Below are positions 1 through 64,000 of a DNA stretch of 64,000 bases, piece by piece; within the stretch, counting starts at the first letter, position 1; the number at the start of each line of letters is the position of its first letter. The notes beneath the pieces are model-generated. The model saw only the letters and a list, made by a program, of their open reading frames with translations, did no database searches and was not told where the DNA came from. Source of the DNA: Prolixibacteraceae bacterium (GTDB taxonomy: Bacteria; Bacteroidota; Bacteroidia; Bacteroidales; Prolixibacteraceae); NCBI GenBank assembly GCA_019163175.1, contig JAFLKN010000045.1, positions 1 to 64,000 on the forward strand, written 5' to 3'. Both the position numbers and the translations under genes were made by a program.

Positions 1-1924
1 AGATAATAATGATTGTTCCTTTCAGAGCATCTGGCTTTTCGATGAGTTGAAGTGTTACATCAACCAACTGAGTTCCGCCATTTGTTCCAACTTTTAGGTT
101 ATGTAATTTTACTGCATCGTAATTTTGTTTAGCCCGGCGTATTGCTCCCGGAAGTTCGTTGCGTAAACCTTCGCGTGCCATGGCATAAACGTTCCAGTTC
201 GCTTTGCCTGCTGCCGGTTCTAAATATTTGCCTGTTTTGCCTGTAATGTATAATATGTCGCCTTCGGAGTTAATCAGAACACTGGCGGGTGCAAAACGCT
301 GCAACAGTAATTGGTCGGTAAGAATTTGAATGTTTTCTGTCACTTTTACTGGTTTTATTTCTTTTGGTATTATTGCTTTTGAATGGGTAAATGAACTTGG
401 AAAGTCTATCATTTCGTTGGTTGAAGAAATTAAAGAACGTTTATAGAGTTTTAATCTGGCATCGAGAAGAACAAATTGGTTGTTTTGAGAGTTTTCGTTT
501 TCGGCGCTGCCAAGTACCATCACTCCCCCGGCAATGAGGCTGTAATGGAACAAATTCATCAGTTTTTTCTGCAATTCGGGTTCCAGGTAAATTAATAGAT
601 TGCGGCACGAAAGCAGGTCTAATTTTGTGAAAGGCGGGTCTTTTATCACATCGTGCGGCGCAAATACCACCATTTCGCGAATGGCTGTATTTACACGAAA
701 GCCATTTTCTTCTTTGGTAAAAAACTGGCTTATCCGCTCTGGCGATACATCGGCAGCAATATTTTCGCTGAAAAATCCTTTTCTGGCAATCTCAATAGCA
801 TCACTATCTATGTCGGTGGCAAATATTTGTAAGGTGAAGGTTTTGTCGTGTTTTATCTTTTCGTAGGCTTCCCTAAAAATTATAGCCAGCGAATACGCTT
901 CTTCACCTGTAGAACAGCCCGTAACCCAGGCTCTTAAAATGTGCCCGTTGGGTAATTCGTCAAATAAATCGGGGATCACTTTTTCTTTCAGTTTTTTCCA
1001 AACGTCAGTATCGCGGAAAAAATTGGTTACGCCAATCAGCAACTCTTTAAAAAGTATATCCAGTTCTTTGGGGTTTTCCTGTAAAAACCTGACGTAATTG
1101 GCAATTTTATCAATTTGGTGCACGCTCATGCGTCGTTCGATACGCCGGAACAAGGTGTTTTTTTTATACAGCGAAAAATCGTGTCCGGTTTGTGCCCGAA
1201 GCAAAATCACAATTTTTTCGAGATTGCTTATGCTCTTATCATCAATTGTGGTTTTCTGTGCAATTGCGGGGCTGAGTTTAAGAAATGAAATTAATTTTGA
1301 GGGCAGTTCTGTTGCTGATGCCAGAATATCAACAATCACCGAATTAACAGCACTTTGCGGCATCCCATCAAATTTTGCTGTTGAGGGATCCTGCACCACG
1401 ACAATACCGTTTTTTTCTTTTATCGCTTTTAGTCCAAGGCTGCCGTCGCTGCCCATTCCCGAGAGAATTACACCAATACTTTTTTCGTGTTGGTCCAGTG
1501 CAAGCGAACGGAAAAAATAATCTACCGGCAGACGCAAACCACGCAATTCAACCGGCTCAAACAAATGCAAACAGCCGTTTAATATCGACATGCTTTTGTT
1601 TGGTGGTATTACATAAACATGGTTGGCCTGCACTACCAGGTGGTCGGTTACCTGCAACACTTTCATCTCGGTAGTTCGCTGCAAAAGTTCGGGCATAATA
1701 CCCACATGGTTTGGGTCGAGATGTTGAATGACCACGAATGCAATTCCGCAATTTTTAGGAACATTCCCGAAAAACTGTTCCAATGCTTCCAATCCACCGG
1801 CCGACGCACCAATACCAACAATAGGAAAATCGTTGACTTTTACATTCGTAAACATTTGGTCTTGAGGTGGTTTTATCTCTATTTTATCAGTAGATTTCTG
1901 ATGTTCAGTTTTTTTTGTATTCAT
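1..1924 (-). CDS. CheB-CheR-PAS fusion protein (chemotaxis-type methylesterase/methyltransferase), 3' end off window
   Basis: The protein reads leftwards from ATG at 1924-1922 and leaves the window after 641 codons with no stop. Residues about 33-215 form a CheB methylesterase domain with GASAGG (Ser41), VIQHLDPNH (His68) and SGMGSDG (Asp160), the usual catalytic Ser-His-Asp set. Residues about 233-490 form a CheR methyltransferase with RRIERRM, the SAM-binding stretch TGCSTGEEAYS, FATDID and the SCRNLLIYL motif. A PAS-like segment starts near residue 535. CheB-CheR-PAS fusions are known as stand-alone signalling proteins, often ending in a histidine kinase, and act away from classical chemotaxis operons. 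No receptor or CheA gene is nearby. A TATCTTTG element lies upstream on this strand (2021-2014). What lies beyond the edge (more PAS, kinase) is unknown. Confidence 0.93.
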   Translation of the reverse strand, partial: MNTKKTEHQKSTDKIEIKPPQDQMFTNVKVNDFPIVGIGASAGGLEALEQFFGNVPKNCGIAFVVIQHLDPNHVGIMPELLQRTTEMKVLQVTDHLVVQANHVYVIPPNKSMSILNGCLHLFEPVELRGLRLPVDYFFRSLALDQHEKSIGVILSGMGSDGSLGLKAIKEKNGIVVVQDPSTAKFDGMPQSAVNSVIVDILASATELPSKLISFLKLSPAIAQKTTIDDKSISNLEKIVILLRAQTGHDFSLYKKNTLFRRIERRMSVHQIDKIANYVRFLQENPKELDILFKELLIGVTNFFRDTDVWKKLKEKVIPDLFDELPNGHILRAWVTGCSTGEEAYSLAIIFREAYEKIKHDKTFTLQIFATDIDSDAIEIARKGFFSENIAADVSPERISQFFTKEENGFRVNTAIREMVVFAPHDVIKDPPFTKLDLLSCRNLLIYLEPELQKKLMNLFHYSLIAGGVMVLGSAENENSQNNQFVLLDARLKLYKRSLISSTNEMIDFPSSFTHSKAIIPKEIKPVKVTENIQILTDQLLLQRFAPASVLINSEGDILYITGKTGKYLEPAAGKANWNVYAMAREGLRNELPGAIRRAKQNYDAVKLHNLKVGTNGGTQLVDVTLQLIEKPDALKGTIIII

Positions 1925-2125
1925 TGCAAAATTTGGATATAACTCAATCAAACTGGCAGAGTTGTAAAAGATTCGCGCTAAGCCTTTAAGCAACAAATTT
2001 TGTACGTCTTATTCAAAGATATTGTTTATTTTGAGATTCTGAAGGATTCGTAAGTTTTAATACGTGTAATGATTTTACGAATTGGAATACTTCTTTAAGA
2101 AACAACCCAAAAATCCACATCCGAT

Positions 2126-3334
2126 ATGAAACCATTGCTCTATATCCTGATTGCATTTATTCTGCTTTCATTTTCAAAAAAAAAAGAACCTGTCAGCGAA
2201 TGGCGTGGTCCAAACCGAAGCGGAGTGTATAACGAAACTGGTTTATTGAAACAATGGCCGGCAGAAGGGCCAAAGCTAATTTGGGCTGTTGATTCAACCG
2301 GACGCGGCTACGGATCGCCTGTTTTTACTGAAGATCAACTTTTCATCAACGGAGAGACCGATAGCACAAGTTATTTGTATGCCTATAATCTGCAAGGAAA
2401 ATTGCAGTGGAAATCAGCGTACGGTCAGGAATGGGTGAAAAACTTCCCCGGAGCGCGCTCAACGCCAACTGTAGTTGGCGATTTGGTTTATGTCAGCTCC
2501 GGAAAAGGCGACATTGCCTGTTTCGATAAACATTCAGGAATAAAGAAATGGTCGCTCAATATGGTTACCGATCTTCAGGGTAAAATAAACATGTTTGGCT
2601 ATTCTCAATCGTTAACCGTCAATGGAGATTTGCTTTATTGTGCACCTGGCGGAACCGAGAACAACATTGTGGCGCTGAACCGTTTCACCGGAAAGCTGAT
2701 CTGGAAACAAAAAGCCAAGGGAGAACTGGAAGCCTACAACGCACCTATCATCGTAAAACGAGGCCAGCTCGATCTGATGCTTACTTTTTCTGAAGACTGT
2801 TTCATTGGACTTAACGGCCAAACCGGACAGCTTTTGTGGACTCACCCTCAGGATACAGCCGGAAACCTGCATGGAAATATCCCGATTCTGGAAGGCAACG
2901 ATCTGATTTATGTGGCCGGAGATGGCAACTGTGCAGTAAAACTGAATCTTTCTGATGATGGCAAATCCGTTTCTGAAGTATGGCGAAATTCAAAATTCGA
3001 CAATATAATGGGTGGAATCGTCAGAATGGGTGATAAAATATACGCAACTGGTCACCGTCAAATGTATTTGAAGTGCCTCGACATGAAAACAGGCCAGGTT
3101 ACCGATTCGCTTAAAATGTTCAGGGGAAGTACCATTGCGGCGGATGGTATGCTTTACGTTTATACCGAAAAAGGTGATATGAATCTGGTAAATCCCAAGC
3201 CGGAAGGCATGCAGCTCGTCAGTACATTTAAAGTGACCAAGGGAACCAAAGAACATTTTGCACATCCGGTTATCCACAATGGAGTGCTGTACATCAGGCA
3301 CGGACAGACTTTGCTGGCATACTCGATCAAATAA
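2126..3334 (+). CDS. Exported PQQ-type beta-propeller protein
   Basis: This 402-residue protein starts with a hydrophobic signal-like segment (residues 3-17) without a lipobox cysteine. The mature part opens with WRGPNRSG and carries repeated blades of the form 'D-G-x-L-x-W' (LQGKLQWKS, HSGIKKWSL, FTGKLIWKQ, QTGQLLWTH). This is the PQQ-like/BamB-type propeller common in secreted Bacteroidota and Planctomycetota proteins. Such proteins bind ligands or assemble with other envelope proteins; many do not bind PQQ, and no dehydrogenase signature is visible. It stands alone, and the stretch before the next gene holds no convincing terminator. An enzymatic role cannot be assigned. Confidence 0.85.
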   Translation: MKPLLYILIAFILLSFSKKKEPVSEWRGPNRSGVYNETGLLKQWPAEGPKLIWAVDSTGRGYGSPVFTEDQLFINGETDSTSYLYAYNLQGKLQWKSAYGQEWVKNFPGARSTPTVVGDLVYVSSGKGDIACFDKHSGIKKWSLNMVTDLQGKINMFGYSQSLTVNGDLLYCAPGGTENNIVALNRFTGKLIWKQKAKGELEAYNAPIIVKRGQLDLMLTFSEDCFIGLNGQTGQLLWTHPQDTAGNLHGNIPILEGNDLIYVAGDGNCAVKLNLSDDGKSVSEVWRNSKFDNIMGGIVRMGDKIYATGHRQMYLKCLDMKTGQVTDSLKMFRGSTIAADGMLYVYTEKGDMNLVNPKPEGMQLVSTFKVTKGTKEHFAHPVIHNGVLYIRHGQTLLAYSIK

Positions 3335-3477
3335 AAAAATCACTTCATTTAAAATATCTTTTAGCCTCATTCGTCTACCACAGTATAAGCAGTACAATTG
3401 GGTTTGAATGAAATAAAAAGTCGGTATACAGGCTCGGAATTTCGGATCAGACTTGGTTGTCGTTCAAGCAAAACAAA

Positions 3478-4098
3478 ATGACTGGAATTGAGGTTTTAAG
3501 TCCATCTTCTGACGATTCGTCGGTTCAATGGACAGAAACAAGCGTGAAAGGAAAACAAAATATATCGGAGGTCATCAAGAATTACGGTAGCCGCCTGCAG
3601 GGGTTTATTCGTAAACGTGTGCGCACCATCGAAGATGCCGATGATATTTTGCAGGAAGTTTACTTTCAGCTGGCAGACGCCGACCGGTTGATGAAACCAA
3701 TCGATCAGATTTCAGGATGGTTGTTTACTGTTGCCCGCAACCGCATTACCGATTTATACCGCAAAAAGAAAGCTGAATCGCTTCCTGAACTTTTGTCGGA
3801 AGATGACGATGATCCGGTATTCGCCGAATTACGCGATTTGATCTTTGACAATGGGAGCAATCCGGAAACTGAATATTTGAGGTCTCTGGTCTGGATTGAG
3901 CTGGAAAAAGCTTTAAGCGAACTTCCGGAAGAACAGCGCCGGATATTTGAACTGACCGAAATGCAAGGACTATCGTTTAAGGAAATTGCCACGCAAACCG
4001 GTGAACCTGTAAACACGCTCATTTCAAGAAAACGTTATGCGGTGCTGCATTTGCGCGAACGACTGCTGCTTATTTACAATGAATTATTAAACTTTTAA
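3478..4098 (+). CDS. ECF-type RNA polymerase sigma factor
   Basis: This is a sigma-70-family protein of about 206 residues. Region 2 holds the DADDILQEVYFQLAD helix, which contacts core RNA polymerase and the -10 element, and SGWLFTVARNRITDLYRKKK. Region 4 holds LPEEQRRIFELTEMQGLSFKEIA, the helix-turn-helix that reads the -35 element. I chose ATG 3478; an in-frame TTG at 3457 would add seven residues. The 35-residue N-terminal tail before region 2 is poorly conserved-looking. The next gene begins 4 bases after the stop and encodes a His-rich two-helix membrane protein, the usual place for an anti-sigma or sensor. I see no copy of the GCAACC-N16-GTC motif of the second ECF gene upstream of this one, so the two sigma factors probably have separate regulons. 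Confidence 0.9.
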   Translation: MTGIEVLSPSSDDSSVQWTETSVKGKQNISEVIKNYGSRLQGFIRKRVRTIEDADDILQEVYFQLADADRLMKPIDQISGWLFTVARNRITDLYRKKKAESLPELLSEDDDDPVFAELRDLIFDNGSNPETEYLRSLVWIELEKALSELPEEQRRIFELTEMQGLSFKEIATQTGEPVNTLISRKRYAVLHLRERLLLIYNELLNF

Positions 4099-4102
4099 AA
4101 TA

Positions 4103-4468
4103 ATGACAATGAAAACAATGTTCAAAAAAAGATGGTATTTTTTCGTACCGCTAATTTTAGCCGCCCTTGTTGGTTTTGGCTTCGTTACTATGTATTTGTG
4201 GAACTGGCTTATGCCCGTATTATTCCATTTGCCTGAGATTACATTTTGGCAAACAGTTGGTCTGTTAGTTCTGTCACGGATTTTTTTCGGAGGCTTTGGC
4301 GGTCATAAACACAGACATGGTCATGGCCATCATCACCATTGCAACAAGAATTTGCACGAAAAATGGGAAAACATGACTCCCGAAGAACGTGAGAAATTTC
4401 AGCAACATATCCATATGCACCGTCCGCCATGGGCGCATCGGTTTAGTGGTGATGAACAAGTAAAGTAA
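4103..4468 (+). CDS. Small membrane protein with His-rich tail, sigma-factor partner candidate
   Basis: This 121-residue protein has two hydrophobic segments (about residues 12-33 and 45-63). They are followed by a glycine/histidine stretch, KHRHGHGHHHHC (about residues 69-80), and a charged tail, EKWENMTPEEREKFQQH, with more His residues (HIHMHRPPWAHR). It sits 4 bases downstream of an ECF sigma gene, so the two are almost certainly co-transcribed. The tail pattern MTPEEREKFQ resembles the helices of small periplasmic metal-sensing proteins of the CpxP/ZraP/CnrX type, but I cannot claim homology. A metal-responsive regulator of the sigma factor is a reasonable inference; metal storage or transport is an alternative. 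The double start M-T-M leaves the first or third codon possible. Confidence 0.75.
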   Translation: MTMKTMFKKRWYFFVPLILAALVGFGFVTMYLWNWLMPVLFHLPEITFWQTVGLLVLSRIFFGGFGGHKHRHGHGHHHHCNKNLHEKWENMTPEEREKFQQHIHMHRPPWAHRFSGDEQVK

Positions 4469-4497
4469 GGCTAAAATATTAGCAGAAAGCTTTTATT

Positions 4498-4567
4498 GAC
4501 ACGAAGCTACCAGATCCTGAAACAAAACTAAAACACAGTTTAATTCGCGACTTGGAATCTTCGTGTC
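4498..4567 (+). repeat. Inverted repeat between the sigma operon and the ABC exporter
   Basis: GACACGAAG (4498-4506) and CTTCGTGTC (4559-4567) are perfect 9-base arms separated by 52 bases and followed by TTTTCTT. It could act as a weak terminator for the sigma operon. The long loop makes this uncertain. Confidence 0.4.
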
Positions 4568-4629
4568 TTTTCTTGTATTTTTAATCACTTTCTAAACTCT
4601 TTTGCAGTTTCTTTGTAGTTAGTATTTTC

Positions 4630-6393
4630 ATGTTTATCCGATCAATGAGTCAGTCAAAAATTAAGGACCCCTCCGCTAAGAGATCCAAACCAAGTGTATT
4701 TAGTTTACTGAAACCCTATTCAGGAATGATCACCTTTATGGTGCTATTTGCCCTTTTGAGCAATGGAGTAAATTTGTGGCTGCCCAAAATCATTTCGCAC
4801 GCAATTGATGACTTTGCTGGCGGCCAATTCGAATTAAAAAAAGTCATTCTTGAGTTTTTGATCGCATCACTCGTTATTTTCTTCTTCACCTATCTGCAAA
4901 GTATCCTGCAAACTTTTGCCTCAGAGAAAGTGGCACGTGATCTGCGCACCCGATTATCCGACAAAATTTCGCAGCAAAGTTACAGCTACATACTTAAAAC
5001 CAATCCATCGAAGCTCTTAACCAACCTCACTTCCGACATCGATTCCATCAAAATGTTTGTATCAATGGCGGTGGTTATGATTTTTTCATCGCTGTTTATG
5101 ATTATCGGAACCTGTACATTGCTCATCATGATCAATTACAAAATGGCTATTCCGGTTATTTTGACTGTTCCCCTTATTGGCACTACTTTCTATCTGGTAC
5201 TTCGGAAAGCAAAGGTTTTATTTAAACGAAGCCGCGAAATTATTGACTGGCTCAACAAGGTAATTAATGAAAGCATTATGGGATCGGCGATTATTCGGGT
5301 GCTTAACTCGCAGCTATCAGAATACAATAAATTCCTGGATGCCAATACCAATGCGCGCGATCTGGGACTTGCCATTTTGCGACTTTTTGCCGTACTCATA
5401 CCTATCGTCACCTTGGTATTCAACCTGGCCATACTAACCATTCTGATGCTTGGCGGCCATTTTGTAATTACCGAAAGTATGTCGATGGGAGATTTTGCAG
5501 CTTTTTACAGTTACCTGGGCCTTATCATTTTTCCAATCATCATGATGGGTTTTATGGGTAACATTATTGCACAGGCTTCGGCTTCATACCAGCGTATCAA
5601 CGAAGTTTTGGAAGCTCCCGAGCTTGCTGAGACCGGTACTTTGAAAGAAACACTTCAGGGAAATATTGAACTCGATCAGGTATCACTTTCATACGACGGA
5701 AAACCTATTCTGAAAGATATTTCGTTTTCGGTAAAAGGTGGAACTCAAGTGGCTATAATTGGCCCGACTGCCGCCGGAAAAAGTCAATTGCTAAACCTGT
5801 TGACTGATTTGGTCAAGCCAGACAGTGGGAGAATCCTATTCGATGGAAAAGAAGTTGAAAGTTACGAGAAAGAATCGTTTCGGAGCCAGGTAGGATTTGT
5901 GCTTCAGGATAGCGTCATTTTTAATATGAGCCTTCGCGAAAATATTGCTTTCAGCGATAAAGTAACTGATGAATCGCTCAAAAAAGCCATTACTACTGCG
6001 GAACTGATGGACTTTGTCGATTCACTTCCGGACAAACTCGACACCATTGTTTCGGAGCGTGGAACCAGCCTTTCAGGAGGACAAAAGCAACGGATAATGC
6101 TGGCACGGGCACTCGCTATCAATCCAAAAATTCTGTTGCTCGACGATTTTACAGCCCGTGTCGATCGTAAAACAGAGAAAAAAATTCTGGAAAATCTGGC
6201 CATTTATTATACTGAGCTGACCTTGCTTTCGGTCACACAAAAGATAGCCTCTGTAAAGCATTTCGAGCAGATTATTCTGCTAATGGAAGGCGAAATAATT
6301 GCCAGCGGCACACACAAAGAGTTAATGGAAACCTGCACCGAATACGTTCAGATTTCCAATTCACAACGAAGCACCAGCCACTATGAACTATAA
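4630..6393 (+). CDS. Heterodimeric ABC exporter, subunit with degenerate ATP site
   Basis: This 587-residue half-transporter has an N-terminal six-helix exporter membrane domain (about residues 25-330) and a C-terminal nucleotide-binding domain. The Walker A motif GPTAAGKS starts at residue 378 and the signature LSGGQ is canonical (481-485). The Walker B stretch ILLLDD has Asp506 in place of the catalytic Glu, and the H-loop position is Gln537 instead of His (SVTQKIAS). These are the same substitutions described for the non-hydrolysing site of heterodimeric exporters such as TM287/288, LmrCD and BmrCD. The next gene overlaps by 11 bases and has the complementary pattern, so the two form one transporter. 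The substrate is unknown; multidrug or lipid-like compounds are typical. Met6 at 4645 is an alternative start. Confidence 0.95.
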   Translation: MFIRSMSQSKIKDPSAKRSKPSVFSLLKPYSGMITFMVLFALLSNGVNLWLPKIISHAIDDFAGGQFELKKVILEFLIASLVIFFFTYLQSILQTFASEKVARDLRTRLSDKISQQSYSYILKTNPSKLLTNLTSDIDSIKMFVSMAVVMIFSSLFMIIGTCTLLIMINYKMAIPVILTVPLIGTTFYLVLRKAKVLFKRSREIIDWLNKVINESIMGSAIIRVLNSQLSEYNKFLDANTNARDLGLAILRLFAVLIPIVTLVFNLAILTILMLGGHFVITESMSMGDFAAFYSYLGLIIFPIIMMGFMGNIIAQASASYQRINEVLEAPELAETGTLKETLQGNIELDQVSLSYDGKPILKDISFSVKGGTQVAIIGPTAAGKSQLLNLLTDLVKPDSGRILFDGKEVESYEKESFRSQVGFVLQDSVIFNMSLRENIAFSDKVTDESLKKAITTAELMDFVDSLPDKLDTIVSERGTSLSGGQKQRIMLARALAINPKILLLDDFTARVDRKTEKKILENLAIYYTELTLLSVTQKIASVKHFEQIILLMEGEIIASGTHKELMETCTEYVQISNSQRSTSHYEL

Positions 6394-8146
6394 TCTCAAC
6401 GACATATCTGGTGCAAAGGAGCAGAAGAAATCCACTTTGGCTGCACTTAAAAAATTGCTCGATTTAATTCAGGAAGAAAAACGAACGATCATTTTGGCCA
6501 TGGTCATCATTTTCGTTAACGCCTGGCTTAGCCTGTTGGGGCCTTACCTGATCGGATACACAATTGACACCTATATTCAGTCGAAACAATATCAAGGTGT
6601 TATCTTATTTACAGGTATTTTACTTGGCATTTATTTAACGGCATTTGTTACCAACTACCTGCAGATAAAAATCATGGGTGGTGTTGGGCAGCGCATGCTG
6701 TTTAGCTTGCGAAATGCCGTATTCAACAAGTTGCAAGAACTGCCAGTCGACTTTTTCAACCAAAACAAAGCAGGCGATTTAATTTCACGCATCAACAACG
6801 ATACCGACAAATTAAACCTGTTTTTCTCGCAGTCGCTCATGAATTTTATTGGCAGTATTTTTACGATGGTGGGCGCCGGTATATTTTTGGTAGGTATTAA
6901 TCCTGAACTTGGAGCCGCAGCCCTTTTGCCGGCACTTGTCATCTGGATATTTACGCGGGCTATTTCGCCCTGGGTAAAACGCAAGAACGCAGCCAACCTG
7001 AAAAGTACTGGTGGGTTGAGTGCCGAAATTCAGGAAAGCCTTAGCAATTTTAAAGTTATCGTAGCTTTTAACCGCCGCGATTATTTCCGCAAGCGCTTCA
7101 ACGAAGCAAATCAGAAGAACTACGACACTTCGGTCAGCGCCGGATTGGCCAATACGATTTTTACTCCGGTGTACGGACTTTCGTCAAATATCGGGCAGCT
7201 TATCGTGCTTGCTTTTGGTATTTACCTGATTATGACAGGAAAATTCACGGTTGGTTTGCTCATCGGATTTTTGTCTTACGTCAATAACTTTTATCATCCA
7301 CTTAGACAATTGGCTGGATTGTGGGCCAGTTTCCAGACCGCAATGGCAGGCTGGGACCGCATTTCGCAAATTCTGTCGCTCGACACCAACCTCGAACTTG
7401 TTGAAGATACGGTAAAAGATTCAAGTGCAGCATACCTTTCCTTCCGCGAAGTTTCATTTACTTATCCCAACGGAAAAGAAGTTCTGCATCATGTCAGCTT
7501 CGATCTGGAGCGTGGAAAAACTTATGCATTTGTTGGACCAACCGGTGGAGGGAAAACAACAACAGCCTCGCTGATTGCCCGTTTGTACGATGCTACCAAA
7601 GGATTGGTGCTTCTCGATGGTAAAGACATCCGTTCATATACTCCAGAAGAACGAACCGGCAAAATCGGTTTTATACTTCAGGAACCGTTTTTGTTTAGCG
7701 GAACTGTGCGCGACAATATTTTATACGGCAATCCGGAATACAAAAATGTGTCGAACGACGAACTGGCTTCGGTTATTAAAGAATCTGGACTCGAAACACT
7801 GCTTGCTCGATTTGATGATGGACTGGAATCGAAAATTCAGACCACCGGCGACGGCATCAGCCTGGGACAAAAACAGCTGATCGCTTTTATGTGCGCAGTA
7901 CTTCGCAAGCCTGAATTACTTATTTTGGACGAAGCAACCGCTAACATCGACACCATTACCGAACAATTACTCGAAAGTATTCTGCAAAAACTACCGGCAA
8001 CCACAACTCGTGTAATTATTGCCCACCGTCTGAATACAATTGAAAATGCTGATGAAATCTTCTTCGTCAACTCGGGCGAAGTTATTCGTGCCGGTTCGCT
8101 AGACGACGCTGTTAATCTTCTGCTGCACGGAAAGAGAGAGAGCTAA
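6383..8146 (+). CDS. Heterodimeric ABC exporter, catalytic subunit
   Basis: This 587-residue exporter half has six membrane helices (about residues 30-320) and one ATPase domain. Walker A GPTGGGKT starts at residue 385, Walker B ILDEAT has the catalytic Glu517, and the H-loop is the normal IAHRL with His548. Its signature is ISLGQ (492-496) where LSGGQ is expected. In a head-to-tail dimer that weakened signature faces the Asp506/Gln537 site of the partner, so all the deviations fall in one composite site and the other remains fully consensus. The start codon lies inside the end of the upstream gene (11-base overlap), implying translational coupling. The length is normal for the family. I see no clear terminator after the stop. 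Confidence 0.96.
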   Translation: MNYNLNDISGAKEQKKSTLAALKKLLDLIQEEKRTIILAMVIIFVNAWLSLLGPYLIGYTIDTYIQSKQYQGVILFTGILLGIYLTAFVTNYLQIKIMGGVGQRMLFSLRNAVFNKLQELPVDFFNQNKAGDLISRINNDTDKLNLFFSQSLMNFIGSIFTMVGAGIFLVGINPELGAAALLPALVIWIFTRAISPWVKRKNAANLKSTGGLSAEIQESLSNFKVIVAFNRRDYFRKRFNEANQKNYDTSVSAGLANTIFTPVYGLSSNIGQLIVLAFGIYLIMTGKFTVGLLIGFLSYVNNFYHPLRQLAGLWASFQTAMAGWDRISQILSLDTNLELVEDTVKDSSAAYLSFREVSFTYPNGKEVLHHVSFDLERGKTYAFVGPTGGGKTTTASLIARLYDATKGLVLLDGKDIRSYTPEERTGKIGFILQEPFLFSGTVRDNILYGNPEYKNVSNDELASVIKESGLETLLARFDDGLESKIQTTGDGISLGQKQLIAFMCAVLRKPELLILDEATANIDTITEQLLESILQKLPATTTRVIIAHRLNTIENADEIFFVNSGEVIRAGSLDDAVNLLLHGKRES

Positions 8147-8321
8147 AATAGATTTAGTTGAAATGTAAATTACTGACCGAATTTACTTTAAGTGGGTAAT
8201 CATCAATTTAGGATATAAAAGTATTTTTTTTTGAAAAATGGATCAACTTAATAAACCATTTAACATTGGCATTGTTTTAAAAGGGAAATGAGTCATATGT
8301 AAAACTTAAATCCTTCCATTT

Positions 8322-10484
8322 ATGAGAAAAAATCTACTTCTTTTGGCATTTTCTATTTTAGCATTTTCCATTTCAAGCTTTTCTCAGTGGGTTCAAACAG
8401 GTGGTCCTGAAGGCGGTTATGCTGAAAAATTGATACGTTCAGATAATGGACATCTTGTTGCTTCAACTGATTTTGGAGGTATATTCAAATCAACCGACAA
8501 TGGTAATAGTTGGTATAGTTCAAACATTGGTCTTATTTCCGACGGGAAAGCATTCACCAAAATCATTTCACTAAAAAAAGGGCTGTCTGGTAAACTTTAT
8601 TTTCATTCCACTTTTGCCAATGATAAACGTGCCTTTGTTTCGACTGACAATGGTAATAATTGGACCATGCTTACCCAGCAAGTCTTTGGCGCCGGCCTAA
8701 CTACCGATACCAACAATGGAACACTATATCAGGTACTAAACAATGAGCTTGCCAAATCAACCAACAATGGAGTCAGCTGGACTTTCCCTACCAATACCGG
8801 ATTACCAAAAGAAACCATATATGATTTTGTTCCGGTCAGCAATACCGAGCTATATGTAGTTTTCCCTGATGCAAAAGGCATTTACAAATCGACCGACAGT
8901 GGAAACAATTGGAATAAACTAACCACCCAGCCATTAAGCTTACTTAATACCCGCTTATTTTTCAACAACGAAGTATTGTATTGCCTTTCGGGTACCACTA
9001 TCCAAATATCAAACGACCACGGGCAAACCTGGAAATACACCTATAATCCACCTACGTTTCCGCTTGAGCCTGTGGACTGGGCAGCCGCCGATAATGGTGA
9101 TATATATGTAAGTTGCCGGTTAGCAGGAATTCTTAAATCGACAGACAAAGGTGCTACCTGGAACAATTTTTTCAACGGGCTGGATATAACAGGTTTAAAT
9201 CTTACAATTGGTACGACACAATCTAACGAAGTAATTCTTTGTCAGTATGGATTTGGGTTGTTTAAATCGCCACAGGCAGCTTCCGGCTTTAAGTTGTCAC
9301 ATGCAGGTTTTAAAGCATCATGGATTTATCATTTCTTTGAAGGAGCAAGCGGAACTTTTTACACCGCCACCAACGGATCGGCCTATTCAAGTGCCGACAA
9401 GGGTAAAACATGGAAAAGAATGATTGATTTTGGGCTCAATCATTCCAGCGTTTGCGAAAATGGAAAATACATTTTTATTGGCAGAAATGATGGAGTTATG
9501 CGCAGCGCTGACGGAGGTAGTACCTGGGGGTATGTTAAAAATGGATTTGTCATTGGAACCCAGCAGTACGTTCACCAACTCGTAGTTACATCCAAAGGAA
9601 CTATTTTGGCAGCAACCGGAGGCGGCATGTTTCGAACCACAAACAACGGCGATGCATGGACAAAAATGACCGTTTTTGGGAGCAATACAAAAGTACGTTC
9701 CATTATTCAATGGGCTAACGGAGACCTTTATGCCTCTGCCAACTATAAACTTTATAAATCGGTCGATGATGGCGTAACCTGGACGCAGATTTCATTAGGG
9801 AAACTGGTTAGCCCAGCGTATGACCTCGATGGGAACATTGAAGTGATTGATTACATTAAAGATTCGAAAAACAACCTTTACATCAATTTTGGAGGATCAT
9901 TTTACATCAAATCTACCGATAATGGTGCAAACTGGAATAAGGTGAATATTCCTACCATTGGAGATATCACCAATATAAAATCAATCATATTTGGCCAAAA
10001 AGATTCGCTTTTTGTGGCATCTAACTACCATGTGGTTACCACTACAGATTTTGGTGCCTCACATACTGAAATTTCCACCGGACTCATTTCCCGAAACCTC
10101 AACGGACTGGTAAAAACCAGTGGTGGAAGTTTATTATTACTCACCTCAGGTTCCGGATTGATGAAACGGGGAGCAACAATTACTTCAGTGGATAAAATGG
10201 CTTCAAATACCACTATTGATGGATTCAGCAATATATATCCCAATCCGTTCGGAAATGCAGTCAACATCGAATACCGGGTTGAAAAAGCTGGTCAGGTAGT
10301 ACTGAAAGTTTACAATATTCTGGGTATTGAGGTGGCTAGTCTGGTCAATAAATACCAAAATGCAGGAATGTACAGTACAGTTTTCAATACAGCAAATGCC
10401 AGACTGAATAACGGTGTTTACTTCTGTGAACTTAACCTGTCAGGACAAAAATCAACCCGTAGAATAGTTTATAAAGGCGAATAA
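8322..10484 (+). CDS. Secreted Asp-box beta-propeller protein with type IX secretion domain
   Basis: This 720-residue protein has a clear signal peptide (residues 1-21, ending FSQ). The body is built from about a dozen Asp-box motifs of the form S-T-D-x-G-x-x-W (KSTDNGNSW, STDNGNNW, KSTDSGNNW, KSTDKGATW, RSADGGSTW, KSTDNGANW), as in Vps10/sortilin, YCF48 and BNR propellers. The last 80 residues are a type A T9SS sorting domain: YPNPFGN, then VYNILGIEV, then LNNGVYF and a basic end (RRIVYKGE). The protein is therefore predicted to be exported through the outer membrane by the Por/T9SS machinery and anchored or released. No glycosidase catalytic residues are recognisable, so sialidase activity should not be inferred from the Asp boxes. 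It appears monocistronic. Confidence 0.93.
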   Translation: MRKNLLLLAFSILAFSISSFSQWVQTGGPEGGYAEKLIRSDNGHLVASTDFGGIFKSTDNGNSWYSSNIGLISDGKAFTKIISLKKGLSGKLYFHSTFANDKRAFVSTDNGNNWTMLTQQVFGAGLTTDTNNGTLYQVLNNELAKSTNNGVSWTFPTNTGLPKETIYDFVPVSNTELYVVFPDAKGIYKSTDSGNNWNKLTTQPLSLLNTRLFFNNEVLYCLSGTTIQISNDHGQTWKYTYNPPTFPLEPVDWAAADNGDIYVSCRLAGILKSTDKGATWNNFFNGLDITGLNLTIGTTQSNEVILCQYGFGLFKSPQAASGFKLSHAGFKASWIYHFFEGASGTFYTATNGSAYSSADKGKTWKRMIDFGLNHSSVCENGKYIFIGRNDGVMRSADGGSTWGYVKNGFVIGTQQYVHQLVVTSKGTILAATGGGMFRTTNNGDAWTKMTVFGSNTKVRSIIQWANGDLYASANYKLYKSVDDGVTWTQISLGKLVSPAYDLDGNIEVIDYIKDSKNNLYINFGGSFYIKSTDNGANWNKVNIPTIGDITNIKSIIFGQKDSLFVASNYHVVTTTDFGASHTEISTGLISRNLNGLVKTSGGSLLLLTSGSGLMKRGATITSVDKMASNTTIDGFSNIYPNPFGNAVNIEYRVEKAGQVVLKVYNILGIEVASLVNKYQNAGMYSTVFNTANARLNNGVYFCELNLSGQKSTRRIVYKGE

Positions 10485-10509
10485 AACTTTGTGCTGTAGC
10501 TTTACTGAC

Positions 10510-10555
10510 AAATGCCATTTTTTCGGATATAAATTCCGGTGGATGGCATTTTTCA
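10510..10555 (+). terminator. Terminator hairpin after the T9SS propeller gene
   Basis: AAATGCCAT (10510-10518) pairs with ATGGCATTT (10543-10551), with an inner CGG/CCG pairing in the loop, and the stem runs into a short T tract. It lies 25 bases after the stop codon. Confidence 0.6.
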
Positions 10556-10656
10556 GTTTTGAAAAACTCCAATATATTTTAAATTCCCAGAGATATTATC
10601 ATCTAACATGATATTTCAACTATTCGAAAATTTGTGAATATGTATTAAATTTGGGC

Positions 10657-11319
10657 ATGAAGCACCTGAATTTAATAACTTGCTTTTTACTTTTATCATT
10701 TGACGTGGCTTTTGCACAGTCACGCTGGTCAATCGAGCTGCATGGTGGTGAAGTTTACAATGTGCCCATGCCACTTTCAATCAGACAAGAGGATTACCCC
10801 GAACTTAAACTCACTGCACGATATTATACCGAACCGCTGACTCTTCCGGTGTATTGGGACATACGTTTCAGTCGCTGGAGAAAAGATAAATCCTGGGAAT
10901 TCGAAGTCATTCACCACAAACTTTATCTGGAAAATACCACATCTGAAGTGCAGAAATTCAACATTTCGCACGGGTTTAACATGCTGATGCTGAACCGTGG
11001 ATTCGACAAAAGAGTATTTAGGTATCGCGCGGGAGTCGGAATTGTTTTAACTCATCCGGAATCGAAAATTCGTGGAAAAGAATTTGGAAATACTACTGAC
11101 GACTGGGACATGGGTTATTACATTTCGGGACCAGTTGTAAATATGGCCATAAGTAAACCCATAAGCCTGAGTAGACGCCTGTTTATCAATGCCGAAGCCA
11201 AAACTACGTTTGCTTATGGCTCAATTCAGGTGGCAGAAGGCCGTGCCGATGTTTTTAATCTGGCTTTTCATCTGATTCTAGGTATTGGATACGATGTTAT
11301 TCAATCAAAAGGGAAATAA
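10657..11319 (+). CDS. Exported protein of unknown function, possibly outer-membrane barrel
   Basis: This 220-residue protein has a signal peptide (MKHLNLITCFLLLSF...FAQ). The rest is rich in aromatic residues and alternating polar/apolar strands (WSIELHGGEVYNV, LPVYWDIRFSRW, KSWEFEVIHHKLYL), and it ends in a strand-like GIGYDVIQ. This suits a small beta-barrel or beta-sandwich of the cell envelope. I placed the start at ATG 10657; an in-frame TTG lies six bases upstream. I do not recognise the family. It stands alone between a terminator and a non-coding stretch, so context gives no function. Confidence 0.7.
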   Translation: MKHLNLITCFLLLSFDVAFAQSRWSIELHGGEVYNVPMPLSIRQEDYPELKLTARYYTEPLTLPVYWDIRFSRWRKDKSWEFEVIHHKLYLENTTSEVQKFNISHGFNMLMLNRGFDKRVFRYRAGVGIVLTHPESKIRGKEFGNTTDDWDMGYYISGPVVNMAISKPISLSRRLFINAEAKTTFAYGSIQVAEGRADVFNLAFHLILGIGYDVIQSKGK

Positions 11320-11350
11320 AAAATAGGAGCATCCGATAAATTTGGATGGT

Positions 11351-11470
11351 GGGGGCTTTGCCCCATACCCCAATTCCTTTTTTGTGTCAAGACAAAAAAA
11401 GGAATCAAAAAAAGTCAAGGCTCAGCCCGCTTCGCTCGAAAAACTAGCGCTCGCGGCTAAAATGACGGAT
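11351..11470. repeat. Non-coding element with GC- and AT-rich hairpins
   Basis: The stretch begins with GGGGCTTTGCCCC, a small palindrome. It continues with an imperfect hairpin whose arms are ATTCCTTTTTTGT (11373-11385) and ACAAAAAAAGGAAT (11392-11405), and then a GC-rich tail containing AGCCCGCTTCGCTCG. I recall similar modules scattered between genes in many Bacteroidota genomes, but only one copy is seen here. It does not encode protein and may be a dispersed intergenic repeat. Confidence 0.45.
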
Positions 11471-11473
11471 ACT

Positions 11474-11519
11474 CAAAAAAAACTCATGTCCTCTGCCTGA
11501 TAGCAAACGAACATGAGTT
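11474..11519 (-). terminator. Rho-independent terminator of the GH125 gene
   Basis: Read on the minus strand, AACTCATGT (11519-11511) pairs with ACATGAGTT (11489-11481), followed by an uninterrupted T tract of eight (seen as the A run ending at 11482 on the plus strand). It lies about 55 bases beyond the stop of the mannosidase gene. Confidence 0.7.
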
Positions 11520-11573
11520 CCTATTTTATTAGATTTTGGGATAAATCTGAGCAATCTAAAGTGAATAAACCTC

Positions 11574-13016
11574 CTACCCTTTCAGCAAATGCGGACGTTC
11601 GTGGTACACTTTCAGAATCATTTCGCCAAACAGTGTATTGGCCCAGGCAAACCATTTGCGGGTAAATTTCTTCGCATCATCCTTGTGGAACGACTCGTGC
11701 ATAAAGCCAGTATCAGCATGGGTTTTAAGCAATACGTCAATACAATGTTTAATTTCAGCATCGTCAATACTTGTAATCGCTCTTAAAATAATGCTCATCG
11801 GCCAGATGGTATCAGCACCGGTGTGCGGACCACCAATCCCCTCGCCTGCCGTTCCTCTGTAAAAGAATGGATTGTTCTCTGAAAGCACAACTTTACGGGT
11901 ATTTAGGTACAACTTGCTATCGGGCGCAATGGCTCCCAAATATGGCAGCGACAACAACGAAGGCACATTAGCATCGTCCATAAAATGGAAACTTCCGAAA
12001 CCATTCACTTCAAAAGCAATGACTTCGCCAAACTTTGGATGAACAATGATTCCATTCTCTTTCAATCCTTGTTTTACCTGCTGTTGAATTTCTTTGGCTT
12101 TGGCAACCACCGCATCGTCTTTCAACGCTGTAGTTGAGAATATTTCAACCAGATAACCGAGCACCTCAATGGCAAACATGTTGCTCGGGATCAGATATGG
12201 GAACAAGGTACAGTCGTCGCTCGGGCGGAAAGTTGAAACAATCAGGCCGCAAGGTTTAACCGGATAGCCGTAACCGCTTAAGGGAACGCCATCGGTTGCC
12301 CAGGCCGTTTCGCGCTGGAATGTATAAGGCCCTTTATCGAGGAAGCGCTGCTGCTCGCGAAATGTTTGCAATACCAAAAGCATAGCTTCTTTCCATTTGC
12401 TATCGAACAAACTAGTGTCTCCAGTTAGTTTCCAGTAGCCATGAGCCAAACGGATTGGGTAACACAAACTGTCAATCTCCCATTTCCGCTCGTGTATGCC
12501 GGGTTTCATTTTGGTCAGGTCATGTTTCCATTCACTTTCTTTAGTGAAATCTTTATAAAAAGCGTTGGCATACGGATCGAGTAAAATACATTTAGCCTGA
12601 CGGTTAATTACACCTTTCACCAATTCTTTCAACTTGGCATCTTCTTTTACAAAAGGCAGATATGGCCAAATCTGGGCTGTACTGTCACGTAACCACATGG
12701 CATCAATGTCTCCGGTAATCACATAGGTATCTGGTTTACCATCAATAATTTCAAAATCGACAGTGGTATCCAGCGTATTCGGGAAACAGTTCTCGAACAA
12801 CCAAGCCAGCTCAGGATTGGTAATCGATGCTTTTACTTTGGCAATGGTTTTTTCGACCGATTCGCTTACAAAGTTACGCTTGGCAAGCGGTGGACGTTTG
12901 CTCTCGAAAACCGGAAGTAAAGTATTGGCTATAACAGTTGTTTTACCAGCTGCCAGAATACCCATTCCGGCTAACGCACTGGTTTTAATAAACTTTCTGC
13001 GATCTGAACTATTCAT
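11574..13016 (-). CDS. GH125 family exo-alpha-1,6-mannosidase, exported
   Basis: This 480-residue protein opens with a Tat-like signal, SSDRRKFIKTSALAGMG. It then shows the conserved GH125 (formerly DUF1237) motifs FENCFPNTLDTT, TGDIDAMWLRDS, DPYANAF, WEIDSLCYP and RETAWATDG. GH125 enzymes are metal-independent inverting exo-alpha-1,6-mannosidases acting on mannan or N-glycan-derived mannosides. The length is typical. It is expected to act in the periplasm. It is transcribed alone, away from an ECF sigma operon, and no SusC/SusD pair or other mannosidase is adjacent. A TATTTTTG -7-like element lies about 50 bases upstream. Confidence 0.93.
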   Translation of the reverse strand: MNSSDRRKFIKTSALAGMGILAAGKTTVIANTLLPVFESKRPPLAKRNFVSESVEKTIAKVKASITNPELAWLFENCFPNTLDTTVDFEIIDGKPDTYVITGDIDAMWLRDSTAQIWPYLPFVKEDAKLKELVKGVINRQAKCILLDPYANAFYKDFTKESEWKHDLTKMKPGIHERKWEIDSLCYPIRLAHGYWKLTGDTSLFDSKWKEAMLLVLQTFREQQRFLDKGPYTFQRETAWATDGVPLSGYGYPVKPCGLIVSTFRPSDDCTLFPYLIPSNMFAIEVLGYLVEIFSTTALKDDAVVAKAKEIQQQVKQGLKENGIIVHPKFGEVIAFEVNGFGSFHFMDDANVPSLLSLPYLGAIAPDSKLYLNTRKVVLSENNPFFYRGTAGEGIGGPHTGADTIWPMSIILRAITSIDDAEIKHCIDVLLKTHADTGFMHESFHKDDAKKFTRKWFAWANTLFGEMILKVYHERPHLLKG

Positions 13017-13063
13017 AATTTGATTTTATCGGATTATCTTTGAAATTACTGGTTTTATAAAGG

Positions 13064-13071
13064 CAAAAATA
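13064..13071 (-). promoter_or_regulatory. Housekeeping-type -7 element for GH125 gene
   Basis: On the minus strand this reads TATTTTTG, fitting the Bacteroidota TAnnTTTG -7 consensus, 48 bases before the start codon. No good TTG -33 element is seen at the expected distance. Confidence 0.4.
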
Positions 13072-13121
13072 TCCAAATTTGATCCTGAAAACGGAAAAGA
13101 TGAAAAAATATTTGAGCCTTT

Positions 13122-13146
13122 GCAACCCTAAAAAAAAAACCTTGTC
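13122..13146 (+). promoter_or_regulatory. ECF-type promoter of the sigma operon (GCAACC-N16-GTC)
   Basis: GCAACC at 13122-13127 and GTC at 13144-13146 are separated by 16 bases, the layout of ECF sigma promoters (AAC-containing -35, GTC-type -10). The same two blocks with the same spacing occur before the head-GIN gene at 15627-15651. The wider context is also shared (TTTGCAACC, A-rich spacer, then C-rich bases before GTC). The sigma gene starts 24 bases downstream, so it probably drives its own transcription. Confidence 0.62.
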
Positions 13147-13169
13147 ACTATAATCGAAATCTAAAGCAT

Positions 13170-13721
13170 TTGAGTCAGACTGCATTCATACATCAGGATT
13201 TGATAGCCGATAGCATAAAAGGCAGCAATAAGGCCCGCTACCAGCTTTATCAGTTGTATTCCAAAGCGATGTTCAACGTGTGTTTCCGCATGATGAATAG
13301 TCGCGAGGATGCTGAAGATATGCTGCAGGAGGCTTTCATTCAGGCCTTTCAGAAGCTTGAAACGTTCAGGAATGAATCCAGCTTCGGAACCTGGCTAAAA
13401 ACGATCACGATTCACACCTGCATCAATGCGCTGAACAAACGAAAACTGGATTTAAAATATTTTGATGAGATGCACCGCTTTGATGCGGTAGAAGAAGAAC
13501 CCGAAGAAGCATTGTACACTACTGAAAATATACTGGAGGCCATGAATCAACTTCCCGAAGGCGGACGAATCGTTTTCTCACTTTACCTGCTTGAAGGGTA
13601 CGATCATGGCGAAATAGCTCAGATTCTGAACATCACCGAATCGACATCCAAAACGCAGTATATGCGCGCAAAACGAAGAGTTTATGAATTAATGAAACAA
13701 ACAAAATCAAGAGCGATATGA
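13170..13721 (+). CDS. ECF-type RNA polymerase sigma factor, TTG start
   Basis: This 183-residue sigma factor has region 2 motifs LYSKAMFNVCFRMMNSREDAEDMLQEAFIQAF and TWLKTITIHTCINALNKRK (in separate stretches) and region 4 LPEGGRIVFSLYLLEGYDHGEIAQILNITEST. No ATG precedes region 2 in frame. The first in-frame ATG lies inside region 2, so the TTG at 13170 is the most plausible start. The promoter-like GCAACC-N16-GTC directly upstream suggests positive autoregulation. Its stop overlaps the next gene by 4 bases (ATGA), and that gene encodes a single-pass membrane protein positioned like an anti-sigma factor. Together with the downstream beta-rich envelope proteins this looks like an envelope-stress or surface-remodelling regulon. 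Confidence 0.92.
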   Translation: MSQTAFIHQDLIADSIKGSNKARYQLYQLYSKAMFNVCFRMMNSREDAEDMLQEAFIQAFQKLETFRNESSFGTWLKTITIHTCINALNKRKLDLKYFDEMHRFDAVEEEPEEALYTTENILEAMNQLPEGGRIVFSLYLLEGYDHGEIAQILNITESTSKTQYMRAKRRVYELMKQTKSRAI

Positions 13722-14233
13722 GACCAGACAGATTTGAAGAGTTTGTAAACGAAAACCGGCATGAGTTTGACCGGATGGAGCCTTCGGATAAATTGTGGGA
13801 AGCCATCAGCAACAATCTGGACAAACAACCGATACAAAAAGCAAGGAAATTTGGTTGGATGAAAGTGGCCGCTGTGGCTGCTGTAATTGCACTCATCCCA
13901 ACAATATTGTATCAGGTCAAATTTTCGGATCGGGCGCAAACAGCAAAAGCCGTTCAAGTCGATCCCGAAGTTCGTGAATTGATGGAAGCAGAAGCATTTT
14001 ATGCGCAGGAAGTTTCGGGCAAATTGGTAGAAATACAGAAATGCTACAAAATTTATCCTGAACTAAAAGGCGAGATTGAAGGAGATTTGAACGAGCTCGA
14101 ATCGATGTACATTTCATTAAAAAAAGACCTGAAAGAGAACATCTCGAACAAAGAAGTGATTGAAGCCATGATTGAGAACAACCGAAACCGGATGAAACTG
14201 GTTGAAGATGTTCTGGAACAAATAAACTGTTAA
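13718..14233 (+). CDS. Single-pass membrane protein, putative anti-sigma factor
   Basis: This 171-residue protein has a cytoplasmic N-terminus of about 46 residues (MRPDRFEEFVNENRHEF...), one membrane helix (about residues 47-66, WMKVAAVAAVIALIPTILY) and a periplasmic part dominated by charged helix with coiled-coil character (ELESMYISLKKDLKENIS). It begins with an ATGA overlap on the ECF sigma stop codon, the classic anti-sigma arrangement. The zinc-binding HxxxCxxC motif of ZAS anti-sigma factors is absent. The role is inferred from position and topology, not from a recognised domain. Confidence 0.75.
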   Translation: MRPDRFEEFVNENRHEFDRMEPSDKLWEAISNNLDKQPIQKARKFGWMKVAAVAAVIALIPTILYQVKFSDRAQTAKAVQVDPEVRELMEAEAFYAQEVSGKLVEIQKCYKIYPELKGEIEGDLNELESMYISLKKDLKENISNKEVIEAMIENNRNRMKLVEDVLEQINC

Positions 14234-14243
14234 CCAAAAGGTT

Positions 14244-15350
14244 ATGAACAAAAACTTATTCAACAAAGGCATTTTTCTACTGGCATCAGGATTGCTTTTC
14301 CTGACTAGTTTAACCACAAATGCCCAGTTTACCGAAACCCGTGAGTTCGTCAGGCGATTCAAAATACAGCCCGAAACCCGGATTGACATCACCAATAAAT
14401 ATGGACGGGTGGAACTGAATACCTGGAAAAAGGATTCGGTGGTCATCTTTTTTAAGATGGAAATCAACGAGAAAAAGCCCATAAAACTGGAGAAAACCTT
14501 GGATAATCTGGACTTTGACATCAGCAACAGTCAGCACTACCTGATCGTAAAAACTCAGGTGGATAAAAACCGGAGCCAAATCGAAAGTGAACTTTTGAAA
14601 TTCAAGGAAACCATGCTTCAAACCAATGGCAGCATTCGTATTGATCTGGTCGTTTGGCTTCCCGAGGATCACGAATTGCGCCTCGAAAACAAGTTTGGCG
14701 ATATAATTATGGGCGATTTTCAGGGTGAGTCTCAAATCATATTGAGCAACGGAAAGCTAAAATGTGGCGATCTCACGAAAAGGGCAACTTTGAATCTGAG
14801 TTTTGCCGATGCAACAATCAATAACATGCCTAATGCCAGAATTATTAGCAACTACAGCGACATTAACGTTAGAAATTCGGGCATCCTTCGGCTCGAAACC
14901 AAATCGTCGACTATCGAAATTCTCAATTCAAATGATTTAAGTATCGATTCGCGCAGAGATAAATACCGCATCCGGATCGCCAATAAAGTGGATGCCTCCG
15001 GAAATTTCAGTCATTTTATGGTCTCAGAACTGAAAGAAAAGGTCAATATGCGAATGAGTTACGGCAGTCTCGACATGGAAAAGATACTAACAGACTTCAG
15101 CAGCATTTACATTGAATCGCGTTCAACCGATCTGAACCTTTATTTCGCTCCCGAAGCCAAATTCAATTTTCAGATTACCGAAACTAAAACCGATCTGAAC
15201 CTGGGGCGCGAGCTTAAAGTGGAAGATAAAGAGGTTCTGGATGCAAAGGAGAACAAAGTTCGCCACACTGGCTATTTCAGCAAGAAAATGAAAGAAGATC
15301 AGCTCATAATTAATGCTGTTGGCGGCGAAACCAATGTCCTTTCATATTAA
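14244..15350 (+). CDS. Exported beta-strand-repeat protein (DUF4097-like)
   Basis: This 368-residue protein has a signal peptide (residues 1-27, ending TNAQ). It then carries a long series of short beta strands with recurring polar turns (RIDITNKYGRVELNTW, LRLENKFGDIIMG, ARIISNYSDINVRN), typical of the right-handed beta-helix-like DUF4097/head-GIN superfamily. It follows the putative anti-sigma gene by 10 bases, so it is the third gene of that operon. Its close neighbour at 15726 is another beta-helix-type envelope protein under the same type of promoter. No enzymatic motif is seen; a structural or adhesin-like envelope role is an inference. Confidence 0.75.
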   Translation: MNKNLFNKGIFLLASGLLFLTSLTTNAQFTETREFVRRFKIQPETRIDITNKYGRVELNTWKKDSVVIFFKMEINEKKPIKLEKTLDNLDFDISNSQHYLIVKTQVDKNRSQIESELLKFKETMLQTNGSIRIDLVVWLPEDHELRLENKFGDIIMGDFQGESQIILSNGKLKCGDLTKRATLNLSFADATINNMPNARIISNYSDINVRNSGILRLETKSSTIEILNSNDLSIDSRRDKYRIRIANKVDASGNFSHFMVSELKEKVNMRMSYGSLDMEKILTDFSSIYIESRSTDLNLYFAPEAKFNFQITETKTDLNLGRELKVEDKEVLDAKENKVRHTGYFSKKMKEDQLIINAVGGETNVLSY

Positions 15351-15626
15351 AACTAAATCAGGAACTTCTTTTCATCAGAAAACAGTACTAAAAATCAATA
15401 TTTACACTCCTTACAGAATCGTGATTTTTGATTTTATCGCTCCATTTAGGATTTGAGGCTAATCAAAAGTCAGATTCTCAGTTCATCGGCTGAATTGGGT
15501 ACTTCAGCTTGATTTACCGACAATTTAGAAACAACTTTTAGGCAAATATTTCAAATCTAATAAAATTTGTATCCTGAAAATTAATGGTTCTGTAGAGAAA
15601 AAAATAAAACTTTTTTCTCGGTATTT

Positions 15627-15651
15627 GCAACCACAAAAAGAAAACCCTGTC
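15627..15651 (+). promoter_or_regulatory. Second ECF-type promoter (GCAACC-N16-GTC), before head-GIN gene
   Basis: GCAACC (15627-15632) and GTC (15649-15651) repeat the blocks and exact 16-base spacing found before the sigma gene at 13122-13146. This is the main recognisable signal in the 375-base gap 15351-15725, which otherwise holds only A-rich sequence with repeated CAGAAACA-like words near its end. Confidence 0.6.
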
Positions 15652-15725
15652 TATAAATTCAGAAAACAAAAACAGAAACAATTTCAGAAACAAAACAATT
15701 AAAGAAACACTAAAAACTCAAAGCC

Positions 15726-16448
15726 ATGAGAACAATTAAAATTACCGGCCTATTAGCCTTGTTAGCCTTACTTTTTGCCACCAGTTCCTGTATCGATGAT
15801 ATATTTCTGGAAGGCAACGGAATTGTAAAAACTGAACTACGCGGAGCTTCAGGCTTCGATGAAGTTGCTTCGAACGGAGATTTTGATGTGACCATCGTTC
15901 CAGGCAGCAAATATTCAGTTGAAATAACCGCCGAATCGAACCTGCTTTCTTACATCGAAACTGATGTTGTTGGAAAAACACTTAAAATACGGACACGTGG
16001 ACTGTATTCACTGCGCGAGAACGATAAAATTGAAATCTTCATTACTACACCTGTACTTAACGGCATAAGTTTAAGCGGCTCAGGAATTGTGAGAACGGGT
16101 GATTTTATGAGTGACGATTTCCATGCAACGCTCTCCGGATCGGGTGATATTGATGCACTAATAAGCTCAGATAAGCTAAAAGCCAATGTCTCCGGATCAG
16201 GCACAATATATCTGGAAGGCGATGCATTTGCCAGCGAATTTGTGATCAGCGGCTCGGGTAAAATCAAATCGTACAAGTTGGAACAGGAAATTTGCGTAGC
16301 TGCCATTTCAGGATCCGGCGATATGTATGTTAATGTAAACGAAGCCATTGACGCACGTATATCTGGCAGCGGCAAAATATTTTACATTAATTTCCCAACC
16401 ATACGTTCCAGTGTCTCCGGATCAGGTGGCCTAGTGGATAAAAACTAA
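15726..16448 (+). CDS. Head-GIN domain (DUF2807) lipoprotein
   Basis: This 240-residue protein starts with a lipoprotein signal whose lipobox ATSSC places the lipid-modified Cys near residue 22. The rest is a DUF2807/head-GIN beta helix. It opens with GNGIVKTELRGASGFDEVASNG, split here by function: the G-N-G start, then the F-D-E-V strand. It then shows seven or so repeats of the S-G-S-G turn (LSGSGIVR, LSGSGDID, VSGSGTIY, ISGSGKIK, ISGSGDMY, ISGSGKIF, VSGSGG). These proteins are abundant in Bacteroidota and are thought to sit at the envelope; their biochemical role is not established. It has its own ECF-type promoter and is followed by two small barrel-like genes. Confidence 0.9.
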   Translation: MRTIKITGLLALLALLFATSSCIDDIFLEGNGIVKTELRGASGFDEVASNGDFDVTIVPGSKYSVEITAESNLLSYIETDVVGKTLKIRTRGLYSLRENDKIEIFITTPVLNGISLSGSGIVRTGDFMSDDFHATLSGSGDIDALISSDKLKANVSGSGTIYLEGDAFASEFVISGSGKIKSYKLEQEICVAAISGSGDMYVNVNEAIDARISGSGKIFYINFPTIRSSVSGSGGLVDKN

Positions 16449-16493
16449 AACCGTATAGAAGCAGCACAGTTTATATTTGCAAAAAATAAGGAA

Positions 16494-16997
16494 ATGAAAC
16501 AGTTTTATATTCTAATCGCAATGATGCTCACGGCTTTGGCCGGATATTCTCAGGGACCCGAAAAAGCCATTGGAATCCGAGGAGGTATCTCTTCAGGATT
16601 TGAATACCGTGTATTTTCGGGTGATTTGACCTCGTACAAAGTATTGCTATCAACCCGGAAACGAGGCTTGCAGCTTACTGGTATGAAAGAATTCCATATG
16701 CCCAACGCCTTCGAGTTCAATGAAGATTTGTCGTTCATTTATGGTTTCGGAGCACATGTTGGGTTCGAATCGTGGTACGCAGGTTACTATGATGTTGAAT
16801 ATCCAAATGTATGGTATAGCAATAGAAAATCAGGACCAATTGCCGGGCTCGACGGACTGGCTGCCGTGGAATACACAATCCCTCAGATTCCTCTTGTAGT
16901 TGGTATTGAAGCCAAACCCTATTTCAACCTCTTCGGAAAAAATTTCTTCCAGTTACAGCCATTCGATTTTGCGTTCACCGTGAAATATACATTTTAA
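16494..16997 (+). CDS. Small exported barrel-like protein
   Basis: This 167-residue protein has a signal peptide ending YSQG (about residue 20). It continues with short amphipathic, glycine- and aromatic-rich strands (IGIRGGISSGFEYRVF, YGFGAHVGFESWYAGYY) and ends in a terminal strand with Phe as last residue (FDFAFTVKYTF), the usual signature of outer-membrane beta-barrels. It starts 45 bases after the head-GIN lipoprotein and is probably co-transcribed with it. A TATATTTG element at 16472-16479 is too close to the start to be confident about. Specific function unknown. Confidence 0.75.
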   Translation: MKQFYILIAMMLTALAGYSQGPEKAIGIRGGISSGFEYRVFSGDLTSYKVLLSTRKRGLQLTGMKEFHMPNAFEFNEDLSFIYGFGAHVGFESWYAGYYDVEYPNVWYSNRKSGPIAGLDGLAAVEYTIPQIPLVVGIEAKPYFNLFGKNFFQLQPFDFAFTVKYTF

Positions 16998-17019
16998 GAA
17001 AACCAGCATTAAAGAAACA

Positions 17020-17088
17020 AAGTACCTGAGTTACAAAGTACAAAAGACAAGAAAGACTCCTTGCGACTTAGTTACTCAGGTACTTTTT
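17020..17088 (+). terminator. Inverted repeat with T tract after the small barrel gene
   Basis: AAGTACCTGAGTTAC (17020-17034) pairs with GTTACTCAGGTACTT (17071-17085) with a single mismatch, and the second arm runs into T's. The 36-base loop is long for an intrinsic terminator. It separates the genes at 16494 and 17121. Confidence 0.5.
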
Positions 17089-17120
17089 AACTTCAAAAAA
17101 CAACAATTAAACATTTCAGA

Positions 17121-17744
17121 ATGAAAAAATTAACACTCCTGATTTTTCTGGGGTTAGGTTTCCTATTGGCTACCGCCCAGGAATACAACGACAATGACCA
17201 GATCTCGACAATCTTCTCAAAGAACCGCAAAAATGGCGGTTACGGCGCTCTCTCATTTAATTACACCCAGATTGATGGTAAAGATGCTTTCCTGATGGGT
17301 GCGCGTGGCTCATGGATTATCGACCACTCGTTTGCTATTGGTCTCGGGGGCTGTGGTTTCATAAACGACGTAAATTACCACAATGTTTTGAACAATGAAC
17401 TGAACTACAACATGGCCGGTGGTTATGGAGGCCTGTACCTCGAACCAATCCTAGCCCCCCGCCTGCCCGTGCATCTTTCGTTTCCTGTGCTGTTTGGTAT
17501 TGGGGCAATTACCAACATCGAAGATCACCGAAACTGGGACGATTGGGTTTTCGATGAATCGAATGACGATATTTACCTTGTTTTTGAGCCATCGGTTGAA
17601 CTTGAATTTAACATGACACGCCATTTGCGGCTTGCAGGCTCGATTGGGTACCGGTTTACATCCGACATTGACATTGTAAATACCAATCCCGATATTTTGA
17701 AAGGAACCAACATCGGCATCGTTTTTAAATTTGGTAAATTCTAA
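17121..17744 (+). CDS. Exported outer-membrane beta-barrel-like protein
   Basis: This 207-residue protein has a signal peptide (MKKLTLLIFLGLGFLLATAQ). It continues with strands typical of small Bacteroidota outer-membrane barrels (GALSFNYTQIDGKDAFLMGARGSW, with glycine-rich turns) and a C-terminal strand ending in Phe (IGIVFKFGKF). It is the last gene of the head-GIN group, 123 bases after the previous gene with a hairpin in between, so it may be only partly co-transcribed. A strong terminator follows. It may be a porin-like or structural barrel; no specific family is recognised. Confidence 0.75.
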   Translation: MKKLTLLIFLGLGFLLATAQEYNDNDQISTIFSKNRKNGGYGALSFNYTQIDGKDAFLMGARGSWIIDHSFAIGLGGCGFINDVNYHNVLNNELNYNMAGGYGGLYLEPILAPRLPVHLSFPVLFGIGAITNIEDHRNWDDWVFDESNDDIYLVFEPSVELEFNMTRHLRLAGSIGYRFTSDIDIVNTNPDILKGTNIGIVFKFGKF

Positions 17745-17768
17745 AAAGTACGCTTTGTATTCGTGTAA

Positions 17769-17806
17769 GTCAAGGTTTCAGTCTACAGTGAAGCCTTGAC
17801 TTTTTT
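17769..17806 (+). terminator. Rho-independent terminator
   Basis: GTCAAGGTTTC (17769-17779) pairs with GAAGCCTTGAC (17790-17800) through one G-U pair, followed directly by six T's. It closes the head-GIN/barrel gene group and lies inside an apparent upstream extension of the EamA reading frame, which argues against that extension. Confidence 0.8.
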
Positions 17807-17833
17807 CTGCTTTTTTATCTTCCCATTTATCCA

Positions 17834-17841
17834 TACTTTTG
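17834..17841 (+). promoter_or_regulatory. TAnnTTTG -7 element for the EamA gene
   Basis: TACTTTTG, 20 bases before the chosen ATG at 17862. The region 20-25 bases upstream is T-rich but lacks a TTG. Confidence 0.45.
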
Positions 17842-17861
17842 CGGCTCAATCAAAAACAAAA

Positions 17862-18779
17862 ATGAAGAATAAATCCTGGCTTCCTTTTGGAGCAGCTCTT
17901 TTATCCATGATCTTCTGGAGCTTTTCTTTTGTCTGGGTAAAAGTGGTTTACGAAGCTTACGGGCCACTGACAACAGTTCTATTCAGACTGCTCATCTCAT
18001 CCGGATTAATGCTCATTTTCACCATCCTCAGCCGCAAACTTCAAAAAATACAAACCGGCGATTTGAAGCTTTTTCTTCTGATGGCCTTTTTCGAGCCTTT
18101 TCTTTATTTCATGGGCGAAAGCTACGGCTTGAAATACGTTTCATCAACAGTTGCGTCGGTTATTGTAGCAACTATTCCGTTGTTTTCGCCTGTTGCTGCC
18201 TGGTACTTCTACAAAGAAAAACTCAGCCGCACAAACCTTTATGGCTTAATAATTACCTTCCTGGGAGTTAGCTTGGTAGTGCTCGATACCTCGTTTAATT
18301 TCAATGCTTCACCGTTGGGTGTATCACTCGAATTTTTGGCGGTAGCAGGAGCAATTGGCTATGCCAGCGTGCTAAAAGGCATTTCGCACAGGTACAATAC
18401 CTTTACCATCATCACCTACCAAAACCTGATTGGCGCCTTCTTCTTTCTTCCGTTCTGGATGGGCTTCGAAATGAAAGATTTCACGCAGGTTCCATTTCAT
18501 GCCGAAGCCTTTTGGGCCATCATTAAACTGGCTATTTTTGCGTCAACATTCGCTTTTATGCTGTTCACTTACAGCGTGCGGAACATCGGAATCAACAAAT
18601 CAAATATTTTCATCAACGTTATACCGGTATTCGTGGCGGTTATTGCCTACATCGTTTTAGGCGACCAACTTAATTTTCACCAGATGGTTGGAATTGCCAT
18701 TGTTATCTCCGGATTATTTTTAGCTCAAATTAACTGGAAACGAAAAAAGAATGGATCAAATCCCATATATCAAGCCTGA
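17862..18779 (+). CDS. EamA/DMT-family transporter
   Basis: This 305-residue integral membrane protein has about ten helices in two tandem EamA repeats, starting MKNKSWLPFGAALLSMIFWSF, where the WSFSFVWVK pattern is typical of the first helix. A second EamA motif block begins near residue 155. It belongs to the drug/metabolite transporter superfamily, which exports or imports small metabolites; the substrate cannot be deduced. I start at ATG 17862 because the in-frame ATG at 17796 lies inside the preceding terminator and upstream of the -7 element. Its 3' end overlaps the next gene by 29 bases. Confidence 0.92.
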   Translation: MKNKSWLPFGAALLSMIFWSFSFVWVKVVYEAYGPLTTVLFRLLISSGLMLIFTILSRKLQKIQTGDLKLFLLMAFFEPFLYFMGESYGLKYVSSTVASVIVATIPLFSPVAAWYFYKEKLSRTNLYGLIITFLGVSLVVLDTSFNFNASPLGVSLEFLAVAGAIGYASVLKGISHRYNTFTIITYQNLIGAFFFLPFWMGFEMKDFTQVPFHAEAFWAIIKLAIFASTFAFMLFTYSVRNIGINKSNIFINVIPVFVAVIAYIVLGDQLNFHQMVGIAIVISGLFLAQINWKRKKNGSNPIYQA

Positions 18780-19263
18780 AAAATTAAGAGAATTTACCAA
18801 CAACCGGAGACAGGATTTCACTTTGCTTTTCAAAAAATTGAAAGCTAAAAAACCCAAGAATCTGGATGATGTGGTTCACGAATTACACAATGAAGCATTC
18901 GACCAGTTCGATTGCCTGACCTGTGCCAACTGCTGCTCAACAATTAGCCCGGTAATAACAGAGAAAGATGCAGAACGGATGGCTAAACGACTTAAGATGA
19001 AAGCCGTTGATTTTATTTCCCAATACTTACGCATCGACGAAGACAAAGATTACGTTTTCAAGCAAACACCCTGTCCGTTTCTGATGTCGGACAATTATTG
19101 CATGGTTTACGAAGACAGGCCCAAAGCCTGCCGTGAATACCCGCATACCGACCGCAAACGCATGTACCAAATACTCAACCTTACACATAAAAACTGCGAA
19201 GTTTGTCCGGTTGTTTTCTGCATTACCGACGAACTGGCCAGAAACTCCGTTTTTAAAGTTTAG
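18751..19263 (+). CDS. YkgJ-family cysteine cluster protein
   Basis: This 170-residue protein carries the CxxC(x)nCC-type cluster: CLTCANCC (about residues 49-56), then PCPFL, CMVY and CREYPHT, and finally CEVCPVVFC. The pattern matches the YkgJ/UPF0153 family, proposed to bind zinc or an iron-sulphur cluster. The biochemical role is not established. The start lies inside the end of the EamA gene, so the two are probably translated from one mRNA, although no functional link is obvious. No membrane segment or signal peptide. Confidence 0.88.
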   Translation: MDQIPYIKPEKLREFTNNRRQDFTLLFKKLKAKKPKNLDDVVHELHNEAFDQFDCLTCANCCSTISPVITEKDAERMAKRLKMKAVDFISQYLRIDEDKDYVFKQTPCPFLMSDNYCMVYEDRPKACREYPHTDRKRMYQILNLTHKNCEVCPVVFCITDELARNSVFKV

Positions 19264-19382
19264 CTTTACTAAAAAGCAAATTTCTGTTGCAAAGAATTAA
19301 CTAAACTGCAACAAATAGCATCAAATAAATGCCTTATTTGCTGCGCAAATTATTCATCGGGAAAAAGGATAAAATTACCTTC

Positions 19383-20795
19383 ATGGAATTAGGAAATCAC
19401 ATTATAATTGGCGGCGCTGAATGGTGTGCCTTACCCGGACTGAATATTCCGGCGGTAAAAGCACGGGTCGATTCAGGTGCAAAAACATCAGCCTTACATG
19501 CCAGTAACATTCAAAAGATTAACCGGAAAGGTGAGAAATGGGTCAGTTTTGAAGTACATCCCATTCAGGAGTCACGGCGGATTACCATTCGATGTGAAGC
19601 CAAAGTTATCGATCAGCGGATTGTAAAAAGTTCGAGCGGAATAGCCGAGAAAAGATATGTAATACAATCGGCTATGAAAATTGGTAGCCACCAATGGAAC
19701 ATTGAACTGACCTTAGCTAACCGCGACTCGATGGGTTTCCGGATGCTGTTGGGCCGTGAAGCCATGGAAAACCGGGTACTAGTCGATCCCGCAAATAGTT
19801 TTTTGCTGGGCGATTATGCTGAAGGAAAAATTAACGAGTTGTATCAGCATGTAAAAGATGTCCGCAGCGGTTTGCGAATTGGATTACTGGCTAGTAATCC
19901 ATTGTTATACAGCAACCAGCGAATCATGAAAGCAGGAGAAGAACGTGGCCACGAAATGGTTTTCCTGAATGTGCAGCAATGCTATATGAAACTGGATGCC
20001 ACCCATCCTGAAATCAGGTATCGTGGGGGCAAAAGTCTTACCAATCTGGATGCCATTGTGCCACGCATAAAACCCAATCTAACCTTCTACAGTTTGGCAT
20101 TAATCAGGCAATTTGAGGCGCTTGGTATTTTTTGTGCCAACTCCTGGGAAGCCATCAGCAAATCGCGCGACAAGCTGTATTCATCTCAGCTCTTTTCTCA
20201 AAATGGAATTCACATTCCAATTACAGGTTTTGCCAAATCGCCACTCGACACCACCGATTTAATCAACATGGTAAATGGAGCGCCATTGGTCATCAAATTG
20301 CTTGAAGGAACTCAGGGGAAAGGAGTTGTACTGGCTGAAAATGCCAAAGCTGCAGAAAGCGTGATCAATGCATTTAAAAGCCTTCAGGCCAACATTTTGG
20401 TTCAGGAATTTATAAAGGAAGCCGAAGGCAGAGACATTCGCTGCTTTGTAATTGACGGCAAAGTCGTTGCATCGATTCAACGTGAAGCGGCCAAAGGCGA
20501 ATTCAGGGCCAATTTACATCAGGGAGGAAAAGCATCGCTCATTAAAATTACGAAAGATGAAAAAAAACTGGCTGTAAAGGCAGCCAAAGTACTCGGACTG
20601 CAAATTGCCGGAGTCGATATCATTCGCTCGAACAGAGGTCCATTGGTCTTGGAAGTGAACTCGTCGCCCGGACTTGAAGGCATTGAGCAGGCCACAGGAA
20701 AAGACATTGCCGGAATGATGATAAGCGCGATTGAAAAGCAATTGGGATGGCAGAGCGATTTGGTAATAAGAACTTCAGATAAGAAAATTACATAG
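19383..20795 (+). CDS. Fused RimB-like protease and RimK-like ATP-grasp ligase
   Basis: The 470-residue product joins two domains. Residues about 5-140 match the 'ATP-dependent zinc protease' family (PF05618; RimB-like, retropepsin fold): [11 protein letters not shown], then the aspartic-protease-like [11 protein letters not shown] (Asp30) and LLGREAM. Residues about 155-450 are a RimK-type ATP-grasp ligase: [51 protein letters not shown], and the metal-binding [13 protein letters not shown]. RimK adds glutamates to the C-terminus of ribosomal protein S6, and RimB is its partner in pseudomonads. The fusion suggests a combined ligase/protease, but the substrate here is unknown. I prefer ATG 19383, which matches the family's N-terminus; ATG 19329 would add 18 residues. 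Confidence 0.88.
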
Positions 20796-20896
20796 CTGTT
20801 TATTTTCCCATTCGCCCCAAGCACTTTGCGCTTTAAACTAAAGTTAATAAAAGCAAATGCCTTCGGATCATGTTAGGTGGTTCGGAAGCTATTTTC

Positions 20897-20904
20897 TACT
20901 TTTG
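20897..20904 (+). promoter_or_regulatory. TAnnTTTG -7 element for tpiA
   Basis: TACTTTTG, 38 bases before the tpiA ATG. A TTA at 20873-20875 lies 21 bases upstream of it, one base off the TTG -33 consensus at about the right spacing. Confidence 0.5.
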
Positions 20905-20941
20905 AGAAAATTTTCAATAAAAACTATTAAAACCATTGATA

Positions 20942-21700
20942 ATGAGAAAAAAGATTGTTGCCGGAAACTGGAAATGCAATACAACCATTCAGGAAGGTAT
21001 TGAATTGGCGAAAGCTGTAAACGAATTAGTTGTTACTACTGGTGCAAAAGATGTTGTGGTTGTTCTTGGAACTCCATTTACTCACCTTACCAGCGTTGTT
21101 GCTGCTGTTGATTCTACCCGCGTTGGAGTAGCCGCACAAAACTGTGCTGCTGAAGCTAAAGGTGCATTTACAGGCGAAGTTTCGGCTGCTATGGTAAAAT
21201 CTACAGGTGCCGAATTTGTAATTTTAGGTCACTCAGAGCGTCGCGAATATTATGGCGAAACCAGTGCCACACTGAATAAAAAAGTTGCTCTTGCTTTAGC
21301 CAATGGCTTAACTCCAATCTATTGCTGCGGCGAAGCTTTATCAGTTCGCGAAGCCAACGAACAAAACGCCTATGTAAAAACTCAGTTGGAAGAAACAATT
21401 TTCAACCTGAGTGCTGAAGACTTTTCGAAACTTGCAATTGCATACGAACCAATCTGGGCAATCGGTACTGGCGTAACTGCTTCAACCGCACAGGCTCAGG
21501 AAATGCTTGCTTTCATCCGCGGTTTGATTGCAGAAAAATTCGGGAAGGCTGTTGCTGAAGAAACTTCAATTCTTTATGGTGGTAGCTGCAACGCTAAAAA
21601 TGCCAACGAATTATTTGCACAACCCGACATCGACGGTGGTTTAATTGGTGGAGCATCGTTGAAAGCCGAAGATTTCCTTCCTATCATCAATGCATATTAA
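20942..21700 (+). CDS. tpiA: Triosephosphate isomerase
   Basis: This 252-residue TIM barrel interconverts dihydroxyacetone phosphate and glyceraldehyde 3-phosphate in cytoplasmic glycolysis/gluconeogenesis. All the catalytic signatures are present: AGNWKCN (Lys11), LGHSERR (catalytic His), [10 protein letters not shown] (catalytic Glu), and the phosphate-binding [10 protein letters not shown] and GGLIGGASL. The length is normal. ATG 20942 fits the family start ([11 protein letters not shown]); a TTG six bases upstream is in frame but unnecessary. The codon use is GC-richer and more biased than that of its neighbours, as expected for a highly expressed gene. It stands alone, with a promoter element before it and a terminator after it. 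Confidence 0.99.
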
Positions 21701-21735
21701 CATTCTGCTGAGGTAAAATTCTTTACTCTATATAC

Positions 21736-21766
21736 AAGACCATTCGGCAACGGATGGTCTTTTTTT
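21736..21766 (+). terminator. Rho-independent terminator of tpiA
   Basis: AAGACCATTCG (21736-21746) and CGGATGGTCTT (21751-21761) form an 11-pair stem with a GCAA tetraloop, followed by a seven-T tract overlapping the stem end. Confidence 0.85.
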
Positions 21767-21816
21767 ATGCTATCTTTGGATATCTGTTATTGCTATAATA
21801 CTTTTACCTGCTGACT

Positions 21817-22620
21817 ATGAACGACAGTTCACCCGCTTTTACTGCCGAAAACGAAGAATTAACCCGAAAATTAGAACTGCTGCATCAGGAATTTCTGGAT
21901 CTTTTTACTTGTCACAAAGACATGGTTGAAAATGAATCGGTCGTTCTCACCTCGCTTTACCTCGAAAAATTGGGCCGAATTCAACTCGAATTGCTCGAAA
22001 AGCAAACCGAAGCTGCCCGGCTTAAGATGAAAATGAATTTGATACAGGCGGCAATCAACCGCGATGAAAAGCCTGATTTATATGCCATTGATAAGGAAAT
22101 AAATACCCGATTGCAAATCTATTATGCTGAAATAGCAGCGCAATCGGCGCAATTGGATACAGCGAGAAAGGTACTTTCACATTTAATCTCTGAAGAAGAT
22201 GTCCGAAAGCTGAAAGAAATCTTCAGGTTACTTTGCAAAAGGCTGCATCCCGATTTGAATACGCATCAAACTGAAGCTGAAAAGGATTTGTTCATCAAAG
22301 TTAAAGCTGCCTACGATTTGCAGCAATTAAGCGAATTACAGAAGATTTTACTCTTTCTGGATGAGTCATGTACAGAAAACCTGACCTTGACTACGGGCGA
22401 TGAAAAACTAAGAAGAATAAAACATCTGGAACGAAATATTTCTGATTTGAAAGAAAAAATAGCTCAATTAAAACAGAGCTTTCCGTTCAGCATAGAAGAA
22501 CTGATTTTCAATGAAGAAGCTGTTCTACAGAAACAGGAAGAAATACAAAATCAGATTAAAAATATTGAAAAAGAAATAGATAAATACAGCAACATCATAA
22601 GCATAATGATCGATGAATGA
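21817..22620 (+). CDS. Coiled-coil protein with J-like domain
   Basis: This 267-residue cytoplasmic protein is mostly charged helix. Residues about 125-185 resemble a J domain, with the diagnostic His-Pro-Asp in KRLHPDLN, preceded by LKEIFRLLC and followed by EKDLFIKVKAAYDLQQLSELQKIL. The HPD tripeptide stimulates DnaK ATPase in true J proteins. Long coiled-coil flanks (residues about 10-120 and 190-265) replace the G/F and zinc domains of DnaJ, so it would be a class C co-chaperone. It overlaps the HIRAN-domain gene by 8 bases, implying joint translation. Client and partner are unknown. Confidence 0.82.
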   Translation: MNDSSPAFTAENEELTRKLELLHQEFLDLFTCHKDMVENESVVLTSLYLEKLGRIQLELLEKQTEAARLKMKMNLIQAAINRDEKPDLYAIDKEINTRLQIYYAEIAAQSAQLDTARKVLSHLISEEDVRKLKEIFRLLCKRLHPDLNTHQTEAEKDLFIKVKAAYDLQQLSELQKILLFLDESCTENLTLTTGDEKLRRIKHLERNISDLKEKIAQLKQSFPFSIEELIFNEEAVLQKQEEIQNQIKNIEKEIDKYSNIISIMIDE

Positions 22621-22999
22621 ATCTATACTGCCGGTAACTCCCGGATTGCTGGCACTGCTAAGCAGTGAAAAAACAGGAATAACTCCTTTTACACAGGAAA
22701 TATTTTTATTGGAAATTGTGGTTGCGGGTACAAGTTTTTGCAAAGAATTAGAAACTATTGAAGACAAAATTGTTCCTGAAAAGGTTTTACCAATGAAAAG
22801 GGAGCCCAACAATAAATTCGATGAGTTTGCAATCGCCATTTATTGCGATTCAATTCGCGTCGGGTTTGTTCCTGCCGAAATGAATTTAGTATGTTCACGG
22901 TTAATGGACGCAGGCAAATTATTCTTTTGCAGGGTGGTTTCGAAAGATTGGAAAAACAAATGGCTAAAAATTAAAGCCAACATTTATATGGTCGAATAA
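22613..22999 (+). CDS. Stand-alone HIRAN domain protein
   Basis: This 128-residue protein contains a HIRAN-type core: LEIVVAGTSFCKE, then LPMKREPNNKFDEFAIAIYCDSIRVGF (motif K-R-E-P-N-N-x-x-D-E-x-A-I-A-I), VPAEMN and LMDAGKLFFCRV. HIRAN domains bind DNA ends or ssDNA 3' ends in proteins such as HLTF/Rad5, and occur as small single-domain proteins in bacteria. Here it is translationally coupled to the J-like coiled-coil protein (8-base overlap) and precedes prmA by 35 bases. A link to DNA damage or stalled replication is an inference from the family only. Confidence 0.85.
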   Translation: MNESILPVTPGLLALLSSEKTGITPFTQEIFLLEIVVAGTSFCKELETIEDKIVPEKVLPMKREPNNKFDEFAIAIYCDSIRVGFVPAEMNLVCSRLMDAGKLFFCRVVSKDWKNKWLKIKANIYMVE

Positions 23000-23034
23000 T
23001 TTGGAAAGTAGAATTTATTTAAAAGAGACAAACA

Positions 23035-23868
23035 ATGATTTACACTCAAATAAGCTTTAAATTAACTCCTGACAGCCAGGAAAATCGCGAAATTTTAATT
23101 GCACTTCTCTCTGATATAGCCTTCGAAAGTTTCGATGAAAACGACGAATCTGTTATGGGATATATTCCCGGTGAATCTGCAAATCTGGATGAAATCAGGG
23201 AAATAACTGCTCTCCTACCCTTTATGGTATCAATTGAGGATGAAACTATTCCGGATCAAAACTGGAACGAAGTATGGGAGAAAAACTATTTCAAACCTTT
23301 GCTGATTGGTGGCAAGTGTTTGGTTCGGGCGCCATTTCATACCGAATACGAAACCGCTGAATTTGAACTGGTCATCGAACCGAAAATGGCTTTCGGAACC
23401 GGCAATCACGAAACAACAACTTTGGTTGCCGAACAAATTCTGGATATGGATTTGACTGGCAAAACAGTATTGGATATGGGTTGCGGTACCGGAATTCTTG
23501 GGATGCTGGCTTCGTTGAAAGGCGCAAAAAATATTACGGCCATCGACATCGATTCCTGGTCGTTCGAGAGCACAGTAGAAAATGCCCGCCTGAATAACAT
23601 CTTTAATCTGGAAGCCAAATTGGGTGATGCCGGTTTGCTCGGTAATGAGACTTACGAAATCATTTTTGCCAACATCCATAAAAATGTCATCATCAACGAT
23701 TTGCCTATTTATGAAAGTGTATTGCAATCGGGCGGAAAACTTTACCTGAGTGGCTTCTATACCCACGACATGCCCGATGTAAAAGCCAAAGCCGAATCGG
23801 TGGGACTATTGGAAACAGGATACCACGAAAAGAATAACTGGGTTGTTTATTCGTTTGAAAAGTCATAA
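23035..23868 (+). CDS. prmA: Ribosomal protein L11 methyltransferase
   Basis: This 277-residue SAM-dependent methyltransferase trimethylates lysines and the N-terminus of ribosomal protein L11. The N-terminal substrate-recognition domain (residues about 1-60) is followed by WEKNYFKP and the family hallmark EPKMAFGTGNHETT. The SAM site is LDMGCGTGILGMLA, followed by ITAIDID and FANIHKN (N-I-x-x-N motif). The length is typical for Bacteroidota PrmA. It is close behind the HIRAN gene and could be in the same transcript; the pairing with tpiA upstream is also common in Bacteroidota, as far as I recall. Confidence 0.97.
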   Translation: MIYTQISFKLTPDSQENREILIALLSDIAFESFDENDESVMGYIPGESANLDEIREITALLPFMVSIEDETIPDQNWNEVWEKNYFKPLLIGGKCLVRAPFHTEYETAEFELVIEPKMAFGTGNHETTTLVAEQILDMDLTGKTVLDMGCGTGILGMLASLKGAKNITAIDIDSWSFESTVENARLNNIFNLEAKLGDAGLLGNETYEIIFANIHKNVIINDLPIYESVLQSGGKLYLSGFYTHDMPDVKAKAESVGLLETGYHEKNNWVVYSFEKS

Positions 23869-23884
23869 AAAGTTCCAAATTCAA

Positions 23885-23914
23885 GGTTCCAGATAAGGCC
23901 CAGTCGATGGAACC
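23885..23914. repeat. Small intergenic inverted repeat
   Basis: GGTTCCA (23885-23891) and TGGAACC (23908-23914) flank 16 bases, and a GTTCCA copy lies just upstream. No T tract follows, so it is not a convincing terminator. Confidence 0.35.
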
Positions 23915-23950
23915 AAAAACCCGTAACTTGCAACTGGTAACAACAAACCT

Positions 23951-24619
23951 ATGGATCAAATTATACACTATCTGACCAGCAAATTTGGTCAAACGTTTCC
24001 TCATAAACCCGATGCAGCAATTGCAGAACGAATCAATCGGTTAAACCGCCTGCAACTGATAGAACTTCGGCATAGGCTGTTTCAGGAGGCCCGGAAATTT
24101 GACGTTAGCGATCATGGACAGCAAACTCTTTTCTGGCTTCAAAACTGTTTCGACCTGATTGACAACAACATGTTTCGCATGCATCAGGTATACTTCAGCC
24201 CGGGAACCGAAATTCTGGAGTCGATTTCTGAATTGTTGAGACAGGCACAAGAGACTCTTGATTTATGTGTTTTTACAATTACAGACGAACGACTCGCCAC
24301 CGATTTAGTTGAATGTCTGGATCGCGGCATAAAGGTTAGATTGATTACCGACGATGATAAAATATACGACCATGGCTCAGCAATCCATAATCTAAAAAAC
24401 GCTGGAATACCTATTAAAATTGATCATTCACAATATCACATGCATCACAAATTTGGAATTATCGATTCCCGAATTGTCTTTACAGGAAGCTTCAACTGGA
24501 CTTATACCGCGTCCAAACACAATCAGGAAAACCTGTTGGTAACCTCCAACTACGAAATTGTAAAACAATACGCTGAAGAATACGAGATCCTTTGGAAAGA
24601 AATGTTTTGGATGAAGTAA
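23951..24619 (+). CDS. Phospholipase D-like single-HKD protein (nuclease-type)
   Basis: This 222-residue protein has a helical N-terminus (about 70 residues) and a PLD-like domain. The domain carries one complete HKD motif, HHKFGIIDSRIVFTGSFNWT, with His, Lys and Asp at the canonical spacing and the GSFNWT finish. Single-HKD proteins act as dimers; relatives include bacterial endonucleases such as Nuc and the mitochondrial PLD6 enzyme. The stretch VYFSPGTEILESISELL is the usual first strand and helix of the fold. There is no signal peptide, so a cytoplasmic nuclease or phosphodiesterase is likely. It converges with the GH5 gene, leaving only 3 bases between stop codons. Confidence 0.85.
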   Translation: MDQIIHYLTSKFGQTFPHKPDAAIAERINRLNRLQLIELRHRLFQEARKFDVSDHGQQTLFWLQNCFDLIDNNMFRMHQVYFSPGTEILESISELLRQAQETLDLCVFTITDERLATDLVECLDRGIKVRLITDDDKIYDHGSAIHNLKNAGIPIKIDHSQYHMHHKFGIIDSRIVFTGSFNWTYTASKHNQENLLVTSNYEIVKQYAEEYEILWKEMFWMK

Positions 24620-24622
24620 GAG

Positions 24623-25789
24623 TTAGTGTTTCTTCAGCAGATCGAGCATTTTTTTATCCAGTTTATGGCCATACCAATCAATGTACTCAACATCTTTGCG
24701 TCCTGAATCAAGCATACCAAAATCACCCCTGAAATTCCACAAAGCATATCCAATTTGGTTTTCAGTTAATACATCCAACACATCGCCAAACCACGCTAAA
24801 AATACATCATGAGGTGTTTCTTTCCAGCAACCACATTCCCCGCAATGAACACCAACTCCTTGCTTTACCAACTCAATCCAGGGACGGTATAATTCTTCCA
24901 GATTTTTTCTGCTGAATGATTGCCCTTCAATAGTTCCTGGCCAAACAGGTTTTGGCGCGTCATCCGGATTCTTAAAAACCCACGGCGCCCGATAATGCGA
25001 AATGTAGTGCGGGAAATAGCCACGACAGCTTTGAGCAATATTCAGGTCGGTAATTTCAGGGATAACCGATGCACCAACGTCATTCCCATCGGCAACCACC
25101 AAATGATTGGGATTTGATTTACGGATGGCAGTTGACGCAGCCAAAGCTACTTTCCGGTAAACCGCACCTGGAATCGTTGTTCTTGGGGCAAACTGATCGT
25201 TCATATCTTCGCGCCAGCTGGGCTCATTGACCAGATCGAAACTGATCTTTTTTGATGAAACAGATTTAAACCGGTTGCCCCACATTTCCCAATGAAAACA
25301 AAAAGCATCCAGTGCCTCCTGATCTTTCCACAAGTTGTAAGGCTCATTAAAACCGGCATTCACACAATAACCAGGCGCCCGATGCAGGTTAATGCTCACA
25401 TGCAACCCAAATTCCTGAGCTTGAAAAACCAGTTCCTGAATTTCATCAACTACTTTTTCATTGATGTTCAGAACATCAGCTGGTGTCACATTTTTCTGCC
25501 GGTCGAAATTAATGTATCGTGGATAAGCCATAGGTAATCGCACAAAATCGAAACCCCAGTCAGCCATCCACTTTAAATCTTCTTTGGTTGTTTTAGAACG
25601 GTCGTCGCCCTTCGAAGGAGAAGCGCCAAAATAATCGAGCAGATTAAATCCTCTCCAGCGTGGAATTGCATTTTTTACTGAAGGCGTAAGTGAAGATCCA
25701 ATAGCGAAATTTCCGGTCAGTGCAGTCGCAGCTGTAACTATACTGGTTGTTTTGATAAAAACACGACGATCAATGTGTTTATTTTCCAT
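24623..25789 (-). CDS. GH5-family glycoside hydrolase, exported
   Basis: This 388-residue protein starts with a Tat-like signal (DRRVFIKTTSIVTAATALTG) and continues with a TIM-barrel GH5 domain: WRGFNLLDYF, WGFDFVRLPMAYP, VSINLHRAPGY, the acid/base in FDLVNEP (Glu189) and the nucleophile in GVHCGECGCW (Glu318). GH5 enzymes hydrolyse beta-glucans, mannans and related polymers by a retaining mechanism; the subfamily cannot be fixed by eye. It should act outside the cytoplasm. It is a single-gene unit, with the signal type resembling that of the GH125 gene at 11574. No carbohydrate-binding module is attached. Confidence 0.92.
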   Translation of the reverse strand: MENKHIDRRVFIKTTSIVTAATALTGNFAIGSSLTPSVKNAIPRWRGFNLLDYFGASPSKGDDRSKTTKEDLKWMADWGFDFVRLPMAYPRYINFDRQKNVTPADVLNINEKVVDEIQELVFQAQEFGLHVSINLHRAPGYCVNAGFNEPYNLWKDQEALDAFCFHWEMWGNRFKSVSSKKISFDLVNEPSWREDMNDQFAPRTTIPGAVYRKVALAASTAIRKSNPNHLVVADGNDVGASVIPEITDLNIAQSCRGYFPHYISHYRAPWVFKNPDDAPKPVWPGTIEGQSFSRKNLEELYRPWIELVKQGVGVHCGECGCWKETPHDVFLAWFGDVLDVLTENQIGYALWNFRGDFGMLDSGRKDVEYIDWYGHKLDKKMLDLLKKH

Positions 25790-25977
25790 GGTTTATAGTA
25801 GTTAGGTTTAGGTTATTTCCGACTGAGCTAAGTTATTTTAATTTAAACAACATATAAAAAATATTACTCCCATTTTTTCCAACATAGACGAATAACTGGA
25901 AAATTACAAGTTACCAAAGCATATTATGTTCTTCGTTTTTGTACTTGTACCTCTGGCTAAATTTTAAAATCAAACTG

Positions 25978-25985
25978 TATATTTG
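25978..25985 (+). promoter_or_regulatory. TAnnTTTG -7 element before the YhcH gene
   Basis: TATATTTG, 62 bases upstream of the family-consistent start at 26048. It supports transcription starting before, not inside, the apparent N-terminal extension of the frame. Confidence 0.42.
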
Positions 25986-26047
25986 TGCGCCCAATTGCTA
26001 TCGATTGCATGGGTAACAATTATCATTCATTTCAACACAATTACATC

Positions 26048-26497
26048 ATGATTCTGGATAAACTTGAGAATGCTGCACTATATGAAGGTATCAGCGAAAA
26101 TATGAAGAAAGGTTTTGAATACCTGAAAAATACAGATTTGGCTAATTTGGAAGTCGGTCGTTACGAAATAGATGGGAAAAATGTATTTGCTCTTGTGAGC
26201 GAATACGACAGTAAAAAGCCCGAAGATTGCAGGCTTGAAGCCCATCAGGTTTATGCCGATATTCAATACATTGTTACAGGAAGTGAAGCAATTGGCTTTG
26301 TAACTTTAAACAATCAAACCGTAATTTCAGAATACAATCCGGATAAAGATATCGCATTTTTTTCAGGAGAAGCTGCCCCACTTATTCTTGACTCAGGCCT
26401 GTTTGCAGTTTTCTTTCCGCAAGATGTTCACCGTCCGTGCATGCAGATTGATGGTCCGGAGAAAGTAAAGAAAGTGGTAATTAAGTTGATGGTGTAA
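26048..26497 (+). CDS. YhcH/YjgK/YiaL-family protein
   Basis: This 149-residue protein matches the YhcH/YjgK/YiaL (DUF386) family: MILDKLENAALYEG at the start, GRYEIDGKNVFALVSEY, LEAHQVYADIQYIVTGSEAIG, and FFPQDVHRPCM with the conserved metal-site-like His. Family members are cupin-fold proteins associated with sialic acid or other sugar metabolism, possibly sugar anomerases. ATG 26048 matches the universal MIxDxL start; an upstream in-frame start would add 21 residues unlike the family. Nearby genes are unrelated hydrolases, so the sugar is not identified. Confidence 0.92.
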   Translation: MILDKLENAALYEGISENMKKGFEYLKNTDLANLEVGRYEIDGKNVFALVSEYDSKKPEDCRLEAHQVYADIQYIVTGSEAIGFVTLNNQTVISEYNPDKDIAFFSGEAAPLILDSGLFAVFFPQDVHRPCMQIDGPEKVKKVVIKLMV

Positions 26498-26508
26498 TGC
26501 TGTCGTTC

Positions 26509-26549
26509 AGTAGTCATTGATTGTAAATGCTATGCGATCAATGACTACT
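26509..26549. terminator. Hairpin between convergent genes
   Basis: AGTAGTCATTGAT (26509-26521) and ATCAATGACTACT (26537-26549) are perfect 13-base arms with a 15-base loop, placed between the convergent YhcH and nitroreductase genes. No T tract follows on either strand, so it may work as a bidirectional transcription block or be a repeat remnant. Confidence 0.5.
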
Positions 26550-26564
26550 AAACTACATGTATCT

Positions 26565-27479
26565 TCAATTCTGGATAAATGCAACTTCTGCAAAACTTCT
26601 TCTTATTCCTGATTTGAATTTGTATTTGGGGTGACCAAAAATAACAAAGATACCAGCTGGTGATTTTTCAGGTAAGTTCCATTTTTGTTTTAACTTTTTG
26701 GCTCCATATTGAATCATCGGATGAATGCTGCCAATCATACACGAGCCAAGGCCTAGGCTTTCGGCAGCCAGCATGGCATAAGTAGCCGGAATATACGGAT
26801 CGGCCGGGTCGCAATATGGCGATGCAGCGAAATACATTGCCAAAGGAGCATCGTACAATAAATAGTTCTCCTGTTTTTCTTTAGATTCGGTCATAAAATT
26901 GACTAAAGGCTGTCCGAAACTCTTCATAACCTGATAGGCTTCTTTGCCAAACAATCGCCAAAGCCAAATAAAAGCTGGCGAAAACACCCAACTGATTTTG
27001 CGGAAATAGTCGATTACATCGAACGAAAACTCGCGAACTTTAAGCCTTCCTTTAATTACCACCAGATGAACATCTGATGGAGGTAAACCCATTGGCGCAG
27101 AAACAGCTGCTTCAATAATCTTTTCAATCAACGCATTTTCAACTTCCACTTCTTTAAAATCACGGATACTCCTTCGGCCAATCATCAGGTTTTTAAGCTG
27201 TATATAAGATGATTTGTCTTTCATTTCAGACAAATCAATCCGGTCATTTACGGTCATTTCCCGTCCTGAAATTTCAATGGCATTCGTTGGACAAACTGCC
27301 ATGCATTGTCCACATGCGATACAACCAAAAAGGGGAAAATTACTTACAACTGGTTTGTTGTCATCCATGATGAGCGAAAAATCTTTGCATACTTTAACGC
27401 AAAGTCCGCACGAATTGCAGCGATCGTACAAAATATTGATCCAACCATTTTCATTGGTTCTGCTGGTAATGATTGCCAT
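26565..27479 (-). CDS. Ferredoxin-domain nitroreductase-family protein
   Basis: This 304-residue protein has an N-terminal 2x[4Fe-4S] ferredoxin module, CNSCGLCVKVCKDF and CIACGQCMAVCPTNAIE (residues about 21-65). It is joined to a nitroreductase-type FMN domain: RRSIRDFKEVEVENALIEKI, AAVSAPMGLPPSDVHLVVI, and a C-terminal AAESLGLGSCMIG. Fe-S/nitroreductase fusions are common in anaerobes and reduce nitro or enone compounds, or serve as flavin oxidoreductases, with ferredoxin as electron source. The protein is cytoplasmic, with no signal. It is monocistronic and converges with YhcH. This is one of several Fe-S redox genes in the window, consistent with an anaerobic or facultative lifestyle. 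Confidence 0.93.
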   Translation of the reverse strand: MAIITSRTNENGWINILYDRCNSCGLCVKVCKDFSLIMDDNKPVVSNFPLFGCIACGQCMAVCPTNAIEISGREMTVNDRIDLSEMKDKSSYIQLKNLMIGRRSIRDFKEVEVENALIEKIIEAAVSAPMGLPPSDVHLVVIKGRLKVREFSFDVIDYFRKISWVFSPAFIWLWRLFGKEAYQVMKSFGQPLVNFMTESKEKQENYLLYDAPLAMYFAASPYCDPADPYIPATYAMLAAESLGLGSCMIGSIHPMIQYGAKKLKQKWNLPEKSPAGIFVIFGHPKYKFKSGIRRSFAEVAFIQN

Positions 27480-27545
27480 GGCTCGGTTTTTTTTTATAAA
27501 TTTAAGCAGTTTTTCAATAATTATCTATACGCCTAAATCACATTC

Positions 27546-28514
27546 ATGAAGCATACTGCATTTATTCTGCAAATCATCCTTCCCATTTTATTTTTCAGCC
27601 TGAAAATCAACGCACAGGAACGCTATAAAGATGAAATTACCGACTCAGTTCGCATCGAAACCTATACCTATGCTTTCAAAGACGGAAAGTCACTAGATCT
27701 GGATGTTTATACTCCGGCATTCGATAATCAGTCGTTGCGACCTTTAATTTTTTATGTGCATGGTGGTGGTTTTTCAGGTGGGAAACGAAACGAACCCGGA
27801 ATCCATACCTTCTGCAAAAAACTGGCTCAACACGGTTATGTGGTTTCATCTATTACTTACAGACTTACCCGGCAGGGTACTGCCACAGCTTTTGGGTGCG
27901 ACTGTCCGGCAATTGATAAGCTGAATACCTTTAACGAAGCTGTTGAAGACGTTCAGGATGCCACTTTTTTTATGATCAAAAATCGGGATAAAATGGGAAT
28001 TGATCCACAGAAAATTATTCTTTCAGGCAGCAGTGCTGGTGCTGAGGCCGTTTTGAATGCAGCCTATCAACCGCCCTATTGCTATGGACTAGACAGCGGA
28101 CCTGTTTCTTATGCCGGAGTTATTTCAATGGCTGGAGCTGTTCCTGATACTTCACGGATTTTTAAGGAATCGGCCATACCATCCTTATTATTTCATGGCA
28201 CCTGCGATAATCTGGTTCCTTATGCTTCTGCACCGCATCATTATTGCAAGAAATCGGAACCCGGTTATTTGATTTTGCATGGTTCATATACCATTGCCGA
28301 AAAACTAAAAAAACTCGAAACACCATACTGGCTATATACATACTGCAATGCAGCTCACGAAATTGCTGGAAAACCCATGTCTGCTAACTTTAACGAAATC
28401 GTTGATTTTTGCTATTCGTATGTGGTCAACAAAGGAACAGAGCAAAAAACTACGGTTATCAAATCCGAAAATAAATCGTGTGAATACCAAACCTTTAACT
28501 TTTGTACCGAATGA
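27546..28514 (+). CDS. Exported alpha/beta hydrolase (esterase/lipase)
   Basis: This 322-residue protein has a signal peptide (residues 1-23, ending NAQ) and an alpha/beta-hydrolase fold. The oxyanion-hole motif is YVHGGGFSGG (about residue 70), the nucleophile elbow is SGSSAGAEA (Ser163), a Cys-containing loop is FGCDCPAID, LLFHGTCDNLVPY holds the acid, and NAAHEIAG is the likely catalytic His. The HGGG type points to the carboxylesterase/hormone-sensitive-lipase group, which in Bacteroidota includes polysaccharide deacylases. Its stop overlaps the start of the next gene (ATGA), so the two are co-translated. Substrate unknown. Confidence 0.9.
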   Translation: MKHTAFILQIILPILFFSLKINAQERYKDEITDSVRIETYTYAFKDGKSLDLDVYTPAFDNQSLRPLIFYVHGGGFSGGKRNEPGIHTFCKKLAQHGYVVSSITYRLTRQGTATAFGCDCPAIDKLNTFNEAVEDVQDATFFMIKNRDKMGIDPQKIILSGSSAGAEAVLNAAYQPPYCYGLDSGPVSYAGVISMAGAVPDTSRIFKESAIPSLLFHGTCDNLVPYASAPHHYCKKSEPGYLILHGSYTIAEKLKKLETPYWLYTYCNAAHEIAGKPMSANFNEIVDFCYSYVVNKGTEQKTTVIKSENKSCEYQTFNFCTE

Positions 28515-29353
28515 AACGCTTCTTTTTTATCATCTTAATTTTCGCCTGCAATACAATTATGGCCCAGAATATCCGCATAATAACTTACAATATCCGATAC
28601 AACAATCCGGGCGATGGAATAAATGCCTGGCCCAACCGAAGCGCACAGGTGGCAGCTTTACTCGATTTTCATCAGGCTGAGATTTTTGGTTTACAAGAAG
28701 CTCTTATTGGTCAGATCGAAGACATTCAGGCCAAATTACCAAATATGAAATGGGTAGGCGTTGGCCGCGACGATGGCAAAAAAGCTGGCGAATACTCTCC
28801 TCTTTTCTACAATTCGAAGAAATTTAAAGGGTTAAAAAGTGGGTATTTCTGGCTTTCAGAAACGCCAGAAAAACCAGGTTTAGGATGGGATGCTGCCTGC
28901 AACCGGATATGCACTTGGCTTTTGCTCGAAACCGACAAAAAAGATAAGCAATTTATGGTATTTAATACCCACTTCGATCATCAGGGAATTAAAGCGCGGA
29001 CTGAATCGGCAAAACTTATTCTTAAAAAAATCAAAGAGTTAAACACATCAAAACTACCAGTGATCCTAACCGGTGACTTTAACCTGACTCCTGAGCAAGA
29101 ACCTATTGCGGTAATTACGAAAGAACTTAAGGATTCGCGCGCTATTACAAAAGATGCACCTTACGGACCAATTGGAACATTCAACGGTTTTAAATTCGAT
29201 GCTCCATTAAAAGAACGTATTGACTTTATTTTTGTAAACGACAAGGTTGAAGTGAAGCAATACGCTGTTCTTGCCGACTCAAAAGATCTGCGCTATCCAT
29301 CAGACCATTTACCCATATTTGTAAACATTGAACTGAAGTCGGGGAAGAAATAA
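28511..29353 (+). CDS. Exported endonuclease/exonuclease/phosphatase-family protein
   Basis: This 280-residue protein has a signal peptide (MKRFFFIILIFACNTIMAQ) followed by the EEP fold: TYNIRYNNPGDG, FGLQEAL (metal-binding Glu), NTHFDHQG, LTGDFN (catalytic Asp-Phe-Asn), RIDFIFV and the closing SDHLPIF (Asp-His pair). In exported Bacteroidota proteins this family usually acts as a phosphodiesterase or sphingomyelinase-like enzyme, not a DNA-repair nuclease. I chose ATG 28511, which overlaps the upstream stop as ATGA; an in-frame TTG nine bases earlier is less likely. It is coupled to the esterase gene, which suggests the two enzymes share a substrate. Confidence 0.93.
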   Translation: MKRFFFIILIFACNTIMAQNIRIITYNIRYNNPGDGINAWPNRSAQVAALLDFHQAEIFGLQEALIGQIEDIQAKLPNMKWVGVGRDDGKKAGEYSPLFYNSKKFKGLKSGYFWLSETPEKPGLGWDAACNRICTWLLLETDKKDKQFMVFNTHFDHQGIKARTESAKLILKKIKELNTSKLPVILTGDFNLTPEQEPIAVITKELKDSRAITKDAPYGPIGTFNGFKFDAPLKERIDFIFVNDKVEVKQYAVLADSKDLRYPSDHLPIFVNIELKSGKK

Positions 29354-29398
29354 TTAGCTAATCTGAACAAATTCCTCAATCTATCGCTTTCAGTAGCT

Positions 29399-30454
29399 AT
29401 GAAAGTAGATTATCTAATTGTGGGCCAGGGCTTGGCCGGAACATTGCTTGCCAATGAATTTTACAGGCAAAACAAAAGCTTCATGGTTATTGACAACCCC
29501 GATCAATCCAAATCATCAGCGGTAGCAGCAGGGCTGATAAATCCGATTATTTTCCGACGAATGACCAAAAGCTGGTTGGTTGATGAAGCGTTTCCGCAAA
29601 TGGAATCTGCTTATTTGCAACTGGAAAATTTACTGCAAGAGCAGTTGTATTATCCCGTTAAAATAATGAAATCCTTAAGCGAAGATGACTTGAATTTTTG
29701 GAAAGAAAAAACCTTCGCCAATAAATTGGAAAGCTATATTGAAGTAGAACCTGATTTATTCTTCGAAAACGCGAATATTAAATCAGCTTTTAGTTTTGCT
29801 TGCATTAACACAGCCGGAAGACTTGACATTCAAAAACTTATTTCTGCATTCAAAAAATTTCTAAGTCAACAGAATTCGATCAGAAATGAAAGGATTGACT
29901 ACGAAAAACTGATTATTCAACCTGATTCGGTGATTTATGATAATATATTCGCACGAAAGATCATTTTTTGCGAAGGTCCGTCAGCTTCCGAGAATCCATT
30001 TTTCAAAAATCTGAAGTTTAAGCACTCCAAAGGAGAACTACTGGAGGTAAAAATTCCGGAATTAAAACTGAACAGAATTGTGAGTGATGAAGTATTTGTA
30101 TTGCCTGTTGGTGATGACCAGTACAAGGTTGGAGCCACTTACAGTTGGGATAAATTGAATCACGAAACTACCGATTCTGCCCGTGAGGAATTGCTGAGCA
30201 AACTTGGAAAAATCATTTCATTAAAGCCGGAAATAGTAAATCAGAAAGCCGGAATACGCCCAACCATGCACGACCGAAAACCTGTGATTGGATTGCTTCC
30301 GGATAATCCGCAAATCGGAATTTTCAACGGCTTGGGTTCAAAAGGAGTTTTGCTAGGCCCATATTTCGCCCATCAATTTGCCGATTATTTGAATGGGAAT
30401 TCAGATTACATTCATCCTGAAGCCGACATTAAACGGTACTTCAAACACAAATAA
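29399..30454 (+). CDS. FAD-dependent oxidoreductase (DAO family)
   Basis: This 351-residue cytoplasmic flavoprotein has an N-terminal dinucleotide-binding motif, DYLIVGQGLAGTLLA (G-x-G-x-x-G). It continues with SSAVAAGLINPI, and a C-terminal GIRPTMHDRKPVIG ... NGLGSKGVLLGP typical of the D-amino-acid-oxidase/glycine-oxidase superfamily. The actual substrate, an amino acid or an amine, cannot be deduced. It lies 45 bases after the phosphodiesterase-like gene on the same strand and may be a distal operon member. No signal peptide. Length is typical. Confidence 0.88.
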   Translation: MKVDYLIVGQGLAGTLLANEFYRQNKSFMVIDNPDQSKSSAVAAGLINPIIFRRMTKSWLVDEAFPQMESAYLQLENLLQEQLYYPVKIMKSLSEDDLNFWKEKTFANKLESYIEVEPDLFFENANIKSAFSFACINTAGRLDIQKLISAFKKFLSQQNSIRNERIDYEKLIIQPDSVIYDNIFARKIIFCEGPSASENPFFKNLKFKHSKGELLEVKIPELKLNRIVSDEVFVLPVGDDQYKVGATYSWDKLNHETTDSAREELLSKLGKIISLKPEIVNQKAGIRPTMHDRKPVIGLLPDNPQIGIFNGLGSKGVLLGPYFAHQFADYLNGNSDYIHPEADIKRYFKHK

Positions 30455-30513
30455 TCTACATGTATTTTTGAAAACCTGTGCGGTCAAATCAAAATCCCTA
30501 TTCGATTTTTTGA

Positions 30514-30521
30514 TACTTTTG
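30514..30521 (+). promoter_or_regulatory. TAnnTTTG -7 element for the GH2 gene
   Basis: TACTTTTG followed by GAGAAA, 32 bases before the GH2 start; the same octamer plus GAGAAA occurs before tpiA. No TTG at -33. Confidence 0.45.
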
Positions 30522-30552
30522 AGAAACCAAATCAGACCAAAATCTACAAGCC

Positions 30553-33315
30553 ATGAAACAATACCTTTTCCCAGTTATACTTTCCTTTTTTCTAAGTGTT
30601 TCATTCAGTCAGGCACAAAAAACGGAAATTCAATATTTATCAGGAACAGGAAGTGATCATACCGTAAACTGGGATTTTTTCTGCACCGAAGGTCGTAATT
30701 CAGGAAAATGGACACAGATTCCGGTTCCATCCAACTGGGAACTTCAGGGATTTGGAACCTACAACTACGGGCACGACAAAGATGAAGCCCGAGGCAAAGA
30801 AATGGGCTTGTACAAATACGAGTTTCAGGTTCCCAAAGAATGGAAAAATAAGCAGATTAACATTGTTTTCGATGGTTCGATGACTGACACCAAAGTCAAA
30901 ATCAATGGCATTTCGGCCGGAAAGTTGCAACAGGGTAGCTTTTACCGGTTTAAATACGACATCAGCGATTTGCTTAAATTCGGGAAAGAAAATCTGCTTG
31001 AAGTTTCGGTAGCCAAACATTCAGAAAATGAAGGTGTAAATGAAGCCGAACGCCGATGCGATTTCTGGATTTTTGGCGGAATTTTCCGTCCGGTTTTTTT
31101 GGAAGCCAAACCACGTGCGCATATAGAACGAATCGCACTGGATGCCAAGGCCGACGGCTCTTTCCAGATGGATGTTCACCTCACAAACATTCGTGAACGA
31201 ATGGAATTGAAGGCGCAATTGAAAACGCTTTCCGGAGAGCCTGTCAGTTCACCATTCTCTGTTATTCTGAATCAGGTTCAGACGGTTGCACACCTGCAGA
31301 CTTTTGCCGAAAACATAAAAGCCTGGACTCCCGAATCACCAAACAGATATCGGCTAGATATTCAGTTAATTGACTACCTCGATGTGATTCACGAAGTCAC
31401 TAAAAAATTTGGTTTTCGCACAGTTGAATTACGCGAAAGTGACGGGATTTATGTGAATGGCGAAAAAGTCATGTTCAAAGGGGTTTGCCGCCATTCGTTC
31501 CGCCCCAATACCGGACGTGCTCTCAATAAACAAGTCAGCATTGAAGATGTAAATACGATTAAGGATATGAATATGAATGCGGTCAGAATGTCGCATTATC
31601 CGCCCGACGATCATTTTCTTGATGCGTGTGATTCACTTGGATTATTCGTATTGGATGAATTAGCCGGCTGGCAAACTGCCTATGATACGCGCGTTGGGTC
31701 AATTTTAGCCCAGGAAATGCTTGTGAAAGACCTGAATCATCCTTCAATTGTGGTTTGGGATAATGGAAACGAAGGTGGCTGGAATAAAGATCTTGACCAT
31801 TTTTTCGATGAACTCGATCCTCAAAAAAGGCCACTCATTCATCCCTGGGCCGAATTCAGAGGCACCGACACCCAACATTACAAAGATTACAACTATGGAG
31901 TTGGCACCCATCAGCAAGGACGGAATATCGTGTTTCCAACCGAGTTTTTGCATGGCTTGTACGATGGTGGGCATGGCGCCGGATTGGAAGACTATTGGAA
32001 TATGATGCTTCGAAATCCACTTTCTGCTGGTGGTTTCCTTTGGGATTATGCTGATGAAGCAGTTGTGAGGACTGACAAAGAAGGCATTCTGGATACCAGA
32101 GGCAATAATGCCGCCGATGGAATTCTCGGCCCATATTTGGAAAAAGAAGGAAGTTATTATGCCATTAAGGAAATCTGGTCGCCGGTGTTCTTTGAAACAC
32201 GTTATATCACATCAACGTTCAATGGCGAATTTCCGATCGAAAACCGATACATATACACCAATCTAAGAAACTGCAAATTCACCTACAAGTTAGTTGATCT
32301 GCCAAAACCCAACGAAAATTCAGAAAAAGTGAACGAAACCGGAATTATTGAATCTCCTGATTTAGCGCCCGGACAAAAAGGAAAACTCCGAATGTTTATG
32401 CCTGTTCATTTCTTTACTAGTGATGTACTTTATATCACGGCAAGCGACCCCAATGGTCGCGAAATTTACACCTGGTGTTGGCCTATAAAAAAAGCAAAAG
32501 CCATTGCTGAAGAGATCGTTTATAATGATAAAACAGGAAAAATCAGGATTATTGAAGATGTTATAGGACTTACCGCTCAAATCAATGATCTTTCTTTCAA
32601 ATGGGATAAAAAAACAGGTTTTCTGGCCGGAGTGAAAAATGCAAATCAGCTCATACGGTTTATCAACGGACCAATGCCAGCAACCGGATCAGCAGAATTT
32701 CAGGAGTTGAAAAACTACTCTGATGGCTCAAACCACATTATTGAGTGCATTTACAAAGGTGATTTGAAAAAAGTAAAATGGACTATTCTGGCATCAGGCT
32801 GGTTAAAACTGGAAGTTCTGTACAAAGCACCCTACCAGAATAAATTCATGGGAATCAGTTTCGATTATCCGGAAGATCAGGTTTCAGGCGTCCGATGGAT
32901 GGGTTACGGACCTTATCGGGTATGGAAAAACCGGATGAAAGGCAATACACTGAATGTTTGGGAAAAAGCCTACAACAATACCATTACCGGCGAAAGCTGG
33001 CAATATCCGGAGTTTAAAGGGTATCACCGCAATTTTAACTGGGCAACTATTCAATCGAAAGAACAGAATTTTACGATTGTTTGTCCTGATGAAGATGTTT
33101 TTCTGCGCCTTTATACCCCTGAAAAACCCAAAGGAGCATCCAATGACAACACTTCTCCTGAATTTCCGGCAGGACAAATTTCATTTCTGCATGGCATCAA
33201 TCCCATCGGCACAAAATTCACCAAAGCCGAAACATTGGGCCCAATGAGCCAACCCAACATGTTCCTCTACGAAAAGTACATAACACTCTATTTCGACTTT
33301 AATAAACACGAATAA
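30553..33315 (+). CDS. GH2-family beta-glycosidase, exported
   Basis: This 920-residue protein has a signal peptide ending SQAQ (about residue 23). The GH2 sandwich domain (IPVPSNWELQGFGTYNYG, VFDGSMTDTKVKING) comes first. An immunoglobulin-like domain follows, then the TIM barrel with FKGVCRHSF, the acid/base in VVWDNGNEGG (Glu407) and a nucleophile candidate in FPTEFLHGL (Glu464). The long C-terminal part (residues about 560-920) resembles the domain 4/5 extension of beta-galactosidases. GH2 covers beta-galactosidase, beta-mannosidase and beta-glucuronidase; the specificity is not readable. It probably acts in the periplasm on oligosaccharides. It is monocistronic, with a hairpin shared with the convergent DUF3472 gene. 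Confidence 0.94.
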   Translation: MKQYLFPVILSFFLSVSFSQAQKTEIQYLSGTGSDHTVNWDFFCTEGRNSGKWTQIPVPSNWELQGFGTYNYGHDKDEARGKEMGLYKYEFQVPKEWKNKQINIVFDGSMTDTKVKINGISAGKLQQGSFYRFKYDISDLLKFGKENLLEVSVAKHSENEGVNEAERRCDFWIFGGIFRPVFLEAKPRAHIERIALDAKADGSFQMDVHLTNIRERMELKAQLKTLSGEPVSSPFSVILNQVQTVAHLQTFAENIKAWTPESPNRYRLDIQLIDYLDVIHEVTKKFGFRTVELRESDGIYVNGEKVMFKGVCRHSFRPNTGRALNKQVSIEDVNTIKDMNMNAVRMSHYPPDDHFLDACDSLGLFVLDELAGWQTAYDTRVGSILAQEMLVKDLNHPSIVVWDNGNEGGWNKDLDHFFDELDPQKRPLIHPWAEFRGTDTQHYKDYNYGVGTHQQGRNIVFPTEFLHGLYDGGHGAGLEDYWNMMLRNPLSAGGFLWDYADEAVVRTDKEGILDTRGNNAADGILGPYLEKEGSYYAIKEIWSPVFFETRYITSTFNGEFPIENRYIYTNLRNCKFTYKLVDLPKPNENSEKVNETGIIESPDLAPGQKGKLRMFMPVHFFTSDVLYITASDPNGREIYTWCWPIKKAKAIAEEIVYNDKTGKIRIIEDVIGLTAQINDLSFKWDKKTGFLAGVKNANQLIRFINGPMPATGSAEFQELKNYSDGSNHIIECIYKGDLKKVKWTILASGWLKLEVLYKAPYQNKFMGISFDYPEDQVSGVRWMGYGPYRVWKNRMKGNTLNVWEKAYNNTITGESWQYPEFKGYHRNFNWATIQSKEQNFTIVCPDEDVFLRLYTPEKPKGASNDNTSPEFPAGQISFLHGINPIGTKFTKAETLGPMSQPNMFLYEKYITLYFDFNKHE

Positions 33316-33333
33316 TCAAACTGAGATAAATAT

Positions 33334-33367
33334 GAAAGCCGGTTCGTCTCAAGTACAAACCGGCTTC
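33334..33367. terminator. Bidirectional hairpin between convergent genes
   Basis: GAAAGCCGGTT (33334-33344) pairs with AACCGGCTTC (33358-33367), giving a GC-rich stem of about ten pairs with a 13-base loop, located between the GH2 stop and the DUF3472 stop. T tracts are weak on both sides. Confidence 0.55.
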
Positions 33368-33372
33368 CTCAT

Positions 33373-34692
33373 TTATGGCAATAGAGAAAAATTGATTTCA
33401 GGAGTTTTCCCTGAACCAGACCTGGAAAACCAGGTATCGAACGTAACTTTATCGCTAAAAAATCCGCAGTTTTTCAGAAAAAAAAAACTACCATCGTCTC
33501 CACCGGAGTAATCCAGCCGCGATTCTTTCCTAGCCGTAGCATCTGCAGTAAATTTAGCACGGTTTAACTCCGTCCATTTGCCTTCCGAATTGCAAACCCA
33601 CTGATTGGTGTATCTCACCTGACGGGTAATACAGCCCATTTCCGGAATGAAATTCTCCAGAAAAGAATGTGGTCGTTTCAGGTAAGTTTGGGTCTGTGGG
33701 CGGCGGAAACTGGCAATCAATTCCCATTTCCCGATTTCAGGAGCAAAGAAATAAGCTGTATAATCTGTTGAGTTATTCTCTGAAGGTTCACCTTTCAGTA
33801 AAAACCGGTAAGTTGTTCCTGCCCTCCAGAAATATTTACGGTAACTCTGACCACCCGAGCCTTCATTTCCGAACTCGCCTGAATAAACGTCCTTACCTTT
33901 TTTCAGGAGTTTAATCTTATGATCTTCCGGAATAGCGTTGGGATCATCGGTTTTGAATGGGCTCCAGACTGAAAACAAAATGCGTCGCTCTGTCTCCGAG
34001 TTCACCTGGATTCCGAAATAACCTTCACCAAATCCATTAGCCATAAAATATGAACCCAACACATCGTTGCCCTCCGGAATAGTCATTTCGTTGTAGAACC
34101 AGCGTAGATTTCCAGCCTCAGTAGGAACTTCATAGTTCAAATGAACCGAAGGCCCTCTCCTGCCCCAGTAAAAATCATCCTTCACGTAATATACTGCTCC
34201 TGAAGTGACCTCACCGCCAATCAAAAGCTCGGAAATTTGGGCAAATTCTGTTGAAGACTTCTGAATACCCTGCAATTCCAGAAACTGATATCCAATTTTT
34301 TCAACATGAAAAGAGCCAATTTCAATAATTTCAAATTCGGTATTTGACAAAGAAATATCCTTGCTTTTGCCTCCAAAAGTGACTTTCAATGTTGATTTTC
34401 CGGAAACGACTTTGGCTTTGATAGCGATTTGAATAAGACCAGTTTTTTCAACGCGGAAATTAGTTCGTAGACGATCGCTCTCCTGACTCCAGCCCCGGAT
34501 GCCGGTTTCGGTAATCATTTCATCCGATCTCATAGGCTCATTGATCAGCCAGCTGTTTCCATAAATGGGAATAATGATTTTATATTCGGGTTTTTCGATC
34601 GTTTTTTCGCCAAACAAGTTGCAGCTAAACAGCAAACAGGCAAGCATAAACAAGAAAATATGACTGAGTCTAATGCTACTTTTTGAGTTCAT
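33373..34692 (-). CDS. DUF5077/DUF3472 domain lipoprotein
   Basis: This 439-residue protein has a lipoprotein signal with lipobox LLFSC (Cys24). The middle segment (about residues 37-160) has the look of DUF5077 (IIPIYGNSWLINEP...). The C-terminal 270 residues match DUF3472 (VKDDFYWGRRGPSVHLNYEVP, YFMANGFGEGYFGIQVN, SVWSPF, FLENFIPEMG). These proteins are secreted, abundant in carbohydrate-degrading Bacteroidota and usually lie near glycosidase genes, but no activity is established. Here it is convergent with the GH2 gene, in line with a role in surface carbohydrate handling. The start at 34692 gives a clean signal peptide. Confidence 0.88.
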   Translation of the reverse strand: MNSKSSIRLSHIFLFMLACLLFSCNLFGEKTIEKPEYKIIIPIYGNSWLINEPMRSDEMITETGIRGWSQESDRLRTNFRVEKTGLIQIAIKAKVVSGKSTLKVTFGGKSKDISLSNTEFEIIEIGSFHVEKIGYQFLELQGIQKSSTEFAQISELLIGGEVTSGAVYYVKDDFYWGRRGPSVHLNYEVPTEAGNLRWFYNEMTIPEGNDVLGSYFMANGFGEGYFGIQVNSETERRILFSVWSPFKTDDPNAIPEDHKIKLLKKGKDVYSGEFGNEGSGGQSYRKYFWRAGTTYRFLLKGEPSENNSTDYTAYFFAPEIGKWELIASFRRPQTQTYLKRPHSFLENFIPEMGCITRQVRYTNQWVCNSEGKWTELNRAKFTADATARKESRLDYSGGDDGSFFFLKNCGFFSDKVTFDTWFSRSGSGKTPEINFSLLP

Positions 34693-34833
34693 TGGTCAGA
34701 TTTAAAATTCGCGTCAAAATAAATCATTACAAAGGATTCATTCATGATATTTGTTTCAATATTCTAACAAAATACGCACAAATGCTTACCCCGAATAAGG
34801 TTTTAGACTGAACTATCCCGAATTTTGAAAAAG

Positions 34834-34841
34834 TACTTTTG
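34834..34841 (+). promoter_or_regulatory. TAnnTTTG -7 element of the Hdr-like operon
   Basis: TACTTTTG, 25 bases before ATG 34867. It lies inside an upstream in-frame extension that begins with TTG 34825, so transcription from here would exclude that extension. No clear -33 TTG. Confidence 0.5.
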
Positions 34842-34866
34842 TGTTGTCATTACCCGAAAACCAAAA

Positions 34867-35574
34867 ATGGAACTCTATCAGGAACTTACCAAAGATGTCC
34901 GGTTTGTTGAAGGTCTGAATTCATGCATGAATTGCGGGGTTTGCACTGCCATTTGTCCCGCAGCAGAATTTTACGACTACGACCCCCGAATTATTGCCAG
35001 CATTGTTCAATCAAAAGATGAAAAGCGGATAGAAGAACTCCTGAAAAGCGAAACAATTTGGTACTGTGGCGAATGCATGTCGTGCAAAACACGATGCCCG
35101 CGTGGCAATACTACCGGATTGATCATTATGGCTTTACGATCCCTTTCACAAGATTTAGGCTACTTTACCGAATCGGAAAAAGGACGACAACAACTGGCAA
35201 TCAAACGCGTAGTTGGTGAGAACATCGTTTATCGCGGGTACTGCGTTCTTCCCGAAAATCTGGTTCCCGAATTACATCCTGAGCAAGGACCGGTTGGCGA
35301 ATGGATCTACGAAAATAAAGAGGCTGTTTACGAACGTGTTGGAGCCAATTATAATGGCGAAGGTGAAGGTGCATTGCGCAAAATACCTCAGGAATCGCTT
35401 GATGAAATCTATCGGATTTTTGAATTGACTGGTGGTTTCGAACGGTTTGATAAGATTGAATACTTCTCGAAAAAGAAGGCTAAAGGCATGGGGTTTATTG
35501 ATCCGGAAGAAGTATATCCTGACTATGTAAACCACATTTATTCTACCAATAACGGTAAACACAGCCGACAATAA
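34867..35574 (+). CDS. Heterodisulfide reductase subunit C-like protein (HdrC1)
   Basis: This 235-residue cytoplasmic protein has two [4Fe-4S] motifs, CMNCGVCTAICP (about residue 21) and CGECMSCKTRCP (about residue 65). They are followed by a long C-terminal extension that includes TGGFERFDKIEYFSKKKAKGMGF. HdrC transfers electrons between the flavin subunit HdrA and the catalytic HdrB. The length of about 230 residues, longer than the methanogen HdrC core, resembles HdrC1 of the bacterial sulfur-oxidation-type (sHdr) clusters. It is the first gene of a five-gene operon and its stop overlaps the next start by 1 base. I start at ATG 34867; an upstream TTG extension is less likely because it contains the -7 element. 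Confidence 0.9.
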   Translation: MELYQELTKDVRFVEGLNSCMNCGVCTAICPAAEFYDYDPRIIASIVQSKDEKRIEELLKSETIWYCGECMSCKTRCPRGNTTGLIIMALRSLSQDLGYFTESEKGRQQLAIKRVVGENIVYRGYCVLPENLVPELHPEQGPVGEWIYENKEAVYERVGANYNGEGEGALRKIPQESLDEIYRIFELTGGFERFDKIEYFSKKKAKGMGFIDPEEVYPDYVNHIYSTNNGKHSRQ

Positions 35575-36638
35575 TGAAAGCAGAAGGCAAAATACGAGTC
35601 TGGCAAGATTATCAGAAAGAAATAGCCGATGATCATTATTTCTATGTACGCAGTTGCATACGACAAAATTTTTTTCCCGGTTCTGAACAAACTTTCCTGA
35701 AAATTTTACGCACAGAACTGGGTAAAGATATTTATGAAAATCCGCACCACACAACATGTTCGGGTATCGGCTACCACTCCGATGTCGTTCCGTTCGATAC
35801 CATTCAAACAATTGTTGCGCGTCAATTTGCTCTAATGACCGAAGCCGGATATAAAAATCTTGCAGCTTCGTGCATTACCTCATTTGGTATTTACAATGAA
35901 ATTATTGAAACATGGAAAGAGTTTCCTTCCGAATTGGAAAAAGTGCGGAACTTTCTTAAAAGTGCCACTGGCCGCGAATTTGAAGTTCCTCAGAATGTAG
36001 CACATGCAAGCGACATTGTATACAAATTCAGGGATGATATTGCTGCCCGAAAGAAATTTTCGCTAATCAATCAACATACCGGCGAACCATTAAAAATTGT
36101 CGAACACATTGGTTGTCATTATTCCAAAATGTTTCCATCAAAGGGGGTTGGAGGTGCCGAATTCCCCCATGTACTGGTTGGAATGATTGAATCATGGGGT
36201 GGCGAGGTAATCGACTACCCGGAACGACGCCATTGCTGCGGATTTGGATTCAGGCAATATCTGGTCATGTCTAATCGTGGTTATTCGGTCTCCAATTCGC
36301 GCAAGAAATTTGAATCGATGGAACCATACATACCTGATGCAATTCTATGCAATTGCCCAGGCTGCCCAATGTTTTTAGATCGCTGGCAATATGTAATTGA
36401 AGAAATGGAAGGTAAAACGTTTGGCGAAAATGGAGCAGGAATTCCGGTGCTGACTTACGAAGAAATGGCCGGATTAGTTCTGGGTTATGATCCCTGGGAT
36501 CTTGGACTGCAAATGCACCAAACTAATGTTGAACCTCTTCTCAACAAGATTGGAATTCAGTATAATCCTGAATTGAAATATGCCGGAAAGGATGGAAAGA
36601 TGATCGGAAAACCAATGATGGTTGGCTGTGGATGGTAG
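35574..36638 (+). CDS. Heterodisulfide reductase subunit B-like protein (HdrB)
   Basis: This 354-residue protein has two CCG-type cysteine regions (PF02754). The C-terminal one is complete: EHIGCHYSK, RRHCCGFGF and CNCPGCPMF. The N-terminal one is altered: it keeps Cys28, Cys62 and Cys100 but has Thr61-Cys62 where two adjacent cysteines are expected and Ser103 in place of the last CxxC cysteine. In methanogen HdrB each CCG region holds a noncubane [4Fe-4S] cluster that cleaves the CoM-S-S-CoB disulfide. The alteration suggests that only one full noncubane cluster forms here, and a different substrate. It is directly coupled to HdrC1. Cytoplasmic. Confidence 0.9.
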   Translation: MKAEGKIRVWQDYQKEIADDHYFYVRSCIRQNFFPGSEQTFLKILRTELGKDIYENPHHTTCSGIGYHSDVVPFDTIQTIVARQFALMTEAGYKNLAASCITSFGIYNEIIETWKEFPSELEKVRNFLKSATGREFEVPQNVAHASDIVYKFRDDIAARKKFSLINQHTGEPLKIVEHIGCHYSKMFPSKGVGGAEFPHVLVGMIESWGGEVIDYPERRHCCGFGFRQYLVMSNRGYSVSNSRKKFESMEPYIPDAILCNCPGCPMFLDRWQYVIEEMEGKTFGENGAGIPVLTYEEMAGLVLGYDPWDLGLQMHQTNVEPLLNKIGIQYNPELKYAGKDGKMIGKPMMVGCGW

Positions 36639-36646
36639 TACACCAC

Positions 36647-36674
36647 GTAGAGACGCACTGCCGTGCGTCTCTAC
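36647..36674. repeat. Perfect 12-bp palindromic repeat inside the Hdr operon
   Basis: GTAGAGACGCAC (36647-36658) and GTGCGTCTCTAC (36663-36674) are perfect inverted arms around a TGCC loop. I recall this GTAGAGACGC... family as a widespread REP-like extragenic palindrome in cyanobacteria and Bacteroidota. It fills most of the 53-base gap between the hdrB-like and hdrA-like genes. Confidence 0.8.
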
Positions 36675-36691
36675 AGAAAAAAAAATAATAC

Positions 36692-37714
36692 ATGAAACAC
36701 ATCGTAATTATAGGAGGCGGAATAGCAGGAATTGAAACGGCATGTGCACTTACTGATGCCGGACATTGGGTAACTGTGATTGAAAAAGATTCACAGTTAG
36801 GTGGAAAATTAAACAATTGGTCCTATTTGTTCCCAGACTTTACTCCAACTGAGAAAATTACAGTCGAACTTCAAGCCAAATGCCGCGATAAGGATTTTTC
36901 AATACTTACAAGTACTGAAATCAGCACTATTCTCAGGAAAGATGGCAAATTCAACATTGAAACTTCAAGCGACCAAAAGTTAGAAGCTGATGCCGTAGTT
37001 GTTGCTACTGGCTATGAACTTTTTGATGCCCACCGAAAAGAAGAATACGGTTACAAAATCTACGATCATGTTATCACCTCGGCCGATCTGGAAGAATTAC
37101 TTAAACCAGGCGGCGACCTTACTGTTGCTGCCGGAAAATACCCCAAAAGAATTGCATTTGTACATTGTGTCGGTTCGCGCGACGAAAAATCGGGCAACCA
37201 TTATTGCTCAAAAGTCTGCTGCATTACAGGTGTTAAACAGGCCATCGAGCTAAAAATGCGTTTACCCGACGCCGAAATTTTCTGTTTTTATATGGATTTA
37301 CGCATGTATGGCAAACATTTCGAAGAACTGTACCGCGAAGCACAGGAAAAATACGATATCCAGTTTATTCGTGGACGTTTGTCTGAAGCTTCCGAAAAAA
37401 TCGACAAAAGTTTGCTGATCAAATCAGAAGATACACTGTCTGGACGACCGCTAAAAATGAATGTTGATTTAATGGTATTGCTCGTTGGAATGGAGGCCGG
37501 AAAAGGAACAGCAAATGCTGCTAAAGCTTGTGGAATTGGATGCGAAGAATCAGGCTTTTTAAAAACTACCGATACATTCCTGAAATCTAATTTTTCTGAA
37601 CAGGAAGGAATATTTCTGGCCGGAAGCTGTACTGCTCCCATGTCGGTCAACGACACCATTTTACATGCCCGTTCGGCTGCAATGGAAGTGAAACACTGGT
37701 TATCTAAAAGATGA
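36692..37714 (+). CDS. Heterodisulfide reductase subunit A-like flavoprotein (HdrA, short form)
   Basis: This 340-residue FAD protein starts HIVIIGGGIAGIETACAL (G-x-G-x-x-G). It has EKDSQLGGKL, VVVATGYELFDA and the HdrA cluster motif FVHCVGSRDE...HYCSKVCC, and finishes FLAGSCTAPMSVNDTILHARSAA. Methanogen HdrA is about 650 residues and carries extra ferredoxin domains; this short form has none, as in sHdr-type HdrA and near QmoA in size. HdrA is the flavin hub, the site of electron bifurcation where that occurs. Lack of ferredoxin modules means electrons must enter by another partner. It overlaps the next gene by 4 bases. Separated from HdrB only by a palindromic repeat. Confidence 0.92.
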   Translation: MKHIVIIGGGIAGIETACALTDAGHWVTVIEKDSQLGGKLNNWSYLFPDFTPTEKITVELQAKCRDKDFSILTSTEISTILRKDGKFNIETSSDQKLEADAVVVATGYELFDAHRKEEYGYKIYDHVITSADLEELLKPGGDLTVAAGKYPKRIAFVHCVGSRDEKSGNHYCSKVCCITGVKQAIELKMRLPDAEIFCFYMDLRMYGKHFEELYREAQEKYDIQFIRGRLSEASEKIDKSLLIKSEDTLSGRPLKMNVDLMVLLVGMEAGKGTANAAKACGIGCEESGFLKTTDTFLKSNFSEQEGIFLAGSCTAPMSVNDTILHARSAAMEVKHWLSKR

Positions 37715-38055
37715 AAAATTTTGGTTACTCCATAATAAAACAGCGCACCATTGATTACGATCAGTTTGATGGACGACTATTGAATGAGGTTCTCGAAATG
37801 GAGCCATCGTTTAAAGTTTGTCTTTCATGCGGAGGATGCACTGCTACTTGCAGCGCTGGCGATCTGGTCAGTTTCAATGTCAGGCGAATGAACCTTTTGT
37901 TGCGGCGTGGAGAAACCATCGAACTCGAATCAGAAATACAAAAATGTATGCTCTGTGGCAAGTGCATGTTGGTTTGCCCCCGCGGAATCAATCTCCGGAA
38001 CGTAATAATGCTCATTAAAAAGAGTATTGCTAAATACAAACCCATCAATTCGTAG
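37711..38055 (+). CDS. Second HdrC-like ferredoxin subunit (HdrC2)
   Basis: This 114-residue protein has two [4Fe-4S] motifs, CLSCGGCTATCS (about residue 37) and CMLCGKCMLVCP (about residue 74). This is the minimal HdrC form. The last proline-flanked cysteine of the first motif is followed by Ser, which does not affect ligation. It overlaps the HdrA-like gene by 4 bases and precedes the membrane subunit by 6 bases, so it most likely passes electrons between the flavin subunit and the membrane HdrE-HdrD fusion. The order A-C2-(B2) matches sHdr clusters, apart from the hypothetical gene usually found between A and C2, which is absent here. Confidence 0.9.
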   Translation: MKNFGYSIIKQRTIDYDQFDGRLLNEVLEMEPSFKVCLSCGGCTATCSAGDLVSFNVRRMNLLLRRGETIELESEIQKCMLCGKCMLVCPRGINLRNVIMLIKKSIAKYKPINS

Positions 38056-38061
38056 TTAGCT

Positions 38062-39909
38062 ATGGAAACGACTCCGTTTATATTACCATTTACAATCGGA
38101 CTGCTGTTTATATCCTGTTTTCTGGTGATCATCATTGGAATCTGGATTTCCAGTTTGTCACGCATCGATAAAAGCAGGATTATTCACAGCATCTTAACAA
38201 AAAAAAGTTGGTTTGCAATTCGCGAAATTGTAATGGAATCGCTGCTTCACCGAAAAATATTCCGAAAAAACCCGGTTCTTGGTTATATGCATATGAGTCT
38301 TGCTTTTGGTTGGTTTCTGCTTATCGTAGTTGGCCACATTGAAGCATGTAATCACTATCAAACCTTTTCTGTTCCGGCATACATGGCCATTTTTATGCGT
38401 TATTTTGTTACTGAACCATCCACCACTCTTTCTGGAAAAATTCTGTCTGCCAGCATGGATTTGTTACTTCTTTTTGTTCTTTCAGGAGTAGTGCTTGCTT
38501 ACTATAAAAGAGCTAACAGCCGTTTATTCGGAATGAAAAAAACCACACAATTAAAATTGGGAGATCGGATTGCGTTAATATCACTCTGGCTTATTTTTCC
38601 TCTTCGGTTTCTTGCGGAAAGTGTATCCGCAGGTATACATCACAATGGCAGCATAATAAGTCATCCAACCGGCGAATTGCTTGCTTCAATTTTTCCGGTT
38701 CACTCATTTGAGATGCCTTTGTGGTGGGCCTATTCGGGAGCACTTGGTCTGTTTTTCTTTGCATTGCCTGTTTCACGATATATGCACATTCCGGTCGAAG
38801 TAGTCCTTATTTTTCTCCGGAACTATGGCATTAAGGTTCAAAAGCGCATTGGCGGATATTCCCGAATCCAGGTCTATTCATGTTCGCGCTGCGGTATTTG
38901 CCTCGATAGTTGCCAAATGTCGCATGCCGCAATAAAAGACACACAGTCGGTTTACATACTTAAACACATCCGAAATAAAAACCTGACCGACGAAAAACTT
39001 TTCAACTGTTTGCTTTGCGGACGCTGTCAACCCGATTGTCCGGTTGGACTGGAGTTGAATAATTTACGTATAACTCAGCGTATTGAATCGACCAAGGAGT
39101 ACAATTCATCCTATGAATACCTTAAAAATGGGAAAATAGCTGTCAGTCCGCAAACTGAAGTGATTTATTTCGCCGGATGTATGACACATTTAACCCCAGC
39201 TATTATTAAATCGGTGAAGGAAATTTTCGCTGTGGCAGGCGTTAAATATTGGTTTATGGACGAGGAAAAAACAGCTTGTTGCGGTCGTCCTCTGATGCAA
39301 GTTGGACAATATGAAGCTGCAAAAAAACTGATTGAACACAACCGCATGCAGATTCTAAGTTCGGGAGTAAAAAAAATCGTGGTTTCCTGCCCCATTTGCT
39401 ATAAAGTATTTAACGAAGATTATGCCCTGCCGGGCATTAGGGTTATGCATCATTCCGAGTACCTGCTCGAACTAATGGCCGATAAACGTTTGCCAATAAA
39501 TAAATTGCCCTTGCGGGTTGTTTATCATGATCCGTGTGAACTGGGTCGAGGAAGTAGCATTTATCATCAACCACGTTTGCTGCTCGACGAATATGTGGAA
39601 CTAATTCCAATTAAAAATGAGAAGAAAACAGCATTATGCTGCGGGGGAAGCTTGGCAAATATTAAAATACAAATGAACGAACGCAACCAGATACGCGACA
39701 CTGCTCTTGACGAATACCTTGCTTATCAACCTGACCTGCTGGCAACAGCATGCCCGTTGTGCAAAAAAACATTTACGAAAAGCAATAAACTACCTATTCA
39801 CGACATTGCTGAAATCGTTTATATGGCAATTCTCAATAAAATGGACATAGAAATAAATATATCAACTCAAATAGAAAAGGCTAATGCAGATAAAAATCTC
39901 AGATTCTGA
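38062..39909 (+). CDS. Membrane-anchored HdrE-HdrD-like fusion protein
   Basis: The 615-residue protein has five to six membrane helices in residues 1-260, with histidines in HMSLAFGWFLLIVVGHIEAC and AGIHHNGS that could bind haem b, as in NarI/HdrE. A ferredoxin domain follows (CSRCGICLDSCQ and CLLCGRCQPDCP, about residues 275-330). Two complete CCG regions come next: FAGCMTH...CCGRP...CPICYK, then HDPCELGRG...CCGGS...CPLCKK. This is the architecture of HdrD with a fused HdrE-type quinone/haem anchor. In methanosarcinas HdrDE reduces heterodisulfide with methanophenazine; here menaquinone would be the natural partner. It is the last gene of the operon. A large AT-rich gap follows. Confidence 0.92.
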   Translation: METTPFILPFTIGLLFISCFLVIIIGIWISSLSRIDKSRIIHSILTKKSWFAIREIVMESLLHRKIFRKNPVLGYMHMSLAFGWFLLIVVGHIEACNHYQTFSVPAYMAIFMRYFVTEPSTTLSGKILSASMDLLLLFVLSGVVLAYYKRANSRLFGMKKTTQLKLGDRIALISLWLIFPLRFLAESVSAGIHHNGSIISHPTGELLASIFPVHSFEMPLWWAYSGALGLFFFALPVSRYMHIPVEVVLIFLRNYGIKVQKRIGGYSRIQVYSCSRCGICLDSCQMSHAAIKDTQSVYILKHIRNKNLTDEKLFNCLLCGRCQPDCPVGLELNNLRITQRIESTKEYNSSYEYLKNGKIAVSPQTEVIYFAGCMTHLTPAIIKSVKEIFAVAGVKYWFMDEEKTACCGRPLMQVGQYEAAKKLIEHNRMQILSSGVKKIVVSCPICYKVFNEDYALPGIRVMHHSEYLLELMADKRLPINKLPLRVVYHDPCELGRGSSIYHQPRLLLDEYVELIPIKNEKKTALCCGGSLANIKIQMNERNQIRDTALDEYLAYQPDLLATACPLCKKTFTKSNKLPIHDIAEIVYMAILNKMDIEINISTQIEKANADKNLRF

Positions 39910-40632
39910 GTTATATATAGTGTTCGGGATACAAAACAGAACAATTGGTAAAGTCAAGCTACGTATTTGTGCGCGTGTTAAGAAGGTTTTAGAAAATATC
40001 TTTATAGAATTTATAAATAATCATTTTAACTGTATCTAAAAATATAAATTAGGAGAAGAAAAGAAGAAACGTTTAATAAAAACTACTAATTTCCAATGAT
40101 ATTAATATAATACCTAATAATCAGAAAGCTGAAATATTACAACCACAAAAAGAATTAATCAAATATTCTGATTCTATGTAAACAGAAAAGTTATTCAGTC
40201 GTAAGTTGGAGAATCCAAATACTTTTTCTAAATTTGCAATTAGAATTAAACCCCATAATTCTAAATTATTAAAATCAAAATTTGACATAAATTACTTATT
40301 CAAATTTTGGCTCTCAAAATCTCAAGGGTATAGAATTAATGTTATTACACAAATATGTGACTAACAACTAGTTTTACTATAACCTTTTTCCAAAAATTTG
40401 TACCAATAAAGGCGAATTTCAAATCATTCATTAATATCCTAAATAATAATTTTAATATGGAAATTAATGCATGAGAATAAAATTTTATGGAGCTTAATTG
40501 AATTTTAATTTGCTGAAATTTGATTTAACATCTACCACTCCAAATCGAATTCTATGCAAATTAAATATTGAATTCTATTTAGATCGCAAAATCAGTGTTA
40601 TTAACCCATTTTTAACAAAAAAAATTAATGCT
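39910..40632. other. AT-rich non-coding stretch before the polysaccharide locus
   Basis: This 720-base stretch is far more AT-rich than the Hdr operon. It holds one good promoter (40206-40236) and a 60-codon open frame around 40180-40360 with no start codon and no recognisable domain, possibly a gene remnant. An in-frame non-ATG extension of the orfA reading frame begins at 40498 but has no protein-like features. Composition changes sharply right after the HdrD-like stop, which marks the border of the polysaccharide locus. Confidence 0.6.
40206..40236 (+). promoter_or_regulatory. Bacteroidota housekeeping promoter, TTG-N20-TAAATTTG
   Basis: TTG (40206-40208) and TAAATTTG (40229-40236) are separated by 20 bases, fitting the Bacteroidota -33/-7 consensus with both elements present. 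It points towards orfA and the UpxY gene, so it is the best candidate for the promoter of the polysaccharide locus, although the leader to UpxY would be over 1 kb. Confidence 0.5.
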
Positions 40633-40899
40633 ATGACAAAAAAAAGATTTGTAGAATCGCAGATTTATCGGATTCTTCAGGAAAATGAATCGGGTGTACC
40701 TATTTCAGCTCTAATCAAAAAGTATGGCGTTAGCCAGGCAACAATTTATAATTGGAGAAGTAAATATGGCGGCATGAATATATCGGAAATTAGAAGAATT
40801 AATGAGTTGGAAGAAGAAAATGACCGATTAAAAAGAATGTTTGCTGATCTAAGCTTAGAAAACTTAGTTTTAAAGGGTAAATTAGAAAAAGAAAGATAG
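40633..40899 (+). mobile_element. Orphan IS3-family OrfA (transposase helix-turn-helix protein)
   Basis: The 88-residue protein from ATG 40633 matches IS3-family OrfA. It has an HTH_Tnp segment (SALIKKYGVSQATIYNWRSKYGGM, residues about 25-48) and a leucine-zipper coiled coil ending LKRMFADLSLENLVLKGKL. A normal element continues in the -1 frame with a DDE-containing OrfB of about 280 residues; here only 379 bases remain before the next gene and no intact OrfB exists. Terminal inverted repeats were not found. It sits at the AT-rich border of the polysaccharide locus. It could be a dead IS remnant or a DNA-binding protein kept for locus control. Confidence 0.75.
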
Positions 40900-40999
40900 T
40901 AGTTAAATGAAGCTGCTTGCAACTTCTAAATAAATTTCTAATTTAAATCATAAAAATTTTGAAGCAACTAAAAGAACGAAATAATTAGAATTTATTAGA

Positions 41000-41185
41000 A
41001 TTTTCTTAATTGCCTTAGAGTTTATGCTAAAGCAAAAAAATACAAACACAAGATACAACTATATAATATACAATTATTTAATAGAATAAAATCTAAAAAA
41101 AAATTGAGTTTAATTTCAATAAAAAGAGTCGGAAATTACGTATTGATTTTCTAGATTCTGAAGCATAAATTTACACTGAAAACAT
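41000..41185 (+). pseudogene. Possible decayed IS3 OrfB fragment
   Basis: The stretch is AT-rich and broken by stops. AGTCGGAAAT (from 41127) and CACTGAAAACATC (to about 41185) resemble in order and spacing the DNA encoding the OrfB motif 'SRxGNCYDNAxAESFFxxLKTE'. A frame reading RVYAKAKKYKHK lies upstream, near where RVYGYRKIH-like sequence would be expected. The match is by eye and weak; most of the gene has been deleted. The rest of the 379-base gap 40900-41278 holds nothing recognisable. Confidence 0.25.
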
Positions 41186-41278
41186 CTAATACATCTATTT
41201 TATTATAAATTCTTATTCATTTTAGAATTTATTCCAATTTAAATAGAAATTTAATTAACGAGATTAATTCATGTTATT

Positions 41279-41827
41279 ATGCTTTTAGAAAAACCAAACT
41301 ACCAATGGTTCGCAGTTTACTGTAAGGCAAACTCGGAAAAAAAGATTTCTGAAAGACTTACAGAAAAGAATATTGAATGTTATCTGCCGACCAGAAAAGT
41401 ATTAAAAACATGGAGTGATCGAAAAAAATGGATTGAAGAGCCTATATTCAAAAGCTATTTATTTGTTAAAGTAAGCTATAAAGAGTTTTTTGTCATACTA
41501 AATACTCCAGGAGTTGTATGTTTTGTAAGTTTTGGAGGTAAAGCTCAATCCATACCTGAAATACAGATTAATAATGTCAGATCCTTTATGATCCAAACGG
41601 ATCATGAAGTTTCACTTACTTATGAAAGAATTCAAAAGGGGGTAAACGTAGAAGTTACTCATGGTTCATTAAAAGGAGTTTATGGCGAAGTGCTAAATAT
41701 TTATGGGCAATCCAGAATCTTAATTCGTGTTGATTCATTAAGTTGTAGTCTTTATGCAAATATTTCAAAAGAAGAGGTAAAGATTCTAGAAGGAATGAAA
41801 ATATTGAAGGAAAGTGTTAATTTTTAA
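41279..41827 (+). CDS. UpxY-family transcription antiterminator (NusG paralogue)
   Basis: This 182-residue protein has a NusG N-terminal domain (NYQWFAVYCKANSEKKISERL, YLPTRKVLKTWSDRKKWIEEPIFKSYLFVKV, about residues 5-100) and a C-terminal KOW domain (VNVEVTHGSLKGVYGEVLNI, about residues 120-160). UpxY proteins are encoded first in Bacteroidota capsule/exopolysaccharide operons and let RNA polymerase read through their own long operon. Its position, just before a 20-kb run of same-strand sugar genes, fits exactly. No UpxZ-like inhibitor gene is visible next to it. A 265-base leader follows before the first sugar gene. Confidence 0.94.
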   Translation: MLLEKPNYQWFAVYCKANSEKKISERLTEKNIECYLPTRKVLKTWSDRKKWIEEPIFKSYLFVKVSYKEFFVILNTPGVVCFVSFGGKAQSIPEIQINNVRSFMIQTDHEVSLTYERIQKGVNVEVTHGSLKGVYGEVLNIYGQSRILIRVDSLSCSLYANISKEEVKILEGMKILKESVNF

Positions 41828-42092
41828 AATAAAAAATTTGGAACTTAATCTTTTTCTAGAAATTGAGTAACCCCACACAAACAAAAAAAATAAATCATTT
41901 GCCAAATAATTCAATAGCCAATCATTTTTTTAGATTTTAGAATTATTTCTACGTGTCCGTATATATAATTTTATGAAAGTCTAAAATGAATTACTAATAT
42001 TGAACTTTTATTTAAATTCCGTCTATTTTTTTACTCCCATTCATCAATAAAAGAAATCATTATTGATTGAAAATTTCATTAATTTTAAGCAA
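41828..42092 (+). promoter_or_regulatory. AT-rich leader between UpxY and the first sugar gene
   Basis: This 265-base stretch is extremely AT-rich, with T-tracts and a weak pairing of TTTTAGA (about 41934) with TCTAAAA (about 41980). No TAnnTTTG element or clear terminator is seen. Such leaders are where UpxY-type factors are thought to load, but no specific site can be named. Confidence 0.3.
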
Positions 42093-43139
42093 ATGGAAAA
42101 GATTTTAGTTACAGGCAGTGCAGGTTTTATTGGATTTCATTTGACAAAGAAACTTATCAATAGTAATTATCAAGTTTATGGAATTGACAACATCAATGAT
42201 TATTATGATGTAAACTTAAAATATGCCCGTTTGGCGGAAATGGGAATAACACCTATTGATTCGCAATGCGAAGATGATAATTTTCAAAAAATGAAATGGG
42301 GACTAGAGATTAGCTCAAAAAAATATAATAATTATCGCTTCAAGAGGTTAGATATTCAAGATAAAGAGAATCTATTAAACATATTTCAAACAGAAAAATT
42401 CGACTATGTTATAAATTTAGCGGGACAGGCAGGTGTCAGATATAGTATAGAAAATCCTGATGTATACATTCAAAGTAATATTGTGGGTTTCTTTAATATC
42501 TTGGAAGCATGCCGTCGCTTTAAGACAAAAAAATTAATATACGCATCAAGTTCAAGCGTGTATGGCAATAATACTAAAATACCATTCTCAATTAGTGACA
42601 AAACCGATGAGCCTGTAAGTTTATATGCTGCAACAAAAAAAAGTAATGAACTTATGGCACATGCTTACAGTCATTTATATCAGATACCAACAATTGGATT
42701 ACGTTTTTTTACAGTATATGGCTCTTGGGGAAGACCAGATATGTCTCCAATTTTATTTGCCAATGCCATTTGTGAAGGAAAAAAATTAGAAGTATTTAAT
42801 AATGGAGATATGGAAAGAGACTTTACTCATGTAAGTGACATTGTGGAAGGTATTGGAAGAGTTATCAAAATTAGCTTTAATAATGGAGAGTTTTTCAAAC
42901 TATTTAATATTGGTTGTGGAGCTCCAGAAAACTTAATAAAATTCATCAAAACTATTGAAGATAATTTAGGTAAAAAAGCAAATTTACAATATTTGCCAAT
43001 GCAGCCAGGAGATGTTAAACAAACCTGGGCCGATACCAACGAATTAACCGAATATTGTAATTATAAACCATCAACATCGATTGATGAAGGAATTAAAGAA
43101 TTTATAAGTTGGTATTGTAAATTTTATAATGTACCCTAA
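42093..43139 (+). CDS. NAD-dependent UDP-sugar epimerase (UDP-glucuronate 4-epimerase-like)
   Basis: This 348-residue short-chain-dehydrogenase-type enzyme has the NAD motif TGSAGFIGFHL, YGIDNINDYYDVNLKYARL (the insert typical of UDP-glucuronate 4-epimerases), NLAGQAGVRYSIENPD, ASSSSVYG and the catalytic YAATKK. It would supply UDP-galacturonate, or a similar epimer, in the cytoplasm. ATG 42093 matches the family start; an in-frame TTG at 42063 does not. It is the first sugar-synthesis gene behind UpxY. The protein contains an unusual stretch between residues 45 and 75 (DSQCEDDNFQKMKWGLE) of the kind seen in longer variants of this family. Confidence 0.92.
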   Translation: MEKILVTGSAGFIGFHLTKKLINSNYQVYGIDNINDYYDVNLKYARLAEMGITPIDSQCEDDNFQKMKWGLEISSKKYNNYRFKRLDIQDKENLLNIFQTEKFDYVINLAGQAGVRYSIENPDVYIQSNIVGFFNILEACRRFKTKKLIYASSSSVYGNNTKIPFSISDKTDEPVSLYAATKKSNELMAHAYSHLYQIPTIGLRFFTVYGSWGRPDMSPILFANAICEGKKLEVFNNGDMERDFTHVSDIVEGIGRVIKISFNNGEFFKLFNIGCGAPENLIKFIKTIEDNLGKKANLQYLPMQPGDVKQTWADTNELTEYCNYKPSTSIDEGIKEFISWYCKFYNVP

Positions 43140-43169
43140 TCAAATTAACATATTGATTTTAATATCTAA

Positions 43170-44540
43170 ATGAAATATATAAAACAAATTACAATTTCCC
43201 TTTTCTCATCCGGACATCAAAGAAGTATTGAAGCAAAAAAAAATATTTTAGCATCTCTTTTTATTAAAGGATTAAGTATCTTAATTAGCCTAATAATGGT
43301 GCCACTTACAATACATTACATAAACCCAACTCAATATGGGATTTGGCTTACTTTGAGCTCAATGGTTACTTGGATCTCATTTTTTGATATCGGTTTTACT
43401 CAAGGGTTACGGAATAATTTTGCTAAAGCAAAAGCCAAAGGAGATAAATTTCTGGCAAGGAATTATGTAAGTACCGCATACTTATATTTATCAATAATAT
43501 TCTTTTGTCTGTGGATAATTTTAATCATAGTTAATAATTTTATTGATTGGAGTCATGTTTTAAATATTGATATAGCCATATCAAAAGAAGTATCAACATT
43601 AGCAACAATAATTTTCACTTATTTTAGCTTTCAATTTGTATTCAGAATTATTAATACCATTCTAATAGCTGATCAAAAACCGGCAATAGTTTCTTTTCTT
43701 GATCTTATTGGTCAGGCACTTTCACTTTTGTGCGTGTTCCTCCTGACCAAATTCACATCAGGCTCACTCATATTTCTTGGATTAGCATTAGGGGTTGCCC
43801 CCACATTAATTATTATTTTAGCAAATGTTTATTTTTTTAAAACTAATTATCAAGATTATTCCCCATCAATTAAATTTGTCAAAAAAGAATGTGCCAATGG
43901 AATAATGAATCTCGGCTTTAAGTTCTTCATACTTCAGATGGCAGCAATTGTTCAATATCAAACAATTTTATTTTTAATAGCTCACTATTTCGATACACTT
44001 CAGGTAACAGCATATAACATAGCTTATAAGTATTTTGGAATTTTACAGATGGTCTTTATGATTTTAGTTGCTCCATTATGGAGTGGAGTTACTGAAGCAT
44101 ATAATATTGGAGATAAAGCCTGGATAAAAAACATTGTAAAAAAATATCTATACATTTTAATCCCATTTATAATTTTAGGAGCTTTAATGCTTTTTGTAGC
44201 TCAACCAGTTTATAACTTGTGGCTAGGAAGAGATGTAGTTAATATATCTTTCAAAATCTCTCTATTGTGCTATATCTTTTTTACTACTGGAATGTTTGCC
44301 TCAATATTTGTATTTGTAATTAATGGTGTTGGTGCTTTAAGAATTCAATTCTTCTCATCAATTATTACTTCAATTTTCTTCATTATAATTTCTTTAACAA
44401 TGATAAAAATACTACATTATGGAATTGAATCGATTATGATTGCATCAATAGCAGCAAATGTCTATGGATATATTATAGCACCAATACAATATTATAAACT
44501 AATTATCAGCAAAAATAGTTCAAAGATTTGGCATCAATGA
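43170..44540 (+). CDS. Wzx-type polysaccharide flippase
   Basis: This 456-residue membrane protein has about 12-14 helices, beginning with NILASLFIKGLSILISLIMVP and IHYINPTQYGIWLTLSS, motifs of the polysaccharide-biosynthesis/MATE-like flippase family (PF01943/PF13440). It moves undecaprenyl-linked repeat units across the inner membrane. The nearby Wzy-like polymerase, WecA-like initiator and Wza/Wzc genes complete a Wzx/Wzy pathway. Its stop overlaps the next start by 4 bases. Strongly AT-rich. Confidence 0.92.
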   Translation: MKYIKQITISLFSSGHQRSIEAKKNILASLFIKGLSILISLIMVPLTIHYINPTQYGIWLTLSSMVTWISFFDIGFTQGLRNNFAKAKAKGDKFLARNYVSTAYLYLSIIFFCLWIILIIVNNFIDWSHVLNIDIAISKEVSTLATIIFTYFSFQFVFRIINTILIADQKPAIVSFLDLIGQALSLLCVFLLTKFTSGSLIFLGLALGVAPTLIIILANVYFFKTNYQDYSPSIKFVKKECANGIMNLGFKFFILQMAAIVQYQTILFLIAHYFDTLQVTAYNIAYKYFGILQMVFMILVAPLWSGVTEAYNIGDKAWIKNIVKKYLYILIPFIILGALMLFVAQPVYNLWLGRDVVNISFKISLLCYIFFTTGMFASIFVFVINGVGALRIQFFSSIITSIFFIIISLTMIKILHYGIESIMIASIAANVYGYIIAPIQYYKLIISKNSSKIWHQ

Positions 44541-45436
44541 AAAAAAGACAGAATATAATATCCATGTATGGGGGGTTAGGTAATCAAATGTTTCAATATG
44601 TACTATATTTATATCTAAAGAATGAGCATATTGATACTAAAATTTCATTTTCAAATTTTTTATTACAAAAACATCATAATGGCATTGACATTGCGAGGGC
44701 TTTTAAATTAAATCTGTCTTTAAAAAATAAGATTTTATTTTTCATAACAGAATATTGTGAATTTATAATTTATAATAAATATTCTCAATACTTGATTCGC
44801 CGAATAATCCCAAAGGTTAAAACCGAAAAGCTAAAAATTTACATTGAGAAAAAGGAATTCGTGAAAGATAATAACATCATAAATCTTAGACAATCATTAA
44901 TAATAGGAACTTGGCAGTCATTATTATACTTCCAAAATATAGAAAATAGAATAGTAGAAAATTTTGTATTTTGTGACCCAAGGGATAAACGAAATGAAGA
45001 AATAGTGGCTCGAATAAAAATGTCAAATTCTGTTAGTATTCATGTTAGAAGGGGAGATTATTTGAATTCCAATTGGTCGTTAACACATAATGTTATAAAA
45101 AACACAAGATATTATACAGAAGCAATAAAATTTATTAAGAATCATGTCTCGGAACCAACTTTTTTTATATTTTCAGATGATATAAGTTGGACAAAAGAAA
45201 ATTTACAAATACCAAATGCAATATATGTGGATCATAACAAAAATAAGTACAGCTACATAGATATGTATCTTATGAGTATTTGCAAAAATAATATTATTGC
45301 TAACAGTACATTTAGTTGGTGGGGAGCATGGTTAAATCAAAATAAGAATAAAATAATTATTACTCCTAAGGTTTGGATAAAAGAGATTAATTGTTGTGAG
45401 TTAATTCCAAATGACTGGATAAGTATAGATGTATAA
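44537..45436 (+). CDS. GT11-family glycosyltransferase (alpha-1,2-fucosyltransferase-like)
   Basis: This 299-residue enzyme has the GT11 signatures MYGGLGNQMFQY at the N-terminus, SIHVRRGDYL (the donor-binding HxRRGDY motif) and a C-terminal NSTFSWWGAWLN. Members transfer fucose from GDP-fucose in alpha-1,2 linkage. No GDP-fucose synthesis genes (gmd, fcl, fkp) are in the window, so the donor must be made elsewhere. ATG 44537 overlaps the flippase stop (ATGA), which I prefer over the in-frame TTG nine bases upstream. Cytoplasmic, acting on the lipid-linked repeat unit. Confidence 0.92.
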   Translation: MKKRQNIISMYGGLGNQMFQYVLYLYLKNEHIDTKISFSNFLLQKHHNGIDIARAFKLNLSLKNKILFFITEYCEFIIYNKYSQYLIRRIIPKVKTEKLKIYIEKKEFVKDNNIINLRQSLIIGTWQSLLYFQNIENRIVENFVFCDPRDKRNEEIVARIKMSNSVSIHVRRGDYLNSNWSLTHNVIKNTRYYTEAIKFIKNHVSEPTFFIFSDDISWTKENLQIPNAIYVDHNKNKYSYIDMYLMSICKNNIIANSTFSWWGAWLNQNKNKIIITPKVWIKEINCCELIPNDWISIDV

Positions 45437-45454
45437 ACAAATATTTCAATAAGA

Positions 45455-46699
45455 ATGTTGAATTTAAATATTATAAAAAAACAATATACGTATAGTATCT
45501 ACAATGGAAATAAATATTCTGCACTTTGGAAATCCATAATATTCTATTCTTCAGGATACCTCGCAAGAACTTCTGAATTATTTCCTGAAAAATTATGCAT
45601 ACTAATTATGCTTATAGGTCTGATTGGGATTTCGTATTCGCTTATCAGTTTAGCAAATTTAAACATAAATAATAGATATCTTCGAGTCATTTTCATTATT
45701 TACTCAACTAGACAATTTTATATTCTATTTCAGGCATTTTATGATATAAATTTTACCAGAATTATAACTTTCATAATTTCACCATACTTATTTTTGCCTT
45801 ATCTTGTTCCTCTTGTCATTCTTATTCCTGCAAATATATTTTATACCAAAAAGACATTTGATTATTTTGAAATATTAGGATATTTTATTTTTCCTCTGCT
45901 ATTATTTTTTTCAAGTGAAATACTTTTTACGAATTCAAATTTCTCAGAGCAAGTTGTTTGGACATTAGGCACAGGATGCGGCTTTATAATTCTAACCTGG
46001 GCATACCATACAAATGCAAGAAAATTAATTGGCTTACTTATCGTCCTGTTATGTTTATTTATATCAACAGTAATGGCTAGACGGAATATAATGCTAACAT
46101 TTAGTAATTTTATACTGTTTTCAATACTAATAATTATCTTTAACTCTAATCATTCAATAAGAAATAAAATTTCTTTATTCGCATTAATTATTCTTTCCTC
46201 AATTTCGATTTATTTCTTATTTATAAACTATCAAAATGATCTATTTAGTAAGATAACCGATAGGATTACTGAAGAAAGTCGTGAATTTGTTTATTTAGCA
46301 TTTTTTAATGACATGTCCTCTAGTGATCTAATCTTTGGAAAAGGTTTTGATGGAACATATTATTGTCCAGGAATAGATCCGGAAAGAGATTATAGATATT
46401 TAATTGAAAATGGATACTTACAGATTATTTTAAAAGGGGGTTATATTAGTCTTACACTATTTTTACTAATTGCATTACCAGGAGCTTATTTAGGAATTGT
46501 AAGATCAAATAATACTATTGGACGTGCCGCTGGAGTTGTTGTATTTCTTTGGTTAATTGATATGATTCCATGGGGGATGCCAGTAATGAATATACGATAT
46601 ATAATCCTTTGGATATGTTTGGGAATATGTTACTCAAAAGAAATACGAATACTGTCAGAAAATGAAATTATTAAATCACTAAAATTTCTTAGCAAATGA
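45455..46699 (+). CDS. Wzy-like polysaccharide polymerase
   Basis: This 414-residue integral membrane protein has about ten to eleven helices and a large hydrophilic loop near residues 265-310 (ITDRITEESREFVYLAFF, FGKGFDGTYYCPGIDPERDYRYLIENGYLQI). The loop resembles the periplasmic catalytic loop of O-antigen polymerases. Sequence conservation in Wzy proteins is low, so the call rests on topology, this loop and the position between flippase and glycosyltransferases. It would join repeat units in the periplasm. It overlaps the next gene by 4 bases. Confidence 0.82.
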   Translation: MLNLNIIKKQYTYSIYNGNKYSALWKSIIFYSSGYLARTSELFPEKLCILIMLIGLIGISYSLISLANLNINNRYLRVIFIIYSTRQFYILFQAFYDINFTRIITFIISPYLFLPYLVPLVILIPANIFYTKKTFDYFEILGYFIFPLLLFFSSEILFTNSNFSEQVVWTLGTGCGFIILTWAYHTNARKLIGLLIVLLCLFISTVMARRNIMLTFSNFILFSILIIIFNSNHSIRNKISLFALIILSSISIYFLFINYQNDLFSKITDRITEESREFVYLAFFNDMSSSDLIFGKGFDGTYYCPGIDPERDYRYLIENGYLQIILKGGYISLTLFLLIALPGAYLGIVRSNNTIGRAAGVVVFLWLIDMIPWGMPVMNIRYIILWICLGICYSKEIRILSENEIIKSLKFLSK

Positions 46700-47970
46700 G
46701 AATTCTTTGGTTAACTGAGACCCCATCAAAATATAAGAGACAACTTAATAGTTATAATGGAAGAGGTTGGATAGAATCTCTGCAAACAATGGTTGAAGAA
46801 ATCAGTGATATAGATCAATTAGGTATCTCATTTCTTCACTCAACTGATTATGAAAGACTTAATGAAATCAAAACTACATATTATCCTATTAAAAGAGCCA
46901 ACCCAAATAATTTTGTCTCATGGATTTTATCCAATTGGAGATGCAAGATTGAGAATAAGCTTGAAATCAATTCTTTAGAAAATATTATTAAAGATTTTAA
47001 CCCAGATTTAATTCATGTTTTTGGAACAGAGAGTTGGTTATGTTATGCTTCTACTTTAACGGATGTTCCATGTGTTGTCCATATTCAAGGTCTACTTCAA
47101 CCATACTTAAATGCCTATTTGCCTTATGACGTTAAAGCTACTGATTTAATGCGACAAAATTGGGCAGATTTTTTGAAAGGGGTAAGTATGTGGCATTTTA
47201 AAAAAGCTTTTGAAAAAAAAGCAAAAAGAGAATACATTTTTTTAAAAAAAATAACTTATTTTATGGGACGTACAGATTGGGATAAAAGTATATCCGAATT
47301 TCTCTCACCGAAGTCAAAATATTTTCACGTTGATGAAATTCTTAGAAATCCATTTTACAAAACAGTTTCATGGAATAATTATGACTGTAAAAAATTAATT
47401 ATAACATCAACGCTTTCAGATACGATTTATAAAGGGTTGGACCTGGTAATAAAAACTGCTTCAATTTTGAATAATGAAAATATTTTATTTGAATGGCGAA
47501 TAATCGGTGTACAAGAGAATTCTAATACTGCAAAATTGTTTAAGAAGGTACTTAATTGTAATTACAACTCAATAAATATTAAGCTAATTGGCATTAGAAA
47601 TGCAGAAGAGATTATTCAATTATTAAAAGAAACAACTCTATACGTTCACACATCCTATATTGACAATAGTCCTAACAGTATATGTGAAGCACAAATTATG
47701 GGAGTACCAATTATAGCGACCAATGTAGGAGGTGTTTCCTCTTTAATTGAAAACGGAAAAAACGGATTTTTAGTACCTGCAAATGACCCCTATTTGTTAG
47801 CATCGAAAATAACACATCTGTTTAAAAATGCTTCTATTTTAAAAGAATTATCGATTAATTCTATTGATACGGCTTCAAAAAGACATTCAAAAGAAATAAT
47901 AATTAATCAGCTTATGAGCGTATACAAGCACCTTGCAGAACAAAGTGCGAGAATTTCACATAATAGATAA
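46696..47970 (+). CDS. GT4-family glycosyltransferase
   Basis: This 424-residue GT-B-fold enzyme has an N-terminal acceptor domain (MRILWLTETPSKYK, DLIHVFGTESWLCYA) and a C-terminal nucleotide-sugar domain with the GT4 motif SPNSICEAQIMGVPIIATNVGGVSSLI (E-x7-E-type, shown here in part) and NGKNGFLVPANDP. It adds one sugar to the lipid-linked repeat unit at the cytoplasmic face. It is translationally coupled to the polymerase by a 4-base ATGA overlap. Donor and linkage are unknown. Confidence 0.92.
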   Translation: MRILWLTETPSKYKRQLNSYNGRGWIESLQTMVEEISDIDQLGISFLHSTDYERLNEIKTTYYPIKRANPNNFVSWILSNWRCKIENKLEINSLENIIKDFNPDLIHVFGTESWLCYASTLTDVPCVVHIQGLLQPYLNAYLPYDVKATDLMRQNWADFLKGVSMWHFKKAFEKKAKREYIFLKKITYFMGRTDWDKSISEFLSPKSKYFHVDEILRNPFYKTVSWNNYDCKKLIITSTLSDTIYKGLDLVIKTASILNNENILFEWRIIGVQENSNTAKLFKKVLNCNYNSINIKLIGIRNAEEIIQLLKETTLYVHTSYIDNSPNSICEAQIMGVPIIATNVGGVSSLIENGKNGFLVPANDPYLLASKITHLFKNASILKELSINSIDTASKRHSKEIIINQLMSVYKHLAEQSARISHNR

Positions 47971-47982
47971 GAAAAAACAAAC

Positions 47983-49308
47983 ATGCCAGAAGAATTAAAC
48001 TTACCAAGGGTACTTATATATGGTGAAACGTTCCGAAAATTAGGTGGTGGTGGTATTACTTTAAAAACACTTTTTGGGGATTGGCCGATTGACAATATTT
48101 ATATGCTATGCGACAAATATAATGACTCATCAGATGTTCATTTTGTAGATTTCTATAAAATTGGAAATCTTGAAACTAAAACCATTTTAAATAGAATTGG
48201 AATAAAGAAAACAAATATAAAAGATTCAGAAACTAGTGAAAATATTAAACCATCGAAATCTTCAATGATTTCAAAAAAATCCTCACACTCTCTCTATATA
48301 TATTTAAAGAATTTCTTCATTTCAATTATACGTTTTATTGGCATTTATGAATTATTCTTCACTACAAAAGTATCTCCTGAACTAATAAATTGGGTAACCC
48401 AAATAAAGCCTGATATTATTTATTTTCAACCTAGTAGTATTGAGAATATAAAATTTCTAATAGAACTAAACAAAAAAACAGGAGTACCTTACGTTGTCCA
48501 TATTATGGATAATTTTTTTGATATTGTATTGAAAGAAACATTATTAAAAAATAAAAATGAATTGTTATTTAATGAATTAATTAAAAATTCAAATTTATGT
48601 CTTAGTATTTGTGATGAAATGTCTAGACAATATGAAAAGAGGTTTAAACGTTCTTTTTATGCATATCAACATGCGGTTGATTATAAATTTTGGCATAAAA
48701 ATTATCAGGTTAGAAAAAATCCAGAACCATTTATTATTCTATATGCTGGAAGGATTGGTATAGGTACAAAAAATAGCCTATTCATACTTGCAAAAGCCAT
48801 TCAAAATTTAAATGATAAACATGATACAAATTTTGAGTTTCAAATACAGACAACCTCTAAAGTTCCAGAAGTTTTAAAAAAAATATCAAGCTATAAATGT
48901 GTAAAAATTCAATCTTTAGTTCCCTACGAAGAATTGCCACATCGATTTGCTAGTGCTGATTTACTTGTTTTACCAATGGATTTTGAGATTAACGGTCTTA
49001 CATATATCAAATTATCAATGCCAACAAAAGTTCCAGAATATCTTGTAGCTGGTGTGCCTATTCTTGTATTTGCCCATGAAATTACAGCCTTATATAAATA
49101 TGCTAAAAAAGAATCTTGGGCATTTACAATCAACTCAGAAAACTTAAAAAATATTGAAAATATCTTAATCGAGATTAGAAATGACTATAAAAGAAGAGTT
49201 CAATTTTCAAAAACCGCTCAAAGAATAGGGATTCATAATCACAATATACATAATATCAGAAATTCATTTAAAAAACAAATCATTAGATCTTGTGTTAACA
49301 AGATCTAA
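47983..49308 (+). CDS. GT-B glycosyltransferase (GT4-like)
   Basis: This 441-residue GT-B-type enzyme has LPRVLIYGETFRKLGGGGITL at the N-terminus (glycine-rich acceptor loop), KPDIIYFQPSS, and a C-terminal half with ILYAGRIGIGTKNS, SLVPYEELPHRFASADLLVLPMDF and PTKVPEYLVAGVPILVF, equivalent to the GT4 donor motif. It contains an insertion of charged and Ser/Lys-rich residues (about 75-105), unusual for the family. It follows the previous transferase by 12 bases. Sugar specificity unknown. A 157-base gap with no recognisable signal follows. Confidence 0.88.
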   Translation: MPEELNLPRVLIYGETFRKLGGGGITLKTLFGDWPIDNIYMLCDKYNDSSDVHFVDFYKIGNLETKTILNRIGIKKTNIKDSETSENIKPSKSSMISKKSSHSLYIYLKNFFISIIRFIGIYELFFTTKVSPELINWVTQIKPDIIYFQPSSIENIKFLIELNKKTGVPYVVHIMDNFFDIVLKETLLKNKNELLFNELIKNSNLCLSICDEMSRQYEKRFKRSFYAYQHAVDYKFWHKNYQVRKNPEPFIILYAGRIGIGTKNSLFILAKAIQNLNDKHDTNFEFQIQTTSKVPEVLKKISSYKCVKIQSLVPYEELPHRFASADLLVLPMDFEINGLTYIKLSMPTKVPEYLVAGVPILVFAHEITALYKYAKKESWAFTINSENLKNIENILIEIRNDYKRRVQFSKTAQRIGIHNHNIHNIRNSFKKQIIRSCVNKI

Positions 49309-49465
49309 TTTTAAAACAAATATTTTGCAATAACTTTAATGTCAATTAAATAACGAAATAAAGGCATCCTTTACTCTACATTAAGCTTGACCTGTTTGAT
49401 ATAAATTTCAAACAGTCTAAATATATAAATGTAAAAGACCACAATCATACAACTAATACATTACT

Positions 49466-50044
49466 ATGCTTATACGTAAATTTTACAATGCAATTTACAT
49501 TTTAGAAAAATACTATTACAAATACAACTATATTTTTATTTGGCTATGGGACATCGAGGTTGGTAATTCTATCAACTTTTACGGGAAACTGCAAATAAAC
49601 AAATGTAGATTATCTCATATATCTATCGGAAATGATTGCACTTTTCGAAGTAAAAAAACGTCAAACTGGATTGGAATTAATAGACCTTGTATGATCTCAA
49701 CACACTCTCCAGATGCCAAAATAAAGATTGGAAATAATTGCGGTTTTAGTGGAACAGTTATCGGATGCTTTAAAGGCGTATATATAGCAGACAACGTTAG
49801 ATGTGGTGCAAATACACTAATTACTGATTCGGATTGGCATTTAGAAGATCCACGGTCCAGTATTCCTAAAGAAGTATATATTGAAGAGAATGTTTGGTTG
49901 GGGGTTAATTCCGTTATTTTAAAAGGCGTCAAAATCGGAAAAAATGCTTTAATTGGAGCAAATAGTGTTGTTGTTTCTGATATTCCAGCAAATGTTATTG
50001 CTGCAGGGAATCCTTGTAAAGTAATTAGAAACATTGATTTTTAA
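49466..50044 (+). CDS. LbH acyltransferase (hexapeptide-repeat)
   Basis: This 192-residue left-handed beta-helix protein has repeated hexapeptides (IGNDCTFRSKK, IGNNCGFSGTVIG, IADNVRCGANTLI, IEENVWLGVNSVILKGVKIGKNALIGANSVV) and the closing AAGNPCKVIR. This is the CysE/LacA/NodL type that transfers an acetyl or other acyl group from CoA to a sugar hydroxyl or amine. The conserved loop SDWHLEDPRSS could carry the catalytic His. It probably O-acetylates a repeat-unit sugar. The first 45 residues are helical and AT-rich coding, not a signal peptide. Confidence 0.9.
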   Translation: MLIRKFYNAIYILEKYYYKYNYIFIWLWDIEVGNSINFYGKLQINKCRLSHISIGNDCTFRSKKTSNWIGINRPCMISTHSPDAKIKIGNNCGFSGTVIGCFKGVYIADNVRCGANTLITDSDWHLEDPRSSIPKEVYIEENVWLGVNSVILKGVKIGKNALIGANSVVVSDIPANVIAAGNPCKVIRNIDF

Positions 50045-50053
50045 ATCAATTTT

Positions 50054-51208
50054 ATGAGAATATTATTTTGTGGTTTATCTGGGTTCCCTGATAAATCATC
50101 TGCCCCCAAAAATAGATATATGGCAATTGCGCAGGCGATGGCAATGAATAATGAGATAATTTTCCTCAATAGAATTCCAATTTTACAGAAACAATTTGAA
50201 TATCAATCCATCAAGATTACTGATTTAATTATTATTGAAGTTTGCAGAATTAAATATAGACCATCAAATTTTCTTTTTAGAAATCTGTTAAAACTAAGTT
50301 CATTTTTAAGTGAATTTTTAGTTATTTATAGATTAAATATGAGGAAAAAAATCGATTGGGTAAATGTTTATACCCAATATTTTGGAGTATTATTTTTCTA
50401 CTATTTATTATCTAAAGTTTTTAATTTTAAAATTATCCTTCATTATGTAGAATATCGTTCAAAAATAAGAAGCCGAAATATTTTATATCAAGTCAATGAT
50501 TATCTTTTTGATCGGTATTCCTTTTACCTGAGTGATTCAGTAATTCCGATAAGCACCTTTTTAAATAACCACATTTTGAGATTTAAGCCAAATGCAAAAA
50601 CGTATATACTTCCCCCTATTTGTGATTTTGATTATTTTGATTCAATACAAGCTGAATTAACACAAAATAAATACTTTTTATTTTGTGGATCGGCAAGTTA
50701 TGATGAAATTTTATTGTTTATAATAAAATCCTATTTAAGAATTGTGGATAGAAACAATTTCAATTTATATCTTGTTTTAAGCGGTAAAATTACCAATTCA
50801 ATAGTTATTAAATTAATTGAGGCCAATAAAGATGAAATCAATATTTTTTCAGGACTTACTTACGATAAACTAATTTCTAAATACAAAGGGGCTGAAGCAC
50901 TGTTAATCCCTGTTAGAAATACATTTCAAGATTGTGCGAGATTTCCTCAAAAAATTTGCGAATACATGGCCTCTAGAAGACCAATTATTACAACCAATTT
51001 CGGTGAGATTCCATATTACTTCGTTGATAAGAAAAATGCTATTGTTGCATCCGAATTTAATACAACAAGTTATTCAGAAAAGCTAAATTGGGCGATAAAT
51101 AATCCTAAATGTCTCAATGATATATCAAACAATTCCTATTATCTGGGATTGAAGTTATTTGACATAAAAAGCCACAGGACTCAATTAGAAAAATTTCTAA
51201 AAATATGA
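50054..51208 (+). CDS. Glycosyltransferase (GT4-like)
   Basis: The 384-residue protein starts MRILFCGLSGFPDKSSAPKNRYMAIA, typical of the GT-B acceptor domain. It ends with GLTYDKLISKYKGAEALLIPVRN, ARFPQKICEYMASRRPIITTNFGEIPYYF and AIVASEF, the donor domain. The E-x7-E motif of GT4 is only partly preserved (CARFPQKICEYMASRRPII). It overlaps the next acyltransferase gene by 4 bases. Acceptor and donor unknown. Confidence 0.88.
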   Translation: MRILFCGLSGFPDKSSAPKNRYMAIAQAMAMNNEIIFLNRIPILQKQFEYQSIKITDLIIIEVCRIKYRPSNFLFRNLLKLSSFLSEFLVIYRLNMRKKIDWVNVYTQYFGVLFFYYLLSKVFNFKIILHYVEYRSKIRSRNILYQVNDYLFDRYSFYLSDSVIPISTFLNNHILRFKPNAKTYILPPICDFDYFDSIQAELTQNKYFLFCGSASYDEILLFIIKSYLRIVDRNNFNLYLVLSGKITNSIVIKLIEANKDEINIFSGLTYDKLISKYKGAEALLIPVRNTFQDCARFPQKICEYMASRRPIITTNFGEIPYYFVDKKNAIVASEFNTTSYSEKLNWAINNPKCLNDISNNSYYLGLKLFDIKSHRTQLEKFLKI

Positions 51209-51732
51209 TAAAAAAAATTTCATTTATAATTGAACTATATTTGGCTGATTGTTACAAGAAAGCAAAAGTATATCAAAAATATCTTGGGGTGAAATTTGGT
51301 AAAGATGTTAGAATAACCGGGAAGATAAATTTTGGATCAGAGCCATTTTTAATTTCAGTAGGAAATCATGTAACGCTAGCACATAACGTAACTTTCCACA
51401 CTCATGACGGTGGAATATGGATTTTTAGAGAAGAATTTCCACAAATAAATATTTATGGTCCAATTAATATTGGAAATAACGTGTTTATTGGCAGCAATGT
51501 AATTATTCTGCCAAATGTTAAAATAGGAGATAATGTAGTAATTGGAGCTGGAAGTGTAGTTACCAAGTCTTTAGAATCCAATTGCATTTATGCCGGAAAT
51601 CCTGCTAAAATGATAAAAACAGTTGCTCAATATAAAGAAAAGGCTATCCAAAACGCAATTCATGTTGATAGTTCTAATATGCAATTTGCATCTATAATTA
51701 TAAAAGAAGAATTAAAAAAGTTTTCCAATTAG
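51205..51732 (+). CDS. LbH acyltransferase, second
   Basis: This 175-residue hexapeptide-repeat protein has FGKDVRITGKINFG, ISVGNHVTLAHNVTFHTHDGG (catalytic-type His residues) and the coils INIGNNVFIGSNVIILPNVKIGDNVVIGAGSVV, then YAGNPAKMI. The structure predicts acetyl-CoA-dependent O- or N-acetylation of a sugar. The start sits in the stop of the glycosyltransferase upstream (ATGA). It differs from the first acyltransferase in its central loop, so the polysaccharide probably carries two distinct acyl groups. Confidence 0.9.
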   Translation: MIKKISFIIELYLADCYKKAKVYQKYLGVKFGKDVRITGKINFGSEPFLISVGNHVTLAHNVTFHTHDGGIWIFREEFPQINIYGPINIGNNVFIGSNVIILPNVKIGDNVVIGAGSVVTKSLESNCIYAGNPAKMIKTVAQYKEKAIQNAIHVDSSNMQFASIIIKEELKKFSN

Positions 51733-51758
51733 AACAAGTGAAAATACAATCTCATAAA

Positions 51759-52871
51759 ATGAATGACGTGAAACAAAAATCTGTTTGCCTTCTAATTAAT
51801 ACATTAGATTCTGGCGGAGCAGAGAAGGTCTGTACTACAATTGGCAATGAACTTGCAAATAAAGGCTATAAGGTTGATCTTTGGGTCAGAAAAAGTGAAG
51901 AGACAACTCTTTCAAAAATTTTAGATAAAAGGATCAACGTTTCATATATGAATCGCGATCGAGTAAGGAAAAGCATTATTCCACTAATAAAACTGATAAA
52001 ATCAAGAAAGCCAGAAATTATTTTAGTTTTTGATATTGAATTTCTAATTTTCATACACCTATTGAGGAGTATTTTAAATTTTAATTTTAAAATTGTTGCG
52101 CGTAGTATAAATACACTTTCCATTGCTTACAAAGATCAAAAAGGATTTTGGAAAAAATTGATTTGGATACCATTAGCCAAGTACTTTCTGAATCGAACAG
52201 ATACAATAATTGCACAATCTTCTGGAATGAAAAATGATTTGATAAACTACTTTAATATACCTCAATCAAAAATTAAACTAATACATAATCCTGCAATTAA
52301 TCTAGATTTAAACGACAATAGTAAACAATTGATAAATAAAGATAGACTCGAGTTTGTATTTATTGGTCGATTATTTCCACCAAAAGGAATATTTTATTTG
52401 ATTGAAGCTTTTAATATTGCGTTAAAAATAGAACCTAAAATACATCTAACGATTGTTGGTGAAGGACCTGAAAAAACAAAATTAATTGAAGAGGTTAAAA
52501 GACTTAAAATTGAAGATTCGATTAGTTTTGCTGGATTTCAATCAAATCCTAAATTGTACTACCAAAAATCCATTGCAACAGTTTTAACATCCATTTATGA
52601 GGGATTTCCAAATGTTTTAGTAGAATCCATTGCCGAAGGTACACCTGTCATTTCATTTAATTGCCCAAGTGGTCCAATAGACATTATTGAACCAGAGGTA
52701 AATGGTATACTTGTGGAATATTTAAACATACAACGTTTCGCGGATGCAATTATTGATATTGCTACCGCAAAAATAAAGTTTGACTATTTCAAGGTAAAAG
52801 AATCAGCAAAAAAATTTGATCTTGATCAAATTGTAAAACAATATGAAGATATTCTATTTTTCCAAAAATAA
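51759..52871 (+). CDS. GT4-family glycosyltransferase
   Basis: This 370-residue enzyme has the canonical GT4 layout: VCLLINTLDSGGAEKVCTTIG at the N-terminus, FVFIGRLFPPKGIFYLIEAF and LTIVGEGPEKTKL in the donor domain, and SIYEGFPNVLVESIAEGTPVISF as the E-x7-E motif. I prefer ATG 51759 (MNDVKQKSV) over an in-frame GTG at 51738. Cytoplasmic, adding one residue to the repeat unit. It looks like the N-acetylgalactosamine/mannose-type group, but no specificity can be fixed. Confidence 0.92.
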   Translation: MNDVKQKSVCLLINTLDSGGAEKVCTTIGNELANKGYKVDLWVRKSEETTLSKILDKRINVSYMNRDRVRKSIIPLIKLIKSRKPEIILVFDIEFLIFIHLLRSILNFNFKIVARSINTLSIAYKDQKGFWKKLIWIPLAKYFLNRTDTIIAQSSGMKNDLINYFNIPQSKIKLIHNPAINLDLNDNSKQLINKDRLEFVFIGRLFPPKGIFYLIEAFNIALKIEPKIHLTIVGEGPEKTKLIEEVKRLKIEDSISFAGFQSNPKLYYQKSIATVLTSIYEGFPNVLVESIAEGTPVISFNCPSGPIDIIEPEVNGILVEYLNIQRFADAIIDIATAKIKFDYFKVKESAKKFDLDQIVKQYEDILFFQK

Positions 52872-52942
52872 ATCTACGAGAAATTTAAATATTCATTTTA
52901 GAGTTATCGAGAAATGATTAAAACCAGTTTATTCAACTATTT

Positions 52943-53995
52943 ATGCGGAAAAGAGTCTTAATAATAGCAACAAGCATTAAAACAAAGGGAGGAATCACTT
53001 CTGTTATAAAAGCATATAAACAAACCAGTTTATGGATAGATTGGAATTGTTATTGGTTGGCTACTCATATTGATAAAAATAAATTTGTAAAAATTTTATT
53101 TTTTCTATTTTCTCTTATTAAATTCTGCTTTTTGTTACCATTCTATTCAATTATTCATATACATTTTAGTGAACCCGCTTCAGCAGCAAGAAAATTAATT
53201 TTTGTCTATATTTCTAAAATTTTTGGAAAAAAAATTATAACTCATTTCCATTCCTTTAGTATTGAAACAACAATTAATAGTAAATATCAAAAACTTTATT
53301 ATGCAATCTTTTTTTCTTCTGATCAAATTGTTGTATTATCTGACCAGTGGAAAAAATGGATTAAAAATAAATGGCCTAATATTGAGCAACGAATTAGAGT
53401 AATATATAATCCATGCCCTTTATCAGAAATTAAAGAAAGTTTTAACAAAAAAACGAAAACAATTATTTATGCTGGGATACTTAATCAAAGAAAGGGATAT
53501 TCTGATTTAATCAAAGCTTTTGCATTAATAGCCAAATCAAAAAGAGATTGGAAAATTATTTTTGCAGGTAATGGTGAAATAGAAAAAGCAAAACTACTGG
53601 CGAATGACTATCAAATTGAGGATCAAGTAATTTTTATGGGTTGGATAATTGGTGAACAAAAGGATAAACTATTTCGAGATGCATCCATTTTTTGTTTACC
53701 TAGTTATGCAGAAGGATTTCCAATGGCTGTGCTGGATGCATTTTCATACGGATTACCTGTAATTACAACTCCAGTTGGTGGATTACCAGATATACTCAGT
53801 GATAAAAAAAATGCTCTATTAGTAAACCCTGGTGATATCTCTGCATTGTCTGATGCCCTTGAATTAATGATAGATGATGAGACGTTAAGGAATCAAATTT
53901 CCTGTGAATCCAAACGTTTAAGTCAAACAATTTTTAGCTTAGTAAATATTTCAGACCAACTGGACAACCTTTATTATGAGTTATCTCATTCCTAA
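52943..53995 (+). CDS. GT4-family glycosyltransferase
   Basis: This 350-residue GT-B enzyme opens with KRVLIIATSIKTKGGITSVIKAY, followed by HFHSFSIET, IYAGILNQRKGYSDLIKAF, IFAGNGEIEKAKLL, and the donor motif PSYAEGFPMAVLDAFSYGLPVITT. Note Asp (LDAFSYG) where many GT4 enzymes have Glu in the second position of the E-x7-E motif; both are known in active enzymes. It is flanked by 71- and 160-base AT-rich gaps without recognisable signals. Confidence 0.92.
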   Translation: MRKRVLIIATSIKTKGGITSVIKAYKQTSLWIDWNCYWLATHIDKNKFVKILFFLFSLIKFCFLLPFYSIIHIHFSEPASAARKLIFVYISKIFGKKIITHFHSFSIETTINSKYQKLYYAIFFSSDQIVVLSDQWKKWIKNKWPNIEQRIRVIYNPCPLSEIKESFNKKTKTIIYAGILNQRKGYSDLIKAFALIAKSKRDWKIIFAGNGEIEKAKLLANDYQIEDQVIFMGWIIGEQKDKLFRDASIFCLPSYAEGFPMAVLDAFSYGLPVITTPVGGLPDILSDKKNALLVNPGDISALSDALELMIDDETLRNQISCESKRLSQTIFSLVNISDQLDNLYYELSHS

Positions 53996-54155
53996 TTATT
54001 TATAGAGTTGAAACTGGAAAGAATAAAATAGTACAGAATTATTATATTTATCTTATAAAGTTTTAATATTGACTTGCAAAGTATTAACTTAAACAGATTA
54101 ATAATGTATTTTTCAAAATTTAAAATCTATTTTTTACAATTCATAATTAAAATAA

Positions 54156-54908
54156 ATGCAAATGATGAAATTTATAAATACTATCGGTTTTAATATTTTT
54201 TCAGATGAATTATCAAAAATATCTCTTGAAAATAAAAAATGTATAATAATTAATACGATGAGCCCAAATTCTTATGGGATTTCTACTAAAGATAACAATT
54301 TTAGAAATGCATTATTGGATAGTGATTATTTAGTTCTCGATGGCGTCTATTTTGCATTGGCTTCAATATTCTTATCAGGTAAGAATATAAAAAAAAATCA
54401 AGGCCCTGAAGTATTTTATCATTTTATGAATCGAGTAAATTTAAAAAAAGGTAAAGTTTTTTTTTTAGGTTCTAGCAAAGAAACATTGAATAAAATAAAA
54501 TTTAAGGCTAAAGTCGATTACCCTAACATTATAGTTGAAACTTATTCCCCACCTTATAAAAACATATTCTCAGATGAAGATAACCATCAAATGATAGAAG
54601 CAATTAATACCTTTTCTCCCGATTTACTCCTAGTCGGAATGACATGTCCCAAACAGGAAAAATGGGCTTACTACAACAGAAAAAATTTAAATTCCACATT
54701 GATATGTTGTGTTGGCGCCGTTTTTGATTGGTATGCTGGTAATAGCAAGCCAATTGCTCCCATTTGGTGGAAATTACGGTTAGCATGGCTAGTCCGTACT
54801 ATCCAACGACCAGAAATTATCAAAAGATACCCTAATATAGGAATATTTTTAGGACATTTATTATTAGCCTTTCTAGGCTTAAAAAAGTATAAATATGACA
54901 AAATCTAA
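54156..54908 (+). CDS. WecG/TagA/CpsF-family glycosyltransferase (GT26)
   Basis: This 250-residue protein has NTMSPNSYGISTKDNNF, LDGVYFALAS, KVFFLGSSKETLNK, LLVGMTCPKQEKWAYYNR, GAVFDWYAGNSKPIAP and WWKLRLAWLVRTIQRP, the family motifs of WecG/TagA/CpsF (PF03808). These are membrane-associated transferases that usually add the second sugar (ManNAc or ManNAcA) to the lipid-linked primer. It complements the WecA-like initiating transferase at 57820. ATG 54156 is followed closely by two more Met codons, so the exact start is uncertain by up to three residues. The 3' end overlaps the next gene by 14 bases. Confidence 0.92.
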   Translation: MQMMKFINTIGFNIFSDELSKISLENKKCIIINTMSPNSYGISTKDNNFRNALLDSDYLVLDGVYFALASIFLSGKNIKKNQGPEVFYHFMNRVNLKKGKVFFLGSSKETLNKIKFKAKVDYPNIIVETYSPPYKNIFSDEDNHQMIEAINTFSPDLLLVGMTCPKQEKWAYYNRKNLNSTLICCVGAVFDWYAGNSKPIAPIWWKLRLAWLVRTIQRPEIIKRYPNIGIFLGHLLLAFLGLKKYKYDKI

Positions 54909-55938
54909 AATCAATCTTGGAATAATCGGTATTGGACGAATGGGGATAACTCATTTTTCGATTATCAATAGTCATCCAGATGTAAACATAAAAGCAGTAG
55001 TTGATACTTCAGGACTTATCCTGTCGTTGTTTGACAAGTACATAAAGGGAGTAAATACATATAAAGATTATACCGATCTTTTTAAATCTGAAACACTCGA
55101 CGCTGTCATTATTTGCACTCCTCCCACGCTACACTATCCCATTGCAATAGAAGCTGCAAAGAAAAACATTCATGTTTTTTCGGAAAAGCCTTTTACTACA
55201 AAAAAGATACTTGGAAAGGAACTTGCTGAATTGTTTGAACAAAAAGGTCTGGTAAATCAAGTTGGCTATGTAAATCGGTTCAATGATGTTTTTGCCAAAG
55301 TCAAGGAATATCTCGAATTGGGAATTATCGGAAACGTGATACGCTTTAAATCGGAAATGTTTAGCCGAACCATAACCAAGGCAGAAGAAGGAAATACATG
55401 GCGCGACTCGCATGAAAATGGTGGCGGTGCATTGTTTGAAGTTGCCTCACATGCAATAGACCTGATCATTTTTCTGGTTGGAAAACCCGACAAAATAACC
55501 GGATCGAGCCTATCCAAAGTCTATTCAAAAAATGTAGAAGACACCGTTTTTGCCACCATGCTTTATAAGAGCGGAATTTCTGGCACACTAAATGTAAACT
55601 GGAGCGACGAAAGTTATCGTAAGCCCACCAATAAAATTGAGATATTTGGGACTGAAGGTAAGATATTAGCCGACCAGCATGGAATTAAGATCTACATGAA
55701 AAATGCGAATTCAGAACACAATTTGAAAGAAGGTTGGAATAGCATTTATATTACTGATGTATTTAAACCGGTTCCATTCTATGTTAGAGGCAATGAATTC
55801 ACCAGTGAATTGTATCACTTTATTGATTGCATTAACGATCGAAAAATAAAAAACAGATGCAGTTTTGGCGATGCAACCGGAACACTGGAAGCCATTGAAG
55901 CAATTTTAAACGATTACGAACAGAACGGAAAATTTTAA
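54895..55938 (+). CDS. Gfo/Idh/MocA-family oxidoreductase
   Basis: This 347-residue NAD(P)-binding protein has NLGIIGIGRMGITHFSII (Rossmann G-x-G-x-x-G), ICTPPTLHYPIAIEAAKKNIHVFSEKPF (the EKP motif, catalytic Lys) and a GGGALFEVASHAIDL C-terminal substrate domain. Members oxidise or dehydrogenate sugars, for example UDP-GlcNAc or UDP-GlcNAcA C3 oxidation. It overlaps the WecG-like gene by 14 bases and is 2 bases from the next unknown gene, so these three are coupled. Base composition is closer to the flanking chromosome than that of the preceding glycosyltransferases, suggesting a different history. Confidence 0.92.
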   Translation: MTKSKINLGIIGIGRMGITHFSIINSHPDVNIKAVVDTSGLILSLFDKYIKGVNTYKDYTDLFKSETLDAVIICTPPTLHYPIAIEAAKKNIHVFSEKPFTTKKILGKELAELFEQKGLVNQVGYVNRFNDVFAKVKEYLELGIIGNVIRFKSEMFSRTITKAEEGNTWRDSHENGGGALFEVASHAIDLIIFLVGKPDKITGSSLSKVYSKNVEDTVFATMLYKSGISGTLNVNWSDESYRKPTNKIEIFGTEGKILADQHGIKIYMKNANSEHNLKEGWNSIYITDVFKPVPFYVRGNEFTSELYHFIDCINDRKIKNRCSFGDATGTLEAIEAILNDYEQNGKF

Positions 55939-55940
55939 CT

Positions 55941-56819
55941 ATGGAACCTATTGATAAAATTGTTTTTGGAGACAATCAGTTTTTTGGCATCAATCACATG
56001 TCACAAGAAAAAGCTCAACAATTGTCCGAAAAATTTCATGATCTGTCAAGCATTATAAATGTTTACGAGATGGCATTCGATTCCGGAATCAGGGCAATCA
56101 TGCTGAATAGCAACGACAGAGCAAAAAGTATTTGCGAACATTTTAAAGATAACAAATCTAAATATCCTGAATTAAGTTGGTATCCGTCAATTCCCTATCC
56201 ACACAAATATGCCAATCTGATCAGTGAAAAAGGAATTATCCCCACAATAAACGAAATCCTCTTTAAAGATAACTCGGCAATGGGTTTGCTTGGAATGATT
56301 GCAACCGGAAGTGCTGCTGTTTTTGGGAAAGATGCAATTAAGATGATGAAGATGCTTATTGATGTTGAAATGAGGATGTATAAAGGCTTAAATATAAAAG
56401 CTATTTTTCTTCAGAATATCATTACAGATTTATTGTTGGGCTATGATGTAAAAGAAATATTCGTAGAATATTGTCACTACATTAAAATCAAATACAAAGT
56501 ATTGCCAGGTTTAATCACACAGAATATGCCAAAGCTGCTGGAGAAACTTCAGGAATGGGAAATTGAAGAGGTTGTAATCTGCAGTTCGTTCAATAAAATA
56601 GGGTATTTAATGTCGCCAAATATTGAAAGTTATACAAATGCTGCAACTAAAAATGATGCATCAAAATATCAGATTATGGCAATGTCTACCTTAGCCTCAG
56701 GAGCAATAAGAGCAAAGGAAGCTTACGAATTTATTAATCAGCAAAATGTTCAATCGGTAGTTTTTGGAGCATCTTCAAAGAAACACATAGAAGAAACCAT
56801 ATCGTTGATCAAACTATAA
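55941..56819 (+). CDS. Unrecognised protein coupled to the Gfo/Idh/MocA gene
   Basis: This 292-residue cytoplasmic protein has no signal peptide. It starts EPIDKIVFGDNQFFGINHMSQEKA and ends VVFGASSKKHIEETISLIKL; the middle contains LSWYPSIPYPHKYANLI, NIITDLLLGYDVKEIF and MAMSTLASGAIRAKEAYEFI. The first and last strands (I-V-F-G near the start, V-V-F-G-A-S-S near the end) and the alternating pattern suggest a TIM-barrel enzyme, perhaps distantly like aldo/keto reductases. I do not recognise the family. Being 2 bases behind the Gfo/Idh/MocA gene, it probably acts on the same sugar. Its function should be treated as open. Confidence 0.8.
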   Translation: MEPIDKIVFGDNQFFGINHMSQEKAQQLSEKFHDLSSIINVYEMAFDSGIRAIMLNSNDRAKSICEHFKDNKSKYPELSWYPSIPYPHKYANLISEKGIIPTINEILFKDNSAMGLLGMIATGSAAVFGKDAIKMMKMLIDVEMRMYKGLNIKAIFLQNIITDLLLGYDVKEIFVEYCHYIKIKYKVLPGLITQNMPKLLEKLQEWEIEEVVICSSFNKIGYLMSPNIESYTNAATKNDASKYQIMAMSTLASGAIRAKEAYEFINQQNVQSVVFGASSKKHIEETISLIKL

Positions 56820-56846
56820 GTTTCGGGTTCTGAAATTCCTAAATAT

Positions 56847-57803
56847 ATGAATACAATTCTGGTGAGTGGGGCTTATGGATTTGTGGGATCGAACCTTTCA
56901 AAATACCTTGGAGCAAAGAAGGAATACAACCTTTTTGCTTTAGATATTCAAAAAAAGGAATTGACTAATTATAATGAGCAGTTTGTATGGCAGGATTTGC
57001 CACAAATGGATTTCAATAGAATAGACACCATTATTCATCTTGCTGGAAAGGCTCACGACACCAAAAATACGAGTAAGGCAGAGGAATATTTCGAAATAAA
57101 CGTTGGCTTAACCAAATTAATTTTCGACAAATTTTTAGAATCAAAAGCTAAAATATTCATCTATTTTAGTTCGGTAAAAGCAGTAACAGACTCTGTCAAA
57201 AATAATATGCTTACTGAAGATGATATTCCAAATCCGCAAACACCTTATGGAAAATCGAAGCTGGAAGCTGAAAAGTATATTTTGAGTCAGGAATTACCGG
57301 AAGGAAAGAAAATTTACATTTTAAGGCCAGCGATGATTCACGGGCCTGGGAATAAAGGCAATTTGAACTTACTATATAAGCTTGTTTCAAAAGGTATTCC
57401 CTACCCTCTCGGTGCATTTATAAATCAACGTTCTTTCACCTCAATCGATAATTTGAATTTTATCATTGAACAACTCATGCAAAGGAACATTCAATCCGGA
57501 ATTTATCAGATAGCCGACAGTGAACCTTTATCGACAAATCAATTAATTGAACTTATAGCTTTGTCAATTGGTAAAGATCCAAAAATTTGGAAACTACCGA
57601 TTGGATTAGTAAAAGTCGTCGCCAGTTTAGGCGACATTTTACCAATACCTTTAAACTCTGAGAAACTAAAAAAGCTGACCGAGAACTATGTGGTTTCAAA
57701 TAAAAAAATAACAGACTCGCTTCAAGTTTCATTACCAGTTTCAGCAAAAGATGGGATGAAAATTACATTGAATAGGTTCAAAATACATAGTACTGATTTT
57801 TAA
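56847..57803 (+). CDS. NAD-dependent sugar epimerase/reductase (WbpV-like)
   Basis: This 318-residue extended short-chain-dehydrogenase enzyme has VSGAYGFVGSNL (NAD motif), IIHLAGKAHDTKNT, YFSSVKAV, the catalytic PYGKSKLEAEKYI (Tyr-x3-Lys) and ILRPAMIHGPGNKGNLNLLYKLV. The pattern matches reductases/epimerases such as WbpV/WbjF or FnlB, which act on the 4-keto product of a C4,6-dehydratase. The CapD/WbpM-like dehydratase at 58921 would provide that product, giving UDP-QuiNAc or UDP-FucNAc. It is the natural partner of the WecA-like gene just downstream (17 bases). Confidence 0.9.
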   Translation: MNTILVSGAYGFVGSNLSKYLGAKKEYNLFALDIQKKELTNYNEQFVWQDLPQMDFNRIDTIIHLAGKAHDTKNTSKAEEYFEINVGLTKLIFDKFLESKAKIFIYFSSVKAVTDSVKNNMLTEDDIPNPQTPYGKSKLEAEKYILSQELPEGKKIYILRPAMIHGPGNKGNLNLLYKLVSKGIPYPLGAFINQRSFTSIDNLNFIIEQLMQRNIQSGIYQIADSEPLSTNQLIELIALSIGKDPKIWKLPIGLVKVVASLGDILPIPLNSEKLKKLTENYVVSNKKITDSLQVSLPVSAKDGMKITLNRFKIHSTDF

Positions 57804-57819
57804 AATTTAGTTTTCACTT

Positions 57820-58806
57820 ATGAACTATTTAATACTAAGTATTATTCTAACAATTATATTGAAAACATATATCAATTTAGCAGATCGATTTAATATTATT
57901 GACAAACCAAATAATAGAAGTTCTCACAGCAAAAATACGATAAGAGGTGGTGGTATAATTTTCCCAATTGCCGCATTAATTTGGTTTATTTGGTCTGGGT
58001 TTCACTATCCTATGTTTTTTGCAGGTTTAAGTTTAATAAGCTTGATTAGTTTTTGGGATGATATATCACCATTAAGTGCAAGAATCAGGCTTACAGTTCA
58101 GCTTACCGCTATATTTTTGATGTTCATGGAGTTGGGCATTGATCTATTACCATGGTGGGCTTGGCTGATTATTTTAATTCTTGCTACTGGTATAATCAAT
58201 GCATTTAACTTTATGGACGGTATAAATGGTATTACAGGTGGATATAGTCTTTCTGTTCTGTCCGGAATTTGGTTGGTCAATAATTATCAGCATCAATTTA
58301 TAGAGAACGAGTTCATTTATTTAATTAGCATCTCGTTGGTAATTTTTGGATTTTTTAATTTTCGAAAAAAAGCGATTTGTTTTGCCGGAGATGTTGGATC
58401 TGTTTCAATTGCATTTATACTAACTTTTATACTTGCGAAACTGATTTTACTAACAAGCAATCCGCTCTATATACTTTTTTTTAGCCTATATGGGGTTGAC
58501 ACAATTTCGACAATTATCTATAGATTATGGAAAAAAGAAAATATTTTCGAAGCACATCGCAAACATCTTTACCAATTGGTGTCAAACGAACTTAAAATAT
58601 CTCAATTACATGTAGCTTTTGTCTATTCTACCCTACAACTTCTGATTTGTGCAGTCACTTTTCTGATAATAAAAAACGATAATTCAGGCTCAACAAATTG
58701 GTTATTTGGAATTTGTTCTTTAAGTTTGATCACAATCATATTTATTGGGTTAAGGTTTAATATCAATAAAAAGGTTGATAAACAAAAGAACCTTAATACT
58801 GTTTAA
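57820..58806 (+). CDS. WecA/WbpL-like undecaprenyl-phosphate sugar-1-phosphate transferase
   Basis: This 328-residue membrane protein has about ten helices. Signature motifs of the MraY/WecA family are present: SSHSKNTIRGGGI, SFWDDISPLSARIRL (Asp-Asp), NAFNFMDGINGITGG (N-x-x-N-x-x-D type), CFAGDVGS and AHRKHLYQ (the HxH-like loop). It transfers a sugar-1-phosphate, probably a 6-deoxy-HexNAc or GlcNAc, to undecaprenyl phosphate and so starts repeat-unit synthesis. The preceding epimerase and following dehydratase would make its donor. The initiating enzyme is encoded late in the locus, typical of WbpL-type modules. Confidence 0.93.
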   Translation: MNYLILSIILTIILKTYINLADRFNIIDKPNNRSSHSKNTIRGGGIIFPIAALIWFIWSGFHYPMFFAGLSLISLISFWDDISPLSARIRLTVQLTAIFLMFMELGIDLLPWWAWLIILILATGIINAFNFMDGINGITGGYSLSVLSGIWLVNNYQHQFIENEFIYLISISLVIFGFFNFRKKAICFAGDVGSVSIAFILTFILAKLILLTSNPLYILFFSLYGVDTISTIIYRLWKKENIFEAHRKHLYQLVSNELKISQLHVAFVYSTLQLLICAVTFLIIKNDNSGSTNWLFGICSLSLITIIFIGLRFNINKKVDKQKNLNTV

Positions 58807-58920
58807 TTTAGAGCTGAAATATATAGATGGAGGTTGAATTTCAACTGATTGAAGAATGCCGCTAAATTTTTGTGTAGGAAACAACTATTAGTGCGGAAAA
58901 TAAAAATAAAAAACGGATCT

Positions 58921-60906
58921 ATGAAAAGAATATTTACATCATTAATGAATCACAGTTACTTGCCATCCTGGATGGTCTTGTTTTGTGATTTGGCCATTTT
59001 TTCAATATCCTTTATTTTCAGTTATTTATTATCTCAAAATATTTCTGGTCATTTTCTTGACATGAATCTGATTTTTCTTCAGATGTTGACAGGAGTTCCA
59101 TTCTTTTACCTTGCATATTATATGCTTCAACCCCATAGGGGAATTATTCGCCATTCAACAACACAGGATGCGGCGATAATTATTCTAGCACATCTCATAA
59201 TAACCATGGGATTGATGACAGTATCACTTTTAGGCCATGTATTTGCAAATAAATTCGCTATACCTTATTCAATCGTATTGATACATTATTTCATTTCTGT
59301 ATTGATAATGATTTCCTTTAGATTCTCCATAAAGTTTATATTTTACTATTTATCAGTTCTTCCAGGTGAAGTTCATAAGGTTTTAATTTTCGGAGCTGGC
59401 AATAAAGGACAAATTACTCGCGAGGTTATTGAGAAAGATAGAAGTTTGGGAATAAAACTTATTGGGTTCATTGATGACAATTGGCAATTGCAAAATAAAA
59501 TTCTGGGTGGATTACCGGTTTATTCAGAAGAAAAGGCCTTTGAAATGATCATTGGGTCCGAAAAAGTAAAAGAAATTATTATAGCAATTAACCATGACAA
59601 AATATCGAATGATAGACGTCGACAGATCATTAACCTTTGTCTGGAAAAGCATATTAAGGTCAGCGATGTTCCTGACACTTCATTATGGATTGATGGTTCA
59701 TTATCGGTAAAGCAAATAAAAGAAATACAAATTGAAGATTTACTTGGAAGGGATCCCATTGTATTAAATAAAGATAGAATTGCTCAAGGATTGTACCGAC
59801 AGACCATCTTGGTCACTGGAGCTGCTGGATCAATCGGTTCAGAACTTATTAGACAGATATTAAATTTTCATCCTGGCCAAATAATTTTGGTTGATCAGGC
59901 TGAGTCTGCCCTCTTTGATCTTCAAACTGAAATTAAGGATAAGCTAAATGGTTTGAATACCATTTTTGTTATTGGAAGTGTAACCGACAAGTTCAGGATG
60001 AGAAAAATATTTCAGAAATACCGCCCTGAAGTAGTGTTCCATGCTGCTGCTTACAAACATGTTCCACTTATGGAAATTCAACCTTATGAAGCGATAAAAT
60101 GTAATATAGGCGGAATAAAAGTTATGGCAGACCTATCTGTTGAATTTGGAGTTGACAAATTTGTAATGGTTTCAACTGACAAAGCTGTAAATCCTACAAA
60201 CGTGATGGGAGCAACCAAAAGAATTTGTGAAATCTATGTTCAATCACTTTCACAAATTCCAGACATGAAAACACATTTTATAACCACTAGGTTTGGAAAT
60301 GTGCTGGGCTCCAATGGATCTGTAATTCCCTTATTTAAAAAGCAAATTAGCAAAGGTGGCCCAATTACTGTGACTCACAGAAATATTACCCGTTACTTTA
60401 TGACTATTCCTGAAGCATGTCAGCTGGTTCTTGAAGCTGGGTTTATGGGTAAGGGTGGAGAAATATTTTTGTTTGATATGGGTCAGCCAGTGCAAATCTA
60501 TGATCTGGCTGAAAAAATGATATTACTTTCAGGTTTAACACCACACAAAGACATTAAAATTGAAATTTCAGGATTAAGACCAGGTGAAAAACTGTATGAA
60601 GAACTTTTAGCCTCTGCTGAAGACACATTGCCATCCTTTCACAATAAAATCCTGATTGGAAAGATCCGACACTATAACTACAATGACCAGAACCTAAAAG
60701 TAACTGAATTACTTAATAGTATTACAAGAGAAAATGATGAATCTTTGGTTGCGAGAATGAAAGATCTTGTTCCTGAATTCATATCAAACAATTCAGTATT
60801 TGAATCATTAGACAAGCAGGATAAAGATGCGAGTTCAAATGGACCGCATAGAAAGATTAAATTACCAAGTGGCATTATTGCATCAAAATCTGATTTTTTC
60901 GCATAA
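58921..60906 (+). CDS. CapD/WbpM-type nucleoside-diphosphate-sugar 4,6-dehydratase
   Basis: This 661-residue protein has an N-terminal membrane part (four to five helices, residues about 18-145) and two Rossmann regions. The first has FGAGNKGQI (about residue 157). The catalytic one has TGAAGSIGSEL (from Thr299), FHAAAYKHVPLME, STDKAVNPTNVMGATK (Met429 where most SDR enzymes have Tyr, with Lys433) and ITTRFGNVLGSNGSV. The Met substitution is the hallmark of the WbpM/FlaA1 group of UDP-GlcNAc C4,6-dehydratases. It makes the 4-keto-6-deoxy intermediate for the epimerase at 56847. ATG 58921 is the start; an in-frame TTG at 58849 lies 72 bases earlier. Confidence 0.95.
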   Translation: MKRIFTSLMNHSYLPSWMVLFCDLAIFSISFIFSYLLSQNISGHFLDMNLIFLQMLTGVPFFYLAYYMLQPHRGIIRHSTTQDAAIIILAHLIITMGLMTVSLLGHVFANKFAIPYSIVLIHYFISVLIMISFRFSIKFIFYYLSVLPGEVHKVLIFGAGNKGQITREVIEKDRSLGIKLIGFIDDNWQLQNKILGGLPVYSEEKAFEMIIGSEKVKEIIIAINHDKISNDRRRQIINLCLEKHIKVSDVPDTSLWIDGSLSVKQIKEIQIEDLLGRDPIVLNKDRIAQGLYRQTILVTGAAGSIGSELIRQILNFHPGQIILVDQAESALFDLQTEIKDKLNGLNTIFVIGSVTDKFRMRKIFQKYRPEVVFHAAAYKHVPLMEIQPYEAIKCNIGGIKVMADLSVEFGVDKFVMVSTDKAVNPTNVMGATKRICEIYVQSLSQIPDMKTHFITTRFGNVLGSNGSVIPLFKKQISKGGPITVTHRNITRYFMTIPEACQLVLEAGFMGKGGEIFLFDMGQPVQIYDLAEKMILLSGLTPHKDIKIEISGLRPGEKLYEELLASAEDTLPSFHNKILIGKIRHYNYNDQNLKVTELLNSITRENDESLVARMKDLVPEFISNNSVFESLDKQDKDASSNGPHRKIKLPSGIIASKSDFFA

Positions 60907-60971
60907 TAGAAAGCTTAAACTTCGATTTATTAAATAAATAAACCAAAATTGACAACCATAATCAAATAAAA

Positions 60972-61757
60972 ATGAAAAGCCAAAATCTAATTTTAATTCT
61001 AATTGTAATATCAATATTAAGTTCATGCCGGTCCCCAAAAGAGTTTACTTACTTTCAGGATGTAAATACCGACCAGCACATTGCAGGTGTTTCAAACAAT
61101 GTACAAGAATATAAGGTAAAAACTTACGACAACTTATATGTCAGTATAAAGACACTAAATCCAGAAGTAAATGTATTGTTTGATCCAAATCAATCTTCAT
61201 CTAGTTATGGATCAGGGACAACAATGATGTATGGAGATAATGTTTCTCAATATATTAATGGTTATCAAGTTGACTCCTTAGGAATAATATCTTTGCCAAT
61301 AATCGGTAGTGTTGAGGTTATCGGATTAACTTTAAAGCAGATACAAAATAAAATTCTAAAAAAATCACTTGAGTTCCTTAAGGATCCAACTATAAAAGTT
61401 AAATTACTAAGTTTCAAGGTTAACATTAGCGGAGAAGTTCGAAATCCTGGAGTTTACTACTCATACAATGAAAAATTGAGTATTTTGGAAGCAATAAGTA
61501 TGGCCAACGGAGTTACTGACAATGCAAAACTCGAAGAGGTTATAGTAATAAGACCAACAACCAATGGATCTAACAGCTACAATCTTAATCTAACAAAAAA
61601 AGATATCCTTGCCTCCGAAGCATTTTACTTGCAACCAAATGACATGGTATACATAAAACCTAGCAAAAATAAACGTATGGAATTGAATACAACCTCCTAT
61701 TCCTTATTTTTATCCACAGTTACAACTGCACTACTTGTCATTAGTATATTTAAATAG
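60972..61757 (+). CDS. Wza-type polysaccharide export lipoprotein
   Basis: This 261-residue protein has a lipoprotein signal with lipobox ILSSC (Cys19). The Poly_export domain (EYKVKTYDNLYVSIKTLNPEVN, SLGIISLPIIGSVEVIGLTLKQIQ) is followed by one SLBB region (VNISGEVRNPGVYYSYNEKLSILEAISMANGVTD, here in part) and a C-terminal hydrophobic segment (about residues 240-258). It forms the outer-membrane polysaccharide channel together with the Wzc-type protein downstream. The short form, with one SLBB repeat and a C-terminal helix, is usual in Bacteroidota. The 69-base gap to the Wzc gene has an A-tract but no clear terminator. Confidence 0.93.
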   Translation: MKSQNLILILIVISILSSCRSPKEFTYFQDVNTDQHIAGVSNNVQEYKVKTYDNLYVSIKTLNPEVNVLFDPNQSSSSYGSGTTMMYGDNVSQYINGYQVDSLGIISLPIIGSVEVIGLTLKQIQNKILKKSLEFLKDPTIKVKLLSFKVNISGEVRNPGVYYSYNEKLSILEAISMANGVTDNAKLEEVIVIRPTTNGSNSYNLNLTKKDILASEAFYLQPNDMVYIKPSKNKRMELNTTSYSLFLSTVTTALLVISIFK

Positions 61758-61826
61758 CTTTCATTCAATTTATTTATAATAGTCAAATTTGTTTTACGCT
61801 AAACAAAAAAAAAAACAAAGTACATA

Positions 61827-64000
61827 ATGGAAAAATTTGAAGACTTTTTTGATTCCATGGAATCAAAAAACAAAGAGATTAGACAAAGCATAGTATTAAA
61901 ATACATAAAAAATTGGTATTGGTTTTTAATATTTTGTTTACTGGGAATTTCAGGAGGATTTGTAATCTTTAAACTTACACCTCCATCATATATGGTTCAA
62001 AGTAGATTATTAATTCCATCAGAAGATAATGCGATTAGTGCATTACTTCCTTTTGATAGTCCATTAATGCCAAAAAATCAAAAAATAGAGAATCAGATTG
62101 GAATTCTTCAATCTTTTACTTTATACAAAAAAGCCTTAGAAAATCTAAATTGGAAAGTTACTTTTTTTAAAAATGATAGGTTCCAGCTATTTGAATTATA
62201 TGAAAATAAGCCTTTTGATGTGAAGGTTTCGAAAGATGCCTATAATTTAACAGGATTTATGCTGAAAATTGTGCCACTAAATGATTTTGAATACGAAATA
62301 TCAGGTGATGATAAAATTTATCAGGATGGGATTAAGCAAGCTTTTCAATTTAACGAAAGGGGAAAATTTAACTCCACATACAAGAATCAGCATTTTGAAT
62401 TTATACTTAACAAAAAAAATTGCGAGATTGGAGAAAAGTATCTTATGATTTTTAATGATTTTAACAATTTGACACAGAATTATCTGAGTGACGTAAAAAT
62501 AAATCTTGAAGATCAAAAATCTGAATTAATTAATGTTCATTTAATTGGCCCTATCCCAAAAAAAAGTGCAGACTTCATTAATGAATTGAATCAAGTTTTC
62601 ATCTCGTTTGGAATGAAAAAGAAAAACCAAACATCGGAGAATTCTATTAATTTTATAGACACAACATTAATTGGAATTTCCAATTCACTCAAAAACGCTG
62701 AGTTTAATCTAAGTAATTATAGAAAGGAAAACAAGGTTCTGGATATGGGAACAGAAGCAACTGTAATTTATCAGAAACTGGAGGAGATTGAAAATGAAAA
62801 ATATCTTGCAAAGATGCGGATTGATTATTATCGAAATTTACAATCTTATCTGGGTGATGCAAAAAAAATAAAACAAATGGTTAATCCATCAATTATTGGA
62901 GTTACAGATCCTGGATTAACAAGTTTGCTTCCAAAACTGACAGACCTATATAGTAAAAGGGAAGTTCTTTTATATAGTGTAGAAACCAACAATCCAAGTC
63001 TGATTCTTTTGGAAAAAGAAATACAGTTAACCAGTAATGCGTTATTAGAAAACTTAAATAATTTGCTAAAGAATGCAGAAATTGAAATGCAAGGAATGGA
63101 AAATAGGTTTGCTGCCATACAGGAAAGGCTAGGTAAATTGCCTGATACTGAAAGAAAATTAGTCAGCATTCAGCGTGATTTTACTCTTAATAACGAATTG
63201 TATACGTACATGTTACAGAAAAAAGCGGAAGCTTCAATTTCATTAGCGTCAAATATACCTCAAGTTCAGATTATTGATGACGCAATGGTAGAAGCCGCTT
63301 CAATGGTTGGTCCAAATTTGTATATGAATTTAATAGGTGGGTTGGGGATAGGATTTATGATTCCTTTCTTATTCATATTAATAGTAGATTTATTCAATAC
63401 AAAGCTGGAAACAATTGAGGAAGTAACAAAGCTCTCAAAAATACCAACATTGGATGGAATTATTCACTCAAACTATAAAAATAGTTTGCCTGTTTTTAAT
63501 AATCCACATTCAGGTATTGCTGAATCATTTCGTGTATTAAAAGTAAATCTTAAGAATTCATTGAATAGTGCTGACAAAAAAGTTATTTCAGTAAATTCAT
63601 TGGTTCCGGGTGAAGGAAAATCTTTTATTTCTTCCAATTTAGCATCCATATTATCATTAGGAGCAAACAACAAAAAGGTACTTCTAGTTGAAGGTGATTT
63701 ACGGAAACCTATGCTAAATGGGTTATTCGGCACTAACAATGGAATTGGCCTTAGCACATACTTATTATACAATAATAATTTTGACGAAATTATTATAAAA
63801 ACTGTTTACGAGAATTTATTCTTTGTGCCCGCTGGTGAAATGTCTCCTAACCCAACAGAGCTTCTAGAGAATGGAAGATTCTCTCATTTCATTGAAGAAG
63901 CTAGAAAAAAATATGATTACATTATACTAGACAACGCTCCTGTATCATTAGTTCCGGATGGGTTGATGACAAGCAAACATGCTGATGCTAATATTTTCAT
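61827..64000 (+). CDS. Wzc-type chain-length determinant with BY-kinase domain, 3' end off window
   Basis: The frame is open from ATG 61827 to the window edge (724 codons, no stop). A first membrane helix (WYWFLIFCLLGISGGFVIF, about residues 31-50) starts the Wzz domain. A long coiled-coil periplasmic region follows (PDTERKLVSIQRDFTLNNELYTYML), then a second helix (about residues 510-535) and a cytoplasmic bacterial tyrosine kinase domain. Walker A is SLVPGEGKS (Lys598), Walker A' reads LLVEGDLRKP with Glu where Asp is usual, and Walker B is YIILDNAPV. It sets chain length and, by autophosphorylation, controls Wza-dependent export. The tyrosine-rich tail lies outside the window. Confidence 0.94.
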   Translation, partial: MEKFEDFFDSMESKNKEIRQSIVLKYIKNWYWFLIFCLLGISGGFVIFKLTPPSYMVQSRLLIPSEDNAISALLPFDSPLMPKNQKIENQIGILQSFTLYKKALENLNWKVTFFKNDRFQLFELYENKPFDVKVSKDAYNLTGFMLKIVPLNDFEYEISGDDKIYQDGIKQAFQFNERGKFNSTYKNQHFEFILNKKNCEIGEKYLMIFNDFNNLTQNYLSDVKINLEDQKSELINVHLIGPIPKKSADFINELNQVFISFGMKKKNQTSENSINFIDTTLIGISNSLKNAEFNLSNYRKENKVLDMGTEATVIYQKLEEIENEKYLAKMRIDYYRNLQSYLGDAKKIKQMVNPSIIGVTDPGLTSLLPKLTDLYSKREVLLYSVETNNPSLILLEKEIQLTSNALLENLNNLLKNAEIEMQGMENRFAAIQERLGKLPDTERKLVSIQRDFTLNNELYTYMLQKKAEASISLASNIPQVQIIDDAMVEAASMVGPNLYMNLIGGLGIGFMIPFLFILIVDLFNTKLETIEEVTKLSKIPTLDGIIHSNYKNSLPVFNNPHSGIAESFRVLKVNLKNSLNSADKKVISVNSLVPGEGKSFISSNLASILSLGANNKKVLLVEGDLRKPMLNGLFGTNNGIGLSTYLLYNNNFDEIIIKTVYENLFFVPAGEMSPNPTELLENGRFSHFIEEARKKYDYIILDNAPVSLVPDGLMTSKHADANIF

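Follow-up and report, generated by a model that had tools for sequence, protein, structure and literature searches.

The window, a 64,000-nucleotide stretch of DNA from a member of the Prolixibacteraceae (order Bacteroidales), contains a real operon of five + strand genes (34867-39909; Table 1) in the order C1-B-A-C2-ED, where ED is an HdrE-HdrD fusion. This membrane-tethered set, found in many uncultured and gut bacteria, may let them oxidize sulfur compounds anaerobically and pass the electrons to the respiratory chain. We tentatively regard it as a membrane-anchored relative of sHdr, that is, as a menaquinone-linked complex that oxidizes a thiol or sulfane sulfur, with sulfite as a possible product, a reading to which we give nearly an even chance.

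Table 1. Positions in the window of the five genes and of features within and between them
Feature	Position	Strand	Evidence
HdrC1-like protein, 235 aa	34867..35574	+	Fer4_8 6.6e-11; HdrC NCBIfam models below cut-off
HdrB, 354 aa	35574..36638	+	NF041780 139 bits, below cut-off
Complete CCG domain of HdrB, residues 178-268	36105..36377	+	PF02754 3.2e-9
Hairpin/perfect palindrome in B-A gap	36647..36674	.	-22.1 kcal/mol, z -8.5; repeat-type element
Short HdrA, 340 aa, FAD fold, without ferredoxin domains	36692..37714	+	6tjr_A sHdrA aligned over 1-332, 3.1e-56
HdrA 4Fe-4S cysteines C159, C172, C176, C177	37166..37222	+	invariant in 35/35
HdrC2-like ferredoxin, 114 aa	37711..38055	+	Fer4_9 4.4e-9; 8 Cys invariant in 26/26
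HdrE-HdrD fusion (ED), 615 aa	38062..39909	+	model pLDDT 92.8; Foldseek best EtfD 9ojn, E 6e-21
ED membrane anchor, approximately residues 1-254	38062..38823	+	long helices in predicted model
ED 2x[4Fe-4S] ferredoxin domain, residues 271-330	38872..39051	+	PF13183 7.4e-8
ED CCG domain 1: C373, C406, C407, C443, C446; CPIC motif	39160..39408	+	PF02754 3.2e-22; invariant in 61/61
ED CCG domain 2 core: C492, C526, C527, C564, C567	39535..39762	+	two CCG stretches; invariant in 61/61

The genes are closely coupled, just as the first-pass annotation had it: C1 and B overlap by 1 base, A and C2 overlap by 4 bases, and a gap of 6 bases separates C2 from ED. C1 starts at ATG 34867 (the mechanical ORF begins at TTG 34825). 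Pfam searches of the window proteins place Fer4 in C1, C2 and ED; ED also has two CCG matches and B has one, and A shows a pyridine-nucleotide/FAD fold and no Fer4, so that the Fe-S, CCG and flavin domains are as previously described, including the ED fusion and the HdrA lacking ferredoxin domains. The gene order is kept in other genomes at 36-74% protein identity, and this conserved synteny leads us to reject an arrangement arising by chance, as well as the case in which the genes have no conserved neighborhood. Omega ranged from 0.014 to 0.147 per gene-pair comparison with computable dS, many dS values being near saturation. Scans of the window for promoters (11 sites vs a shuffle mean of 17.5) and terminators (5 vs 5.3) gave no excess. 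Searches by tblastn with one query each for GcvH, TusA, FlpD, DsrE, rhodanese and SQR yielded a sole match in the window, GcvH at E 0.85, in keeping with the earlier claim that lipoate-binding, TusA/DsrE and Flx genes are missing there; the window and the following 20 kb of its contig yielded none of the sulfur genes sought.

Short HdrA is present in 65 of the 198 genomes considered from the order (45 families), and the operon's HdrB in none of 394 other genomes sampled across the phylum. Of 80 named loci, 64 had all five genes called together by a simple ORF picker, which called an antisense ORF instead of C2 in L038, L052, L054 and L059 and missed A in L063. All five genes are present in the isolate Gaoshiqia sediminis strain A06 (L094). 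Nine of the 16 incomplete named loci were searched by tblastn, the other seven being short of sequence on at least one side. The search recovered the complete set in L099, L102, L129 (broken frames), L141 and L151, and also in L138 and L147, where ED is cut at the contig end; L109 and L130 have C1-B only, despite at least 4 kb beyond. There is overlap between the genome loci and the named-scan loci, whose 114 B sequences comprise 107 distinct ones at 97%. Viral contigs scanned with the HdrA alignment gave only 8 weak matches (E 4e-7 or worse), and none of the 53 records from a plasmid search with ED covered 80% of the query. An HdrB-like gene on an Acidithiobacillus plasmid has no other hdr gene listed alongside it.

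ED is confidently modeled as a heme b-type anchor joined to a ferredoxin and a pair of complete CCG regions, with a fold like that of EtfD and ligands of the Hdr type. The putative heme b ligands of the anchor, H77 and H242, are invariant in 61 aligned sequences, together with R182, R239, F231 and the ten CCG cysteines. Pfam recognizes nothing in the N-terminal membrane part of the window protein, and Nitrate_red_gam matches 1 of the 61 aligned sequences. The long helices of the model, the EtfD-like fold and the aligned putative heme histidine (H242 with EtfD H241, within a low-scoring segment) agree with the heme/quinone-type anchor first proposed. Among curated models, that of TfrB, from thiol:fumarate reductase, scores best for the CCG pair (100.8 bits vs a cut-off of 385); the operon, however, has no fumarate reductase partner. 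That ED replaces the second B subunit, as the first-pass annotation put it, is an interpretation of the domain layout: its match to the cyanobacterial B2 is no better than E 1e-5.

C1 is predicted to hold two 4Fe-4S clusters (8 Cys) and has in addition C126, the cysteines being invariant in 34/34 sequences; the qmoC model gives it 39 bits vs a cut-off of 300. The fold of B matches HdrB 5odc (TMt 0.86). Its C-terminal CCG motif is complete (C181, C221, C222, C261, C264) and its N-terminal motif degenerate, with single C28, C62 and C100. These cysteines are likewise invariant in 34/34, and the altered N-terminal motif is seen also in the B protein of Picosynechococcus PCC 7003. The tree of B, with its many long branches, was not relied on.

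The short HdrA is only 29% identical to 6tjr, and its four cluster cysteines align with the same residues of 6tjr and of methanogen HdrA. It is not a fragment, as 65 copies align over nearly the whole 340 amino acids. In the tree, the short HdrAs are sister to the sHdrA of sulfur oxidizers (98/91), which is represented by 6tjr alone, on a long branch, and they stand apart from the Flx, Mvh and methanogen HdrAs; HdrA of PCC 7003 falls within the short-HdrA clade (98/95). sHdrA is reportedly non-bifurcating.

With sHdr the operon shares the order C1-B-A-...-C2, an HdrA that aligns with 6tjr end to end, and the placement of that HdrA in a sister clade. The order in sHdr, however, is hdrC1B1A-hyp-hdrC2B2, whereas here there is no hyp and no separate B2, and the membrane HdrE-HdrD fusion occupies the place of B2. 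One account describes sHdr as inevitably associated with LbpA (PMC6067878). Because no LbpA was found nearby and there is no second B subunit, the five-gene set is not sHdr by its definition. A plasmid of PCC 7003 (NZ_CP016476.1) carries C1-B-A-C2-B2-SQR, with the same order and with 51%, 42% and 46% identity in C1, B and A, but it has a separate B2 and a separate sulfide:quinone reductase (SQR) gene in place of the ED fusion.

Nor is the set Qmo, Flx-Hdr or EtfD/EMO. Qmo has two HdrA-like subunits and an HdrC-HdrE fusion (QmoC); its HdrA-like flavoproteins are quinone-linked as well, but the present operon has one HdrA, a short one, and the order has Qmo-like sets at other loci (L176, L177). 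Flx-Hdr and Mvh-Hdr have a long HdrA with ferredoxin domains and an MvhD, Flx or hydrogenase partner, whereas the HdrA here is short and lacks Fer4; sets of long HdrA with hydrogenase genes exist elsewhere in the order. EtfD (M. smegmatis, 9ojn) and EMO share with ED a heme b anchor, a ferredoxin and two CCG regions in one chain (Foldseek TMq 0.69). EtfD is described as having C538-T539 and His583 at the positions of CCG1 (PMC13083937), so that the EtfD-type ligands, C-T and C-P-H-C, lack one CCG cysteine and include a histidine, where ED has CC and CPIC. Moreover, EtfD has no HdrA, B or C partners, and ED is coupled to C1-B-A-C2. Methanogen HdrDE resembles ED, by residues and predicted fold, in its heme-type anchor and in its ferredoxin with two catalytic-type CCG regions; but it consists of two subunits, according to the same source (PMC13083937), whereas in ED the two parts form a single chain, coupled to C1-B-A-C2. 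The disulfide that HdrDE reduces is CoM-S-S-CoB, with methanophenazine; these cofactors are not expected in the bacteria carrying the operon.

The operon is usually alone, with no conserved substrate gene nearby. Sulfur-related neighbors were found at 9 of 116 loci, in two or three clades; 94 of the 116 hold at least 1.5 kb past ED. Cysteate synthase (TIGR03844, above cut-off) lies immediately downstream at L131, L150 and L158, and SulA, PALP and SDR flank the operon at L044, L048 and L049, so that two clades have cysteate synthase or the sulfonolipid gene SulA. A third has a methionine-gamma-lyase-type gene (near the operon at L052/L108 and L157), so named from scores under curated cut-offs. 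The PALP beside SulA (L044/L049) could not be assigned as cysteate synthase: the threonine synthase model scored 183/148 bits and the cysteate synthase model 121/108, all below cut-off. At L052, TusA-FlpD-Qmo stands upstream with one opposite-strand ORF intervening, and on the PCC 7003 plasmid, SQR follows B2. In comparison, 40 stretches from 24 carrier genomes (798 kb, mostly 10-30 kb off) lacked cysteate synthase, SulA, PALP and the lyase. These links are few and labile, and no more than a hint; for example, B of L141 is about 97% identical to that of L131, and L141 has no cysteate synthase within 3.8 kb past ED. LbpA (one GcvH-type query, tblastn) appeared in 0 of 116 neighborhoods, and TusA/DsrE/Rhd-type sulfur carriers (one query per kind) in 1, L052. 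By eye, no flavoprotein dehydrogenase subunit of the lactate, glycolate or glycerol-3-P type was recognized among the identified neighbor clusters or the listed adjacent same-strand genes.

Gene content was compared between 49 of the 50 other carriers of at least 95 completeness (G064 was left out) and 28 non-carriers of at least 95, a further 87 genomes with no match being set aside. The genome of the window itself has MenD and MenA. Of the 49 carriers, 35 have MenD or MqnC; among the 14 with neither MenD above cut-off nor MqnC, 12 have a MenA-like gene (9 above cut-off). G001 and G063 lack a MenA-like gene, and G006 and G063 match the MqnC model more weakly. MenD is rarer in carriers (10/49) than in non-carriers (13/28; p 0.02). 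CydA is missing in 13 of the 49, with no significant difference from non-carriers.

If the set is indeed a membrane-anchored relative of sHdr, then a sulfane-sulfur or thiol substrate would be oxidized at the non-cubane cluster site or sites of HdrB, of the ED CCG pair, or of both; electrons would pass to the cubane clusters of C1 and C2 and to the FAD and 4Fe-4S of HdrA, and then by way of the ferredoxin and heme b of ED to menaquinone. The five proteins would form one complex with its clusters and heme bound; the order of electron transfer, the oxidative direction and the substrate are likewise inferred. Sulfur or thiol chemistry is the likeliest, because of the neighbors. For this reading count the sister relation to sHdrA, the invariant CCG and heme residues of ED, its Hdr-type ligands in an EtfD-like fold, TfrB as the best-scoring model of its CCG pair, the sulfur neighbors and the menaquinone genes; against it count the lack of LbpA at 116 loci and of sulfur carriers at all but one, the small number and lability of the sulfur neighbors, the lack of the sulfur genes sought around the operon of the window, the 14 carriers with neither MenD above cut-off nor MqnC, and the scarcity of MenD in carriers. 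On the same side, complete CCG motifs probably do no more than carry electrons in subunits of the GlcF/GlpC type. Some lineages would use the product, which is probably sulfite, to make cysteate and sulfonolipids. The fuller form of this idea, an anaerobic branch of the sHdr family by which Bacteroidales oxidize the sulfane sulfur of organic compounds to sulfite, using menaquinone as the acceptor, and cysteate synthase then passes the sulfite to sulfonolipids, we consider unlikely.

It is also rather doubtful that the set is a menaquinone reductase with no sulfur substrate, in which NAD(P)H or ferredoxin is the electron donor to the FAD of HdrA. The pyridine-nucleotide-disulfide fold of HdrA would suit it, and a generic carrier might well be encoded by a lone operon with no conserved substrate gene, but then the complete Hdr-type sites of ED and the altered but conserved site of B would be redundant, and the kinship with sHdr and the sulfur neighbors would go unexplained. 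Perhaps instead the complex runs in reverse, as in methanogen HdrDE, menaquinol driving the reduction of a low-molecular-weight or protein disulfide. ED does reproduce HdrE and HdrD with all catalytic-type cysteines, and the carriers lacking CydA need some other quinol sink, a weak argument. Judged by disulfide potentials, however, menaquinol is a poor donor to the common disulfides with no input of proton motive force, and the neighbors suggest sulfur oxidation, making the reverse direction distinctly unlikely. The E0' of menaquinol is about -74 mV (PMC10734219). An ETF:menaquinone oxidoreductase like EtfD/EMO, with C1-B-A-C2 as accessory, would account for the architecture, the best structural match (9ojn) and ETF alpha in 47 of 49 carriers. 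ETF alpha, though, is about as common in non-carriers (25/28, no significant difference) and so is not diagnostic, no ETF gene was noticed beside the operon when the neighbor lists were read by eye, the CCG ligands are of the Hdr type, and EtfD needs no HdrA, B or C; we judge this improbable. The first-pass annotation had proposed a menaquinone-linked thiol/disulfide or flavin-based complex, and MenD and MenA in the same genome sustain the menaquinone link. Flavin-based bifurcation tied to hydrogen, formate or NADH is not supported, because HdrA has no ferredoxin domains and lies on the sHdr side, and the operon encodes neither a hydrogenase nor a Flx partner. Homology of HdrA would favor it, as would FeFe hydrogenase, matched in 39 of 49 carriers, but those matches are not significantly enriched (17/28 non-carriers, p 0.11) and the long-HdrA sets with hydrogenase are separate, so bifurcation is very improbable.

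Should the membrane-anchored sHdr relative prove right, a further quinone-linked Hdr architecture would be common across an order with many anaerobes of gut and sediment, and the oxidation of sulfur compounds would be a hidden source of electrons for heterotrophs not known for it. A sulfite-forming branch, if true, would explain the source of sulfite, with no oxygen, in sulfonolipid-producing Bacteroidales of the anaerobic gut (Alistipes, Odoribacter), and the link to cysteate synthase and SulA makes the anaerobic origin of the sulfonate a testable question. In mouse models, sulfonolipids reportedly suppress inflammation (PMC9304779). ED, as a natural chain joining Hdr-type CCG sites to a heme/quinone-type anchor, would be useful in studying the mechanism of non-cubane clusters.

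The gap between B and A, 53 bases long, holds a perfect hairpin with a 12-bp stem that the first-pass annotation had not mentioned. It occurs as a single copy within the window, and a similar palindrome is found elsewhere in L059.

The five genes of the Hdr-like operon lie on the window as the first-pass annotation had placed them, with the same overlaps and 6-base gap (see table). Upstream, on the opposite strand, is a gene for a DUF5077/DUF3472 protein, and downstream a gene for a transposase-type HTH protein (both by Pfam). The gap of 53 bases between B and A contains a perfect palindrome with a 12-bp stem (GTAGAGACGCA...TGCGTCTCTAC, window 36647-36674). One such palindrome also occurs in another genome (locus L059, at 2935), there outside the operon and about 5 kb upstream of it, and it looks like a dispersed REP-type element. 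Within the source genome, hdrB is the sole match to the HdrB model (threshold E 1e-10), and the next match after the operon's HdrA has an E-value of 2.9e-5 over 54 residues.

Features of the operon and of related loci (L numbers denote individual loci)
Feature	Position	Strand	Remark
C1	window 34867-35574	+	
B	window 35574-36638	+	
A	window 36692-37714	+	
C2	window 37711-38055	+	
ED (HdrE-HdrD) fusion	window 38062-39909	+	
Lipoprotein-like gene	L043 7516-8064; also L105, L124, L125	same as ED	
hdrC-B-A-C-B + sulfide:quinone reductase	L078 7053-12793 (NZ_CP016476.1)		mobilizable cyanobacterial plasmid

The operon is widespread in Bacteroidales. A full-length short HdrA was found in 65 of 198 genomes of the order (the source genome included; 45 families; E <= 2.4e-80), and the matches below these were long HdrAs, at E 2.5e-54 or weaker. 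In a draw from the family, 27 of 100 genomes matched at E 1e-40, including 11 of the 12 other members of the genus; in a draw of 395 genomes from the phylum, HdrB at E 1e-60 was matched by the source genome and no other. Judged by record title, genomes carrying the operon (carriers) range over Prolixibacteraceae, Rikenellaceae, Lentimicrobiaceae, and Butyricimonas, with an assembly of Alistipes senegalensis and the strain Gaoshiqia sediminis A06 among them.

The synteny proposed as a check on the operon proved to be conserved in a sample of 36 larger stretches (that of the window included) and 80 named loci. Of the 80 named loci, 64 had all five genes called in order, and tblastn added five with the complete set and two in which ED is truncated by the end of the contig. 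By the gene picker, the full order is present in 82 of 107 distinct loci (B less than 97% identical), beyond which two loci (L044 and L048) share one rearranged order, C1-C2-ED-B-A. Other departures are C1-B alone, with more than 4 kb of sequence beyond (L109 and L130); A-C2-ED without adjoining C1-B (L046, genome G090), in a genus where a relative, L066, has all five; and an ED called as two ORFs (L035, genome G097). Wherever computable against six relatives, dN/dS was 0.014-0.147, with many dS values close to saturation.

HdrA is indeed a short form without ferredoxin domains. Its residues 1-332 align with the 349-residue sHdrA of the 6tjr structure, from Hyphomicrobium, and all 35 sequences compared share C159, C172, C176, and C177. 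In a tree of 43 sequences, 19 of them short HdrAs, the short forms and the HdrA of the Picosynechococcus PCC 7003 plasmid make up one clade (98/95), to which 6tjr is sister (98/91). The next closest are QmoA-like proteins, and the methanogen, Flx/Mvh-type, and QmoB-like HdrAs lie beyond a 95/83 split. The proposed phylogenetic check thus puts HdrA on the sHdr side and off the Flx and methanogen branches, a placing that hangs on 6tjr as the one sHdrA reference, on a long branch, and that calls for more references. HdrB retains its C-terminal CCG motif, and its N-terminal motif is changed to single C28, C62, and C100, together with H68 (the same residues in each of 34 sequences), as it is also in B of the PCC 7003 plasmid and of an Acidithiobacillus plasmid.

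The ED fusion was modeled from 61 aligned sequences (mean pLDDT 92.8), preselected by length: 32 of 35 from a first set, 28 of 59 from a length-filtered named set, and that of the window. The closest fold to the model is mycobacterial EtfD (9ojn; E 6e-21, TMq 0.69), followed by a LutA-LutB model and then HdrB chains. All 61 sequences have H77 and H242, and H242 aligns, in a weak segment, with H241 of EtfD, whose heme ligands are given as His78 and His241 in PMC13083937. It is in CCG domain 1 that ED departs decisively from EtfD. According to the same paper, Thr539 of EtfD stands where Hdr has cysteine and His583 serves as a ligand, and none of the D1 cysteines is present in FadF and DgcB, which are related to EtfD. 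ED instead keeps the Hdr pattern (C406-C407, C443-P-I-C446). For the CCG pair, the top curated model was TfrB of CoM/CoB fumarate reductase, far under its cut-off.

These parts fit a sulfur-oxidizing, menaquinone-linked complex, in which a sulfur substrate would be oxidized at noncubane clusters and electrons would exit via ED to menaquinone (about -74 mV according to PMC10734219). The flavin-based transfer raised by the first-pass annotation, if understood as electron bifurcation, is unlikely, because HdrA has no ferredoxin domains, the operon includes neither a hydrogenase nor an Flx partner, and sHdrA is reportedly nonbifurcating. The complex probably works like sHdr and is sister to it, yet it is not classed as sHdr, because its gene order differs from hdrC1B1A-hyp-hdrC2B2 (as given in PMC6335251 and PMC12345210) and because LbpA, the lipoate-binding protein to which sHdr is inevitably tied (so PMC6067878), was found in none of 116 operon neighborhoods (tblastn, one GcvH-type query). 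In one survey (PMC12345210), which required the complete sHdr gene order and 40% identity, 334 of the 406 sHdr annotations fell to proteobacterial genomes; such cut-offs would miss the operon's 29%-identical form. A partial literature search turned up no recognized account of a Bacteroidales C1-B-A-C2 operon that includes an HdrE-HdrD fusion.

Nearly all carriers could plausibly have a link to quinone, since MenD over cut-off or MqnC at E <= 1.3e-125 is present in 35 of 49 good-quality carriers, and a MenA-like gene in 12 of the other 14 (9 over cut-off). In the source genome, both MenD (over cut-off) and MenA are present; a profile search of it for MqnC gave no match. The two remaining carriers, G001 and G063, showed no MenA-like gene, no MenD over cut-off, and no strong MqnC; the MqnC model gave a weaker match in G063 and in another carrier, G006. 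The share of genomes with MenD is lower among carriers (10/49) than among noncarriers (13/28), and CydA is absent from 13 of the 49. For the link to hold, some carriers would have to import a precursor.

As to substrate, judging from neighboring genes, the most interesting candidate product is sulfite for cysteate. Genes of cysteate or sulfonolipid synthesis adjoin the operon in two clades. Cysteate synthase lies directly 3' of ED in L131, L150, and L158 (TIGR03844, 445-469 bits, cut-off 325), and three other loci, L044, L048, and L049, have genes for SulA, an SDR, and a PALP enzyme resembling threonine or cysteate synthase on the flanks of the operon. In L049 the stop codon of ED and the start codon of the SDR overlap, PALP ends 40 bases upstream of C1, and SulA scores 614 bits to 7u7h, 535 to a cysteate-C-fatty acyltransferase chain, and 211 to serine palmitoyltransferase. 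The SulA proteins of the other two loci are 60% identical to it, and all three keep a lysine 30 residues past the PLP lysine, the Lys251/Lys281 spacing described as the mark of SulA in PMC9304779. That source also names Alistipes as a main gut sulfonolipid producer, and a carrier that is Alistipes by record title (L151) has all five operon genes by tblastn. A methionine-gamma-lyase-type gene is 3' of ED in L052/L108 (one species) and L157; upstream in L052, with one opposite-strand ORF in between, is a TusA-FlpD-QmoA-QmoB-QmoC-like set. On the PCC 7003 plasmid (L078), a separate B2 comes after C1-B-A-C2, and 5 bases beyond it begins a gene for a full-length sulfide:quinone reductase, which matches 3hyv and 3sz0 at E about 1e-98.

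Cysteate synthase, SulA, PALP, and the lyase were found in none of 40 stretches (798 kb, 24 carrier genomes, mostly 10-30 kb off the operon; one, L180, shares 3 kb with L052 and repeats its TusA and FlpD), nor in 14 further stretches, 13 of which carry Hdr sets of other kinds. Of 116 loci, 9 have sulfur neighbors, and these 9 belong to two or three clades; at least 1.5 kb is visible beyond ED in 94 of the 116. Some of the sulfur neighbors could be due to chance, many kinds of neighbor having been looked at. The adjacency is also labile: B of L141 is nearly that of L131, yet no cysteate synthase lies in the 3.8 kb past its ED (L156, close to L131, ends at ED and is uninformative). In the window and the 20 kb after it, none of the sulfur genes sought was found.

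For the most part the operon stands alone. In 6 of the 36 stretches (L034, L037, L039, L047, L055, and L058) a HisKA_3-type histidine kinase and LuxR-type response regulator, one of each gene typed by Pfam, adjoin the operon or lie one gene off, a candidate regulator. A lipoprotein-like gene of about 180 codons follows ED in 18 of 116 loci, within 200 bases in 15 of them; the L043 copy matched nothing in Pfam or NCBIfam.

Other Hdr sets were encountered as well. QmoA-QmoB-QmoC-like sets adjoin TusA and FlpD (MvhD-type) genes in L176 and L177 (Bacteroidales) and in L052/L180, and the L176 cluster has DsrE and rhodanese genes too. L170 and L174 are Mvh-Hdr-type gene sets in Bacteroidales, separate from the operon, with a long HdrA and, by Pfam, a [NiFe]-hydrogenase large subunit (in L174 also FlpD), and L171, L172, L173, L175, and L178 resemble them in appearance.
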